Below, piece by piece: positions 1 through 64,000 of a DNA stretch of 64,000 nucleotides. The stretch lies in contig OZ036005.1 of assembly GCA_964035015.1 (NCBI GenBank), forward strand, positions 3,934,714 through 3,998,713, read 5' to 3'. Position 1 is the stretch's first letter, and each line of letters begins with the position of its first letter. The DNA is from Corallium rubrum. Its lineage: Eukaryota > Cnidaria > Anthozoa > Scleralcyonacea > Coralliidae. The notes beneath the pieces were generated by a model. That model had not been told where the DNA came from and did not search any database. It saw only the letters and a program-made list of their open reading frames with translations. Position numbers and translations under genes: made by a program.

Positions 1-61
1 GTGTCGTATTTTTGGTGGCAGGTGTGACTTCCAGCTGCATGCCAAAAAAAGAGACCAAAAG

Positions 62-215
62 CCAACACCTACTTAAAACGTCTTTCAGTCGTTAAAACAA
101 ACTGCACTTTCAACGTCGTTTAGGCGTCGTTCTTCGAGTTAACAGTTCCTGGCAATATCTTCGTATTTCCGACATAGAAATAGTATTGTGCAATACTCTA
201 TTCTCTTTACTGATT
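62..215 (+). pseudogene. GPCR N-terminal relic with internal deletion
   Basis: The sequence matches the relic at 13640-13900 but jumps from the start of TM1 (ggcaatatcttcgta) directly to the TM2 region (tttccgacatagaaatag). About 120 bases between them are missing. It lies about 0.9 kb upstream of an intact paralogue. No start codon or continuous frame remains, so it is a dead partial copy. Confidence 0.6.
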
Positions 216-699
216 ACAATAGGCGAGTTTCAGGGTGTTGCGCGCGCATCATTTTTCAAAAAAACTGGCAAGTTCCACTCAAATTAAACATACTGTTTAA
301 AATAAACAAAGTGTAGATACAGTTTCTGGATATAAAACATTGTTATTCTGCTGTTGTTGGCTCGCTAGCAAGTTTGTTTGCCATTTCTTACTTTGTGGGG
401 AGCCCGCCAAGAGCCCGCCAATTTCTTTCCAAAACGATGCGCACGCAACACCCTGAAACTCGTCTATTAAATGAACACACAGCTCTTCTAAGGAAACATC
501 GCTGCATGAACACATTTTCAAGTTGAAGCCGTCGTTGGAAATTTGTCGTCTGCACGTTTATCAAGAAACGGTAAAGTAAGGTAAACTAAAGGACTCTATT
601 TATTGTGGGTAATATATAACAGCTAGTATCTTTAGACACTGATAATCCAATATCTCCCACCCCTTGATTAAACTAGTTAGTTGAAATAACTGGGGGAAA

Positions 700-895
700 C
701 TACGATGTTGATTTTGCGGAGGAAGAAAAGCCCAGTGGAAAAACTCTCTCGAGGCACAGGAAAGAACCAACAACTCTACTCACATGAAGTTAAGTTAGTC
801 ACCCATCCAAGTACTAATACTATTCGACCGGGCTTAACTTCAGTAGTGAGAGGCAGCGCGCTAACAGCTGGTGTTACCCATACCTCCCGCGGTAG
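700..895 (-). repeat. 5S-rRNA-derived SINE relic
   Basis: On the minus strand the right part resembles the internal control region of 5S rRNA (forms of gttagtacttggatgggt). The left part (gttgattttgcggagga...) recurs near 14180, 16990, 47130 and 58310. Such 5S-headed SINEs are known in animals. The copy is diverged. Confidence 0.5.
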
Positions 896-1082
896 AAAAG
901 TTTGTGTCGTTTTTGCAACGCATGTCGTATTAGAAATAAGAAGTGCTGTATTTTCTGTATCTTAGAACGAAGACAAAATTAAAGCATTGTCACAATTGCC
1001 CTCCAGCCAACCAACCAACGAAAAGAAGAATATCCAGCATTGTACGACACAAGACTGAACCGGAAATTAACATTCTCCAGAA

Positions 1083-1997
1083 ATGAACGGGACTTTTAAC
1101 GGGACCTTTAAGGTGCCGTTCCTCGAGTTACAATTGACTGCAAATATCTTCGTGTTTCTTCTTTGCCTCACTTCAAATCTTCTAGTTGTCTACACCCTGA
1201 TCAAGGAACGCTTCATTCGAAAGCCTTTCGAATACATCCTCCTTCATCTTGCCATTTCTGATATAGGACTAGCATTGTGCAACACTCTATTAAATTTAAT
1301 GTATGTCTTAAACGACTATAGATGGACACTAGGACTTGTCGTGTGTAAACTTATTTTTCCAATGTTTCTCTACTTTTATTGGCTTGGTACCATAGATATT
1401 GTACTCATCTCATGTATTCGATTCAAGGCAGTTGTATATCCGTTTAAACCAAAAGTTAGCCTAAAGTCAGTGAAGAAATTCATCATTGCTAGCAATGTCT
1501 TATTATTGTGTAGTTATTATGTTTTTCTTGCTGTGAATGTGCCGTTAATTGATGGAGTGTGCTTCATGGCCCGCATCCTTGTTATTCGGACTTATTTCGA
1601 GTTGACACTTCTTAACATCCTACCAACGATTATTCTTGTTTTTACTAACTGTTCAATGGCAATCGTGTTATATCGTAGCAGCCATCAGATTGGCCTCAAC
1701 TCAACATCACAAAATGTGCGGAGAAAAGTTAATATAAAAGCATTCCAAATAAGCATTACAGTAATGATCTGTTACCTACTGGCTTCCTCTCCATTCCTAA
1801 TCGGCAGAGTCACTCTTATATCCGACATAGAAGAAGATGGCCCGGTTCATCGAGCGTGGTTAAGAAATTTCTTCACCCCGATAACCACAGTCAGCATGCT
1901 TCTGTCGAATTGTTCTGGAGCTTTTATTTATGGCATATTCAACGCAACTTTCCGACGTGGATATATAAAAGCACTCAACAACATTCTTCGACGTTGA
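1083..1997 (+). CDS. Intronless divergent class A (rhodopsin-like) GPCR, intact copy 1
   Basis: A 304-aa seven-transmembrane receptor in one exon, expected in the plasma membrane; the ligand is unknown. The short N-terminus has two N-glycosylation sequons (NGT, NGT). TM1 contains the LTSNLLVV asparagine and TM2 the LAISD aspartate. A Cys precedes TM3 (VVCKL). The DRY position reads IRF inside CIRFKAVVYP, so Arg is kept but the acidic residue is lost. TM5 has a proline (ILPTI), the TM6 CWxP position reads ASSP, and NPxxY is replaced by GAFIY. The C-terminal tail is very short and basic. The start is the ATG that gives MNGTFNGT, shared by all copies. It is 304 aa like its paralogue at 14544. 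The family is clear from the TM layout; the subfamily is not. Confidence 0.9.
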   Translation: MNGTFNGTFKVPFLELQLTANIFVFLLCLTSNLLVVYTLIKERFIRKPFEYILLHLAISDIGLALCNTLLNLMYVLNDYRWTLGLVVCKLIFPMFLYFYWLGTIDIVLISCIRFKAVVYPFKPKVSLKSVKKFIIASNVLLLCSYYVFLAVNVPLIDGVCFMARILVIRTYFELTLLNILPTIILVFTNCSMAIVLYRSSHQIGLNSTSQNVRRKVNIKAFQISITVMICYLLASSPFLIGRVTLISDIEEDGPVHRAWLRNFFTPITTVSMLLSNCSGAFIYGIFNATFRRGYIKALNNILRR

Positions 1998-2185
1998 AGT
2001 CGAGTAGTGACTTAATCACCCAAAGTCTGATGAGACGATAGCAACAGTAGTAGTCAAAAATATACAAAAATTAAATATTTTCTGCTCTAAGGAAGAAAAT
2101 AGTGATATCTAATAGAGCAAAAAGAGCTTGTAAAGATATTATGAAAAGAAATTAAATAAATTGTCAGTGACTTGTATCTTAGTTT

Positions 2186-2262
2186 ACTTATTACCTCCGC
2201 CAGAAATTTATGGTTGATCTGTTTGTCTGTCACTAAGATATCTCAAAAAGTATTGAACTGAA
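2186..2262 (+). repeat. Short relic of the ACCTCCGCC/(GTCT)n repeat
   Basis: Holds ttacctccgccagaaattt, a short gtttgtctgtcac core and aagatatctcaaaaagtatt. The same block occurs downstream of the other GPCR copies (inverted near 8770-8870; 15655-15722), and in expanded form at 17326-17740 and 24351-24580. Confidence 0.6.
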
Positions 2263-4930
2263 CTAAAGATGCTTTGTGAATGTTGCGATTGTCACTCAGT
2301 TTGCCAGCGTATAAACATTGAACTGATATTAAAATGCGTAAAGCACTCTTAGTTCGTGCATTATCTTGTGTTAAACGCTGCAGGCGACTTCTCTGAGTGC
2401 TTATATAGTTTTTAAATATAAACACAATAATGAAGACAGGTTTATTTGAAACTAACAGAACTGTCAATGCTGCCTAGGATATTTGAGGGTTAATATCTCT
2501 TTGACGAGTAAAATTCTGTGGCGTTAGCAAGAATAAAAAAATAAAGGCGCAGCTTTGGCCGGCTCAGATGGAGGTGGAATAATAACCATTCTAGTTTCAG
2601 TTCAGAATACAACACGTTTAAAACAATGGAAAAATGCATTAACTTGTGTTAAACGCTGCAGGCGCACTTGCGACTGCTCTGAGTGCTTTAGTTCTTAAAC
2701 ATAAACACAATAATGGACACATGTTTATTTGAAACTAGTATGTTTGGGCGCGTTAGAAAGAGTAAAATGTAACTGCGCAGTTTTGGCCAGTTCAGGCAGG
2801 AATGGATTAATGACTTAACTCATTGCTACCTAGGATGTCTGAGTGTTCTTCCTTTGACGAGTAAAATCATCTGGCGTTAGACAGTGTAAAACAATAAAGG
2901 GGCCATTTTTGGGCGGCTAAGGCAGGAATGGATTAAAGTTTCAGTTCAGAATATGTTCATGTCATATACAGTACAAATTTTCACATCGACAGGACACTCG
3001 ACACTCAGTTTCATTCTCTATTTTCCTCCTCTTTTGAGTCCGAACTTTAATTAGATGAAAGCTCATTCATTGATAAACTTAAAGTTGCTCTCTCTCTCTC
3101 TTAATGATTTAGAACTAGCGGTTCGTATCAGAAGTGAAATGCTGCCTTTGCAAAGCGAAGGATAGAAACAATGTCTGCAACGGTGCATGTCAATATGCTA
3201 TGAAGAGGCATACATCACACTTTTTGGAGAAGGGGGATTGCTATAAGATCAACCTTCAATTTTTTGTTCCATGCAAACAACAAAATTAAATTGTTTAAAT
3301 AATAATTTTTTCCAGTGCAACTAAAATGGTTTCGAAATGCGTGGAATGGCATTTTTCAAAGACCTTAGATATTTTGGGGTATTCCTCTATATGTATACCT
3401 CAACTTCGGCTATGCCATGGGCAGATCGACCATGGCGTTTGCCAGAGTAAGATACATAAATATCACGCCGCCCAGAAAGAGTTGAACCTTTATTTGATGG
3501 TTTTAATAAACTTAAACTCTCTCACTCTCTTAATGGGTTATAGAAAGACGTTTTAATTTGACGTTTTGCTGTAAGCTCTTCAACTTGTCCTTAAGCATGC
3601 AGCTGGAACTGACAAGTGCCATCTTTAGTTCATGCTGCCTGAAATGCACACTTTAACCGTTTTTCGTCGGTGGATTTTCCCTGCGACGAGTAAAATCATC
3701 TTGCGTTCGGTTAGCCAGAGTAAAATACGTCAGACTTGAGAGTCGGATGCCGCCCAGAAAGATTATCAAATTTATTAATAATTCATGAAGAAAATTCAAA
3801 AGAAATGTGAATGTTTAATCAGCATTTGTTAGTACTGTCTGAAAACATTGATTAATAAACCAGCTTTATCAAAGTCATAAGACACTAGTAGCTCATATTC
3901 AGATTTTTCTGAATCAAAATGATCTTATCTAACTTTTCCACGGAAGCGTGTAAGCTCTAGAAAGCTCACAACAAGCGAATAAATTGTACAAAGCATTAAC
4001 CATTAAATAATTTGTTTTTTGCATGTTTTGTTTATTATAAACATATAATATTATAAAACTTAATATTGACATTATCGCTAGCATATGGAATCTTCACACT
4101 GCACACTGACTTTATAAAACGACTATACATTGTTTACAATGTTTTTTTCACAATGTAAAATTGAATTAGAATAAAGTTCTTTTTTATTCTAATGCATGCT
4201 TTTTAAATAAACGGTTCACTTTTTAAACATGGAAATGAACTTCATGATTTCTCGGATAATAGCCTCTCCCTTAGATAACTTGCCTCATGTGAATAAAGCC
4301 AAAAGAACGAGTCTCAAGATCATATTTGTATAACAATACGTGAACTAATAGTTATAGAATTAATAGTTAATAGAAACGATAATACTCCTAGCTCTTCAGC
4401 CTTCTGTATTTCTCGATATTGCTTCAGAATTTCAAAAAAACTACAACCGTTTTTAACCCAATGCTGCCTTAGCATGTCTGAGGGTTTTTCTATATTGATG
4501 GGTATAAAATCGTCTCGCGTTAGACAGAGTAAAACAACAAGGGACCGTTTTCACCCTGCCCATGCAGGCAGGAATGCGTAAGCCACTTGTTACCCCATTG
4601 CCGCCTAGAATGTGTGAAAATTCTCCCTTTGACGTAGTAAAATCGTCTGGAGCTAGACAGAGTTTTTAAACGGCCTAGGCAGGAGTGGGTTAATTACCGT
4701 GCATTTATGAGATCAAAGCACGGCTAATAAAGCAGGGCTAAACGTTACCATGGCAAAGCCTAAAAAGTCTGTTTTGTAATTTGTAATCTAGATTAAGTAA
4801 TGCTACCGATGAAGTAATGCTTTCGGTTGTCCGATACTCATTATCATGCAATATTAAAACAATTATCAGATTTGAGATTGGTGGATTATATAAAGATTAA
4901 ACCTGGAATAAAGCTGGGGTTTGTTTCTTT
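2263..4930. repeat. Segmental duplication, copy 1, non-coding
   Basis: This 2.7-kb stretch has no gene I can support. Much of it is repeated at 11840-13585, for example gatgctttgtgaatgttgcg near 2270 and 11845, and the aattagaataaagttctt block near 4165 and 12920. It also carries about five copies of a short dispersed motif built around gacgagtaaaatcgtctgg, at about 2470, 2830, 3670, 4470 and 4600. Confidence 0.65.
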
Positions 4931-6550
4931 TCCTATTAGCTTTAAAGTGGCACTATGACGAGAAAACCAGGTATCTAATTTTGGTTCATAACCAGACACA
5001 GTGCTAAAAAGCGGTGCCCTGTGGCATTCAAAACATTGCGTTAAAAATGTCGCGTGAAACGTGGCTGCGTGGCGCAGCTAGGCTTTTGCACAAATGCACA
5101 TTATGTTAGCATTATTTTGAGCATTTTGGCAACGGAAAAGCAATGAGAATAATGCTAGCATTCTGGCGAGGAAGTGTATTCATCAAACAATAATTTGTTA
5201 ATTATTAATAATAATATACAGAATTGTATCTATGTTATCAGATGGTACGTTTTAAAATTTTGAGAGTTTAATACAAAAGTCTATATGAAGTTAGTACTGG
5301 TACAGTGTGTACTTCAACCATGCATTCTGCTCCCAGATCCGTGCTCCAAGTCACAGAATAGATATCTATTCAGTGTCCGAGTGGAGTGCATCTTATTGCA
5401 GGCTATGGGCACGAACCACGAGATTATGCAAATAACTGCAACGAAGTTTGGCTATTCTGTAAAAAATAATAAAAAAGATAAGGCAACGGCTTATTATGGG
5501 AAGTTTACAGTATGACAAAATACGTTCTAAAGGTACAAGCATGCGAGGTAGGGAGGCATGACACTGACAGAAGATCAAGGATCAAGTTTAAAATATGGTT
5601 ACCCCCCACCCCCTGCCTTCTCTCTGAGTTGGGCCTATATTATGGTTGCTCACTCTATTATGCCCTTGCCTTAAATACTGTATACCACTCCCTCTAATAA
5701 CACGTGCTCGACGTCTCCTCGAAAGACAGACTTGATCCAAGTCTAATAAGCCCCTTTTGGCTTAAAATCAATAAGCCCCCTCTAGTCGAAACATTCTAAT
5801 TTCAATATTAAAATTAGAATGTTTAATAATATGGGGATTCACCATTTGTGTACTCATGTACTGTATTTCTAGTTGGTTCATTGCTCTTTTGATTTGAATG
5901 TTCATCTTTGCAGCTTGAGAAATGCATGCAAACTTCTTGGCTTCACTTTCACTTTGTCTTGATGCAAAATCCAAATGATCATGAATAAAGTAGATACTGA
6001 GTATCAAAAATCTGTTTTTGTTTTAATCACTTTAATACCATAGTGGCAATAAGTGGCTGAACAGGGCATAGTTGCAATTGACTTCAGCTACCAAGAACGC
6101 TACCTATATACATGGTACTATTAAATTATTATTATATAGATGCAAGTTTTTAGTAGCAAATATACAGTGACATATTTTTCCATATCCTCACCAGGAATAT
6201 GATTTTGCATTGATTACATAAATAATATAAGCCAAAAATTAATATAAGCAAAAAATACTTAAAAATCATCAGTTTCTAGTCTGGATAAGTAAGTACGGGG
6301 AAGAACAGTTTTAAAATATATACATAAGTCAAGTTCACTATAAATGCTTTTTGCTTCAGAATGAAAATCTTTAGCTCTGGGAAAGCATAGGCCATCTCCA
6401 CACGTTAATACACGTATACGTTTTCTTAACGAAGCAAAAGCAACTTGCTCTTTATAATAGGGTCCATAAATGATTTAACATATTTTTGTTCATGAGATTA
6501 CCATAGTTCACTTACCTCGATAACATTTCTTTTCGAAAATGCGTTTCTCT

Positions 6551-6599
6551 AGCCTGCGTGCAGACTCATATTACACTTGAGTCTGCACGCAGGCTAGCG
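6551..6599. repeat. Short near-perfect inverted repeat
   Basis: The arms agcctgcgtgcagactca and tgagtctgcacgcaggct are separated by a loop of about 12 bases, enough for a stable hairpin. No association with a gene is visible. Confidence 0.75.
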
Positions 6600-6991
6600 T
6601 TTCTCCAGCTGAAATTAATTTTGGCCAGCAAACGTCTTCGGCTTGATCATTGACAGGTCGTCGAAAAGCCGATTGCTTTCCGTGACGCCAAAAATGTCGG
6701 TTTCTATTGATTCCTCGCGAACGAACGAAATCGCAGGCAGAATATAAAGCGGTCTGAAGTTACCTGCGCGCAGCTAACTTTCAGGGTACCGTAAAACTTT
6801 CAGGGCACCACAATCTTGGCTTAGAAGGCAAAACTCTCGCAAAACTCTTCGGACTTGATGAAATTGACATGTCGTAACCAATTTCACTTCCGGTTGCTTT
6901 CCGTGGCGCCAAAAATATCGCTTGCTATTGATTCCTCTGTTGCGTTCAAAACATCGCGGTAAAATGTCGCCTCAAAAATATACTATTGATT

Positions 6992-7165
6992 CCTAACGAA
7001 CGAACGAACGAACGAACGAACGAACGAACGAACGAACGAACGAACGAACGAACGAACGAACGAACGAACGAACGAACGAACGAACGAACGAACGAACGAA
7101 CGAACGAACGAACGAACGAACGAACGAACGAACGAACGAACGAACGAACGAACGAACGAACGAAC
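6992..7165. repeat. (CGAA)n tetranucleotide microsatellite
   Basis: About 43 uninterrupted CGAA units. Both flanks match the sequence around 6705-6745, where only about two units occur (gcgaacgaacgaaatcgc), so the array appears to have expanded in one copy of a local duplication. Open frames through it are repeat translations. Confidence 0.95.
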
Positions 7166-8240
7166 TCACACACAGAATATAATGCGTTTGAAAGTTAGCT
7201 GCGCCCGCAAGCTAACTTTCAGGGCACCGCAATTTCCAAATGATGAATACTGGCGTTTTCAGTTTCTCAATATATTGTCTCTTTCTCGAGATGTTCAGGT
7301 TTCTGGTTTCAGGTTTTTGAGGTGCCTCGTGACGTCATTTTTAAGTAAGATTTACAAAATGAGTAATATATCTCAAACTAAGAGGTAGAAATAATTGAAA
7401 CTTTGTACAAGAATAGTTATGGGGAAAGTATAGCCTCCAACGTTCACATTATGTTGTTTCCATGGATACCGTTTGCAAACAGGCGCCTTCCATTTGTAAA
7501 ACAAAAATGCTTATTTTTTCTCCATAAAACAACTTTTACTGCAATACATTGACATGAATATTTGTAGACACGCAGATATTGTATTTCGAAAGTTTCAATA
7601 ATCATATTCTTTTGAAAAGAAATATACAATTAATATTTTTAATTTTTAGTAAAAAGGCTCGTGTTTCTAAACGGTTTCCGTGGCAACAACATGATGCGCG
7701 TAGTGGAGTGTACTACGTTTATGATAACTATACTTGTGCAAAGTTTGAATTATTTCTTCCTGCTATTTGCATATATATTAGTCATTCTGTTAATCTCCTT
7801 TTGCCTGTGTGAGTAAATGACGTCACAAGGCACCTAATTTACATGTTTCACAAACCTGAATATCTCGAGAAAAGGACAATATATCGAGAAACTGAGAACG
7901 CCAATATTCAACATTTGGAAATTATATTTCACTGAAGTCAAAATTGGATACACTGTTTTCTCGTCATAGTGCAACATTAATTTGCATATTTATACCAACA
8001 CTATATAGTACTGAACACGCGGCGCTTCCTTGACACTTCAAAACTTTTTAACACAAATGTTTATTTAATAGAAAAGCGAAGATTTAAAACAACTGAGGCA
8101 TAATCAGAAAGAAATGTCGGAAGGCTAATTGACAACAATGAAGATGAAGTGATGCATTGCGGACAAAGTCGAAAATTAAGCTATTATTAAACAAGGTAAA
8201 TTAAAACATTTCTTGTTTAGAGAGTACCGTGTATATTCGT

Positions 8241-8580
8241 TAAAGGTGCTGCCATGCAGTCCGTTCTGCGCATGATCCGAGGGCAGAAAAATACGTCTGG
8301 CTTCGCAGGCTGCCTAAAACATTACATTCGTAGATAATCCCATGAAGTACACTGTACAGTGTAAACCGCTAGGGGCAACGTGGCAGAAAACCAAGCGATT
8401 TGTCCAGGATATCTCTTCGCATTCCTTCTATTTCTTCTGAAAATATTTTGTTTCGGGCACAAGTAATAAAGAGGAAGCAAGAAAAGCTTACAATCTCGAG
8501 GTATCACTATATTTTTTGTAAATAAAGATGTAAACATTAGTTTCATATATGCGCAGAACGGACTGGGGGGCACCTTTAAT
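8241..8580. mobile_element. MITE with agtccgttctgcgcat inverted ends
   Basis: Left end near 8243-8275 (aaaggtgctgccatgcagtc then cgttctgcgcat), right end near 8548-8580 (atgcgcagaacggactgggg then ggcaccttt). The arms are about 32 bp and imperfect, and the interior has no coding potential. Confidence 0.6.
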
Positions 8581-8769
8581 AATATATAAATCGAACCAAC
8601 TCGATCAAAGAACGAACTCAAAAACATGCCTCGTGGTTCGCAAAGTGTGATGGGAAATATTACGCAATAATTGCACATTCGTGACACCCCAAAATTAAAT
8701 TTTCAACCAAAATTAAATAGCTTAATTGTCCTTGGCATGTGGCCAACCTTTCCACAAAATGATATCAAA

Positions 8770-8870
8770 TTCAGTTCAATACTTTTTGAGATATCTTAGT
8801 GATAGACAAACAGATCAACAAAAGAGATCAACCATAACTTTCTGGCGAAGGTAATAAGTAAACTAAGATA
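8770..8870 (-). repeat. Inverted relic of the ACCTCCGCC/(GTCT)n repeat
   Basis: Reverse complement of the block downstream of GPCR copy 1, with aatactttttgagatatc and gacaaacagatc. Its position shows that the minus-strand receptor copy was duplicated together with its 3' flank. Confidence 0.6.
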
Positions 8871-9047
8871 TAAGTTACTGATAATTCATTTAATTTCTTT
8901 TCATAATATCTTTACACGCTCTTTTTGCTCTATTACATATCACTATTTTCTTCCTTAGAGTTGAAAGTATTTAATTTTTGTATATTTTTGACCACTTCTG
9001 TTGCTATCGTCTGATTAGACTCTGGGTGATTAAGTCACTACTCGACT

Positions 9048-9963
9048 TCAACGTCGAAGAATGTTGTTGAGTGTTTTTATATATCCACGCCGGATAGTTG
9101 CGTTGAATATGCCATAAATAAAAGCTCCAGAACAATTCGACAGAAGCATACTGACTATGGTTATCCAGCTAAAGAAATCTCTGAACCACGCTCGTTGAAC
9201 CGGACCATCTTCTATGTCAGATATATGACTGACTCTGGCGATTAGGAGTGGAGAGGAAGCCAGTAGGTAACAGATCATTACTGTAATGCTTATTCGGAAT
9301 GCCTTTATATTTACTTTTCTCCGCACATTTTGTGATGTTGAGTTGAGGCCAATCTGACGGCGGCTACGACATAACACGATTGCTATCGAACAGTTAGTAA
9401 AAACAAGAATAATCGTTGGTAGGATGTTAAGAAGTGTAATCTCGACGTAAATCCGAACAACAACGATTCGGGGGTTTATGTAGCACAGTCCATCAACTAA
9501 CTGCACATTCACAACAAGAAATACATAATAACTACACAATAATAAGACATTACTAGCAATGATGAATTTCTTCACTGACTTTAAGCTAACTTTTGGTTTA
9601 AACGGATTACAACTGACTTGAATCGAATACATGAGATGAGTACAATATCTATGGTACCAAGCCAAAAAAAGTAGATATACATTGACAAAATAAGTTTACA
9701 CACGACAAGACCTGGTGCCCATCTATAGTCGTTTAAGAGCAATGTTAAATTATACAAAGTATTAAACAATACTACTCCTGTATCAGAAATGGCAAGATGA
9801 ACGAGGATGTACTCGAATGGCTTTCGAATGAGGCGTTCCTTGATCAGGGTGTAGACAACTAGAAGATTTGAAGTGAGGCAAAGAAGAAACACGAAGATAT
9901 TTTTGCAGTCAATTGTAACTCGAGGAACGGCGCCTTGATGGTCCCGTTAAAAGTCCCATTCAT
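9048..9963 (-). pseudogene. GPCR paralogue with two opposite frameshifts
   Basis: A full-length copy of the local receptor family in inverted orientation. The start (minus strand, 9963) and the stop context match the intact genes. Relative to them, two extra A residues lie just after the codons for the residues before TM1 (about 9903), shifting the frame. Two bases (at) are missing in the TM3-TM4 loop (about 9608, gttgtaatccg instead of gttgtatatccg), which restores it. Everything from TM4 to the basic tail is intact and in the original frame. The shifts compensate in length but garble the TM1-TM3 segment, so the gene is probably dead unless the indels are sequence errors. Key motifs (loop Cys VVCKL, FNATIRRGY tail) remain. 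Confidence 0.8.
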
Positions 9964-10514
9964 TTCTGGAGAAAGCTGGATAACTTTCTTTTCGTTCGTT
10001 GGTTGGTTGGTTTGTTGAAGGGCGACTGTGGTAATGCTTTAACTTTGTCTTCTTTCTAACTGGATACAGAAAATAAAGCACTTCTTATTTCTAATACGAC
10101 ATGCGTTGCAAAAACGACACAAACCTCTCTTAAGCTGCTACCGTGAAGTATGGGTGACACGAGACTATTTAGCTTCCCTTAGTTATTTCAACTAGTTTAA
10201 GCAAGGGGTGGGAGCTATCGGGTTAGGCCTTTCAGCGTCTAAATACTGTTATATATTTCCCTCAATAAATAGAGACCTTTACTATACCTTACTTTACTGG
10301 TAAAATATTTTCAAATAGCTTTCGAATAAGACGTACTCTCATAGAACCATTGATGACGTTATCTATCAAGTGAAGGAGAGAAGAAGAATGAAAATATTTC
10401 CAACGACGGCTTTGAACTTGAAAATAGGCTCAGCGATGTTTTCGTAGAAAGTGCTGCACGTTCATTTAATTGTAAACAGTAAAGTGAATGGAGTATTTCA
10501 AAATATTCCCTATG
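9964..10514. other. Inverted copy of the receptor upstream region
   Basis: Reverse complement of the region just upstream of the intact receptors (cttcgttggttggttgg-type sequence, then the taaagtaaggtaaac-type block near 10290). No separate gene is seen. Confidence 0.6.
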
Positions 10515-10800
10515 TCAGAAATGGTAAAATAAAGGAGGATGTATACTATTCGAAGGTCTTAATTTCGAATGAGGCGTATGTCCTTGAGGCGTACGTCCTT
10601 GATCAAGGTGTAGACAACTAGAAGATTTGAAGTGAGGCAAAGATAGAAACACAAAGATATTATCAGAAATGCATGTTAACTTGAAGAACGATGCCCAGAA
10701 TGTCTTGTTGAAAGTGCAGTTCGCTTTGGAGAGTGACGTTTTAAGTAGGTGTTGGCTTTTTGGTCTCGTCGTTTTTCTTTTTTCTAGCAGGCAGCTGGAA
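10515..10800 (-). pseudogene. GPCR 5' fragment relic
   Basis: On the minus strand this segment matches the same upstream block found at 1 and 13586, including the tttgcctcacttcaaatctt TM1 region and the tctagttgtctacaccttga intracellular loop. It then degenerates near the position of TM2. It is truncated, with frame breaks. Confidence 0.6.
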
Positions 10801-11220
10801 GTCACATGCGGCTGCCACGAAAAATACGTCTAGTTGCGTCTAGATTGTAAAATATAAGGGGGGGTATCAAGGACTTGTAGACTTGAAGTCAAGCAAAGAA
10901 GATTTGCGTTGAAAATATATTTTAGGTTATGTTATGTTATGTTATGGTAACGCTCAGCCATGGTTTGCATGATCCTGCCTGGGCAGCAAAAAAAACTCGG
11001 TCTTTATTGTTTTACTCTGTCCATTGCCAGACAATTTTACTCGTCAAAAGGACACCCCTCAGACATCCTGGACTACAATAAGTAAAGTGGTTAAACACGG
11101 TTGCCAAATTTCTCAAACTTTGAATCTTTACCAAAAAATACAACGATCGAAGCGCCAGTAGTATTATCGTTGCTTAACTACCAGTTTAGGTATTTTATAA
11201 TATGAACTTGAGACTCGTTC
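10801..11220. other. Non-coding, with one inverted dispersed repeat
   Basis: Holds a short GTTAT repeat near 10927-10945 and a minus-strand copy of the dispersed gacgagtaaaat motif (about 10972-11075). No gene is seen. Confidence 0.6.
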
Positions 11221-11822
11221 TTTTGTGCCTGTTCACATGAAGCGAGTTATCTCGGGGGGAGGGGGAGAGGGATTATCTCTATCTCCTGAGGTATATCTGT
11301 ACGTTAGTTTATTTCCATGTTTGAAAATTAAACCGTTCACACGAGACCGAGATAACTCGGGGGATACAGATGACACCTGTCTGATCGATAGAGTAACCCT
11401 ACGGCAAGATTTATCCCGCTTCTATGTGAAAGCTTCCATGCACTGAATTATCTCGGGGGATAGGGTCAACTTTTGTATAATTATTTGCATTCGTATACAT
11501 AGACGTCGGTCAATTGTTACATATATATATTCAATATTGTTTAAGATCATTATTATTATAAGTAAATGTACGTGTTGAATTTTTGTACGAGCTCATGGTA
11601 AATGGCCCCTGAGGATTATTTTCCTCTGGAGCTGTGATGATTTCCTGGCCATGTCTTCCATTGTGTGTAACTCACGGTGAACCGTTCACACGAAGCTAGG
11701 GTAATCTTGGAGGCCAGGCATAACTCAGTAGTTTATCATGTGAAACAGGGCCAACTTTGTCTCTAGCCTCCGAGTTATCCCTACCCCACCCCCAGATAAC
11801 TCAGTCTAATGTGAACACGCCC
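11221..11822. mobile_element. MITE-like element of the ttcacatg/gagataactcggg family
   Basis: The left end near 11229 reads gttcacatgaagcgagttat. The right end near 11790-11815 (agataactcagtctaatgtg) is its imperfect inverse. Related fragments with the same ends sit near 4255-4310, 13015-13075 and 16190-16300. The interior repeats the gagataactcggggga motif and has no transposase. Confidence 0.5.
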
Positions 11823-11839
11823 TTTGCGAGGAAACTAAA

Positions 11840-13585
11840 CAAAGATGCTTTGTGAATGTTGCGGTTGTCACTCACTTTGCAAGCGTAAACCTTGAATATT
11901 AAAATGCTTAAAGCACTCTTTGTTCGTGTGTTATCTTGTGTTAAACACTGCAGGTGGCCTCACGACTGACCCAAGTGCTTTAGTTCTTAAATATAAACAT
12001 AATAACGGGACACAAGTGTATTTGAAACTAACAGAACTGTCAATTTAATAACTATTCTAATTTCAGTTCAAAACACGTTCATGTCATATATACAGTTCAA
12101 ATTTTTACATCAATGGCACTGGAAACTCAGTTTCATTCTATGTTTTCCTGCTCTTCTGAGTCCGAACTTTTATTGTGTGAAATTTACTTATTAATAAACT
12201 TAATTTTTTCTTGATGGTTTTGATAAACTTAAACTTTCTCTCTTAATGGTTTATAAAAAGACGTTTTAAGTTGGTGCATTTAAGCTCTTGACTTCAACTT
12301 GTCTGTTTAGCATGCAGCTGAAACTGACAGCTGCCATCTTTTTAGTTGATGCGAAAGATATAAACTTCCTCCAGTTAAATCGAAAGATTAAAAAGATTAG
12401 AAAGAAAGCTCACAACAAGTGAATACATTGTACAAAGCATTAACCATTAAGTAATTTGTTTATTGTATGATTTGTTTATTATATAGAGAATAATACATGG
12501 ATACACGGAAATATGAAATTTATTTCGAGTGTTGACTAGGATATCTCACGAGTGAGCAAAGCGAACGTGTGACATATCTTCGTCAACACGAGATATAAAT
12601 TTGATATTTCCAAGCATTCATGTATTGTTCTGTTTATTATATAAAAAATAATCCTATTTCCCCACAAAATAGAGTTAACTCTAATGAGTTTATAGTTGAA
12701 TAAACTCTAATACGTTTCACAATAATCGACACATGTGAGATTATCATTTTTATTAGTGGCGGAAACATCAATAAAACACTCTATTTGTATAATAAAAACG
12801 TATAATTTCATAAAACTAATATTGACATTGTCGCTAGCATATAGAATCTTCACACTGCATAGTTACTTTGTCAAACTTCTATACATTGTTTGCAGTGTGT
12901 TTTTCACAATGCAAAATTGAATTAGAATACAGTTCTTGTTTATTATAATGCATGCTTTTTAAATGAACGGTTCACTTTTTAAACATGGAAATGAACTTCA
13001 AGATTTATCGAATAGTAGGGATAACCCCCTCCCTTAAGATAACTTGCTTCATGTGAATAAAGCCTAAAGAAGGAGTCTCAAGATCATATTTGTATAACAA
13101 TACCTGAACTAATAATTAAATAAACGGTATAATACTCCAAGATCTTCTACTTTCTGTATTCCTTGATATGGCTTCAGAATTTAAAAAAAAACGGCAACCG
13201 TGTTTAACCGAATACTGCCTAGGATGTCTGAGGTTCTCCTCCTATTCATTGGGTATAAAATGGACTCGCGTTAGACAGTAAAACAACAAAGGGACCGTTT
13301 TCGCCTGACCCATGCAGACAGGATTGAATAAGCCACTTGATACCCCATTGCCGCCTAGGATCCCTGAAAATTCTCCCTTTGACGAGTAAAATCGTCTGGA
13401 GTTAGACAGAGTTTTTAACCAGCCCAGGCAGGTATGGGTTAATTACCGTGCATTTATGAAATTAAAACACGGCTAATAAACCAGGGGTAAGTGTCACCAT
13501 GGCATAGCCTAAAAAACAATTTCGTATATACTCTGTTTTGTAATTTGTAATTTAGATTAAACTATACATCAACTATATATTTCGT
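11840..13585. repeat. Segmental duplication, copy 2, non-coding
   Basis: Corresponds in order to parts of 2263-4930 but is shorter. It includes the gatgctttgtgaatgttgcg block, the aattagaatacagttctt block and two copies of the dispersed gacgagtaaaat motif (13208-13330, 13350-13445). No gene is seen. Confidence 0.65.
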
Positions 13586-13639
13586 GTCGTGTTTTGGTGG
13601 CAGCTGTGACTTCCAGCTACATGCCAAAAAAAGAGACCA

Positions 13640-13905
13640 AAAGCCAACACCTACTTAAAACGTCTTTCAGTCGTTAAAACAAACTGCACTTTCAACGTCG
13701 TTTAGGCGTCGTTCTTCGAGTTAACAGTTCCTGGCAATATCTTCGTGTTTCTTCTTTGCATCACGTCAAATCTTCTAGTTGTCTACACCTTGATCAAGGA
13801 ACGTCTCATTCGAAAGAAATTCGAGTACATCCTCCTTCATCTTTCCATTTCCGACATAGAAATAGTATTGTGCAATACTCTATATTCACCTTACTGATTA
13901 CAATT
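13640..13905 (+). pseudogene. GPCR relic upstream of GPCR gene 2
   Basis: From 13733 the sequence translates as TM1, the first intracellular loop and TM2 of the receptor family (NIFVFLLCITSNLLVV, then the LSISDIEIVLCN region) before losing similarity around 13895. It sits about 0.65 kb upstream of the intact paralogue, as the deleted version does upstream of gene 1. Confidence 0.7.
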
Positions 13906-14163
13906 AAATGAAAACACATCTCTTCTAAGGAAACATCGCTGCATGAGCACATTTTCAAGTTGAAGCCGTCGTTGGAAATTTGTCGTCTGCACGTTTATCA
14001 AGAAACGTCTTTTCGAAAGCCATTAATTCGAATACATTTTACCAGCCGGTAAAGTAAGGTAAACTAAAGGACTCTATTTATTGTGGGTAATATATAACAG
14101 CTAGTATATTTAGACAATGATAACCCAATAGCTCCCACCCCTTGATTAAACTAGTTGAAATAA

Positions 14164-14365
14164 CTGGGGGAAACTACGATGTTGATTTTGCGGAGGAAGA
14201 AAAGCCCAGTGGAAAAAGTTTCGAGGCACAGGAAAGAACCAACAGCTCCAGTTAAGTTAGTCGCCCATCCATGTACTAATTACCCCAGTCGACCAGACTT
14301 AACTTCAGTAGTGAGAGGCATGCAGCGCGCTAACAGCTTGTGTTACCCATACCTTCGGCGGTAGC
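14164..14365 (-). repeat. 5S-derived SINE relic
   Basis: Counterpart of the copy at 700-895. It holds the cgcccatccatgtacta block, a minus-strand remnant of the 5S control region, and the gttgattttgcggaggaaga end. Confidence 0.5.
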
Positions 14366-14543
14366 AGCTTAAGAAATGTTTGTGTCGTTTTTGCAACGTA
14401 TGTCGTACTAGAAATAAGAAGAGCTTTATTTTCTGTATCTTATAGCGAAGACAAAGTTAAAGCATTATCGCAATCGCCCTCCAGCCAACCATGCAACCAA
14501 CGAAAAGAAGAATAGCCAGCATTACAATTAATATTCTCCAGAA

Positions 14544-15458
14544 ATGAACGGGACTTTTAACGGGACCATCAAGGTGCCGTTCTTCGCGTTACAATTTACT
14601 GCAAATATCTTCGTGTTTCTTGTTTGCCTCGCTTCAAATCTTCTAGTTGTCTACACCCTGATCAAGGAACGCCTCATTCGAAAGCCATTCGAATACATCC
14701 TCGTTCATCTTGCCATTTCTGATATAGGAGTAGTATTGTGCAACACTCTATTCAATTTAATGTATCTCTTAAACGACTATAGATGGGCACTAGGTCTTGT
14801 CATGTGTAAACTTGTTGTGCCAATGTATCTCTACTTTTTTTGGCTTGGTACCATAGATATTGTACTCATCTCATGTATTCGATTCAAGTCAGTTGTATAT
14901 CCGTTTAAACCAAAAGTTAGCCTAAAGTCAGTGAAGAAATTCATCACTGCTAGTAATGTCTTATTATTGTGTAGTTCTTATGTTTTTCTTGCTGTGAAGC
15001 TGCAGTTAATTGATGGAGTGTGCGACGTGAACCCCGGCTCCGTTGTTACTCACATTTACTTGGAGTTGACACTTTTTAACATCCTACCAGCAATTATTCT
15101 TGTTTTTACTAACTGTTCAATGGCAATCGTGTTATATCGTAGCAGCCATCAGATTGGCCTCAACTCAACATCACAAAATGTGCGGAGAAAAGTAAATATA
15201 AAAACATTCCGAATAATCATTACAGTAATGATCTGTTACCTACTGGCTTCTTCTCCACTCCTAATTGGCAGAGTCATTGTTGTATCTCACTTAGAAGATG
15301 GTCCGCTTCAACAAGCGTTGATAAAGGATTTCTTTACCCCGATAACCATAGTCAGTATGCTTCTGTCAAATTGTTCTGGAGCTTTTATTTATGGCATATT
15401 TAACGCAACTATCCGGCGTGGATATATAAAATCACTCAACAACATTCTTCGACGTTGA
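14544..15458 (+). CDS. Intronless divergent class A GPCR, intact copy 2
   Basis: A 304-aa paralogue of the receptor at 1083, with the same start (MNGTFNGT), seven TM segments and basic tail ending NNILRR. Conserved landmarks are N in TM1 (ASNLLVV), D in TM2 (LAISDIG), Cys before TM3 (VMCKL), the IRF form of DRY, proline in TM5 (ILPAI), ASSP in TM6 and GAFIY in TM7. Differences cluster in extracellular loop 2 (the segment around GVCDVNPGSVVTH) and in the loop before TM7, the usual ligand-facing regions. This suggests diversification of recognition after duplication, which is inference. Intronless. The adjacent relic and the shared flanks show it arose by segmental duplication. Confidence 0.9.
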   Translation: MNGTFNGTIKVPFFALQFTANIFVFLVCLASNLLVVYTLIKERLIRKPFEYILVHLAISDIGVVLCNTLFNLMYLLNDYRWALGLVMCKLVVPMYLYFFWLGTIDIVLISCIRFKSVVYPFKPKVSLKSVKKFITASNVLLLCSSYVFLAVKLQLIDGVCDVNPGSVVTHIYLELTLFNILPAIILVFTNCSMAIVLYRSSHQIGLNSTSQNVRRKVNIKTFRIIITVMICYLLASSPLLIGRVIVVSHLEDGPLQQALIKDFFTPITIVSMLLSNCSGAFIYGIFNATIRRGYIKSLNNILRR

Positions 15459-15654
15459 AGTCGAGCAGTGACTTAATCACCCAAAGTCTAATCAGACAAT
15501 AGCAACAGTAGTAGTCAAAAATATACAAAAATTAAATACTTTCAACTCTAAGGAAGAAAATAGTGATATGTAATAGAGCAAAAAGAGCGTGTAAAGATAT
15601 TATGAAAAGAAATTATAGAAATTGTCAGTAACTTATATCTTAGTTTACTTTACT

Positions 15655-15722
15655 TATGGTTTATCTCTTTTGTTGATCTGTTTGTCTGTCACTAAGATAT
15701 ATCGAAAAGTATTGAACTGATT
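15655..15722 (+). repeat. Relic of the ACCTCCGCC/(GTCT)n repeat
   Basis: Third receptor-linked copy, with gatctgtttgtctgtcacta and agatatatcgaaaagtatt. Confidence 0.55.
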
Positions 15723-15828
15723 TTGATATCGTTTTGTGGAAAGGTTGGTCACATGCCAAGAACAATTAAGCTATTAAATTTTAGTTGAATAACCTACTGG
15801 GGAGATATGCAGTTTCAAAGTGTGGATG

Positions 15829-15962
15829 ACCGAACGAACGAATGAATGAACGAATGAATGAACGAATAAATGAATGAATGAATGAATGAATGAATGAATG
15901 AATGAATGAATGAATGGATGAATGAATGAATGAATGAATGAATGAATGAATGAATGAATTAA

Positions 15963-15993
<31 letters not shown>

Positions 15994-16015
15994 ATGAAAG
16001 AATGAATGAATGAAT
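15829..16015. repeat. (AATG)n / (AATA)n microsatellite
   Basis: Imperfect AATG/AACG units pass into AATA units near 15960 and return to AATG. It lies about 370 bp downstream of the GPCR stop codon. Confidence 0.95.
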
Positions 16016-16019
16016 ACCT

Positions 16020-16670
16020 TGGGTCGTTTCTTTGTCTAATTGTTGATTAGAAAGAAGGTTTTTTTTTATTCAGTCTATGCGGACATTTTCGAGATTTGAT
16101 TTTGAAACGTCAGTATTTCGTTGTCAAAACTAACCACTTTTTTTTAACCACTTTTTCGTTTTGCTGTCGGAATAGCGTTAGGGTAACTTAGGGTCAGAGT
16201 TTTCCCGCCTCCATGTGAACGAGGACCCTTTGACTCTAGGCCTCGAAGTACCCCTACCCTGCGAGATAACTCGGTATAATGCGAACAGGCCTTTAGCGAG
16301 TAAACTAAACAAAGATGCTTTGTGAATGTTGCGGTGTTGTCGCTCACTTTGCAAGCGTAAACATTGAATATGAAAATCTTAAAGCACTCTTTGTTCGTGT
16401 GTTATTTTGTGTTAAACGCTGCAGGCGGCCTCGCGACTGCTCTGAGTGCTTTATATAGCTCAAAAGTACCGTAAAAACTTTATACCGACCCTGTGACAAA
16501 GTATACTCTTATTTCTTATACTTTTACAGTGGTATATATAGTAAATTAAGACATAAAAACAGGCAATCATGAACGCTAATTGTTACATTCCAGCGCTACC
16601 ACGTAAACAACTCGTTTGTCATGTAAAAGTAGCGTGCTGCGTAGGCAGTTGAAACAACAATCGAAATATA
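16020..16670. other. Non-coding, MITE and duplication fragments
   Basis: Contains a fragment of the gagataactcgg MITE family (about 16190-16300), another copy of the gatgctttgtgaatgttgcg block at 16314, and no supportable gene. Confidence 0.55.
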
Positions 16671-16673
16671 GTA

Positions 16674-16801
16674 AGGTTTGATATACTGCCGAAACAGAGA
16701 ACGTAGGAATCTAACGTTTCGAGAAACGTACTCTCTGACGAAGGGCCTTCGCTCGAAACGCTAGACTCCTATACGTTCTATGTTTCGGCAGTATATCAAA
16801 C
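16674..16801. mobile_element. Palindromic MITE (tttgatatactgccgaaac ends)
   Basis: The arms at 16674-16723 and 16751-16801 are near-perfect inverse complements around a short centre that includes gacgaagggccttcg. A related copy with an AT array at its centre lies at 29094-29225, and a decayed one near 21460-21560. Confidence 0.75.
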
Positions 16802-16979
16802 CTTACCATATTTCAATTGTTAGTCATGCATTGTTAAGCACGCTGAGTAGCCAATCAGAACGTGTGGTACCAAACCTGTTTCAAAACTGGTTTGACACGT
16901 CCAAGATCATGGACGACGGCTACATCAAACAAAGCATCGGATGTTGGCAGAGGTCTCTTTTCTTTCTTGTAGAAACCTC

Positions 16980-17130
16980 TGCTAGCAGGGAAGTGTTGAT
17001 TTTGCGGAGGAAAGAAAACCCGATAACCCGGTGGAAAACTCTCGAAGCACAAGAGAGAACCAACAGCTCTACTCACATGAAGCTAAGTTAGTCACCAATC
17101 CGAGTCTAACCGTTAACAGCTTGCGCTGCC
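16980..17130 (-). repeat. 5S-SINE-like fragment
   Basis: Shares gttgattttgcggaggaa, a gaaaactctcgaagcacaag block and ctcacatga with the copies at 700 and 14164. The 5S-like end is mostly lost. Confidence 0.45.
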
Positions 17131-17325
17131 CTTACTTCCCAAGCACTTTTCCTGTTAGAAATATAAGTATAAATAGCCTGATTTTTCAGTAGACATCAAA
17201 TATATAGCTAGGAACCTTTTCAGACTGATTTGAGAAAATGGTTGTTCTCATAAGCTGGGTTTTACTGTATTCTATAATTGTTCCAATTCCTATAGTTATC
17301 TCATTGTGTCACTAAAAACTTATAA

Positions 17326-17740
<415 letters not shown>

Positions 17741-18189
17741 GAATTTAGTCAACATTTGGATGAGAAATTAATAAAAATCAGACCGCAAGATTCTCTGTGT
17801 AAAAGAAATGCTTGATTGCGCTCGTTATTCTCACTGTCGTTTCACTCGTTTGCACCTAAGTGGAATCATCGCCCGTCAAAACATGTTCAAAAGTTAACCG
17901 TTCTGAAATTGACACCGTAGTATTGGCAAGACGTGATTGGCTAAGAGCACAAACATGTACGTATTGAATGGAAACATTCATGTTTGACGTTGAAATAGAA
18001 CATGTTTTGATGGGCGGTGTTTTCACTTAAGTGCAAGCGACTGCATTTTATGGAAAAACATTTTGCATAATTTTGGTAGGAGTGCAATCAAGTATTTTAT
18101 TCATACATGCATCTGTTGGTCTCGTGAGCTAGCCTGGTTAGCGGGGTGGCTCGTTTTCTTTTTAAACAACTCTAAAAACCCGCTGGCGA
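17741..18189. other. Non-coding
   Basis: AT-rich sequence with a loose inverted repeat around aaaacatgttcaaaagttaa (17880) and gaacatgttttgatgggcgg (18000), probably an old MITE. No gene is seen. Confidence 0.5.
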
Positions 18190-18475
18190 AGGTATAGGGC
18201 CGTTGGTGGTGCAGTGGTTGGCGAACGTGCCTTTCAACTCTGCGACCTGGCTTCGATACCTGTTCAGTTCAGTTATCTGATTGAAAATTTCACCTTGGCC
18301 GCATACGAGAAGAGTGCTTCCAGTTTAACTCTACCAAACATCGCAGGTTTTCTCTGGGCACTCCGGTTTCCTTAACACTGGATCACTAAAGGATGGCCCT
18401 TACTGTACCTCTAGGGAGAAGAGTTAGATATAACTGATAGAGCTATCCAGTATAAATAAGATTAGTTTAGTTTAG
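18190..18475 (+). mobile_element. tRNA-derived SINE
   Basis: The head ggtggtgcagtggttggcg resembles a pol III A box, and gacctggcttcgatacctg is a B box. The body (gaaaatttcaccttggccgc) is followed by a tail unit with aacactggatcactaaagga and tatccagtataaataag. The inverse of the same head and body lies at 60995-61197, and tail units alone at 25317, 32510 and 61370. Confidence 0.75.
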
Positions 18476-18529
18476 GTTATGCAAGAGTAACTAGAGTGCC
18501 CTCTAGTTACTATTATTTTTGTTGAATTT

Positions 18530-33186
<14,657 letters not shown>

Positions 33187-33233
33187 GGCTATAGTATATG
33201 AAATATCTCTTCCGTTCATACTTTCAGTAGCTC

Positions 33234-33240
33234 TTTTATA
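33234..33240 (-). promoter_or_regulatory. TATA-box candidate for tyrosinase 1
   Basis: TATAAAA on the minus strand, 48 bases before the ATG at 33186. The position fits a TSS around 33205 with a short 5' leader. Confidence 0.5.
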
Positions 33241-34340
33241 TGGCTCTTGTGACGAATAGAGGGGGCGTGTTGACTTGTATTAGGTCTTTAGTTGCCAGAG
33301 TAATTTCTCTTTTAGTCAAATCAAGAAGCTTCCTTTGTATGGTATAATTACAAAGAATTATCGTCATAAAGTTGCATGATTTTATTGCCGGCCACTCCCC
33401 CGTAATTTACCGGCTTTTTATAGTGATAATTACAAATTAATATTAAATTAAACTAATTTAGAATATTAATAACTTACAATATCATTCCAATTTAAGAGAA
33501 CGCCAGAAATTGCAAAACTATATAATGTTAAAACGGTATTATAAGACCCCGTTTACACGGTATACCCGGACGAATTCGGAACCGGTCTCGAATTAGTACG
33601 GTTCCGCCTGTTTACACGGTGAAATAGGACGAATTCGAAGACCGGTCTCGAATTCGTCCGGTAACCGTGTAAACGTATCCCAAGAATAATAAAAAAAAGT
33701 GTCGAAGAAAGTAATTTCTTAACTCCTATTTGAAGATTACTGTTGAGTATATGCTTACTATTATATCAACCTCTGTATCAACCCTATACTATATGTACTG
33801 GTTATAACTCTTTTACTGCCAGATTTCGTTTCATCAGCCAGTAAAATGTCATTTTACTCTGACGAAGGGCTTCCGTCGAATTATTATGTAAATATTCTCG
33901 CACCTGAACTTTTCCTTCACCAATAATCCCTACAACATTCAGTCATAGTCAATCGAGATATGGTCTGGAAACTCGGCAAACTTCAAAGCGCCTATAATGA
34001 GCTGTGATTTTATGTTGAACCGTACCTTAGCCTACACCGTGCACATCCTTTGTTTTTGGTTTATTAATATTTAAATAGCACGGTTGAGTGATTGAACTGA
34101 AACGTTGCTATTGGACAATTCGTTCATTATACTAAAATACAATGTGTTCAGTGACCGTGCACCGTGCACAAAACTGCATAAAGGCGAACAAAAAGATAGA
34201 CCAAAGACTTTAGCTGAGTTTCCAGACCATATCTCGATTGACTATGATTCAGTTTAATCGAGTGGTCGTGAAATACCAAATATTACTTAAGTATAATAAC
34301 AGTCAACTTTGCGTGACAGTGAAAGGATTAACTTGTTAAC
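33241..34340. other. Non-coding with a MITE at 33546-33676
   Basis: The MITE has ccccgtttacacggtat at the left and ggtaaccgtgtaaacg at the right, with internal cggacgaattcgga and gaattcgtccgg mirrors. A further inverted pair, ttccagaccatatctcgatt near 34220 and gagatatggtctggaaac near 33955, bounds about 0.3 kb. No gene is seen. Confidence 0.6.
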
Positions 34341-34344
34341 TTCT

Positions 34345-34346
34345 TG

Positions 34347-34408
<62 letters not shown>

Positions 34409-34800
34409 TACAGACTACAGACGGTACCGTTTCGGCCTTTTGGGCCTCGTCAGTGTAGTGCTGATGAGCAGGATGAAGGTAACTGCTATTTACAGTCACC
34501 TTTGATGCCTCACAAATTGTGGGACATCAAAACCATAGAGCGATATCTAACTACAGACGGTACCGTTTCGGCCTTTTGGGCCTCATCAGTGTAGTAAAAT
34601 CGTCTGGCGTTAGCCACAGTAAAATAATAAAAGTCGACTTTGGCAGTACGTAAAAGAGTTAATTGAGATGGGCTATAATAGTTTTGATAACGAAATACTG
34701 ACGTTTCGAACACAACCCGCTTCTTCAGAGTGACATCGATGAAGTGCTTCTCTCAAACGGAAACGTCAGTATTTCGTTATAAAACTATTCTCGGCAGTTT
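34345..34800. repeat. (AT)n array and MITE fragments
   Basis: An AT array lies at 34347-34407. It is followed by ctacagacggtaccgtttcg at 34411, and a second copy at 34551. An inverted hairpin at 34682-34790 carries cgaaatactgacgtttcg and its mirror. These are pieces of short non-autonomous elements. Confidence 0.65.
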
Positions 34801-35470
34801 ACTACATTTTCACTTTGCCAAAACATTGCCTACACAGTACTCTACTTTTGAACTATTTTTCGACAGACTTCGGCAGTGTGAGAAAAACACAAAGATCAGT
34901 TTAGAATGCTACTTTGACTGTCGAAACAAAGCTGTAATAAAAAATAAAGTGATCCATTGAGATCAGAAGAGGGCATTTTAAAGTACTAAAACCATATCAC
35001 ACGGCATGAATAATTTTTTGTTTGATGCCAACTATATATCGAATTATATTCGTCTGGTTAAAACTGACAGTTTTTAAAAAAATTGTTCTATAATGAAGAT
35101 ATAAAAACTAATTCACATGAAGTAATTTTCAGTTAAGATCTCATATTTTCGGTTCGTAAGATACGCGAGAATCAACAAGTATTTAGTAAAATTAAACTGG
35201 AATGATTTTTTTGGACCGGATGTAGGATATTGGTCTTATAAACAATTGTTTTGAAATATCTAAGCATTGTGTGACTGTAAAACGTCGTTGAATATTGGCT
35301 TTACGGGAATGGCTTGTTTTAGTGTGAATTCCAATGCCGTAACCATGGCAAACTGTAGCGAGAGCGTGACATGGTGTAGTGTTTGGTTCACGAACGTCTT
35401 TTGTCATATTGGTGTTTCAGACAGCCAGAGTTAGTAAAAAGCCACGGGTAATGGGTATGCGGGTACGACC
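34801..35470. other. Non-coding
   Basis: AT-rich. The short minus-strand frame at 35192-35407 has no recognisable motif. Confidence 0.4.
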
Positions 35471-35479
35471 CGTTGGGAA

Positions 35480-37375
35480 GGTTTACTAGTGAGGAAGGTT
35501 CACTAGTGAGGAAGGTTCACTAGTGAGGAAAGTTTACTAGTAAAGAAGGTTTACTAGTCAGGACGGTTTACTAGTGAGAACTAAGCTTTACAAGTGAGGA
35601 AGGTTTACTAGTGAGGAAGGTTTTACTATAGCGAGGAAGGTTTAGGTTTACTTTAGCGAGGAAGGTTTACTAGTGAAGAAGGTTTACTATAGTGAGGAAG
35701 GTTTACTATAGTGAGGAAGGTTTACTATAGTGAGGAAGGTTTACTATAGCGAGGAAGGTTTACTATAGTGAGGAAGGTTTACCATAGTGAGGAAGGTTTA
35801 CTATAGTGAGGAAGGTTTACTAGTGAGGAAGGTTTACTATCGTGAGGAAGGTTTACTATAGTGAGGAAGGTTTACTATAGTGAGGAAGGTTTACTATAGT
35901 GAGGAAGGTTTACTATAGTGAGGAAGGTTTACTATAGTGAGGAAGGTTTACTATAGTGAGGAAGGTTTACTATAGGGGGGAAGGTTTACTATAGTGAGGA
36001 AGGTTTACTATAGTGATGAAGGTTTACTATAGTGAAGAAAGTTTACTAGTGAAGAAGGTTTACTAGTGAGGAAGGTTCACTATATTGAGGAAGGTTTACT
36101 ATAGTGAGGAAGGTTTACTATAGTGAGGAAGGTTTACTATAGTGAGGAAGGTTTACTATAGTGAGGAAGGTTTACTATAGTGAGGAAGGTTTACTATAGT
36201 GAGGAAGACTTACTAAAGAGGATAGTGAGGAAGGTTTACTACAGTGAGGAAGGTTTACTATAGTGAGGAAGGTTTACTATAGTGAGCTAGAAGGTTTACT
36301 GTATAGTGAGGAAGGTTTACTACAGTGAGGAAGGTTTACTAGTGAGGATAGTGAGGAAGGTTTACTATATTCAGGAAGGTTTACTAGTGAGGAAGATTTA
36401 CTATAGTAAGGAAGGTTTACTATAGTGAGGAAGGTTTACTATATTGAGGAAGGTTTACTAGTGAGGAAGATTTACTAGTGAGGAAGGTTTACTATAGTGA
36501 GGAAGGTTTATACTATAGTGAGGAAGATTTACTAGTGAGGAAGGTTTACTATAGTGAGGAAGGTTTACTATAGTGAGGAAGGTTTACTATATTGAGGAAG
36601 GTTTACTAGTGAGGAAGGTTTACTGGTGAGGAAGGTTTACTATAGTGGGGAAGATTTACTAGTGAGGAAGGTTTACTAGTGAGGAAGGTTTACTATAGTG
36701 AGGAAGGTTTACTATAGTGAGGAAGGTTTACTATAGTGAGGAGGTTTACTAGTGAGTATAGTGAGGAAGGTTTACTACAGCGAGGAAGGTTTACTATAGT
36801 GAGGAGGTTTACTAGTGAGTATAGTGAGGAAGGTTTACTACAGCGAGGAAGGTTTACTATAGTGAGGAGGTTTACTAGTGAGTATAGTGAGGAAGGTTTA
36901 CTACAGCGAGGAAGGTTTACTATAGTGAGGAGGTTTACTAGTGAGGATAGTGAGGAAGGTTTACTACAGTGAGGAAGGTTTACTATAGTGAGGAAGGTTT
37001 ACTATAGTGAGGAAGGTTTACTAGTGAGGAAGGTTTACTAGTGAGGAAGGTTTACTATAGTGGGGAAGGTTTACTAGTGAGGATAGTGAGGAAGGTTTAC
37101 TACAGTGAGGAAGGTTTACTATAGTGAGGAAGGTTTACTATAGTGAGGAAGGTTTACTAGTGAGGAAGGTTTAGTAGTGAGGAAGGTTTACTAGTGAGGA
37201 AGGTTTACTATAGTGAGGAAGGTTTACTATAGTGAGGAAGGTTTACTATATTGAGGAAGGTTTACTAGTGAGGAAGGTTTACTAGTGAGGAAGGTTTACT
37301 ATAGTGAGGAAGGTTTACTAGTGAGGATAGTGAGGAAGGTTTACTACAGTGAGGAAGGTTTACTATAGTGAGGAG
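35480..37375. repeat. Minisatellite, left part (gaggaaggtttacta(ta)gt)
   Basis: About 100 units of 17 or 19 bp (gaggaaggtttactagt, gaggaaggtttactatagt). A higher-order unit of about 63 bp repeats about four times at 36736-36972. The array continues at 44491-45450 on the other side of the 7.1-kb element, in the same orientation, so one locus of about 2.85 kb was split. Confidence 0.95.
37370..37375. repeat. Candidate target-site duplication (left)
   Basis: GAGGAG directly before the element end AGTAGTAATAC. The same hexamer follows the right end. Because the array contains this hexamer in some units, coincidence cannot be fully excluded. Confidence 0.6.
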
Positions 37376-38403
37376 AGTAGTAATACCCCCCCATCGAGGG
37401 ACCAAAGGGATGCCGCCTCATTAAATATTAAATTTTTAATTATTCATTCTCATGCTCCTTTGCGAGCCTCTAACCCTAATCTCATTACGTCATTATGGCT
37501 CATGCTCCTATAGGACACTCTAACCCTAACTTCCCCCCTTACCCTGTCTTGTTGCTGAACCCCCGGTATTTACTACGTCATACTGATGTATTATTTATTC
37601 GTTCTCGTGCTCCTTTGGGACCCTCTAACCCTAATCTCATTACGTCATTATGGCTCATGCTCCTATAGGACACTCTAACCCTAACTTCCCCCCTTACCCT
37701 GGCTTGTTGCTGAACCCCCGGTAGTTACTACGTCATACTGACTTATTATTTATTCGTTGTCAGGCTCCTTTGGGCCGTCTTAACCCTAACTTTCCCCCTA
37801 AACCCTAGCTGTTACTCAACCTCCCTGGTATTCATACGTCATAACCGATAGCTCTCCGACTGATTTCCGAAGTTACGCCATTATCAAAAGGTACTCGGCT
37901 TATATCCTTATAAGTAATAGTAATCACCTTTTCATTTAAACTCTTTACCCTACTGACAGTCGACAGTTGTGGGACACGTAGACGTACAGAGCATGCGTAC
38001 ACTAAACTTTAACAAAATAGACGTTCTTTACAAGGAACTAAAGAGAAATTGATAGAGGCACTTCATATTTTTTATCTCAAAGCATGTCTCGATGAGTATA
38101 GAGAGTTTTGAGCAGCCGAAGTGTCTGAATTGGCAGAGCTCGTATAGATTTAGATTAATAGCATATAATGAATATTATATTAGGTTTAGAACCTAAATAT
38201 TCAATCACCCTAGAATCATTGCTAGCTAAACCCTTGTTTATAAGTGAAGAAATTGTAAGAAGATAGAATGAGGAGTCAAATCTAAAAGCCATAAGAACGT
38301 TTTTAAGTGTCGATATATAAACGAAATATTATTTGGCCGCGGGACGGCTGAGTATCGACTTGAATTAATAGCATACATGAATATTATATTAGTTAGAACT
38401 TAA
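37376..38403. repeat. Left terminal repeat, subterminal non-coding zone
   Basis: Contains five TAACCCTAA motifs between 37468 and 37790, inside a roughly 155-bp unit present about two and a half times (catgctcctataggacactc, tgctgaacccccggta, tactacgtcatactg). The CRE-like TACGTCAT recurs. Two related AT-rich blocks (attaatagcata...gaatattatatta) lie at 38153 and 38365, the second just before the 65-codon ORF, and may be promoter repeats. Confidence 0.75.
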
Positions 38404-38601
38404 ATGGCCATCTTTACCCATTTACTTGGAGATATGTGCCGAATTGTCGCTTATTTGGCTTTAGTTTATAAAGTAAACAATGCCTTGAATGAAGAAATCG
38501 TTCGGCAAGCTGTTCGAAAGACATTGAAACACTTTCTTCAGAGGGGTTTGCCAGAATATAAACTGTCAGGGGTTAAACGGCGGACTCGGCTATTTTATTA
38601 A
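38404..38601 (+). CDS. Element ORF, 65 aa, unknown (left-arm copy)
   Basis: A small basic protein with a hydrophobic stretch (RIVAYLALVYKV) and a Lys/Arg-rich C-terminus (KLSGVKRRTRLFY). Its copy in the other arm (43271-43468) is identical. It points inward, opposite to the 224-codon ORF. Identity between arms alone does not prove it is expressed. No family recognised. Confidence 0.5.
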   Translation: MAIFTHLLGDMCRIVAYLALVYKVNNALNEEIVRQAVRKTLKHFLQRGLPEYKLSGVKRRTRLFY

Positions 38602-38796
38602 CGTCGTCAAGCATCTTGTTAATGTTGCTACGGCTGATATTTGCATATTTATCCTGAGTGCACGTGCAGGAGACAAAAGAAAAACTCATTAGGGGCAATT
38701 AAGAGGATTAAGCGCTTAGGCAGGTCTAGGCGAGAAAGTCATTAGCGTGTACTTTGCATAAGACAGAATTCACAACAATCAGTTTAAAATATTTAT

Positions 38797-39471
38797 TTAC
38801 ACAAAAAACTCTTGATTATTTAGTGATCTATCGGTAACACTAGCATATGGGCATACAGTACATCTTATAATCCGAAGGCATGGATCATGAGTCTTGAATT
38901 CTGTACCACAAACATTACATATCAGATTTCGAATAACGCATTTGTTAAAATATTTCCACAAACACTTAGGACACTCAATTACATGTGTAAAGTTAACAGG
39001 ATTCTGACAACGTTCGCAATCAACAGGTTCGTCAATTATAGAATTTTCTGATTCTATTTCGGTGTAATCTTTATCGTGTTCGGAATCTTCTTCGGAGGAA
39101 GTTTCTTCGTTTTCGCTCTCTGATTCTGTTTCTTCTTCTGCCTGCGCCAACATTGTCAGCACTCGAACATTTTCGATAAGGTTTTTGTCAATGTTAATGT
39201 CGGCGAGTCCTTTTACAAATACATTTAGACCAGCTGGTTCGGGAATTCCTGAGAAGTAAGGTGATACGCAGTATTCTACCAATTCGGCTATTTTTGTGTT
39301 TGGTATAGTTCTTCCTTGATACACAATTTCTCCTTTGGGATTCCATGTTAAGTTGACATAGGACGCGAGTAAACTATTCAGCAAAGAAGACGCTGTCGCT
39401 TCATCCACTCCGTAGTCAAAGTGTGACAGTATTTCTTTAACACGAAAATCATCATGTAATCTTTCTCCCAT
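38797..39471 (-). CDS. Element ORF, 224 aa, acidic linker and Cys-rich C-terminus (left-arm copy)
   Basis: Function unknown. Residues 1-110 form a conserved-looking domain with NLTWNPKGEIVYQGRTIPN. Residues 111-146 are an acidic Glu/Ser linker. Residues 152-207 hold ten cysteines, mainly as CxxC pairs (CERC, CPKC, CNVC, CTVC), likely a multi-zinc ribbon or RING-like fold. Nucleic-acid or protein binding is inference. It lies 44 bp downstream of the 105-codon ORF, same strand, suggesting one transcript. The protein is identical to the right-arm copy at 42401-43075. Confidence 0.75.
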   Translation of the reverse strand: MGERLHDDFRVKEILSHFDYGVDEATASSLLNSLLASYVNLTWNPKGEIVYQGRTIPNTKIAELVEYCVSPYFSGIPEPAGLNVFVKGLADINIDKNLIENVRVLTMLAQAEEETESESENEETSSEEDSEHDKDYTEIESENSIIDEPVDCERCQNPVNFTHVIECPKCLWKYFNKCVIRNLICNVCGTEFKTHDPCLRIIRCTVCPYASVTDRSLNNQEFFV

Positions 39472-39515
39472 CGTGTTCAGGGTTCGAATGAGGGCCTTTA
39501 CAAAATATCGTTCTT

Positions 39516-39833
39516 TTATATTAGTTCTGCGAGTCCTTCTAAAACAGGACCAAGTAAGACACCAAGAAATCCTGCACCTTTTTGAATCAGTATCTCCTTT
39601 TTTCTCATAAAACTACTTCGGGGACTAGCCAAAGTTGATATGTCGTCGCTATAAGGCTTAACGTCTTCAAGCAAAGCAGGTGATAATTGATATTGCATTG
39701 ACCAAAAGTTAAACATACAATCACAAATGCATCTAATTTGCTCGGGGCTTGCAGTCTCCAACAGAGCTCGCTGTTGAATAGGTTCACTTGTACATAAAAG
39801 TTCAAGAAACGGTTTGTGCTTTTTGATCAACAT
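39516..39833 (-). CDS. Element ORF, 105 aa, unknown (left-arm copy)
   Basis: Helical small protein with PIQQRALLETASPEQIRCI near the N-terminus and a Gly/Leu-rich hydrophobic end (QKGAGFLGVLLGPVLEGL). Small ORFs of this general look accompany virus-like elements in invertebrate genomes, but I cannot name a family with certainty. It differs from the right-arm copy only at residue 91 (Gly here, Asp there). Downstream of the ATPase ORF and the polypurine array, same strand. Confidence 0.7.
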   Translation of the reverse strand: MLIKKHKPFLELLCTSEPIQQRALLETASPEQIRCICDCMFNFWSMQYQLSPALLEDVKPYSDDISTLASPRSSFMRKKEILIQKGAGFLGVLLGPVLEGLAELI

Positions 39834-39890
39834 CTCTATTTGACAGTCAGTGTCTAAATGAGGAAAACGCTACCAAAACACACATTTTAA

Positions 39891-40141
39891 GAGGAGGAGA
39901 AAGAGGAGGAGGAGAAAGAGGAGGAGGAGGAGGAGGAGAAAGAGGAGGAGGAGGAGAAAGAGGAGGAGAAGGAGGAGGAGGAGGAGGAGAAAGAGGAGGA
40001 GGAGGAGGAGGAGGAGGAGGAGGAGGAGGAGAAAGAGGAGGAGGAGGAGGAGGAGGAGGAGAAAGAGGAGGAGGAGGAGGAGGAGGAGGAGAAAGAGGAG
40101 GAGAAGGAGAAAGAGGAGGAGAAGGAGGAGGAGGAGGAGGA
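39891..40141. repeat. Polypurine (GGAGAAAGA-type) array, left
   Basis: About 250 bases of only A and G on the plus strand, with gaggaggagaaagaggagg-type units. It is the inner edge of the left arm and the mirror of 41631-41981. Frames across it (poly-Leu, poly-Ser/Pro) are artefacts. Confidence 0.95.
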
Positions 40142-40230
40142 ACAAATAAACACACACACATACATACAAAAGCATTTAGCTTAAAAATATTTATTTCGGT
40201 TTTCGTTCAAACATATACATATAAAAAGTT

Positions 40231-41613
40231 TTAGTAAGGTCTGCTTCTTAGATTATATTTAGGCGTTTTTATTTTAAAGGTAGCGTGGTAGTCTTTCTTG
40301 TCTTCTGGTGATAATTGTGATACATCTTCTTTTGTCATGGGTAAATATTTTGATCTAGTCATCAATAGATGATGTTCATACTCTTCTCTATCATCTGAGG
40401 TCATCTTTGCCAAGTCGCTTTCTTTCCAATCCGAAGAGCTTTCCCAATTATGAAAGAAATTATGTTTAAGCGTCGGTTGTTCAACGGTAGGAGGCGGTGT
40501 TACAAAATAGGTTTTAGGTGTAGCATGGAAACTCCACGGAAGATCGTCAGTTTCTTGCTTTATCTCTGGTGTCAAATTTTCTGTATTTTGCTGAGTTTGA
40601 AGATTAGTCAGAGGTTGAGACTGATTATGCAGTTGGTTTTGAAAGGTCAGAAAACGTCCTAGCTGATTGGAGTAAAGTATGTTCTTTTCGTCAGGTGTTA
40701 ACTGTGGCGCTTGTACAATATCTTGCATTTTTTGTTCTGTATTGTACATGGCATTAACGATTGGAGGTAATTGATAGGATTGCTTTTGTATGAAACTACC
40801 CAGCTGTTGCTGCAGGCTGGAGGTATTTTCTCCAGGTAGAACATTGGTCTTGAAGCGGTGATCGTCGTCCGTAGTCGGTTTCAGATCAAGCATTAAATAA
40901 CCATGAGGACGAGTTGTGGCTTCCTCGTAACTCTTCATAAATTCATGGACATGACCTGGGTTCACCTGCCGTGCCAAGACAGAAATTTGTTGCTTATCCC
41001 TCGGAGACTTGAATAGTACGATATAGTGTGCGTTGAGGCTGATGTTTCTTGTTTCTTTGCCTTGGTGAAATATATTCTGAACAATGTAGATCACGGAGAG
41101 ATTCCTGTGATGACTTCCCTTAGTAAATAAATTAGCAATACGTTTATCTCTTCCTGACTGATCCATGAGATCATCGAGGACGATCAGGTTACGTTGAGAG
41201 ACTTCAAGAAAATTATCAGAGTCAATGTCGGAAGGTATACCCTCATAGAATTCGATGCCTGGCATTGTTTTGATCATTTCTAAATACATGGGCTGCCATT
41301 GCCCATAGCACCAAATGATACGTTCGGGAGGAGGATTAATCGTAGTTTTGGCGTTTTCAAGAAGCGTTTTCACCCATACTGTTTTACCACTCTGTGTGCA
41401 TCCAGCGACAATGCAAGTAAATGGATGCTGCATGACTGTTGCGTCATTGAGAAGATGTTCTGGTCTTGAATAAGTACTGTTTTTATGGAAATTTTTTATA
41501 TGACGTTGCATGTTGAATAGTGTAGAAAACGTTTTTCCACAAGTGCTGCAGACATAAGACATGTTCACTCGTTGAAGAGCATGAGCAGAATAAACATTTC
41601 TAGAGATTGTCAT
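40231..41613 (-). CDS. C2H2 zinc finger plus packaging-type (A32/FtsK-HerA-like) ATPase
   Basis: The only unique gene of the 7.1-kb element, 460 aa. A C2H2 finger (CSTC, then RHIKNFH, residues 22-43; spacing C-x2-C-x12-H-x4-H) precedes an ATPase core. Walker A is GCTQSGKT (71-78), Walker B is LIVLDD (143-148), and YIVQNIFHQG is a likely sensor-region motif. This fits genome-packaging ATPases of Polinton-like, adintovirus and NCLDV-type viruses, which pump DNA into capsids. That role is known for the family and inferred here. The C-terminal third (about 270-460) is Gln/Pro/Lys-rich with no recognised fold. A second Met at residue 18 is an alternative start. The frame is intact, suggesting a recent or active copy. 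Assignment is by motif only. Confidence 0.8.
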   Translation of the reverse strand: MTISRNVYSAHALQRVNMSYVCSTCGKTFSTLFNMQRHIKNFHKNSTYSRPEHLLNDATVMQHPFTCIVAGCTQSGKTVWVKTLLENAKTTINPPPERIIWCYGQWQPMYLEMIKTMPGIEFYEGIPSDIDSDNFLEVSQRNLIVLDDLMDQSGRDKRIANLFTKGSHHRNLSVIYIVQNIFHQGKETRNISLNAHYIVLFKSPRDKQQISVLARQVNPGHVHEFMKSYEEATTRPHGYLMLDLKPTTDDDHRFKTNVLPGENTSSLQQQLGSFIQKQSYQLPPIVNAMYNTEQKMQDIVQAPQLTPDEKNILYSNQLGRFLTFQNQLHNQSQPLTNLQTQQNTENLTPEIKQETDDLPWSFHATPKTYFVTPPPTVEQPTLKHNFFHNWESSSDWKESDLAKMTSDDREEYEHHLLMTRSKYLPMTKEDVSQLSPEDKKDYHATFKIKTPKYNLRSRPY

Positions 41614-41630
41614 ATTATTTATTTCTCCTC

Positions 41631-41981
41631 TTCTTTCTCCTTCTCCTCCTCTTTCTCCTCCCCCTCCTCCTCTTTCTCCTCCTCCTCTTTCTCCTCCTCC
41701 TCCTTCTCCTCCTCTTTCTCCTTCTCCTCCTCTTTCTCCTCCCCCTCCTCCTCCTCCTCCTCCTCCTCTTTCTCCTCCTCCTCCTCCTCTTTCTCCTCCT
41801 CCTCCTCCTCTTTCTCCTCTTCCTCCTCCCCCTCCTCTTTCTCCTCCTCCTCCTCCTCTTTCTCCTCCTCCTTCTCCTCCTCTTTCTCCTCCTCCTCCTC
41901 CTCCTCATCCTCCTCTTTCTCCTCCTCCTCCTCTTTCTCCTCCTCCTCCTCTTTCTCCTTCTCCTCTTTCTCCTCCTCCTC
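41631..41981. repeat. Polypyrimidine array, right (mirror of 39891-40141)
   Basis: About 350 bases of C and T on the plus strand, the inverted and longer counterpart of the left array. It separates the divergent ATPase (minus) and 105-codon ORF (plus). A promoter role is possible but unproven. Confidence 0.95.
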
Positions 41982-42038
41982 TTAAAATGTGTGTTTTGGT
42001 AGCGTTTTCCTCATTTAGACACTGACTGTCAAATAGAG

Positions 42039-42356
42039 ATGTTGATCAAAAAGCACAAACCGTTTCTTGAACTTTTATGTACAAGTGAACCTATTCAACA
42101 GCGAGCTCTGTTGGAGACTGCAAGCCCCGAGCAAATTAGATGCATTTGTGATTGTATGTTTAACTTTTGGTCAATGCAATATCAATTATCACCTGCTTTG
42201 CTTGAAGACGTTAAGCCTTATAGCGACGACATATCAACTTTGGCTAGTCCCCGAAGTAGTTTTATGAGAAAAAAGGAGATACTGATTCAAAAAGGTGCAG
42301 GATTTCTTGATGTCTTACTTGGTCCTGTTTTAGAAGGACTCGCAGAACTAATATAA
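42039..42356 (+). CDS. Element ORF, 105 aa (right-arm copy)
   Basis: Same protein as at 39516-39833 except Asp at residue 91. It starts 58 bases after the array edge and is followed 44 bases later by the 224-codon ORF on the same strand. In this arm it is divergent from the ATPase gene, whereas in the left arm it follows it. Confidence 0.7.
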   Translation: MLIKKHKPFLELLCTSEPIQQRALLETASPEQIRCICDCMFNFWSMQYQLSPALLEDVKPYSDDISTLASPRSSFMRKKEILIQKGAGFLDVLLGPVLEGLAELI

Positions 42357-42400
42357 AAGAACGATATTTTGTAAAGGCCCTCATTCGAACCCTGAACACG

Positions 42401-43075
42401 ATGGGAGAAAGATTACATGATGATTTTCGTGTTAAAGAAATACTGTCACACTTTGACTACGGAGTGGATGAAGCGACAGCGTCTTCTTTGCTGAATAGTT
42501 TACTCGCGTCCTATGTCAACTTAACATGGAATCCCAAAGGAGAAATTGTGTATCAAGGAAGAACTATACCAAACACAAAAATAGCCGAATTGGTAGAATA
42601 CTGCGTATCACCTTACTTCTCAGGAATTCCCGAACCAGCTGGTCTAAATGTATTTGTAAAAGGACTCGCCGACATTAACATTGACAAAAACCTTATCGAA
42701 AATGTTCGAGTGCTGACAATGTTGGCGCAGGCAGAAGAAGAAACAGAATCAGAGAGCGAAAACGAAGAAACTTCCTCCGAAGAAGATTCCGAACACGATA
42801 AAGATTACACCGAAATAGAATCAGAAAATTCTATAATTGACGAACCTGTTGATTGCGAACGTTGTCAGAATCCTGTTAACTTTACACATGTAATTGAGTG
42901 TCCTAAGTGTTTGTGGAAATATTTTAACAAATGCGTTATTCGAAATCTGATATGTAATGTTTGTGGTACAGAATTCAAGACTCATGATCCATGCCTTCGG
43001 ATTATAAGATGTACTGTATGCCCATATGCTAGTGTTACCGATAGATCACTAAATAATCAAGAGTTTTTTGTGTAA
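42401..43075 (+). CDS. Element ORF, 224 aa, Cys-rich (right-arm copy)
   Basis: Protein identical to the left-arm copy. Identity at protein level across the arms, with only sparse nucleotide differences elsewhere, shows either recent duplication or conversion. Confidence 0.75.
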   Translation: MGERLHDDFRVKEILSHFDYGVDEATASSLLNSLLASYVNLTWNPKGEIVYQGRTIPNTKIAELVEYCVSPYFSGIPEPAGLNVFVKGLADINIDKNLIENVRVLTMLAQAEEETESESENEETSSEEDSEHDKDYTEIESENSIIDEPVDCERCQNPVNFTHVIECPKCLWKYFNKCVIRNLICNVCGTEFKTHDPCLRIIRCTVCPYASVTDRSLNNQEFFV

Positions 43076-43270
43076 ATAAATATTTTAAACTGATTGTTGT
43101 GAATTCTGTCTTATGCAAAGTACACGCTAATGACTTTCTCGCCTAGACCTGCCTAAGCGCTTAATCCTCTTAATTGCCCCTAATGAGTTTTTCTTTTGTC
43201 TCCTGCACGTGCACTCAGGATAAATATGCAAATATCAGCCGTAGCAACATTAACAAGATGCTTGACGACG

Positions 43271-43468
43271 TTAATAAAATAGCCGAGTCCGCCGTTTAAC
43301 CCCTGACAGTTTATATTCTGGCAAACCCCTCTGAAGAAAGTGTTTCAATGTCTTTCGAACAGCTTGCCGAACGATTTCTTCATTCAAGGCATTGTTTACT
43401 TTATAAACTAAAGCCAAATAAGCGACAATTCGGCACATATCTCCAAGTAAATGGGTAAAGATGGCCAT
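43271..43468 (-). CDS. Element ORF, 65 aa, unknown (right-arm copy)
   Basis: Identical to the ORF at 38404-38601. It converges toward the 224-codon ORF with about 195 bases between the stops. Confidence 0.5.
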   Translation of the reverse strand: MAIFTHLLGDMCRIVAYLALVYKVNNALNEEIVRQAVRKTLKHFLQRGLPEYKLSGVKRRTRLFY

Positions 43469-44490
43469 TTAAGTTCTAACTAATATAATATTCATGTATG
43501 CTATTAATTCAAGTCGATACTCAGCCGTCCCGCGGCCAAATAATATTTCGTTTATATATCGACACTTAAAAACGTTCTTATGGCTTTTAGATTTGACTCC
43601 TCATTCTATCTTCTTACAATTTCTTCACTTATAAACAAGGGTTTAGCTAGCAATGATTCTAGGGTGATTGAATATTTAGGTTCTAAACCTAATATAATAT
43701 TCATTATATGCTATTAATCTAAATCTATACGAGCTCTGCCAATTCAGACACTTCGGCTGCTCAAAACTCTCTATACTCATCGAGACATGCTTTGAGATAA
43801 AAAATATGAAGTGCCTCTATCAATTTCTCTTTAGTTCCTTGTAAAGAACGTCTATTTTGTTAAAGTTTAGTGTACGCATGCTCTGTACGTCTACGTGTCC
43901 CACAACTGTCGACTGTCAGTAGGGTAAAGAGTTTAAATGAAAAGGTGATTACTATTACTTATAAGGATATAAGCCGAGTACCTTTTGATAATGGCGTAAC
44001 TTCGGAAATCAGTCGGAGAGCTATCGGTTATGACGTATGAATACCAGGGAGGTTGAGTAACAGCTAGGGTTTAGGGGGAAAGTTAGGGTTAAGACGGCCC
44101 AAAGGAGCCTGACAACGAATAAATAATAAGTCAGTATGACGTAGTAACTACCGGGGGTTCAGCAACAAGCCAGGGTAAGGGGGGAAGTTAGGGTTAGAGT
44201 GTCCTATAGGAGCATGAGCCATAATGACGTAATGAGATTAGGGTTAGAGGGTCCCAAAGGAGCATGAGAACGAATAAATAATACATCAGTATGACGTAGT
44301 AAATACCGGGGGTTCAGCAACAAGACAGGGTAAGGGGGGAAGTTAGGGTTAGAGTGTCCTATAGGAGCATGAGCCATAATGACGTAATGAGATTAGGGTT
44401 AGAGGCTCGCAAAGGAGAATGAATAATTAAAAATTGAATATTTAATGAGGCGGCATCCCTTTGGTCCCTCGATGGGGGGGTATTACTACT
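43469..44490. repeat. Right terminal repeat, subterminal non-coding zone
   Basis: Inverse complement of 37376-38403. Five TTAGGGTTA motifs lie between about 44084 and 44400. It lacks seven bases present near 37449 of the left arm and ends tattactact. Confidence 0.8.
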
Positions 44491-44496
44491 GAGGAG
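44491..44496. repeat. Candidate target-site duplication (right)
   Basis: GAGGAG immediately after the ACT end, followed by gtttactatagtgagc of the minisatellite. Confidence 0.6.
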
Positions 44497-45450
44497 GTTT
44501 ACTATAGTGAGCTAGAAGGTTTACTGTATAGTGAGGAAGGTTTACTACAGTGAGGAAGGTTTACTAGTGAGGAAGGTTTAGTAGTGAGGAAGGTTTACTA
44601 TAGTGAGGAAGGTTTACTATAGTGAGGAAGGTTTACTATTGTGAGGAAGGTTTACTATAGTGAGGAAGGTTTACTACAGTGAGGAAGGTATACTAGTGAG
44701 GAAGGTTTACTAGTGAGGAAGGTTTACTATAGTGAGGAAGGTTTACTAGTGAGGAAGGTTTACTTGTGAGGAAGGTTTAATAGTGAGGAAGGTTTACTAG
44801 TGAGGAAGGTTTACTATAGTGAGGAAGGTTTACTATAGTGAAGAAGGTTTACTAGTGAGGAAGGTTTTCTAGTGAAGAAGGTTTACTAGTGAGGAAGGTT
44901 TACTACAGTGAGAAAGGTTTCCTAGTGAGGAAGGTTTACTATAGTGAGGAAGGTTTACTAGTGAAGAAGGTTTACTCAGTGAGGAAGGTTTACTAGTGAG
45001 GAAGGTTTACTATAGTGAAGAAGGTTTACTAGTGAGGAGGGTTTACTAGTGAGGAAGGTTTACTAGTGAGGAAGGTTTACTAGTGAAGAAGGTTTACTCA
45101 GTGAGGAAGGTTTACTAGTGAGGAAGGTTTACTATAGTGAGGAAGGTTTACTAGTGAGGAAGGTTTACTATAGTGAGGAAGGTTTACTAGCCTATAGTGA
45201 GGAAGGTTTACTAGTGAGGAAGTACTAGTGAGGAAGGTCTACTATTGAGGAAGGTTTACTAGTGAGGAAGGTTTACTAGTGAGGAAGGTTTACTATAGTG
45301 AGGAAGGTTTACTATAGTGAAGAAGGTTTACTAGTGAGGAAGGTTTACTAGTGAGGAAGGTTTACTATAATGAGGAAGGTTTACTATAGTGAGAAAGGTT
45401 TACTAGGGTGAAGAAGGTTTACTATAGTGAGAAAGGTTTACTAGTAAGGT
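44491..45450. repeat. Minisatellite, right part
   Basis: Same 17- and 19-bp units and orientation as 35480-37375, with more of the short tactagt type. Confidence 0.95.
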
Positions 45451-46394
45451 GGGGGGTTTAGCCATTGCTCTTTGGCAAAGTGCCACATGCAATGACCAGT
45501 CTAAGCTTATTCTGAAGATATGATTGGTGACTACTCAACTGTCAATTTGGTCTTTCGGCGCATTATTTTCTAAATTGAATCGCTTTTATTGCAGTCAAAA
45601 TGGAAATACCTTCCCAGTTCTGCTTCCATGGTTTGTTGTGTATTACTGTATTTCTGTAGCCGCTACAGAAACGTGAGAAGAATCTTGCAATAAAAGCCGC
45701 TTATTCTTGCGGATTTATATTTGCTTGTTGGTATCGAGTTGGGAGAAACATTCGTTATATTATGATTAAATTCTATGAAAGCTAAATTATTCATTTTATT
45801 CACATTTTCGACAAAAAATTCCCATATACGCTTCAGTAGCGACTACAGTAATACTGCCAAACTACAGAAGTGGGAAGGTATTTTCATTTTTACTGTAAAT
45901 GGTGGCATTTCCAAAAACGTTCTGTTTTTTATTTAGTAAGTTCTATTGTCTGTTTTTATGACAAGTAGTTTTTCTTCTCTGGTTGGTTATTTCTTCGACT
46001 CATGTTTGTTTTCTTTGTCATAAGTTTTATTCATAAGTCATAACTTCTTTTACAACAAAAAAAAATACTTTTTCTATTTTAAACATGTGTCACATATATC
46101 AGCTGGTAGTTTCCTAATGTATTGATAGTTATTCTCAAAATTAAAGTAAAGCATTAATTTCTAAAGTTTGTTCTTTAGTCTATAAAAATGGAATGCTTAA
46201 AGAATCAATTTTATTTTTAGAATATATATGGGTTATATAATATATATCCCCTCTACAAAACAAGATTTTGATATGTTTCAATGGCTCTTTATGAACTGAT
46301 ATCATGCAGTTTGCTTCCACTCTAAAAGAATAGAAAGTAAGTGAATTAATATAAGCTTCAGTTTATCATCATTATTATTGTTGTTATTCTCATC
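45451..46394. other. Non-coding, AT-rich
   Basis: No gene. A loose inverted pair (ttccatggtttgttgtgtat near 45625 and aactacagaagtgggaaggt near 45860) is a possible MITE relic. Confidence 0.4.
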
Positions 46395-46681
46395 CCTTTG
46401 ACAAAATTGTCACTTTCATAAAAATTGTCACTTTTATAAAATTGTCATTCTGTTGTCAAAATTATCTCTTTTAAATTGTCGTTTCGACAAAATTGTCATC
46501 TCCATAAATTGTCGCTTCGACAAAATTGTCACTTTCATAAAATTGTTGCTTCGGCAAAATTTTTGCTGGGACAAAATTGTCATTTTCATAAAATTGTTAA
46601 TTCGAAAAAATTGTCTTTTTTATAATATTGTTTCTTCGACAAAATTTTCGCTTTGACAAAATTGTCACTTTCACAAAATTG
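46395..46681. repeat. Degenerate minisatellite (cgacaaaattgtcactttcat)
   Basis: About ten imperfect units of roughly 28 bases with alternating acaaaattgtca and cataaaattgt, ending at the last codon of tyrosinase 2. It forms the 3' flank or UTR of that gene. Confidence 0.8.
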
Positions 46682-46914
46682 TTATTTTACAGTACCTTTT
46701 ACTTTTGCCATAATATCGGCTGTCTTGAATCCCTGTTTCGCATCTTTTCCATGCAATTTGCTCCTTGACCATGTTTTTTTTGGAGAAATTCTTGGCATTA
46801 AGTTGTGTAGATGTCGAAGGTCTTTTCGTGTAGTTTTGAATAGCCGCACAGCTTGCTGGGAAAGTGATGGAAGAGGTAAACGTCGTATGTTTTGCATCTG
46901 TTCTTTTGTCAAGC
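46682..46914 (-). CDS. Tyrosinase 2, exon 6 (basic tail)
   Basis: Acceptor tttttttag before gcttgac, in phase with donor aaag/gtttgt at 48108. Encodes [16 protein letters not shown], a Lys/Arg-rich middle and KVKGTVK before a TAA at 46682-46684. Equivalent to the last exon of tyrosinase 1. Confidence 0.72.
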
Positions 46915-49900
46915 CTAAAAAAATTCGACAGCGTTATATTATTTACGTATACTGCCTCAGCTGGAGTCCCAATAGCTCAGTGGTTAAGGATAAAGGACTG
47001 GGGGCTAATTATCCTTACTTGCAGCCAGTGGCTGAATTACGAAGGACGCAGATCAACGTGGCCGTGTCGAGGCATATCAAGGCGCTCCAGGCAGTCGCCA
47101 TACGACACAGTTCAGACCACGGATCACAGCTAAGATGTAGGTGTTGATTTTATTGAGGGAGGAAAACCGGAGAACCCCGCGAAAACCCTTCGACGCACAG
47201 GAGAGATCAACGACAACTCTACCCACATGAGTTCAAAGTTCGATAACGGGGTGATTCCCAAGCGGCCACCCATCCAAGTACTAACCCCGTTTAACCTGTC
47301 TTAACTTTTTGGTGAGAGTCAGTGCGCTAACAGCACATGCCACCCGTGCTTCCCTGGGTTCGATTCCCGGTTGGGGCAGTCAGAAAACTTTTCTCTACAG
47401 CAGTGATTCGACCCTGCGAGCAGAGCCTTCTTTTCCTTATTACTTCGCTGAGAGCGAGGAACATTGCCAGAAATTTTCTCAGCGTACGATTCCACGGACT
47501 GGCGTACGGATTTCCGAAAATGTGACACCCAGAATATATAGCTACCTAACCTGAGCCGCTCATCGGCTACTAGTCAGCTGGGCACCGCAATTATCTGAGA
47601 AGGGGAGACCTGAGACCGTGACACCGACTCCCCCCAAGAATCATGCACCTTTCACGCATTTTCTCCCCACCGGAGCACTTACAGCTTGATTTACAAACTG
47701 AAATCTTTTAGCCAAGCTGCTGAGCAGCAACTACATAACCAGGGACGTGGCCAGGATTTTGAAAGGGGGGGAGCCGAAGTCAAAATAAATTTTTAGGGGG
47801 GTCTGGGGGCATGCTCCTCCGGGAAATTTTGAAATCGCTGAAATGCCATTTCCTGGCTTTTGGAGGAAGATTTTACAGACTCTAAAGGTTAAAAAACCTC
47901 ATATAAAATACTCAAAATGCATACACTCAGTAGATTGATTAAATGAATACACTGTTTACAGTTTATTTCCTGACACAATTGATATTGCATCCGTTTTGTA
48001 GTTACATGTCTGTTGTTTTATATCAAAAGGGGGAGCCGCGGCTCCCCCGGCTCCCCCCTGGCTACGTCCCTGTACATAACTCGTAAAGCAAAACAATAAT
48101 AACAAACCTTTGAGAGCCTGGTACACTGTGCTTCTGGGATTGACGTACTCTGCGCAAACGCAGCCGGGTTGATTATTCAGATCAAGGAAATCCCTGGAAC
48201 GATAAACTGTGCCGGGCATTATCGAAGTTTGCGTCGTAAAGTACGTATTAAACTTGTGCGCGTCACTCAGTTTTTGCCAATCCCACCAAATTTTATCAAT
48301 GAAATCGTGATGTAGAAAGAACTCTGGCGCCGAGGCAGAATCTATGGTACACATCGTGCCATCAATGATGCAGTGGACAAGATCGTGGAACGCTCTTCGC
48401 AAAAGAAATTCAAAATCGATAAACTGCGTAGCATTCCCGTTGTCCATGATTAGAGCTTGAACCGCCATAGCATCCGGGGCTCTTCTGTTAAAATCCCGCT
48501 TAAGGCACCCTCCCCCGGCGCTTTGAATCAACGACCACACTGTTTCGCGGAAAGGCCCTGTGTTCACGCAGTTTTCGCTCCCATTACCGTTCCCGCCAAT
48601 ACCGTGTGGCCCTGGGTGCCACACATCGCTCGAGAAAGGATCGGCGCCGACTAAACTCCAGTCCCAGTACGGCACGGTCACGCGACAGTCGATTTCCCGA
48701 AGGAGGTTTTCATACTGGAGAATGAACCAGCGATGCCACGGAAGAAAGAAATCTAATTCGTGAATATTACTGAAAAACATGGTCCTATGGTCCGTAAGCA
48801 GGGATTCGTATCTTTGTTTGTACAAAGGATCTGTTGATACTGTTTTCACGGTGTTCACATAGCGAATCCTTTCGACGGTGGTCATGTCTGTAAATTCCTT
48901 TCGCAGTCTACAACACTGCGCCAATTTTCCTCCCACACATTTACAACGTCTGCCACATTGGTCATAAACTGTTTGACCATAGGAACATCGATTAGAAATA
49001 TCTAAAACAAGAAATGAAACCATAACCGATCAATCGTTTGTCTGAATCAGTAGAAACTGTTCCGCGGAACTGGGCGCAAAGAAGACAAATTATTATCCCA
49101 TAACTTTTGGAGGCTAAAACAAGATTGAATATAGAGGATGAATTCAGCTTTGAGCAATCTTAACAGAGTTGCTCAAACTAATGCAGTCAATAGGAGAGAG
49201 ACTCTCTTCTGTTCACACCACCCTATCTTTAGCAGTGTGTCAATCTGCTAGCATCGTCCTGATGATTATTATGAAGGACGTTTAGTCAATAATCGTCCCT
49301 CATAAATACTGGGGTGAGAGACATTTAGAACTAAGCGTCCCTCATCCAGTATTGATGAGGGAACTGAGACATTAACGTCTGTATTCTAAAAGCTCACAGC
49401 TCACTCACACTCACACTCACACTCACACTCACACTCACACTCACACTCACACTCACACTCACACTCACACTCACACTCACACTCACACTCACACTCACAC
49501 TCACACTCACACTCACACTCACACTCACACTCACACTCACACTCACACTCACACTCACACTCACACTCACACTCACACTCACACTCACACTCACACTCAC
49601 ACTCACACTCACACTCACACTCACACTCACACTCACACTCACACTCACACTCACACTCACACTCACACTCACACTCACACTCACACTCACACTCACACTC
49701 ACACTCACTCACACTCACACTCACACTCACACTCACACTCACACTCACACTCACACTCACACTCACACTCACACTCACACTCACACTCACACTCACACTC
49801 ACACTCACACTCACACTCACACTCACACTCACACTCACACTCACACTCACACTCACACTCACACTCACACTCACACTCACACACACACACACTCACACAC

Positions 49901-52900
49901 TCACACACTCACACACTCACACACTCACACTCACACACTCACACACTCACACACTCACACACTCACACGCGCACGCGCACGCGCACGCGCACTCGCACTC
50001 GCACTCGCACTCGCACGCACACTCACACTCACACTCACACTCACACTCACACTCACACTCACACTCACACTCACACTCACACTCACACTCACACTCACAC
50101 TCACACTCACACTCACACACTCACACACTCACACTCACACACTCACACACTCACACACTAACACACTAACACGCGCACTCGCACTCGCACTCGCACTCGC
50201 ACTCGCACTCGCACTCGCACTCGCACTCGCACTCGCACTCGCACTCACACTCACACTCACACGCACACGCGCACTCGCACTCACACTCAATAAGTGCAAC
50301 TCAACACTCAATACATGAGCCTCCACCCTCACTGAGTACGAGACTACACTCACTTTCTAAACACTATTCAATTGAATGGTTTGAGAGAGTGTAGTTTCAT
50401 ACTCAGTGAGGGTGGGTGGAGACTCATTGCGTGTTGAGTTGCATTTATTGAGTGTGAGGGGCCACTCGTTGAGTGTGTGCGTGAGTGTTAGTGAGCTTTT
50501 AAAATACAGGCGTAATTGTCTCTCTTGAAACAAAGGATTTAATGCTTACGACGTCGAGAACATTTGGACATGGAAATCTATCTGTTTAAAACGTTCTTCA
50601 TCCCGAAACGTACTCTCTCTAAACCCTGCTGCTACTGACCATCATTTTTTGTATTGCATGTATTTATCTTTTTTGTTGTAATAGGAATGTACTTAAATTG
50701 GAGCCTAGCTCTGCTGTACTATCCCACACCTATTATTATTCTCAAATTCATTAATAATTCATGAACCAAAAACAAAAGAAATTAATGTTTAATCAGTGCT
50801 TTGAAATCGGAGGAAAAGTACTAGTGCTTTGGCAAATTATATTACGTTTCAGAGGTATCTTCGGAGTTTTGAGTTTGACAAATCCCGGTAAAGTTCTCCG
50901 TCTCGTATTTGTTAAACTATTACTTAAAAGTGTTATTAAAATATTTTTTGAAAGTGTAATGAATAAATTAAAAAATGGAAACTCGTGATCAGCGAAGTCT
51001 TTGTTCTATCTTTTTGTTTACGTTTATGCAAACTTGTGCGCGGTGAGGACAATGTATTTTTGGTATAATGAAGCAATCGTCCAATAGCAGCGTTTAAGTT
51101 CAATTGCTCAACCGTGTTATTTAAATATCAATAAGGGACCGTTCATTATTTATCGGGGGGGGGGGGGGGGGGGGATGGGTGAGAAAATATGGGACCTGAA
51201 ATTTTTGCTACTTCTTTTGAGGGGACCCTGAAATAATTTATAAGTTCTTAAGGAGGGGCATGAAGTTTTTGTATTAACTGGACAAGGATAAGAGTCTTTG
51301 ATAATCAACATTATTATACAAACAAACCTTTCTTGTTGGGAAAAATCATTCAGAAAAGCCTTTAATTGGAATGATTTTGTGTTGTTTTGTAAAATGTAAA
51401 ATAAAAGTAAAAGTAAACCATAAGGCTCAGGTATTTAGATCCAGGTTGTGTCTTACCATCCTTGGTGTATTGTACGTGTTGGTGAATAGTAGTGGAGAAT
51501 GGTTAATAATTTGAGGTTTAATAAGGTGTTAGGGTCAGTAATAATTATGATTGAGATTAAGGAGAAGGTTAAGGTGACAATTGGTTTAATGTGTGGGTCG
51601 GGTGGGAATTAAGGGTGGGGTTAAGAAGGTTATATTTAGGGTTAAGGTTAGGGTTAGTTTTAAGATTAATGTCAGGATTTGAAGGGTTGGGGGGCACTGA
51701 AATTATGTCAAATAAAAACAGGTGGGCTACCAAATTTTTGAACTTTGCTTGGGGGGTACCTGAAATAAAAAGAAAGTTTGGCAATTTCTCACCCATCCCC
51801 CCCCCCCCCCCCCACCCCCCACACACACACACTCTCCGATAAATAATGAACGGTCCCTAAGGGGAAAACAATTATTTGTGCACGGTGAAGACCTCTCATC
51901 AAAAAATCACAACTCATTATATTCGCTTTAAAATTTGCCGATTGGAATTCTAGAGTGCCTCAAGAACACTTTTGATGGCTTTTGGTGTTACAAGCAGGCA
52001 ACCACCAACAGAAATGTAGCTTATAGACTCAGCCCAATTCTGTTTGGGTGGCAGAGGTTTTTGCCCGAAAAATTTAGGGTTAAATATTGATTTTAAGTTG
52101 TATTTTTCAGCCTTAGTTTACCTTATGAATTTTTCTTGAACATTTCACAGCAATAAACATCAAAATTGCCCGAAATTCCCAGCAGAAAATGCCCGAATAT
52201 TCCTTTGTCAATTTTTTTTTTGGGGGTGGGCAATTTTTTTTTTGGGGGGGGGGGGAGGGGTGGGCGTGAAAACACCAAAGTATAACACCTAGAAAAAAAG
52301 CCACAACAAGGTGAGTTTGTAAAGATTTTAAACCGATTTTAAAACGAAAAGTTCTATAATTCTAAATGACTTTTTGGACGTTTTGATTTGGTAATTTGCG
52401 AATCTGCAGATAACCGTGTTATATTTTGTTCGAGCTGAGCTTTTCATACAAATATTGTTCAGGACATCAAGCTCAGCTGGTGAAGAAACTGAATTTATTG
52501 TCTGCATGTATGGCGATCGGTTTAACATTACATTTTTTGAGTGTTTTTCAGATTTTTTGAGATTTTTTGGATTTTCGGATTTTTAAAGGTGTACGAGATC
52601 GTTTGGTGTGATTTGCCCCTCGGAAAATTCGGGCAACTTGTCAGTGGCGGAAATGTGATGGGGTTGGGGCAGCCGCCCTGCCCCCACATCCATGTCAAAA
52701 TAGTCAATTTGTTGGAAATATTCAACAAAAAAGGGAGGAAAAACCCAACGTTTTTCATGCATTTGTCGGATATTTTTGAGGCTTATCCCCCGACGTGAAA
52801 AGGTGAATTAATGTCCAATTACTAAATAACTCGGTGCATTACCCTTACCTGCTTCCAACAATCGAGTCACTTCATATAAAGCCGAGTAGCTATTTACACG

Positions 52901-55900
52901 AAACACGAAAGATGATCCACTAGACATTCTAAATAGCAGTTTTGCTCTGCGAAAGGATGTTGTTACGCCCATGGCAAAAATGCTCACACGCCGTAGTTTC
53001 AGCCAATATGCAGGAATCACTGGTGAATATCTTTGGCTTGACACGCCGTTTGTGAGGATAAAAATAACTTTTCTTGCGTCAGACCTCGCTCCTGCCGTTT
53101 GATTGAAGATGAGGTTTGTGCGAACATATTCCAGCGCTTCTCTCGTTGCTGTAAGTCCACCTGTGTATCTGAGAATGAACAGAAAAATTTCTCATAAATT
53201 ATCGCGGCTTTACGAAAATTGCCCCAAAACGTTCTTACCACCTATTATGAGAATTTTGCAAAGAGCCAGCATACGCGAAAGAGTACCAGTCTGTATCTTA
53301 TATCAGATCTGTTAAAGTTCATATGAAGCGAAAATTAAGTTTGTCTTATTTGAAAAAACTCATAAAATAATGAAGACTATTAATTTACAGCTCTTCTACA
53401 TGAAACTAATCTTCTACGGATGTGTCTTACACAATACTAAACGTACAATGTTTCAACTTATTTACTCTACTCTACTCCACTCTACCCGACTCTACTCCAC
53501 TCTACTCCACGCCACTCCACTCCACGCCACGCCACGCCACGTCACTACACTGCACCGCACCGCACCGCACCCCCCCACTCCCTCCCTCCCTCCCTCCCTC
53601 CCTCCCTCCCTCCCTCCCTCCCTCCCTCCCTCCCCCCTCCCTCCCTCCCTCCCTCCCTCCCTCCCTCCCTCCCTCCCTCCCTCCCTCCCTCCCTCCCTCC
53701 CTCCCTCCCTCCCTCTACTCTACTCTACTCTACTCTACTCTACTCTACTCTACTCTACTCTACTCTACTCTACTCTACTCTACTCTACTCTACTCTACTC
53801 TACTCTACTCCAACGCCGCTGCCAAACGCTTTGCGCATGCGCGACGTCCGAGCTCGTCCCAGGCTCGTCCTCAGAAAAAGAGCGGGAAAACACTGAAATA
53901 TTTGGACCTGTCCAAGAGTCCGACACAAAAGTTAAAATTATAAGCATACTACCAAAAAGATAAGGTAGGTAATTTGTGCATGGCTTCTTTGTCAATATTG
54001 TAACATATTCTGAATTTACCCCTTCGTAATTTTCTTTACCCTTTTTTTAAAACACAAATGAATAGTCGAGTCTTACTTGGTCTTCACTGTCTGTTTGTTG
54101 TCGCCACCGCTAGTTCCCACTTCTCTTGCAATGTTTACTCAGCGAATTCACGCATGCACAAACCTTTGGCAGCGGTGTTCTCCACACCACACCACTCCTA
54201 AACGCCACTCCACTCTACTCCACTCCTCTACTCCACTCTACTCCTTTTCTCCACTCCTCTACTCCACTCCTCTACTCCACTCTACTCCTTTACTCTACTC
54301 CTTTACCCCACTCCTCTACTCCACTCTACTCCTTTACTCCACTCCTCTACTCCACTCTACTCCTTTTCTCCACTCCTCTACCCCACTCCTCTACTCCACT
54401 CTACTCCTTTACTCCACTCCTCTACCTCTACTCGACTCCTCTACTCCACTCTACTCCTCTACTCCACTCCTCTACTCCACTCCTCTACTCCACTCATCTA
54501 CTCCACTCTACTCCTTTACTCTGCTCCTTTACTCCTCTACTCCACTCCACTCCTCTACTCCACTCCTCTACTTCACTCTACTCGACTTTAACTAAACAAC
54601 TTACGTGATGTTTTTAATTGCTTTCTGAGTACATTCTCGATTCACGTATTTTTTAAAGTTAAATTCCAGTTTAACGTTCGTAGAATAAGAGACAACTGCA
54701 ATTCGAGTTTTTGCTGGGAAAACTGGGAAAAATTCGATCAAATCGGCCACGACTTGCTTTTTTATATCAAAGTTTTGTTGTCCAATGCTGTTAGATTTAT
54801 CCATGATGAAAACAATGTCCAGTTTAGAAGGATCTGTAAATAACAGTGAAGAAAGTTAATATAAAAAGAAGTTAATACAAAAATAGTATCGATTAATTGC
54901 CTCTTCCCTCGATTAAGTGCCTCCCCCGATTAAATGCCTCCCCTGATTACGTGCCTCCCACGATTAAGTGCCTCCCCCGCTTAAGTGCCTCCCCCGATGA
55001 AGTGCCTCCTCCGATGAAGTGCCTCCTCCAATGAAGTGCCTCCCCCGATGAAGTGCCTCCTCCGATGAAGTGCCTCCCCCGATGAAGTGCCTCCCCCGAT
55101 TAAATGCCTTCCCCCGATGAAGTGCCTCTACCAATTACGTGCCTTCCCTGGTTGAGTACCTCCCCGATTAAGTGCTCCCTCGGTTAAGTGCTTCCCCCGA
55201 TTAAGTGCTGCCTCCGATTAAGTGCCTCCCCCGATTACATGCCTTCCCGGATAAAGTGCCCGTATATCGATCGTTTACCCAGGACATCTCCGATTTCAAG
55301 TTTCTCAACAAGGCCCTGGTAACGAGAATGACGTACGTGCTTACCTAATCGCGTTCTTGGTCTTCCATGATATCCATAATATCCATATTGCATTGGGATT
55401 TCCTTTGCTATCCTCAAAAATGATGTTTTTAACTTTTGGTATACACTTCTGGGTGATTGTATGTATCTTCGTGATACTTCATTTTTTTAAAAAGAAATAT
55501 TATTTGTTATTGTCATTGTTGGTGTTGGTGGGTTGTCGTGGTTGTTGTTGTTGGTGGTGGTGGTGGTGGTGGTGGTGGTGTTATTGGTGTTGTTTGTCGT
55601 TGTCGTATGTCGTCGTTAGTCGTTCGTCGGTCTTCGTCGCCACAAGCACGACAGCTCTTGTGCTTGTGGTTTGTGCTTATTTCATTTGCTTGTGCTTGTG
55701 CTTGTGCTTCTGCTTGTTTCGCCCCATCAGAAATCCTTTTTCCGTTTTAGCTTTTGTTTCGTTCTTTTGCTTGTGCTTATTTCACAGTGTGAATCAGGAG
55801 GCTTAAGAGGCTATAAGCATTGGAGTTGGTTTTTTTGCGGGGTGGGAGGTTGGAGAAGATATAAAGCTACAGTAAATTAGGATTGGAATTATAAATGATA

Positions 55901-58900
55901 GAGTAGTAACATGGATATTACAAGTCAGATCAATGAAGTAGTAATGACAAGAAGACATTGATTTGACACGCCTTGAGAACAGAGCATTATTGAAGATTAT
56001 ATAAGAAAACTGAACCTGCGCTTCGAAGGCATATCACTGAAGGCTCTTCATATCTTTTCTTGCGTTAGTTCACTCAGGGCCGTATCCAGGCGGTTTGAGA
56101 CGCCGGTACACCGGTTTGGGCGCTCAAACTAGGTGCCCAAAAATATAAATTATGTACAAGAACTTAAAAATCACCCCTCAGAAGTTAAAAATCACATCTC
56201 AGAATGTGGGAAATAGCATTTTCGAGACTCTAAATTTCAAAGATTATTATATTATTTTTTAGATATTTTTGATTTTTCTGCGATTTTTTCGGATTTGGGG
56301 AATTTTTGCGGATTTTTTGAGATTTTTGCAGATTTTTTTAAAATGTTTTTTGAGATATTTTGAGATTTTTGAGATATTTTGGGATTTTGCGATTCTTAAA
56401 GGTGTACTAGATTTGTTGGAGTGATTTGCTCCTCGGATCTCCCCCGTCGAGCAACGGTAATATAAAGATATTTCTGACTGTTCTGGCTCGGAGTCCCAAT
56501 AACTCAATGGTTAGAGCGCTGGTACGTTAAGCTAGATATCTTGGCTTCGATTCCCGGTTTGAACAGTCATATGACTTTTCTCTGCAGCAGTAATTCGACC
56601 TCAATTCAGTGGCGTAGCCAGGGGGGAGCTGTGGGAGCCGCGGCTCCCCCCTTTAGATATAAAACAACGGACATGTAACTACAAAACTAATGCAATATGA
56701 ATTATGTCAGGAAATAAACTGTAAACAGTGTATTCAATCTACTGAGTGTATGCATTTTGAGTGTCTATGTGACGTTTGCATGTTTTGAGTATTTTATATG
56801 ACATTTTTTAACCTTTGGAGTCTGTAAAATCTTCCTCCAAATGCCAGAAAATGGCATTTCAGCGACTCTCGATTTCAAAATTTCCCGGGGGAGCATCCCC
56901 CCGGACCCCCCTAAAAATTTATTCTGATTTCGGCTCCCCCCTTTCAAAATCCTGGCTACGCCACTGCCTCAATTGAACTTAATCCTCTTCACTTATGATT
57001 AAGAAGAAATTGATTTGGCATAACTTGAGAACAGAGGATTCTTGAAGATTGTAATAGAAAGAAAAATGTGTACGTATAACTCCGAACCAGAATGACAAAA
57101 CTGCTTTTAATAAAAAAGAGATCTGTTTCTAATAAGAATGGACAAAGATTTGAAAAAGAGGACTTTGCAGACTTTAATGTGCACCGACTTATATGTCCTA
57201 CAGCGCAACACTGGAGTTCCCTGTGACAAGAAGAAAGAGATTAACAGGTTATAAGCACTAGAAATGTGAAAAATAGAGTTATTGAAGGATATCAATATAG
57301 AAAGAAGGATGTGGAGGAAATTAACGCCTACGAAAGAGACCCGGAATAAGATCATAAGAATGTGAAACAGGAAATGAACGACCAAGAACTATATATGCAG
57401 CAATGAAAGAAAATACGTCAAACAGGAAGGGATGGAGTGACTTTGTATTAAGAACATGCCTTCTGAAAAAACGCCAATAATAATGATTAATTAATTATAT
57501 GACTATTTTCGCGAGCGGTCTGGAACGCGAAATCCAGCAATTTGATTGGTTCCTGAGCGGTCCGGAATCCGCTGTCCGCTGTCCGCTGACAGTGAGAATT
57601 TTATAAACAATATGAAAGTCATGTAACAAGATGGATAATAATTTCAGAACGTACTACTCCTTGTTGAAATATATCATGCAGGTATGTTAGAAATTTTGTT
57701 AAGCTTTCATTTGATATAGTTCAAGTTTCCATGTTATATGAAACATTTTAAAGTGTTCAAAATGTTCGTAATAATATAACATTTGCTTCTCACAAGTATT
57801 GTAGAATTTCAGATGTTTTTTTATTCAACTACTTAACGCACAACGTGGAGCAATGTGTCAAACAAAAGCAATTAAAAAATGCTATTTGGGGTAGAAAGTT
57901 CAAGATTCTAGCTAAACGGAAAATACTTTAAAAAGAGGAAAACATCTGCCATTTTGGTTTATAGTTCGCAAGAAAGATGGTGTGAACGTTTCTAATATCG
58001 TTTAGCACAGAACTACCATAATTTCTAGATTACGTCGCTCCTATATATAAAGGATAAAAGACTGGGGGCTAATCGTCCTTCCTTGCAGTTCAGTGACTGA
58101 ACGAAGGACGCAGATCAACGTGCCGTGTCGAAGGCATATACATAATACAGATTTTAATTACTTCTTCATAAAAGGGGCTTTTCAAGAGCAATTTACACAG
58201 TTACTAAATTTCAAGTGGCAGAGTCGAAGGCATATTAAAGGCGCTCGAAGCAGTCGCCCTACGACACATTTATGACACACATGTCAGACCACGAATCGCA
58301 GACCTAGGTGTTGATTTTATGGAGGGAGGAAAACCGGAGAACCCGGCGAAAAACCTTCGAAGCACAGGAGAGACCAACTAAACTCTACTCACATGAGTGT
58401 TCCAAGCTCGAGAACGGGGTTATACCCATCCAAGTACTAACCCCGTCGAACCGCGGGCTTAACTTTTGGTGAGAGGCAGCGCTCTATAACAGCACACGCC
58501 ACCCACATATCAAAGGCGTTCTTGGCAGGCGCCATACGACACAGCTCAGACCAACGGCAGATCACAGCGAAGATGTATAGGTGTTGATTTTACGTTAAAA
58601 CCGAAAAGGGTTTTAATGTAGTACGTTCAACTTGGAAGATGTAAAGTTTTGTTAGTTCTTGCTGTACAAGGTGTCGTTATAGATATAAATACACGGGTTC
58701 GAGTCACGTCTAGAGCGCTAAGTATTAACCCATTGTTGGCGCTAGGATGTAGTCTGTCTCAGGGTTCTCCCTTTGAAGACGTTAAAATCGTCTGGTGTTA
58801 GACAGAGGCAGATTAAAACAATAAAGAGGTAGTTTTTGGCATGCTCGTGCAGGAATGTTTGAGAGCTTGTACACCAAGAACTAACAAAACTCTAAAAAAA

Positions 58901-59103
58901 TCATATTCTTCAAATTGGAGGTCTTTCGATTTAAGGGAAGTTAACGACAATTAGCTGACTACATAATTATTCTGATAATCCTGTTTAACCTTATACAAAA
59001 ATAATTGACAAATCTTACCATTCTCCTCAACGGTTTGTGCCGATAGGCAATACTCTTTCAGAGCGATGAAAACGAGCAGCGCAAAAAAGTAACGTGCAGT
59101 CAT
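46682..59103 (-). CDS. Secreted von Willebrand A domain-tyrosinase protein (six-exon model)
   Basis: Model: 59019-59103, 55345-55407, 54605-54833, 52849-53168, 48108-49001, 46682-46914, joined on the minus strand (1,824 nt, 607 aa). Junctions are GT-AG; all are phase 1 except phase 2 between the two vWA exons. Layout: signal peptide (1 to about 22), Tyr/Gly/Arg stretch (about 29-49), vWA domain (about 50-232; [24 protein letters not shown], and LTNGVS where Asp is usual), Cys-rich knot and tyrosinase domain (233-530; CuA DHRTMF, NIH, LPWHRWF; Cu[16 protein letters not shown]), basic tail (531-607). All six copper His are present. vWA domains bind matrix proteins, so the enzyme may be docked in matrix (inference). 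The 3.6-kb first intron is the least certain step. Confidence 0.78.
46966..47430 (+). mobile_element. tRNA-derived SINE interrupted by a 5S-derived SINE
   Basis: The outer SINE begins ggagtcccaatagctcagtg (A box) and resumes at about 47350 with gggttcgattcccggttggg (B box) and cagtcagaaaacttttctct. An uninterrupted relative is at 56486-56600. The insert (about 46987-47345) is, on the minus strand, a 5S-headed SINE with gttagtacttggatgggtgg; its body recurs at 58045-58505. Lies in intron 5 of tyrosinase 2. Confidence 0.75.
47738..48073. mobile_element. Non-autonomous element, copy 1 (ggagccgcggctccccc family)
   Basis: Left end agggacgtggccaggatttt, right end cctggctacgtccctg, with ggagccgcggctcccccggc near the right end. 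An inverted copy lies at 56611-56966, and related ends (gtagcgtagccagggt) near 63580. Confidence 0.7.
48108..49001 (-). CDS. Tyrosinase 2, exon 5 (complete tyrosinase domain)
   Basis: Acceptor cttgttttag, donor aaag/gtttgt. Begins [20 protein letters not shown], carries both copper sites and ends STVYQALKG. CuA and CuB are in one exon: the bases encoding [12 protein letters not shown] run through where tyrosinase 1 has its 689-bp intron. Confidence 0.93.
49363..50527. mobile_element. MITE with a large (CACACT)n array inside
   Basis: Left end gagacattaacgtctgtatt then ctaaaagctcac; right end gtgagcttttaaaatacagg then cgtaattgtctc, its inverse. A second inverted repeat lies at 50290-50470 (gagcctccaccctcactgag and its mirror). 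The array at 49400-50270 is CACACT with CACGCG/CACTCG variants. Confidence 0.7.
49400..50275. repeat. (CACACT)n hexanucleotide array
   Basis: About 140 units, with ACACTC, GCGCAC and GCACTC blocks toward the right. In intron 4 of tyrosinase 2. Frames through it (repeating SV or CE) are not genes. Confidence 0.97.
50528..51133. other. Non-coding
   Basis: AT-rich intron sequence. The open frame at 50761-50988 has no recognisable domain. Confidence 0.4.
51134..51857. mobile_element. MITE with agggaccgttcattatttat ends
   Basis: Perfect mirror at the right end (ataaataatgaacggtccct). Inside each end there is a G or C homopolymer (51156-51173; 51798-51813) followed by atgggtgagaaa and its mirror. 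About 0.72 kb, non-coding. Confidence 0.8.
51858..52848. other. Intron 4, remaining part
   Basis: Non-coding. T- and G-rich runs at about 52210-52260, and a gattttttgagattttttgg-type repeat near 52550 that is shared with 56260-56400. No gene is seen. Confidence 0.5.
52849..53168 (-). CDS. Tyrosinase 2, exon 4 (vWA, C-terminal half)
   Basis: Acceptor cattctcag, donor gcag/gtaagg. Starts in phase 2, completing the codon left by exon 3 to read [25 protein letters not shown] is the strand with the usual MIDAS Asp, here Asn. Ends VTRLLEAG. Confidence 0.85.
53458..53815. repeat. (CTCTA)n and (CCCT)n arrays in intron 3
   Basis: Degenerate CTCTA/CCACG units, then about 38 CCCT units with one interruption, then about 20 CTCTA units. 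Confidence 0.95.
54185..54590. repeat. CTCTACTCCACTC-type array in intron 3
   Basis: Degenerate array of ctctactccactc and cctttactcc units, ending about 15 bases before the exon-3 donor (minus strand). Confidence 0.95.
54605..54833 (-). CDS. Tyrosinase 2, exon 3 (vWA, N-terminal half)
   Basis: Acceptor tttacag, donor tcac/gtaagt. Encodes [15 protein letters not shown] with the MIDAS DxSxS motif, and [16 protein letters not shown], typical of the second vWA strand. Starts in phase 1, ends in phase 2. Confidence 0.85.
54895..55255. repeat. 17-bp minisatellite in intron 2 (gattaagtgcctccccc)
   Basis: About 21 units with gattaa/gatgaa/gattac variants, filling most of the 511-bp intron between the Tyr/Gly exon and the vWA exon. 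Confidence 0.95.
55345..55407 (-). CDS. Tyrosinase 2, exon 2 (Tyr/Gly/Arg-rich)
   Basis: Acceptor ggatag (weak pyrimidine tract), donor attag/gtaagc, phase 1 at both ends. Encodes [20 protein letters not shown]. Composition and position match exon 2 of tyrosinase 1. The weak acceptor lowers confidence in the 5' edge. Confidence 0.6.
   Translation of the reverse strand, partial: QRKSQCNMDIMDIMEDQERD
55505..55720. repeat. GTT/GGT- and TTGTGC-rich array in intron 1
   Basis: Imperfect gttggtggtggtggt and cttgtgcttgtgctt tracts. Confidence 0.85.
55721..56485. other. Intron 1, non-coding
   Basis: Includes the gattttttgagatttttgca repeat (56260-56400), shared with 52550, and a nearby ggtgtactagatttgttggag block. 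No gene is seen. Confidence 0.45.
56486..56600 (+). mobile_element. tRNA-derived SINE
   Basis: ggagtcccaataactcaatg (A box), ggcttcgattcccggtttga (B box), then cagtcatatgacttttctct and gcagcagtaattcgacc. This is the uninterrupted version of the SINE at 46966. Confidence 0.8.
56611..56966. mobile_element. Non-autonomous element, copy 2 (inverse of 47738-48073)
   Basis: Starts cagtggcgtagccagggggg, contains ggagccgcggctccccc, ends cctggctacgccactg, so it has a perfect 16-base terminal inverted repeat, cagtggcgtagccagg. Lies in intron 1 of tyrosinase 2. Confidence 0.8.
56967..58020. other. Intron 1, non-coding
   Basis: AT-rich. An inverted pair at about 57510-57600 (gcgagcggtctggaacgcga, tgagcggtccggaatccgct) is a direct rather than inverted repeat. 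No gene is seen. Confidence 0.4.
58045..58505 (-). mobile_element. 5S-derived SINE
   Basis: Minus-strand 5S-like head aagttaagcccgcggttcga and gttagtacttggatgggtat near 58430-58470. The body is shared with the insert at 46987-47345 (gacgcagatcaacgtg, ggaggaaaaccggagaaccc). The copy has an internal insertion near 58138-58225. Confidence 0.7.
58506..59018. other. Intron 1, 5' end, with one dispersed repeat
   Basis: A copy of the gacg.ttaaaatcgtctgg motif lies at 58730-58860. Otherwise nothing is seen. Confidence 0.5.
59019..59103 (-). CDS. Tyrosinase 2, exon 1 (signal peptide)
   Basis: The ATG at 59103 opens a signal peptide ([19 protein letters not shown], likely cleaved after LSA), then QTVEEN. 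Donor aatg/gtaaga in phase 1. A TATA-like ATAAATAT lies about 45 bases upstream (59144-59152). Confidence 0.65.
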
Positions 59104-59143
59104 CGTGACCTGCAGAAAGACTGAAAAGAAAAACCCCGAGCAC

Positions 59144-59152
59144 AAATATTTA
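59144..59152 (-). promoter_or_regulatory. TATA-like box candidate for tyrosinase 2
   Basis: cataaatatt on the minus strand about 45 bases before the start codon. Weaker match than the box of tyrosinase 1. Confidence 0.35.
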
Positions 59153-60347
59153 TGACTGTAACCGGCTTCAAATGCAAATTGAGGGGAACCTAGTAAATTC
59201 ATTTTCAGCTTTCTCTTTGTGTATTTGTTATTCTAAAAATCTTTATATGTATATTTTCAAGGCGCCTCACTTCTTGTTGACATTGAGTGGGGGAGCGGAA
59301 ATATCGTTCTGGAAGAGGATTTTAAGTTTGCTAAGGAAAAAAAGCATTTCTTTGAATGAGGATACTAATTAAAAAAAGGATGCACTCCTGCATGCCTTAA
59401 CCAGCCAAAAACAGCCTCTTTGTCGTTTTACTTTGTCTAACGCTGGATGATTTTACTCGTCAAAGGGAGAACCTTCGACATCCTAAACAGCATTGGTTGA
59501 CATGATGTGATTAACCCACTCCGAATCAGGCATTTTTGCCCGCTGAGCCAAAAACAGCGCCTTTATTGTTTTACGTTGTAACTTTGTCTTATAAACGTCA
59601 ATTTAACTTGTTGAAGGAAGAACCCCCAGTAAGCAGCAATTAAGAGCTAAATATGCATTTCTATGAAAAATTAATAGACATGAACTCATTCCTGTCCGAG
59701 GGCTTCCCCAGAGGTGAATAAAAAAAGAGTTAACGTTTCTGTTGACATTGGAGCAATAAAAATTCTTAAAATATTGTTGACGTTTAGTTCTTCAACCCGA
59801 CCAATTTATTTCATGACGTTCGTTGAACAACTTCCTGCTTAGAAATTGGTATTTGACTAATAATCATATTTTCTATTATGTAAAAAAGTAGAGTGCTGCA
59901 TAGTCAGGGTTTTGGATAGAGCAAAGCGAAAAGGTGGTAAAGTGCGGAGATTATTTTGATAACAAAATACTGACGTTTTGAGCGAGGCCTTTCATCAGAG
60001 TAAAATGTAATGACCAAAATTAATCTCGGCAGCGGTTTACCAACTTTTCACTTTGCCATATTTCTAGGAGGGGTGCAACTAGGGAGGGGGTGGGGGAGGT
60101 GGTGGGGGCGGTTGCAACCCTGCCCTTTTTGTGAGACCTCTAATACTAGGTTAGACATTAGATAAACAAATAATTAATCGTCTGTTGTAGTACACAATAC
60201 AATTCTCCGCAAATCTGGCGAGACTCAGAGCTTCAGTCTCGTACCCAGTTTGTAATATGCTACACGAAGATTTTCCTAAAAACAACCGCTTTTCTAAATT
60301 TGTGGGCTCAGCTTCCGAGTGCCGTATAGTAAGGTGTCAAAAAGTGT

Positions 60348-60378
<31 letters not shown>

Positions 60379-60990
60379 CAGTAGTGGCAATTAGTGACCG
60401 CATTCAGCTCGCGATGCGGGATGGCGTGTACATTTTAGCACAGTAGCCGGTAGGGGGGTCCGAAATCTAGAACCTCGGAAACACCATTTGCAGCAATTTG
60501 AGCGAACTTTTTCATCTAATTCCACAGCGAGTATAGTTGACATTTTACTGTAAAGAAATTATCACACCAACATGCCCTACAGGTTGCCAAAATCCAGCTC
60601 TATAATATTCAAACGCATAACATGGGTGGAAGTTCAACAGTTCAAGTTTCTTGTTTTCTTCCAAAAACTCTTTAGTCATAACCTTGAAATTTTATTATAA
60701 TTAAACAATATCTTCCTAACATTTTGAAAAAAAGTACTATAATTTGTAATGTTTGCCATTAAATGTTTACTGTTTTGTATGGTAACAATGTTTTCCTCTG
60801 AGGCGACTCAGTAATTTTGGTCACGTGGAACTTAGATCAATAACTTATGGAATCGAATCGATGGAAATCCTGAGCAAAACGATCAAGTACCTTATCTTTA
60901 ATTTTGTGAAGATCTGTGAACAACTGTAGCAGCAAAGTATTCTTGGCGTTCGTCTTGGGTTAGCTATGTCGTAACTCGTCCCCAGTTCAT
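59153..60990. other. Non-coding, dispersed repeats
   Basis: Minus-strand copies of the gacgagtaaaat motif at 59395-59500 and 59515-59640. A hairpin-like pair aacaaaatactgacgttttg (59962) resembles the MITE at 34682. A (GT)n(G)n run lies at 60343-60378. No gene is seen. Confidence 0.55.
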
Positions 60991-60994
60991 TTAC

Positions 60995-61197
60995 CAAGCT
61001 ATGCATGTAAAGCCAGGAGGAAACCAGAGTACCGAGGGAAACCTGTGGTGTTTGGTAGAGTCAAACTGGAAACACTCTTCTCACATGCGGCCAAGGTGAA
61101 ATTCTCAATCAGATAACTGCATGCTGAGAGCAGGAATCGAACCCGGGTCGCTGAGTGGAAGGCATATGCGCTAATCACTGTACCACCAACTACTTAC
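60995..61197 (-). mobile_element. tRNA-derived SINE (same family as 18190)
   Basis: On the minus strand ggtacagtgattagcgcata (A box), cgacccgggttcgattcctg (B box) and gagaatttcaccttggccgc. Confidence 0.8.
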
Positions 61198-61344
61198 ATC
61201 GTTAGTTCACCCAACTTCGCTATTCGTTCTTGCTTTATTTATACCTATCTTTGAGGCTTCTAATTCCCTATTTAAATCATACATTCCGCTCTCGTATACA
61301 TTCTCTCCGCCTTTTTGTGTGCTCACGAAAAAACATTGGATTGC

Positions 61345-61447
61345 ATATAATAGTAACAGTAACAGTAACAGTAACACTGGACCAATGAGGGATGGCCCTT
61401 TGACTAGATCTCTAGTCGGGATAACAACAGTTTAGATATAACTGATT
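61345..61447. repeat. (AGTAAC)n and a SINE-tail unit
   Basis: Four AGTAAC-like units, then actggaccaatgagggatgg and a tail like that at 25317. Confidence 0.65.
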
Positions 61448-61567
61448 AAAGAAATACCAAATGGTTTTCCGTGTTTGGATACTCTGATCCAAACACGCGG
61501 GAAATTGCGAGACTGGAGCAAGCTTAGTAGAAAAAACAGGAAATTAATATTGACATACAAACTCATC

Positions 61568-61737
61568 AGGCCGTTCATATGAGGTGGGCTAGCTCGGTTA
61601 TACTGGCCTGAGATTTTATGTCACGAAAATCTTTCTTTGACTACAAAAAGAAAGATTTTCGCGACACAAAGAAAGATTTTCGTAACATATAAATCAGCCC
61701 GGTATGACCGGGCCAGCCCGCCTTGTATGAACAGACC
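61568..61737. mobile_element. MITE related to the ends of 30046-32212
   Basis: Left ccgttcatatgaggtgggct; right gcccgccttgtatgaacaga. The inner agatttt.tgtcacgaaaat is mirrored by attttcgtaacatataaat. Confidence 0.65.
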
Positions 61738-61814
61738 AGTTTCCCCGTTTACGTCACAAACTTCCTTCCCTAATCAATAGTCCCATGGTTAAGTTTTTCT
61801 CAGGATTTAGACAA

Positions 61815-62015
61815 AGGACTGTTTATACGAGAGCTGTTAAGACGCGGCTAACACAGGACGCACCTTATTTAAGACGCGAAACACTCGTATAAAGGATACA
61901 AAGACTTATGTTCGCGTCTTACGCAAGCCGCGGCTTGTTCAAAAACGCCGTTGATAAATGGGTCAGTTCGCGGCTTATGTAAGTCCTTTCTTAAGTCTCT
62001 CGTATATAAACGGCC
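61815..62015. mobile_element. MITE with gtttatacgagag ends
   Basis: gactgtttatacgagagctg at the left, tctctcgtatataaacggcc at the right; inner aagacgcg/cgcgtctt mirrors. Confidence 0.6.
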
Positions 62016-62252
62016 CTAATATTCTCAATAAAGCATATATAAACACTGCGAGCCAGTATTTTGTAGAGAGCACAGTGAAAAGATGGCAAACTGACAAGAC
62101 TTTTAGTGATTTGATTTATGATTCCTTTCATTTTCGTGAAATAATATATACACGAGACAAGAGACAACAGGGTTATAACGCCTTAATAAAGGTCTCATAC
62201 CTTTAGCACTGAAAACTAACTACTTATTGACCGAGCGTGAAGTCTGTACTAC

Positions 62253-62325
62253 AGTGAAATATCGGACCGATGTTTTTTAGTATGTTTTTTTAAAAAACAG
62301 AGGTCCAGTATTTCACTATAGTGCA
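62253..62325. repeat. Short palindrome (cagtgaaatatcggaccgat)
   Basis: ctacagtgaaatatcggacc is mirrored by ggtccagtatttcactatag around an A/T centre. Confidence 0.65.
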
Positions 62326-62397
62326 GATCGAACAAACAAGGTCAATAACAAGAAGTTTTTGTTATATAGCCGGGTTTTTGCTGGTGTTACTCTATTG

Positions 62398-62742
62398 CAC
62401 ACGTAAAAACGCACAAGCTGTTACAGACCTGCAAGCAAGTTGTTACAAGGCTGTTCAACAGGCTGTCACCGTCATGTGTTCGCACTGGCAGTCCCAGTCT
62501 GTTAACATGTCTGTAACAGGTTGTTGACAACTTGTAACAAGGCTGATGACTCCAACAGACTGATGACAAGTTGTTCCAACAACCTGTTACCACTCTGCAC
62601 TCAACAAGTTGTTAACAGATTGATGCTAACAAGGTTGTAGCAACTTCTTGAATGAACAGCATTGTTACAACTTGTTCCCAGCCTTGCTACAAGCCTGTTG
62701 CGAACACATCCTGTTGACAAGCTGTGAGATTTTTACGTGTGT
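62398..62742. mobile_element. MITE with cacacgtaaaaac ends and internal tgttacaa repeats
   Basis: The ends cacacgtaaaaacgcacaag and gtgagatttttacgtgtg are inverse. The interior is a degenerate array of acaacttgttgacaa-like units in both orientations, self-complementary along its length. Confidence 0.75.
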
Positions 62743-63570
62743 AAGACTGCTATTGCTTCATTTATGGTCACGTGGCATTAGATGAATCAAATGTTTCCCG
62801 CGCGGGCAATATATTGCAACAATTGTTGCCTACTCAGGCAATACCTAAACCAAGTAAAAATCCAACGAAAACCCAGCTATATAAAGCACTTAATGTCTGA
62901 TCGGGAAACATTTAGTTTTGCTTTCCCTCGAGTCTCGATGTTTCCCTCGACTTCGTCTCCGCAAACATTTAGACTCGGGAAAACAAAACTAATTGTTACC
63001 CTCGTGACCAGACATTATAAGTGTATAATTATATTGCCTTGCTAAAATAATTATTTAACTTAAAATTATCAGAGACATGAAAACGCCATTGCAAAACTCA
63101 CAAGGTTTTGTTTAACAGATATTTGTTATTTTTATTCAGAGCGAAAAAAAAACCCAGATAAACAAAGATATTTTGTTTGATTTCTTTAGTTCTTCGTTAA
63201 TTAATCAAACTGCATTTGTAATTGGGTTCTTTATCTCTGATAAAGTAAGCTTTTCGTTTATTTCGGCTCTGAGCGGGCGGATACGGGAAATACCGGTATC
63301 TGACCGCTTGTGAACCCATCAGATTGCAGGATTTCCGTATTCGGACCTCTCATGCCGCCACTGCCTTATAATAATTAGACAACAAGTCCGAGTTTTTTAT
63401 ATTAAGCTGAGTTGAGGGCGAAGCCGAGTTGACTATCTGCTCGTACTCGTAAAATGACGAGGGCGATTTTCAGATAGTTAATTCCTTTTTGTTTGCAGAA
63501 GTCTCCCCATGTATATAAGGTGGATTAGTTCGATGGTATATGGTAAACAATTTCTCACAAAACACGAGAT
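62743..63570. other. Non-coding
   Basis: Imperfect palindromes near 62790-62890 and 62890-63020 (cgggaaacatttagttttgc against tagactcgggaaaacaaaac). No gene is seen. Confidence 0.45.
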
Positions 63571-63574
63571 TGTA

Positions 63575-63780
63575 CTCAGTAGCGTAGCCAGGGTTGATCA
63601 ATTGGGCGGGCACGAAGTGGCATTTCTAAAGAAGGGAGTAGCATGCCCCTGAAAATTTATGAAATTTAGGGGTTTAGAAATGCCATTTCCTGCATTTTAG
63701 GGAAAGAATTTGTAGAATTCTGAAGATTATATAAAATACGAAAATTAAATATTTACATTATTTTTTTGGAGGATTGCAGC
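63575..63780. mobile_element. Partial element of the gtagccagg family
   Basis: cagtagcgtagccagggttg and gaaatgccatttcctgcatt match the copies at 47738 and 56611. The right end is absent or decayed. Confidence 0.55.
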
Positions 63781-64000
63781 AAACGTTTTAGTCAGTTTGA
63801 TTATGTATTTATGTGCATACAAGTAGAAGAAGAAGAATCTTTATTACCATAATTTTTTAAAATTAATTAATTAACAAGAAGAATATTGAACTTTTTTTTT
63901 GGTAAAAAGCCAACTAAAATAGTCAAAAGACTAGCCTGGTTAGTTGGCTTTCTATATTAATAACAACTAATTAAGAAATTAACCGTTTGGAGAGAAGGTA

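What the first reader, a model, noticed from the sequence alone, without database searches (positions are those of the whole stretch)
37376..44490. A 7.1-kb virus-like element that is almost entirely a palindrome with duplicated genes
Seen: 2.5-kb inverted arms carrying three ORFs each, with essentially identical proteins, and one unique central ATPase ORF. Known Polintons are usually 15-20 kb with non-coding terminal repeats and encode PolB, integrase, protease and capsid proteins. Here all of those are missing, yet the frames are intact. It may be a satellite or non-autonomous Polinton-like agent in which most of the genome is terminal repeat, or a snap-back deletion product fixed by integration.
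Basis: partly seen in the sequence, partly recalled or inferred. Interest (0 to 1): 0.9.

Follow-up and report, generated by a model that had tools for sequence, protein, structure and literature searches.

The report
Palindromic, possibly satellite-like Polinton (Maverick) element
A short virus-like element in an animal genome is built as a mirror-image copy of part of a larger capsid-encoding virus-like transposon (a Polinton), and many similar mirror-image elements are scattered through the same genome, which suggests that folded-back copies of such viruses can themselves spread.

Summary
Window 37376-44490 is a 7115-bp element with 2.76-kb inverted arms (98.7% identical), a unique central A32-type ATPase ORF, (AGT)2...(ACT)2 ends and a perfect 6-bp target duplication GAGGAG. 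It is not a one-off. Its 27-bp terminal motif occurs 870 times in the same genome (backwards control 0); of the 100 places listed, 86 form facing pairs 4-15 kb apart. Of 20 pairs examined, 19 have a perfect 6-bp duplication and 15 are palindromes. The genome also carries Polintons with PolB, integrase and capsid-type genes, the same motif, and homologues of the window genes: likely helpers. The best reading is a non-autonomous Polinton derivative made by fold-back replication and integrated in trans. The window-type ATPase is 43% identical to that of the resident Polinton L036, shows purifying selection (omega about 0.11 on inner branches), and was not found in a full-length element in capped lists. 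That favours a persisting satellite-like lineage over debris, without proving it. Replication, packaging and helper dependence are inferred. New variant of a known kind.

The parts
37370..37375 (.). target-site duplication GAGGAG, left copy
44491..44496 (.). target-site duplication GAGGAG, right copy; dropping one copy restores a satellite unit (one base short)
37376..40139 (+). left inverted arm, begins AGTAGTAATACCCCCCC
   Evidence: 2767 columns, 98.7% identity
41736..44490 (-). right inverted arm, ends GGGGGGGTATTACTACT
37403..37429 (+). 27-bp terminal motif shared with larger Polintons of the same genome
44437..44463 (-). 27-bp terminal motif, right copy
37436..37789 (+). subterminal tandem repeat, 155-bp unit, 2.3 copies (mirrored at 44083-44422)
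38404..38601 (+). ORF65, partial homologue of the 122-aa protein of Polinton L036, which weakly matches adenovirus E1B-19K (PF01691, below cut-off)
43271..43468 (-). ORF65, right-arm copy
38797..39471 (-). ORF224, related to the PZ-position protein (243 aa) of L036; at least 150 close copies in the genome
42401..43075 (+). ORF224, right-arm copy
39516..39833 (-). ORF105, homologue of the PM-position protein (111 aa) of L036
42039..42356 (+). ORF105, right-arm copy (one residue different)
39891..40141 (+). GAGGAG-type purine repeat on the 3' side of the ATPase gene
41625..41981 (+). CTCCTC-type repeat on the 5' side of the ATPase gene; junction to the ATPase conserved in 28 of 30 loci (window included)
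40231..41613 (-). central unique ORF: C2H2 zinc finger plus A32-type (packaging-type) ATPase, 460 aa; likely start at 41562

Best explanation
A non-autonomous Polinton/Maverick derivative. Shown: a TSD-flanked palindrome that keeps only an accessory ORF (ORF65) and the ATP-PM-PZ genes of a Polinton, is multi-copy, and shares its terminal motif with larger resident Polintons. Inferred: during protein-primed strand-displacement replication a nascent strand folded back near the repeat next to the ATPase gene and copied itself, so that one Polinton end was duplicated onto both sides and PolB, integrase, capsid and protease were lost. Because the cis signals lie at the ends, the palindrome can be replicated, possibly packaged, and integrated by proteins from the resident Polintons. 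The window type looks like an inherited palindromic lineage that keeps a working ATPase, so a satellite-like agent is more likely than fresh debris.
For: Ends (AGT)2//(ACT)2 and a 6-bp TSD as in vertebrate Mavericks. A 27-bp terminal motif occurs 444+426 times in the genome, control 0. Of 20 facing pairs examined (of the first 22 on contig C1), 19 have perfect 6-bp TSDs and 15 are palindromic, with arm segments 97.9-100% alike. 24 of the 30 best-scoring ATPase loci, the window included, have inverted flanks. L036 has the Maverick gene order with homologues of ORF65, ORF105, ORF224 and the ATPase. The PolB end also forms palindromes, C49 with a TSD read from the printed junctions and C14. In L042 and L043 the axis lies in the ATPase or at its first codons, with spacers of about 118 and 42 nt. 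Arms differ far less within a copy (ORF224 0.29 of 672 nt, n=7) than between copies (7.3, n=183). ATPase omega is 0.114 on inner branches (66 synonymous, 29 nonsynonymous changes) and 0.248 on terminal ones. The 5' ATPase junction is shared by 28 of 30 loci.
Against: Nothing here shows DNA replication, packaging or helper dependence. Selection could have acted in an unseen full-length parent: the genome searches score only the best candidates (92 of 2179 for the ATPase), so absence of a window-type full-length element is not proven. The two of 30 loci with a stop (L022, L026) were left out of the omega counts, and the ORF224 counts are small (5-15 changes per class). ORF105 is near neutral (pN/pS 0.89). 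ORF65 is only a fragment of its homologue. 36 of 150 listed ORF224 places have no listed inverted partner. In L037, L040 and L041 no close gapless symmetry was found within about 230-300 nt of the centre. Arm divergence does not correlate with ATPase terminal branch length (rho 0.26, p 0.26, n=20), so arm homogenisation by gene conversion is not excluded. One of the 20 pairs, itself a palindrome, had no TSD; three TSDs were TATATA, which is uninformative repeat.
Confidence: 0.7

Rival explanations
1. Fixed debris: each palindrome is an independent snap-back defective genome of a full-length Polinton that happened to be integrated; the apparent selection on the ATPase was acting in the parent.
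For: Axes and loops vary widely (35 ORF224 pairs without a listed ATPase between them, inner gaps 1.5-4 kb; no ATPase in L040 and L041, only its first codons in L043, two pieces in L042). Fold-back occurs at both Polinton ends. Some copies carry stops (4 of 92 listed ATPases).
Against: The window-type ATPase is 43% identical to that of L036, and the polymerase and capsid lists placed it in no full-length element, though they are capped. The ATPase junction is shared by 28 of 30 loci, with about 8% synonymous divergence among 28 of the 30.
Confidence: 0.25
2. A segmented (multipartite) Polinton-like virus whose PolB and ATPase segments are separate palindromes with common ends.
For: None of 69 PolB clusters taken from the listing has a listed window-type gene within 15 kb. 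PolB palindromes and ATPase palindromes share the terminal motif.
Against: L036 and L038/L044 carry the core genes in one element. PolB palindromes hold broken ATPase pieces at the axis. No capsid-bearing palindromic class was seen beyond two possible pairs.
Confidence: 0.04
3. Chromosomal inverted duplication, or two head-to-head insertions, after integration.
For: Inverted repeats can arise by fold-back at breaks (papers seen in the listing only).
Against: The TSD flanks the whole palindrome here and in 14 of the 15 palindromes, at unrelated sites.
Confidence: 0.02
4. Assembly artefact.
For: Long inverted repeats can be misassembled; no reads were available.
Against: Many copies with different flanks and TSDs; arms that differ at a few positions.
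Confidence: 0.01

Closest known systems
Polinton/Maverick (vertebrate Mavericks, PMC8097293; section 7 and search passages read)
   Same: (AGT)2//(ACT)2 ends, 6-bp TSD, inverted terminal repeats, the ATP-PM-PZ gene group.
   Different: 7.1 kb against 12.7-24.6 kb; arms 2.76 kb against TIRs of 46-1447 bp; genes lie inside the repeats; no PolB, integrase, protease or capsid genes.
Adintoviruses (PMC11071296; passages read)
   Same: The resident L036 has an rve integrase with C-terminal chromodomain, as described for this group.
   Different: Membership of L036 in the group was not tested (PolB OTU domain, hexon); the window element has no PolB or hexon.
Snap-back / copy-back defective viral genomes (PMC11077978: listing and start of abstract seen; DNA examples such as adenovirus end duplications are recalled)
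   Same: One genome end duplicated in inverted form around a centre; helper needed.
   Different: Here they are chromosomally integrated, numerous, and one lineage keeps an ATPase that shows purifying selection.
Virophages and phage satellites (recalled; listing seen)
   Same: Small agent that would use a helper's capsid and replication proteins.
   Different: No capsid gene; the relation is to Polintons in animal chromosomes; helper dependence not shown.
Foldback/Galileo-type transposons (recalled)
   Same: Very long inverted repeats.
   Different: Genes are Polinton genes and the TSD is 6 bp; no direct comparison was run.

Membership tests
Polinton/Maverick (autonomous) | protein-primed PolB | tested here: not met
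   no hit in the window by tblastn with a resident PolB in two pieces; no PolB-size ORF in the element
Polinton/Maverick (autonomous) | retroviral-type (rve) integrase | tested here: not met
   L036 has one
Polinton/Maverick (autonomous) | capsid proteins and protease | tested here: not met
   capsid and protease names in L036 rest on position, length and recalled resemblance, since Pfam gave none
Polinton/Maverick (autonomous) | A32/FtsK-type packaging ATPase | tested here: met
   Pox_A32 32.2 bits over cut-off 22.8; 745 homologues
Polinton/Maverick (autonomous) | (AGT)2//(ACT)2 end motif | tested here: met
Polinton/Maverick (autonomous) | 6-bp target-site duplication | tested here: met
   GAGGAG; 19 of 20 relatives
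Non-autonomous Polinton derivative | shares ends with a larger gene-complete element in the same genome | tested here: met
   27-bp motif exact in L036 and in 870 places; only the left end of L036 was fetched
Non-autonomous Polinton derivative | mobilised by the full-length element's enzymes | not testable with these tools
   inferred from ends and TSD only
Snap-back genome | inverted duplication of one parental end around a short or unique centre | tested here: met
Snap-back genome | a parental genome of the same lineage from which it arose | tested here: inconclusive
   only families with ATPases 30-47% identical over the aligned part were found; lists capped
Satellite virus | multiplies only with a helper | not testable with these tools
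   gene content implies it
Satellite virus | own genes under selection as a separate lineage | tested here: inconclusive
   omega 0.114 inner, 0.248 terminal for the ATPase, but selection in an unseen parent is not excluded

The most novel reading that the evidence does not exclude
A long-lived lineage of palindromic Polinton satellites in an animal: the mirror-image form is itself the heritable genome, both ends being regenerated from one arm at each replication. It lives on resident Polintons' polymerase, integrase and capsids and keeps its own diverged packaging-type ATPase (with PM- and PZ-like proteins), possibly to steer helper capsids towards its own short DNA, as some phage satellites redirect packaging (recalled analogy).
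Probability: 0.3. Interest if true: 0.9.

Novelty: new variant of a known kind. Interest (0 to 1): 0.75.

Why it matters
Polintons are thought to replicate as linear protein-primed molecules, but that rests mostly on gene content (general knowledge). A large set of integrated snap-back palindromes with intact target duplications would be a fossil record of aberrant replication intermediates and fits that model. If the palindromic lineage is maintained by selection, animals have virophage-like or satellite-like parasites of Polintons, and the ATPase becomes a testable packaging determinant. Nothing like it showed in the titles and abstract starts listed by my ten searches of the held open-access library; the listings were partial (20 of 44 papers for Polinton with palindrom) and most subscription journals are not held.

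Tried and rejected
IMG/VR scans with the ATPase and with a 22-sequence alignment confirmed no locus. PHROGs gave only two weak hits at the zinc finger, the PDB hits all lay at the zinc finger. ORF224 has just 2 database relatives, and its AlphaFold model is poor (mean pLDDT 43.4), so no fold search was run. A host gene search named no organism: the host is taken for an animal by its 7tm receptors and tyrosinases, species unknown. A candidate window-type full-length element at C52 was rejected: the ATPase there belongs to a neighbouring ATPase-ATPase palindrome. The one at C213 has the ATPase on the wrong side of the capsid gene and was not resolved. The arm-age correlation was inconclusive. 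End coordinates guessed from ORF224 missed most ends: 2 of 16 pieces held the motif (checked in 68); they were replaced by the motif search.
Full report
Observation. The element 37376-44490 is real. Its arms (37376-40139 and 41736-44490) align over 2767 columns at 98.7%; outside the purine repeat they differ by 3 substitutions and one 6-base indel. Each arm holds ORF65, ORF224 and ORF105; the centre is unique and holds a 460-aa ORF with an A32-type ATPase (over the Pfam cut-off) and a C2H2 finger (just under it). The ends read AGTAGTAATACC...GGTATTACTACT and are flanked by GAGGAG on both sides. Joining the flanks gives back a unit, one base short, of the 17-19-bp satellite in which the element sits. 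These are the end motif and 6-bp duplication described for vertebrate Mavericks (PMC8097293: section 7; passages). Among proteins of the resident Polinton L036 and a PolB from L031, only the homologues of ORF65, ORF105 and the ATPase are found in the window by tblastn. ORF224 was not hit that way but is related to the 243-aa PZ-position protein in a direct comparison (27% over 120 residues, E 7e-12 for that single comparison).

Other copies. The genome holding the window (474 Mb, 312 contigs, unnamed) has at least 92 window-type ATPase loci, the ones scored among 2179 candidates; 4 of the 92 contain a stop. Of the 30 best, window included, fetched with 1.5-kb flanks, 24 have inverted flanks and 22 have at least part of both ORF105 and ORF224 on both sides. 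ORF224 has at least 150 loci at 98-100% identity among 1313 candidates. Clustering the listed places gave 35 ORF224 pairs with no listed ATPase between them, 19 ORF224-ATPase-ORF224 sets and one more with an extra ORF224, one ORF224 triple, 28 single ORF224 places and 8 clusters with an ATPase and only one ORF224. So 114 of 150 ORF224 places have a listed partner and 36 have none, though partners may simply be unlisted. It also gave 8 divergent and one convergent ATPase pair, one ATPase triple and 43 single ATPases, and 4 PolB pairs among 69 PolB clusters (73 PolB places taken from a listing that was itself cut). No listed PolB lay within 15 kb of a listed window-type gene. PolB pairs are undercounted: L037 is a PolB palindrome of which only one half was listed.

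A sample by ends. The 27-bp motif just inside the ends occurs 444 times forward and 426 times reverse, against 0 for the backwards control. Only the first 100 places, on contig C1, were listed; 86 of them form 43 facing pairs, 30 shorter than 8 kb (4.0-7.3 kb) and 13 of 9.6-14.7 kb. I examined about 1.5 kb from each end of 20 of the first 22 pairs. 19 of 20 have a perfect 6-bp target duplication, of 17 different sequences (TATATA three times). 15 of 20 are palindromic: 12 over about 1.4 kb or more, and 3 with larger offsets between the arms. The other five are two short mosaics (722k, 19308k), two ordinary long elements (53k, 6875k) and one 11-kb hybrid (5379k) with a window-type ORF224 at one end and L036-type genes, including an integrase, at the other. 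So the palindromic form is the common one in this sample, which comes from one contig.

Full-length relatives. L036 (C8) begins with the same end motif and reads GRF protein, 122-aa protein, rve integrase with chromodomain, 265 aa, 157 aa, 448-aa capsid candidate, 176-aa protease candidate, then on the other strand 243 aa, 111 aa, ATPase, repeat and the end of PolB; the PolB domain itself follows just beyond the fetched stretch. Its right end was not fetched, so 'full-length' is inferred. This is the vertebrate Maverick order INT-mcp-PW-MCP-PRO facing PolB-ATP-PM-PZ. Capsid and protease names are by position and recalled resemblance; Pfam gave them no family, and PolB was identified in the relative L031. 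The capsid candidate gave 95 matches from 94 scored of 378 candidates, 83-100% identical, 82 without a stop and nearly all single. A second family is L038/L044 and a more distant one L045. ORF65 matches the 122-aa protein (43%), ORF105 the 111-aa protein (30%), and the ATPase that of L036 (43%). The 122-aa protein matches adenovirus E1B-19K (a Bcl-2-like protein, recalled) at E 9e-4, below the curated cut-off.

How it arose. The window element equals one Polinton end with an accessory ORF and the ATP-PM-PZ group, minus the capsid-integrase module, with the PolB side replaced by an inverted copy. The opposite outcome also exists: C49 carries PolB in both arms (99.8% over 5.8 kb) with a broken ATPase at the centre and a GACCTC duplication read from the printed junctions, and C14 is similar. 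In the ATPase- and PolB-bearing types looked at, a minisatellite or triplet repeat lies on the 5' side of the ATPase, near the axis. L043 keeps only the first codons of the ATPase in a spacer of about 42 nt, and L042 folds inside the ATPase with a spacer of about 118 nt; in L037, L040 and L041 the gapless measure found no close symmetry within about 230-300 nt of the centre. Short spacers are what fold-back priming on a displaced strand would leave. Protein-primed strand displacement in Polintons is inferred from the PolB type (established knowledge), not shown here.

Debris or lineage. Between 28 window-type ATPase copies pN/pS is 0.185; on a tree omega is 0.114 on inner and 0.248 on terminal branches. 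The two loci with stops, L022 and L026, were left out, which leans towards selection. ORF224 gives 0.26 on 13 loci (0.226 and 0.452 on inner and terminal branches, from 11 and 24 changes), while ORF105 is near neutral (0.89, 24 loci). The junction between the purine repeat and the ATPase start is shared by 28 of 30 loci. No window-type ATPase or ORF224 was found in a full-length arrangement in the lists made: of 94 L036-family and 39 further capsid places, one neighbour at C213 is on the wrong side and one at C52 proved to be a separate ATPase-ATPase palindrome. Arms differ far less within a copy than between copies (ORF224 0.29 of 672 against 7.3; ORF105 0.88 of 315 against 4.4), and three of 20 copies show 1.3-3.3% arm divergence. 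That fits arms identical at insertion that drift later, though the rank correlation with ATPase branch length is weak (rho 0.26, p 0.26), and L029 has identical arms on a long branch.

Relatives elsewhere. The ATPase has 745 homologues, of which 120 were listed. The 15 best are 60-64% identical over 95-96% of the query, in records without an informative name; a named coral relative (Oculina patagonica) is 47% identical. Of the 22 aligned, those closest to the window share its C-terminal tail. A 41-residue stretch of that tail resembles the N-terminal part of the L036 243-aa protein (27%, E 0.001 in a single comparison), a hint only. No viral contig was confirmed.

Literature. Ten searches showed no title or abstract start on palindromic Polintons; of 44 papers holding both 'polinton' and 'palindrom' only 20 were listed and none was read for this. 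I read passages of PMC6431247, PMC8097293 (section 7 in full), PMC11071296 and PMC12220804. The last searched cryptophyte elements with a TIR filter of 100 bp to 8 kb, so long-arm elements may lie in its supplement, which I could not open. Polinton papers in subscription journals were not searchable.

Verdict. A real, multi-copy, palindromic, non-autonomous Polinton derivative; most likely a snap-back genome integrated in trans, and possibly a maintained satellite lineage.

Noticed in passing
window 35644-37374 and 44483-45449: The element is inserted inside a tandem satellite with a 17-19-bp unit (AGGTTTACTATAGTGAGGA).
   Followed up: partly
window 1083-1997, 9048-9665, 14544-15458: Three related single-ORF genes, two tested and both 7tm_1 receptors; the middle one is shorter.
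   Followed up: partly
window 20517-20990 and 47956-49023: Two tyrosinase-domain ORFs on the minus strand on either side of the element, the first partial.
   Followed up: partly
window 24585-25169: Reverse transcriptase fragment (RVT_1, 3.6e-26).
   Followed up: no
L031, L035 (C49) and L037 (C14): Palindromes of the PolB end of a Polinton, the first with a GACCTC target duplication.
   Followed up: partly
G000 C56:5454221-5461581 and C30:408887-415356: Two inverted pairs of capsid-gene pieces, possible palindromes of the capsid side.
   Followed up: no
L073, L074 (C1:5378708-5389757): Hybrid 11-kb element: window-type ORF224 at one end, L036-type genes and integrase at the other, with a GACAAC duplication.
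   Followed up: partly
L063, L103 (C1:53313-67144): Long element with L036-type capsid, ATPase and PM genes but a PolB only 33% (N part) and 66% (C part) identical to that of L031: module exchange.
   Followed up: partly
G000 C52:5738470-5739789: A third capsid-candidate type (48% to L038), not in the listed L036-family places.
   Followed up: no
L006, L046 (C95): A window-type ATPase next to an oppositely oriented ATPase 43% identical to it, probably another mosaic.
   Followed up: no
G000 C1:68-76 Mb and many short contigs: In the PolB listing, a separate PolB family with frames of up to 1368 residues is frequent there.
   Followed up: no
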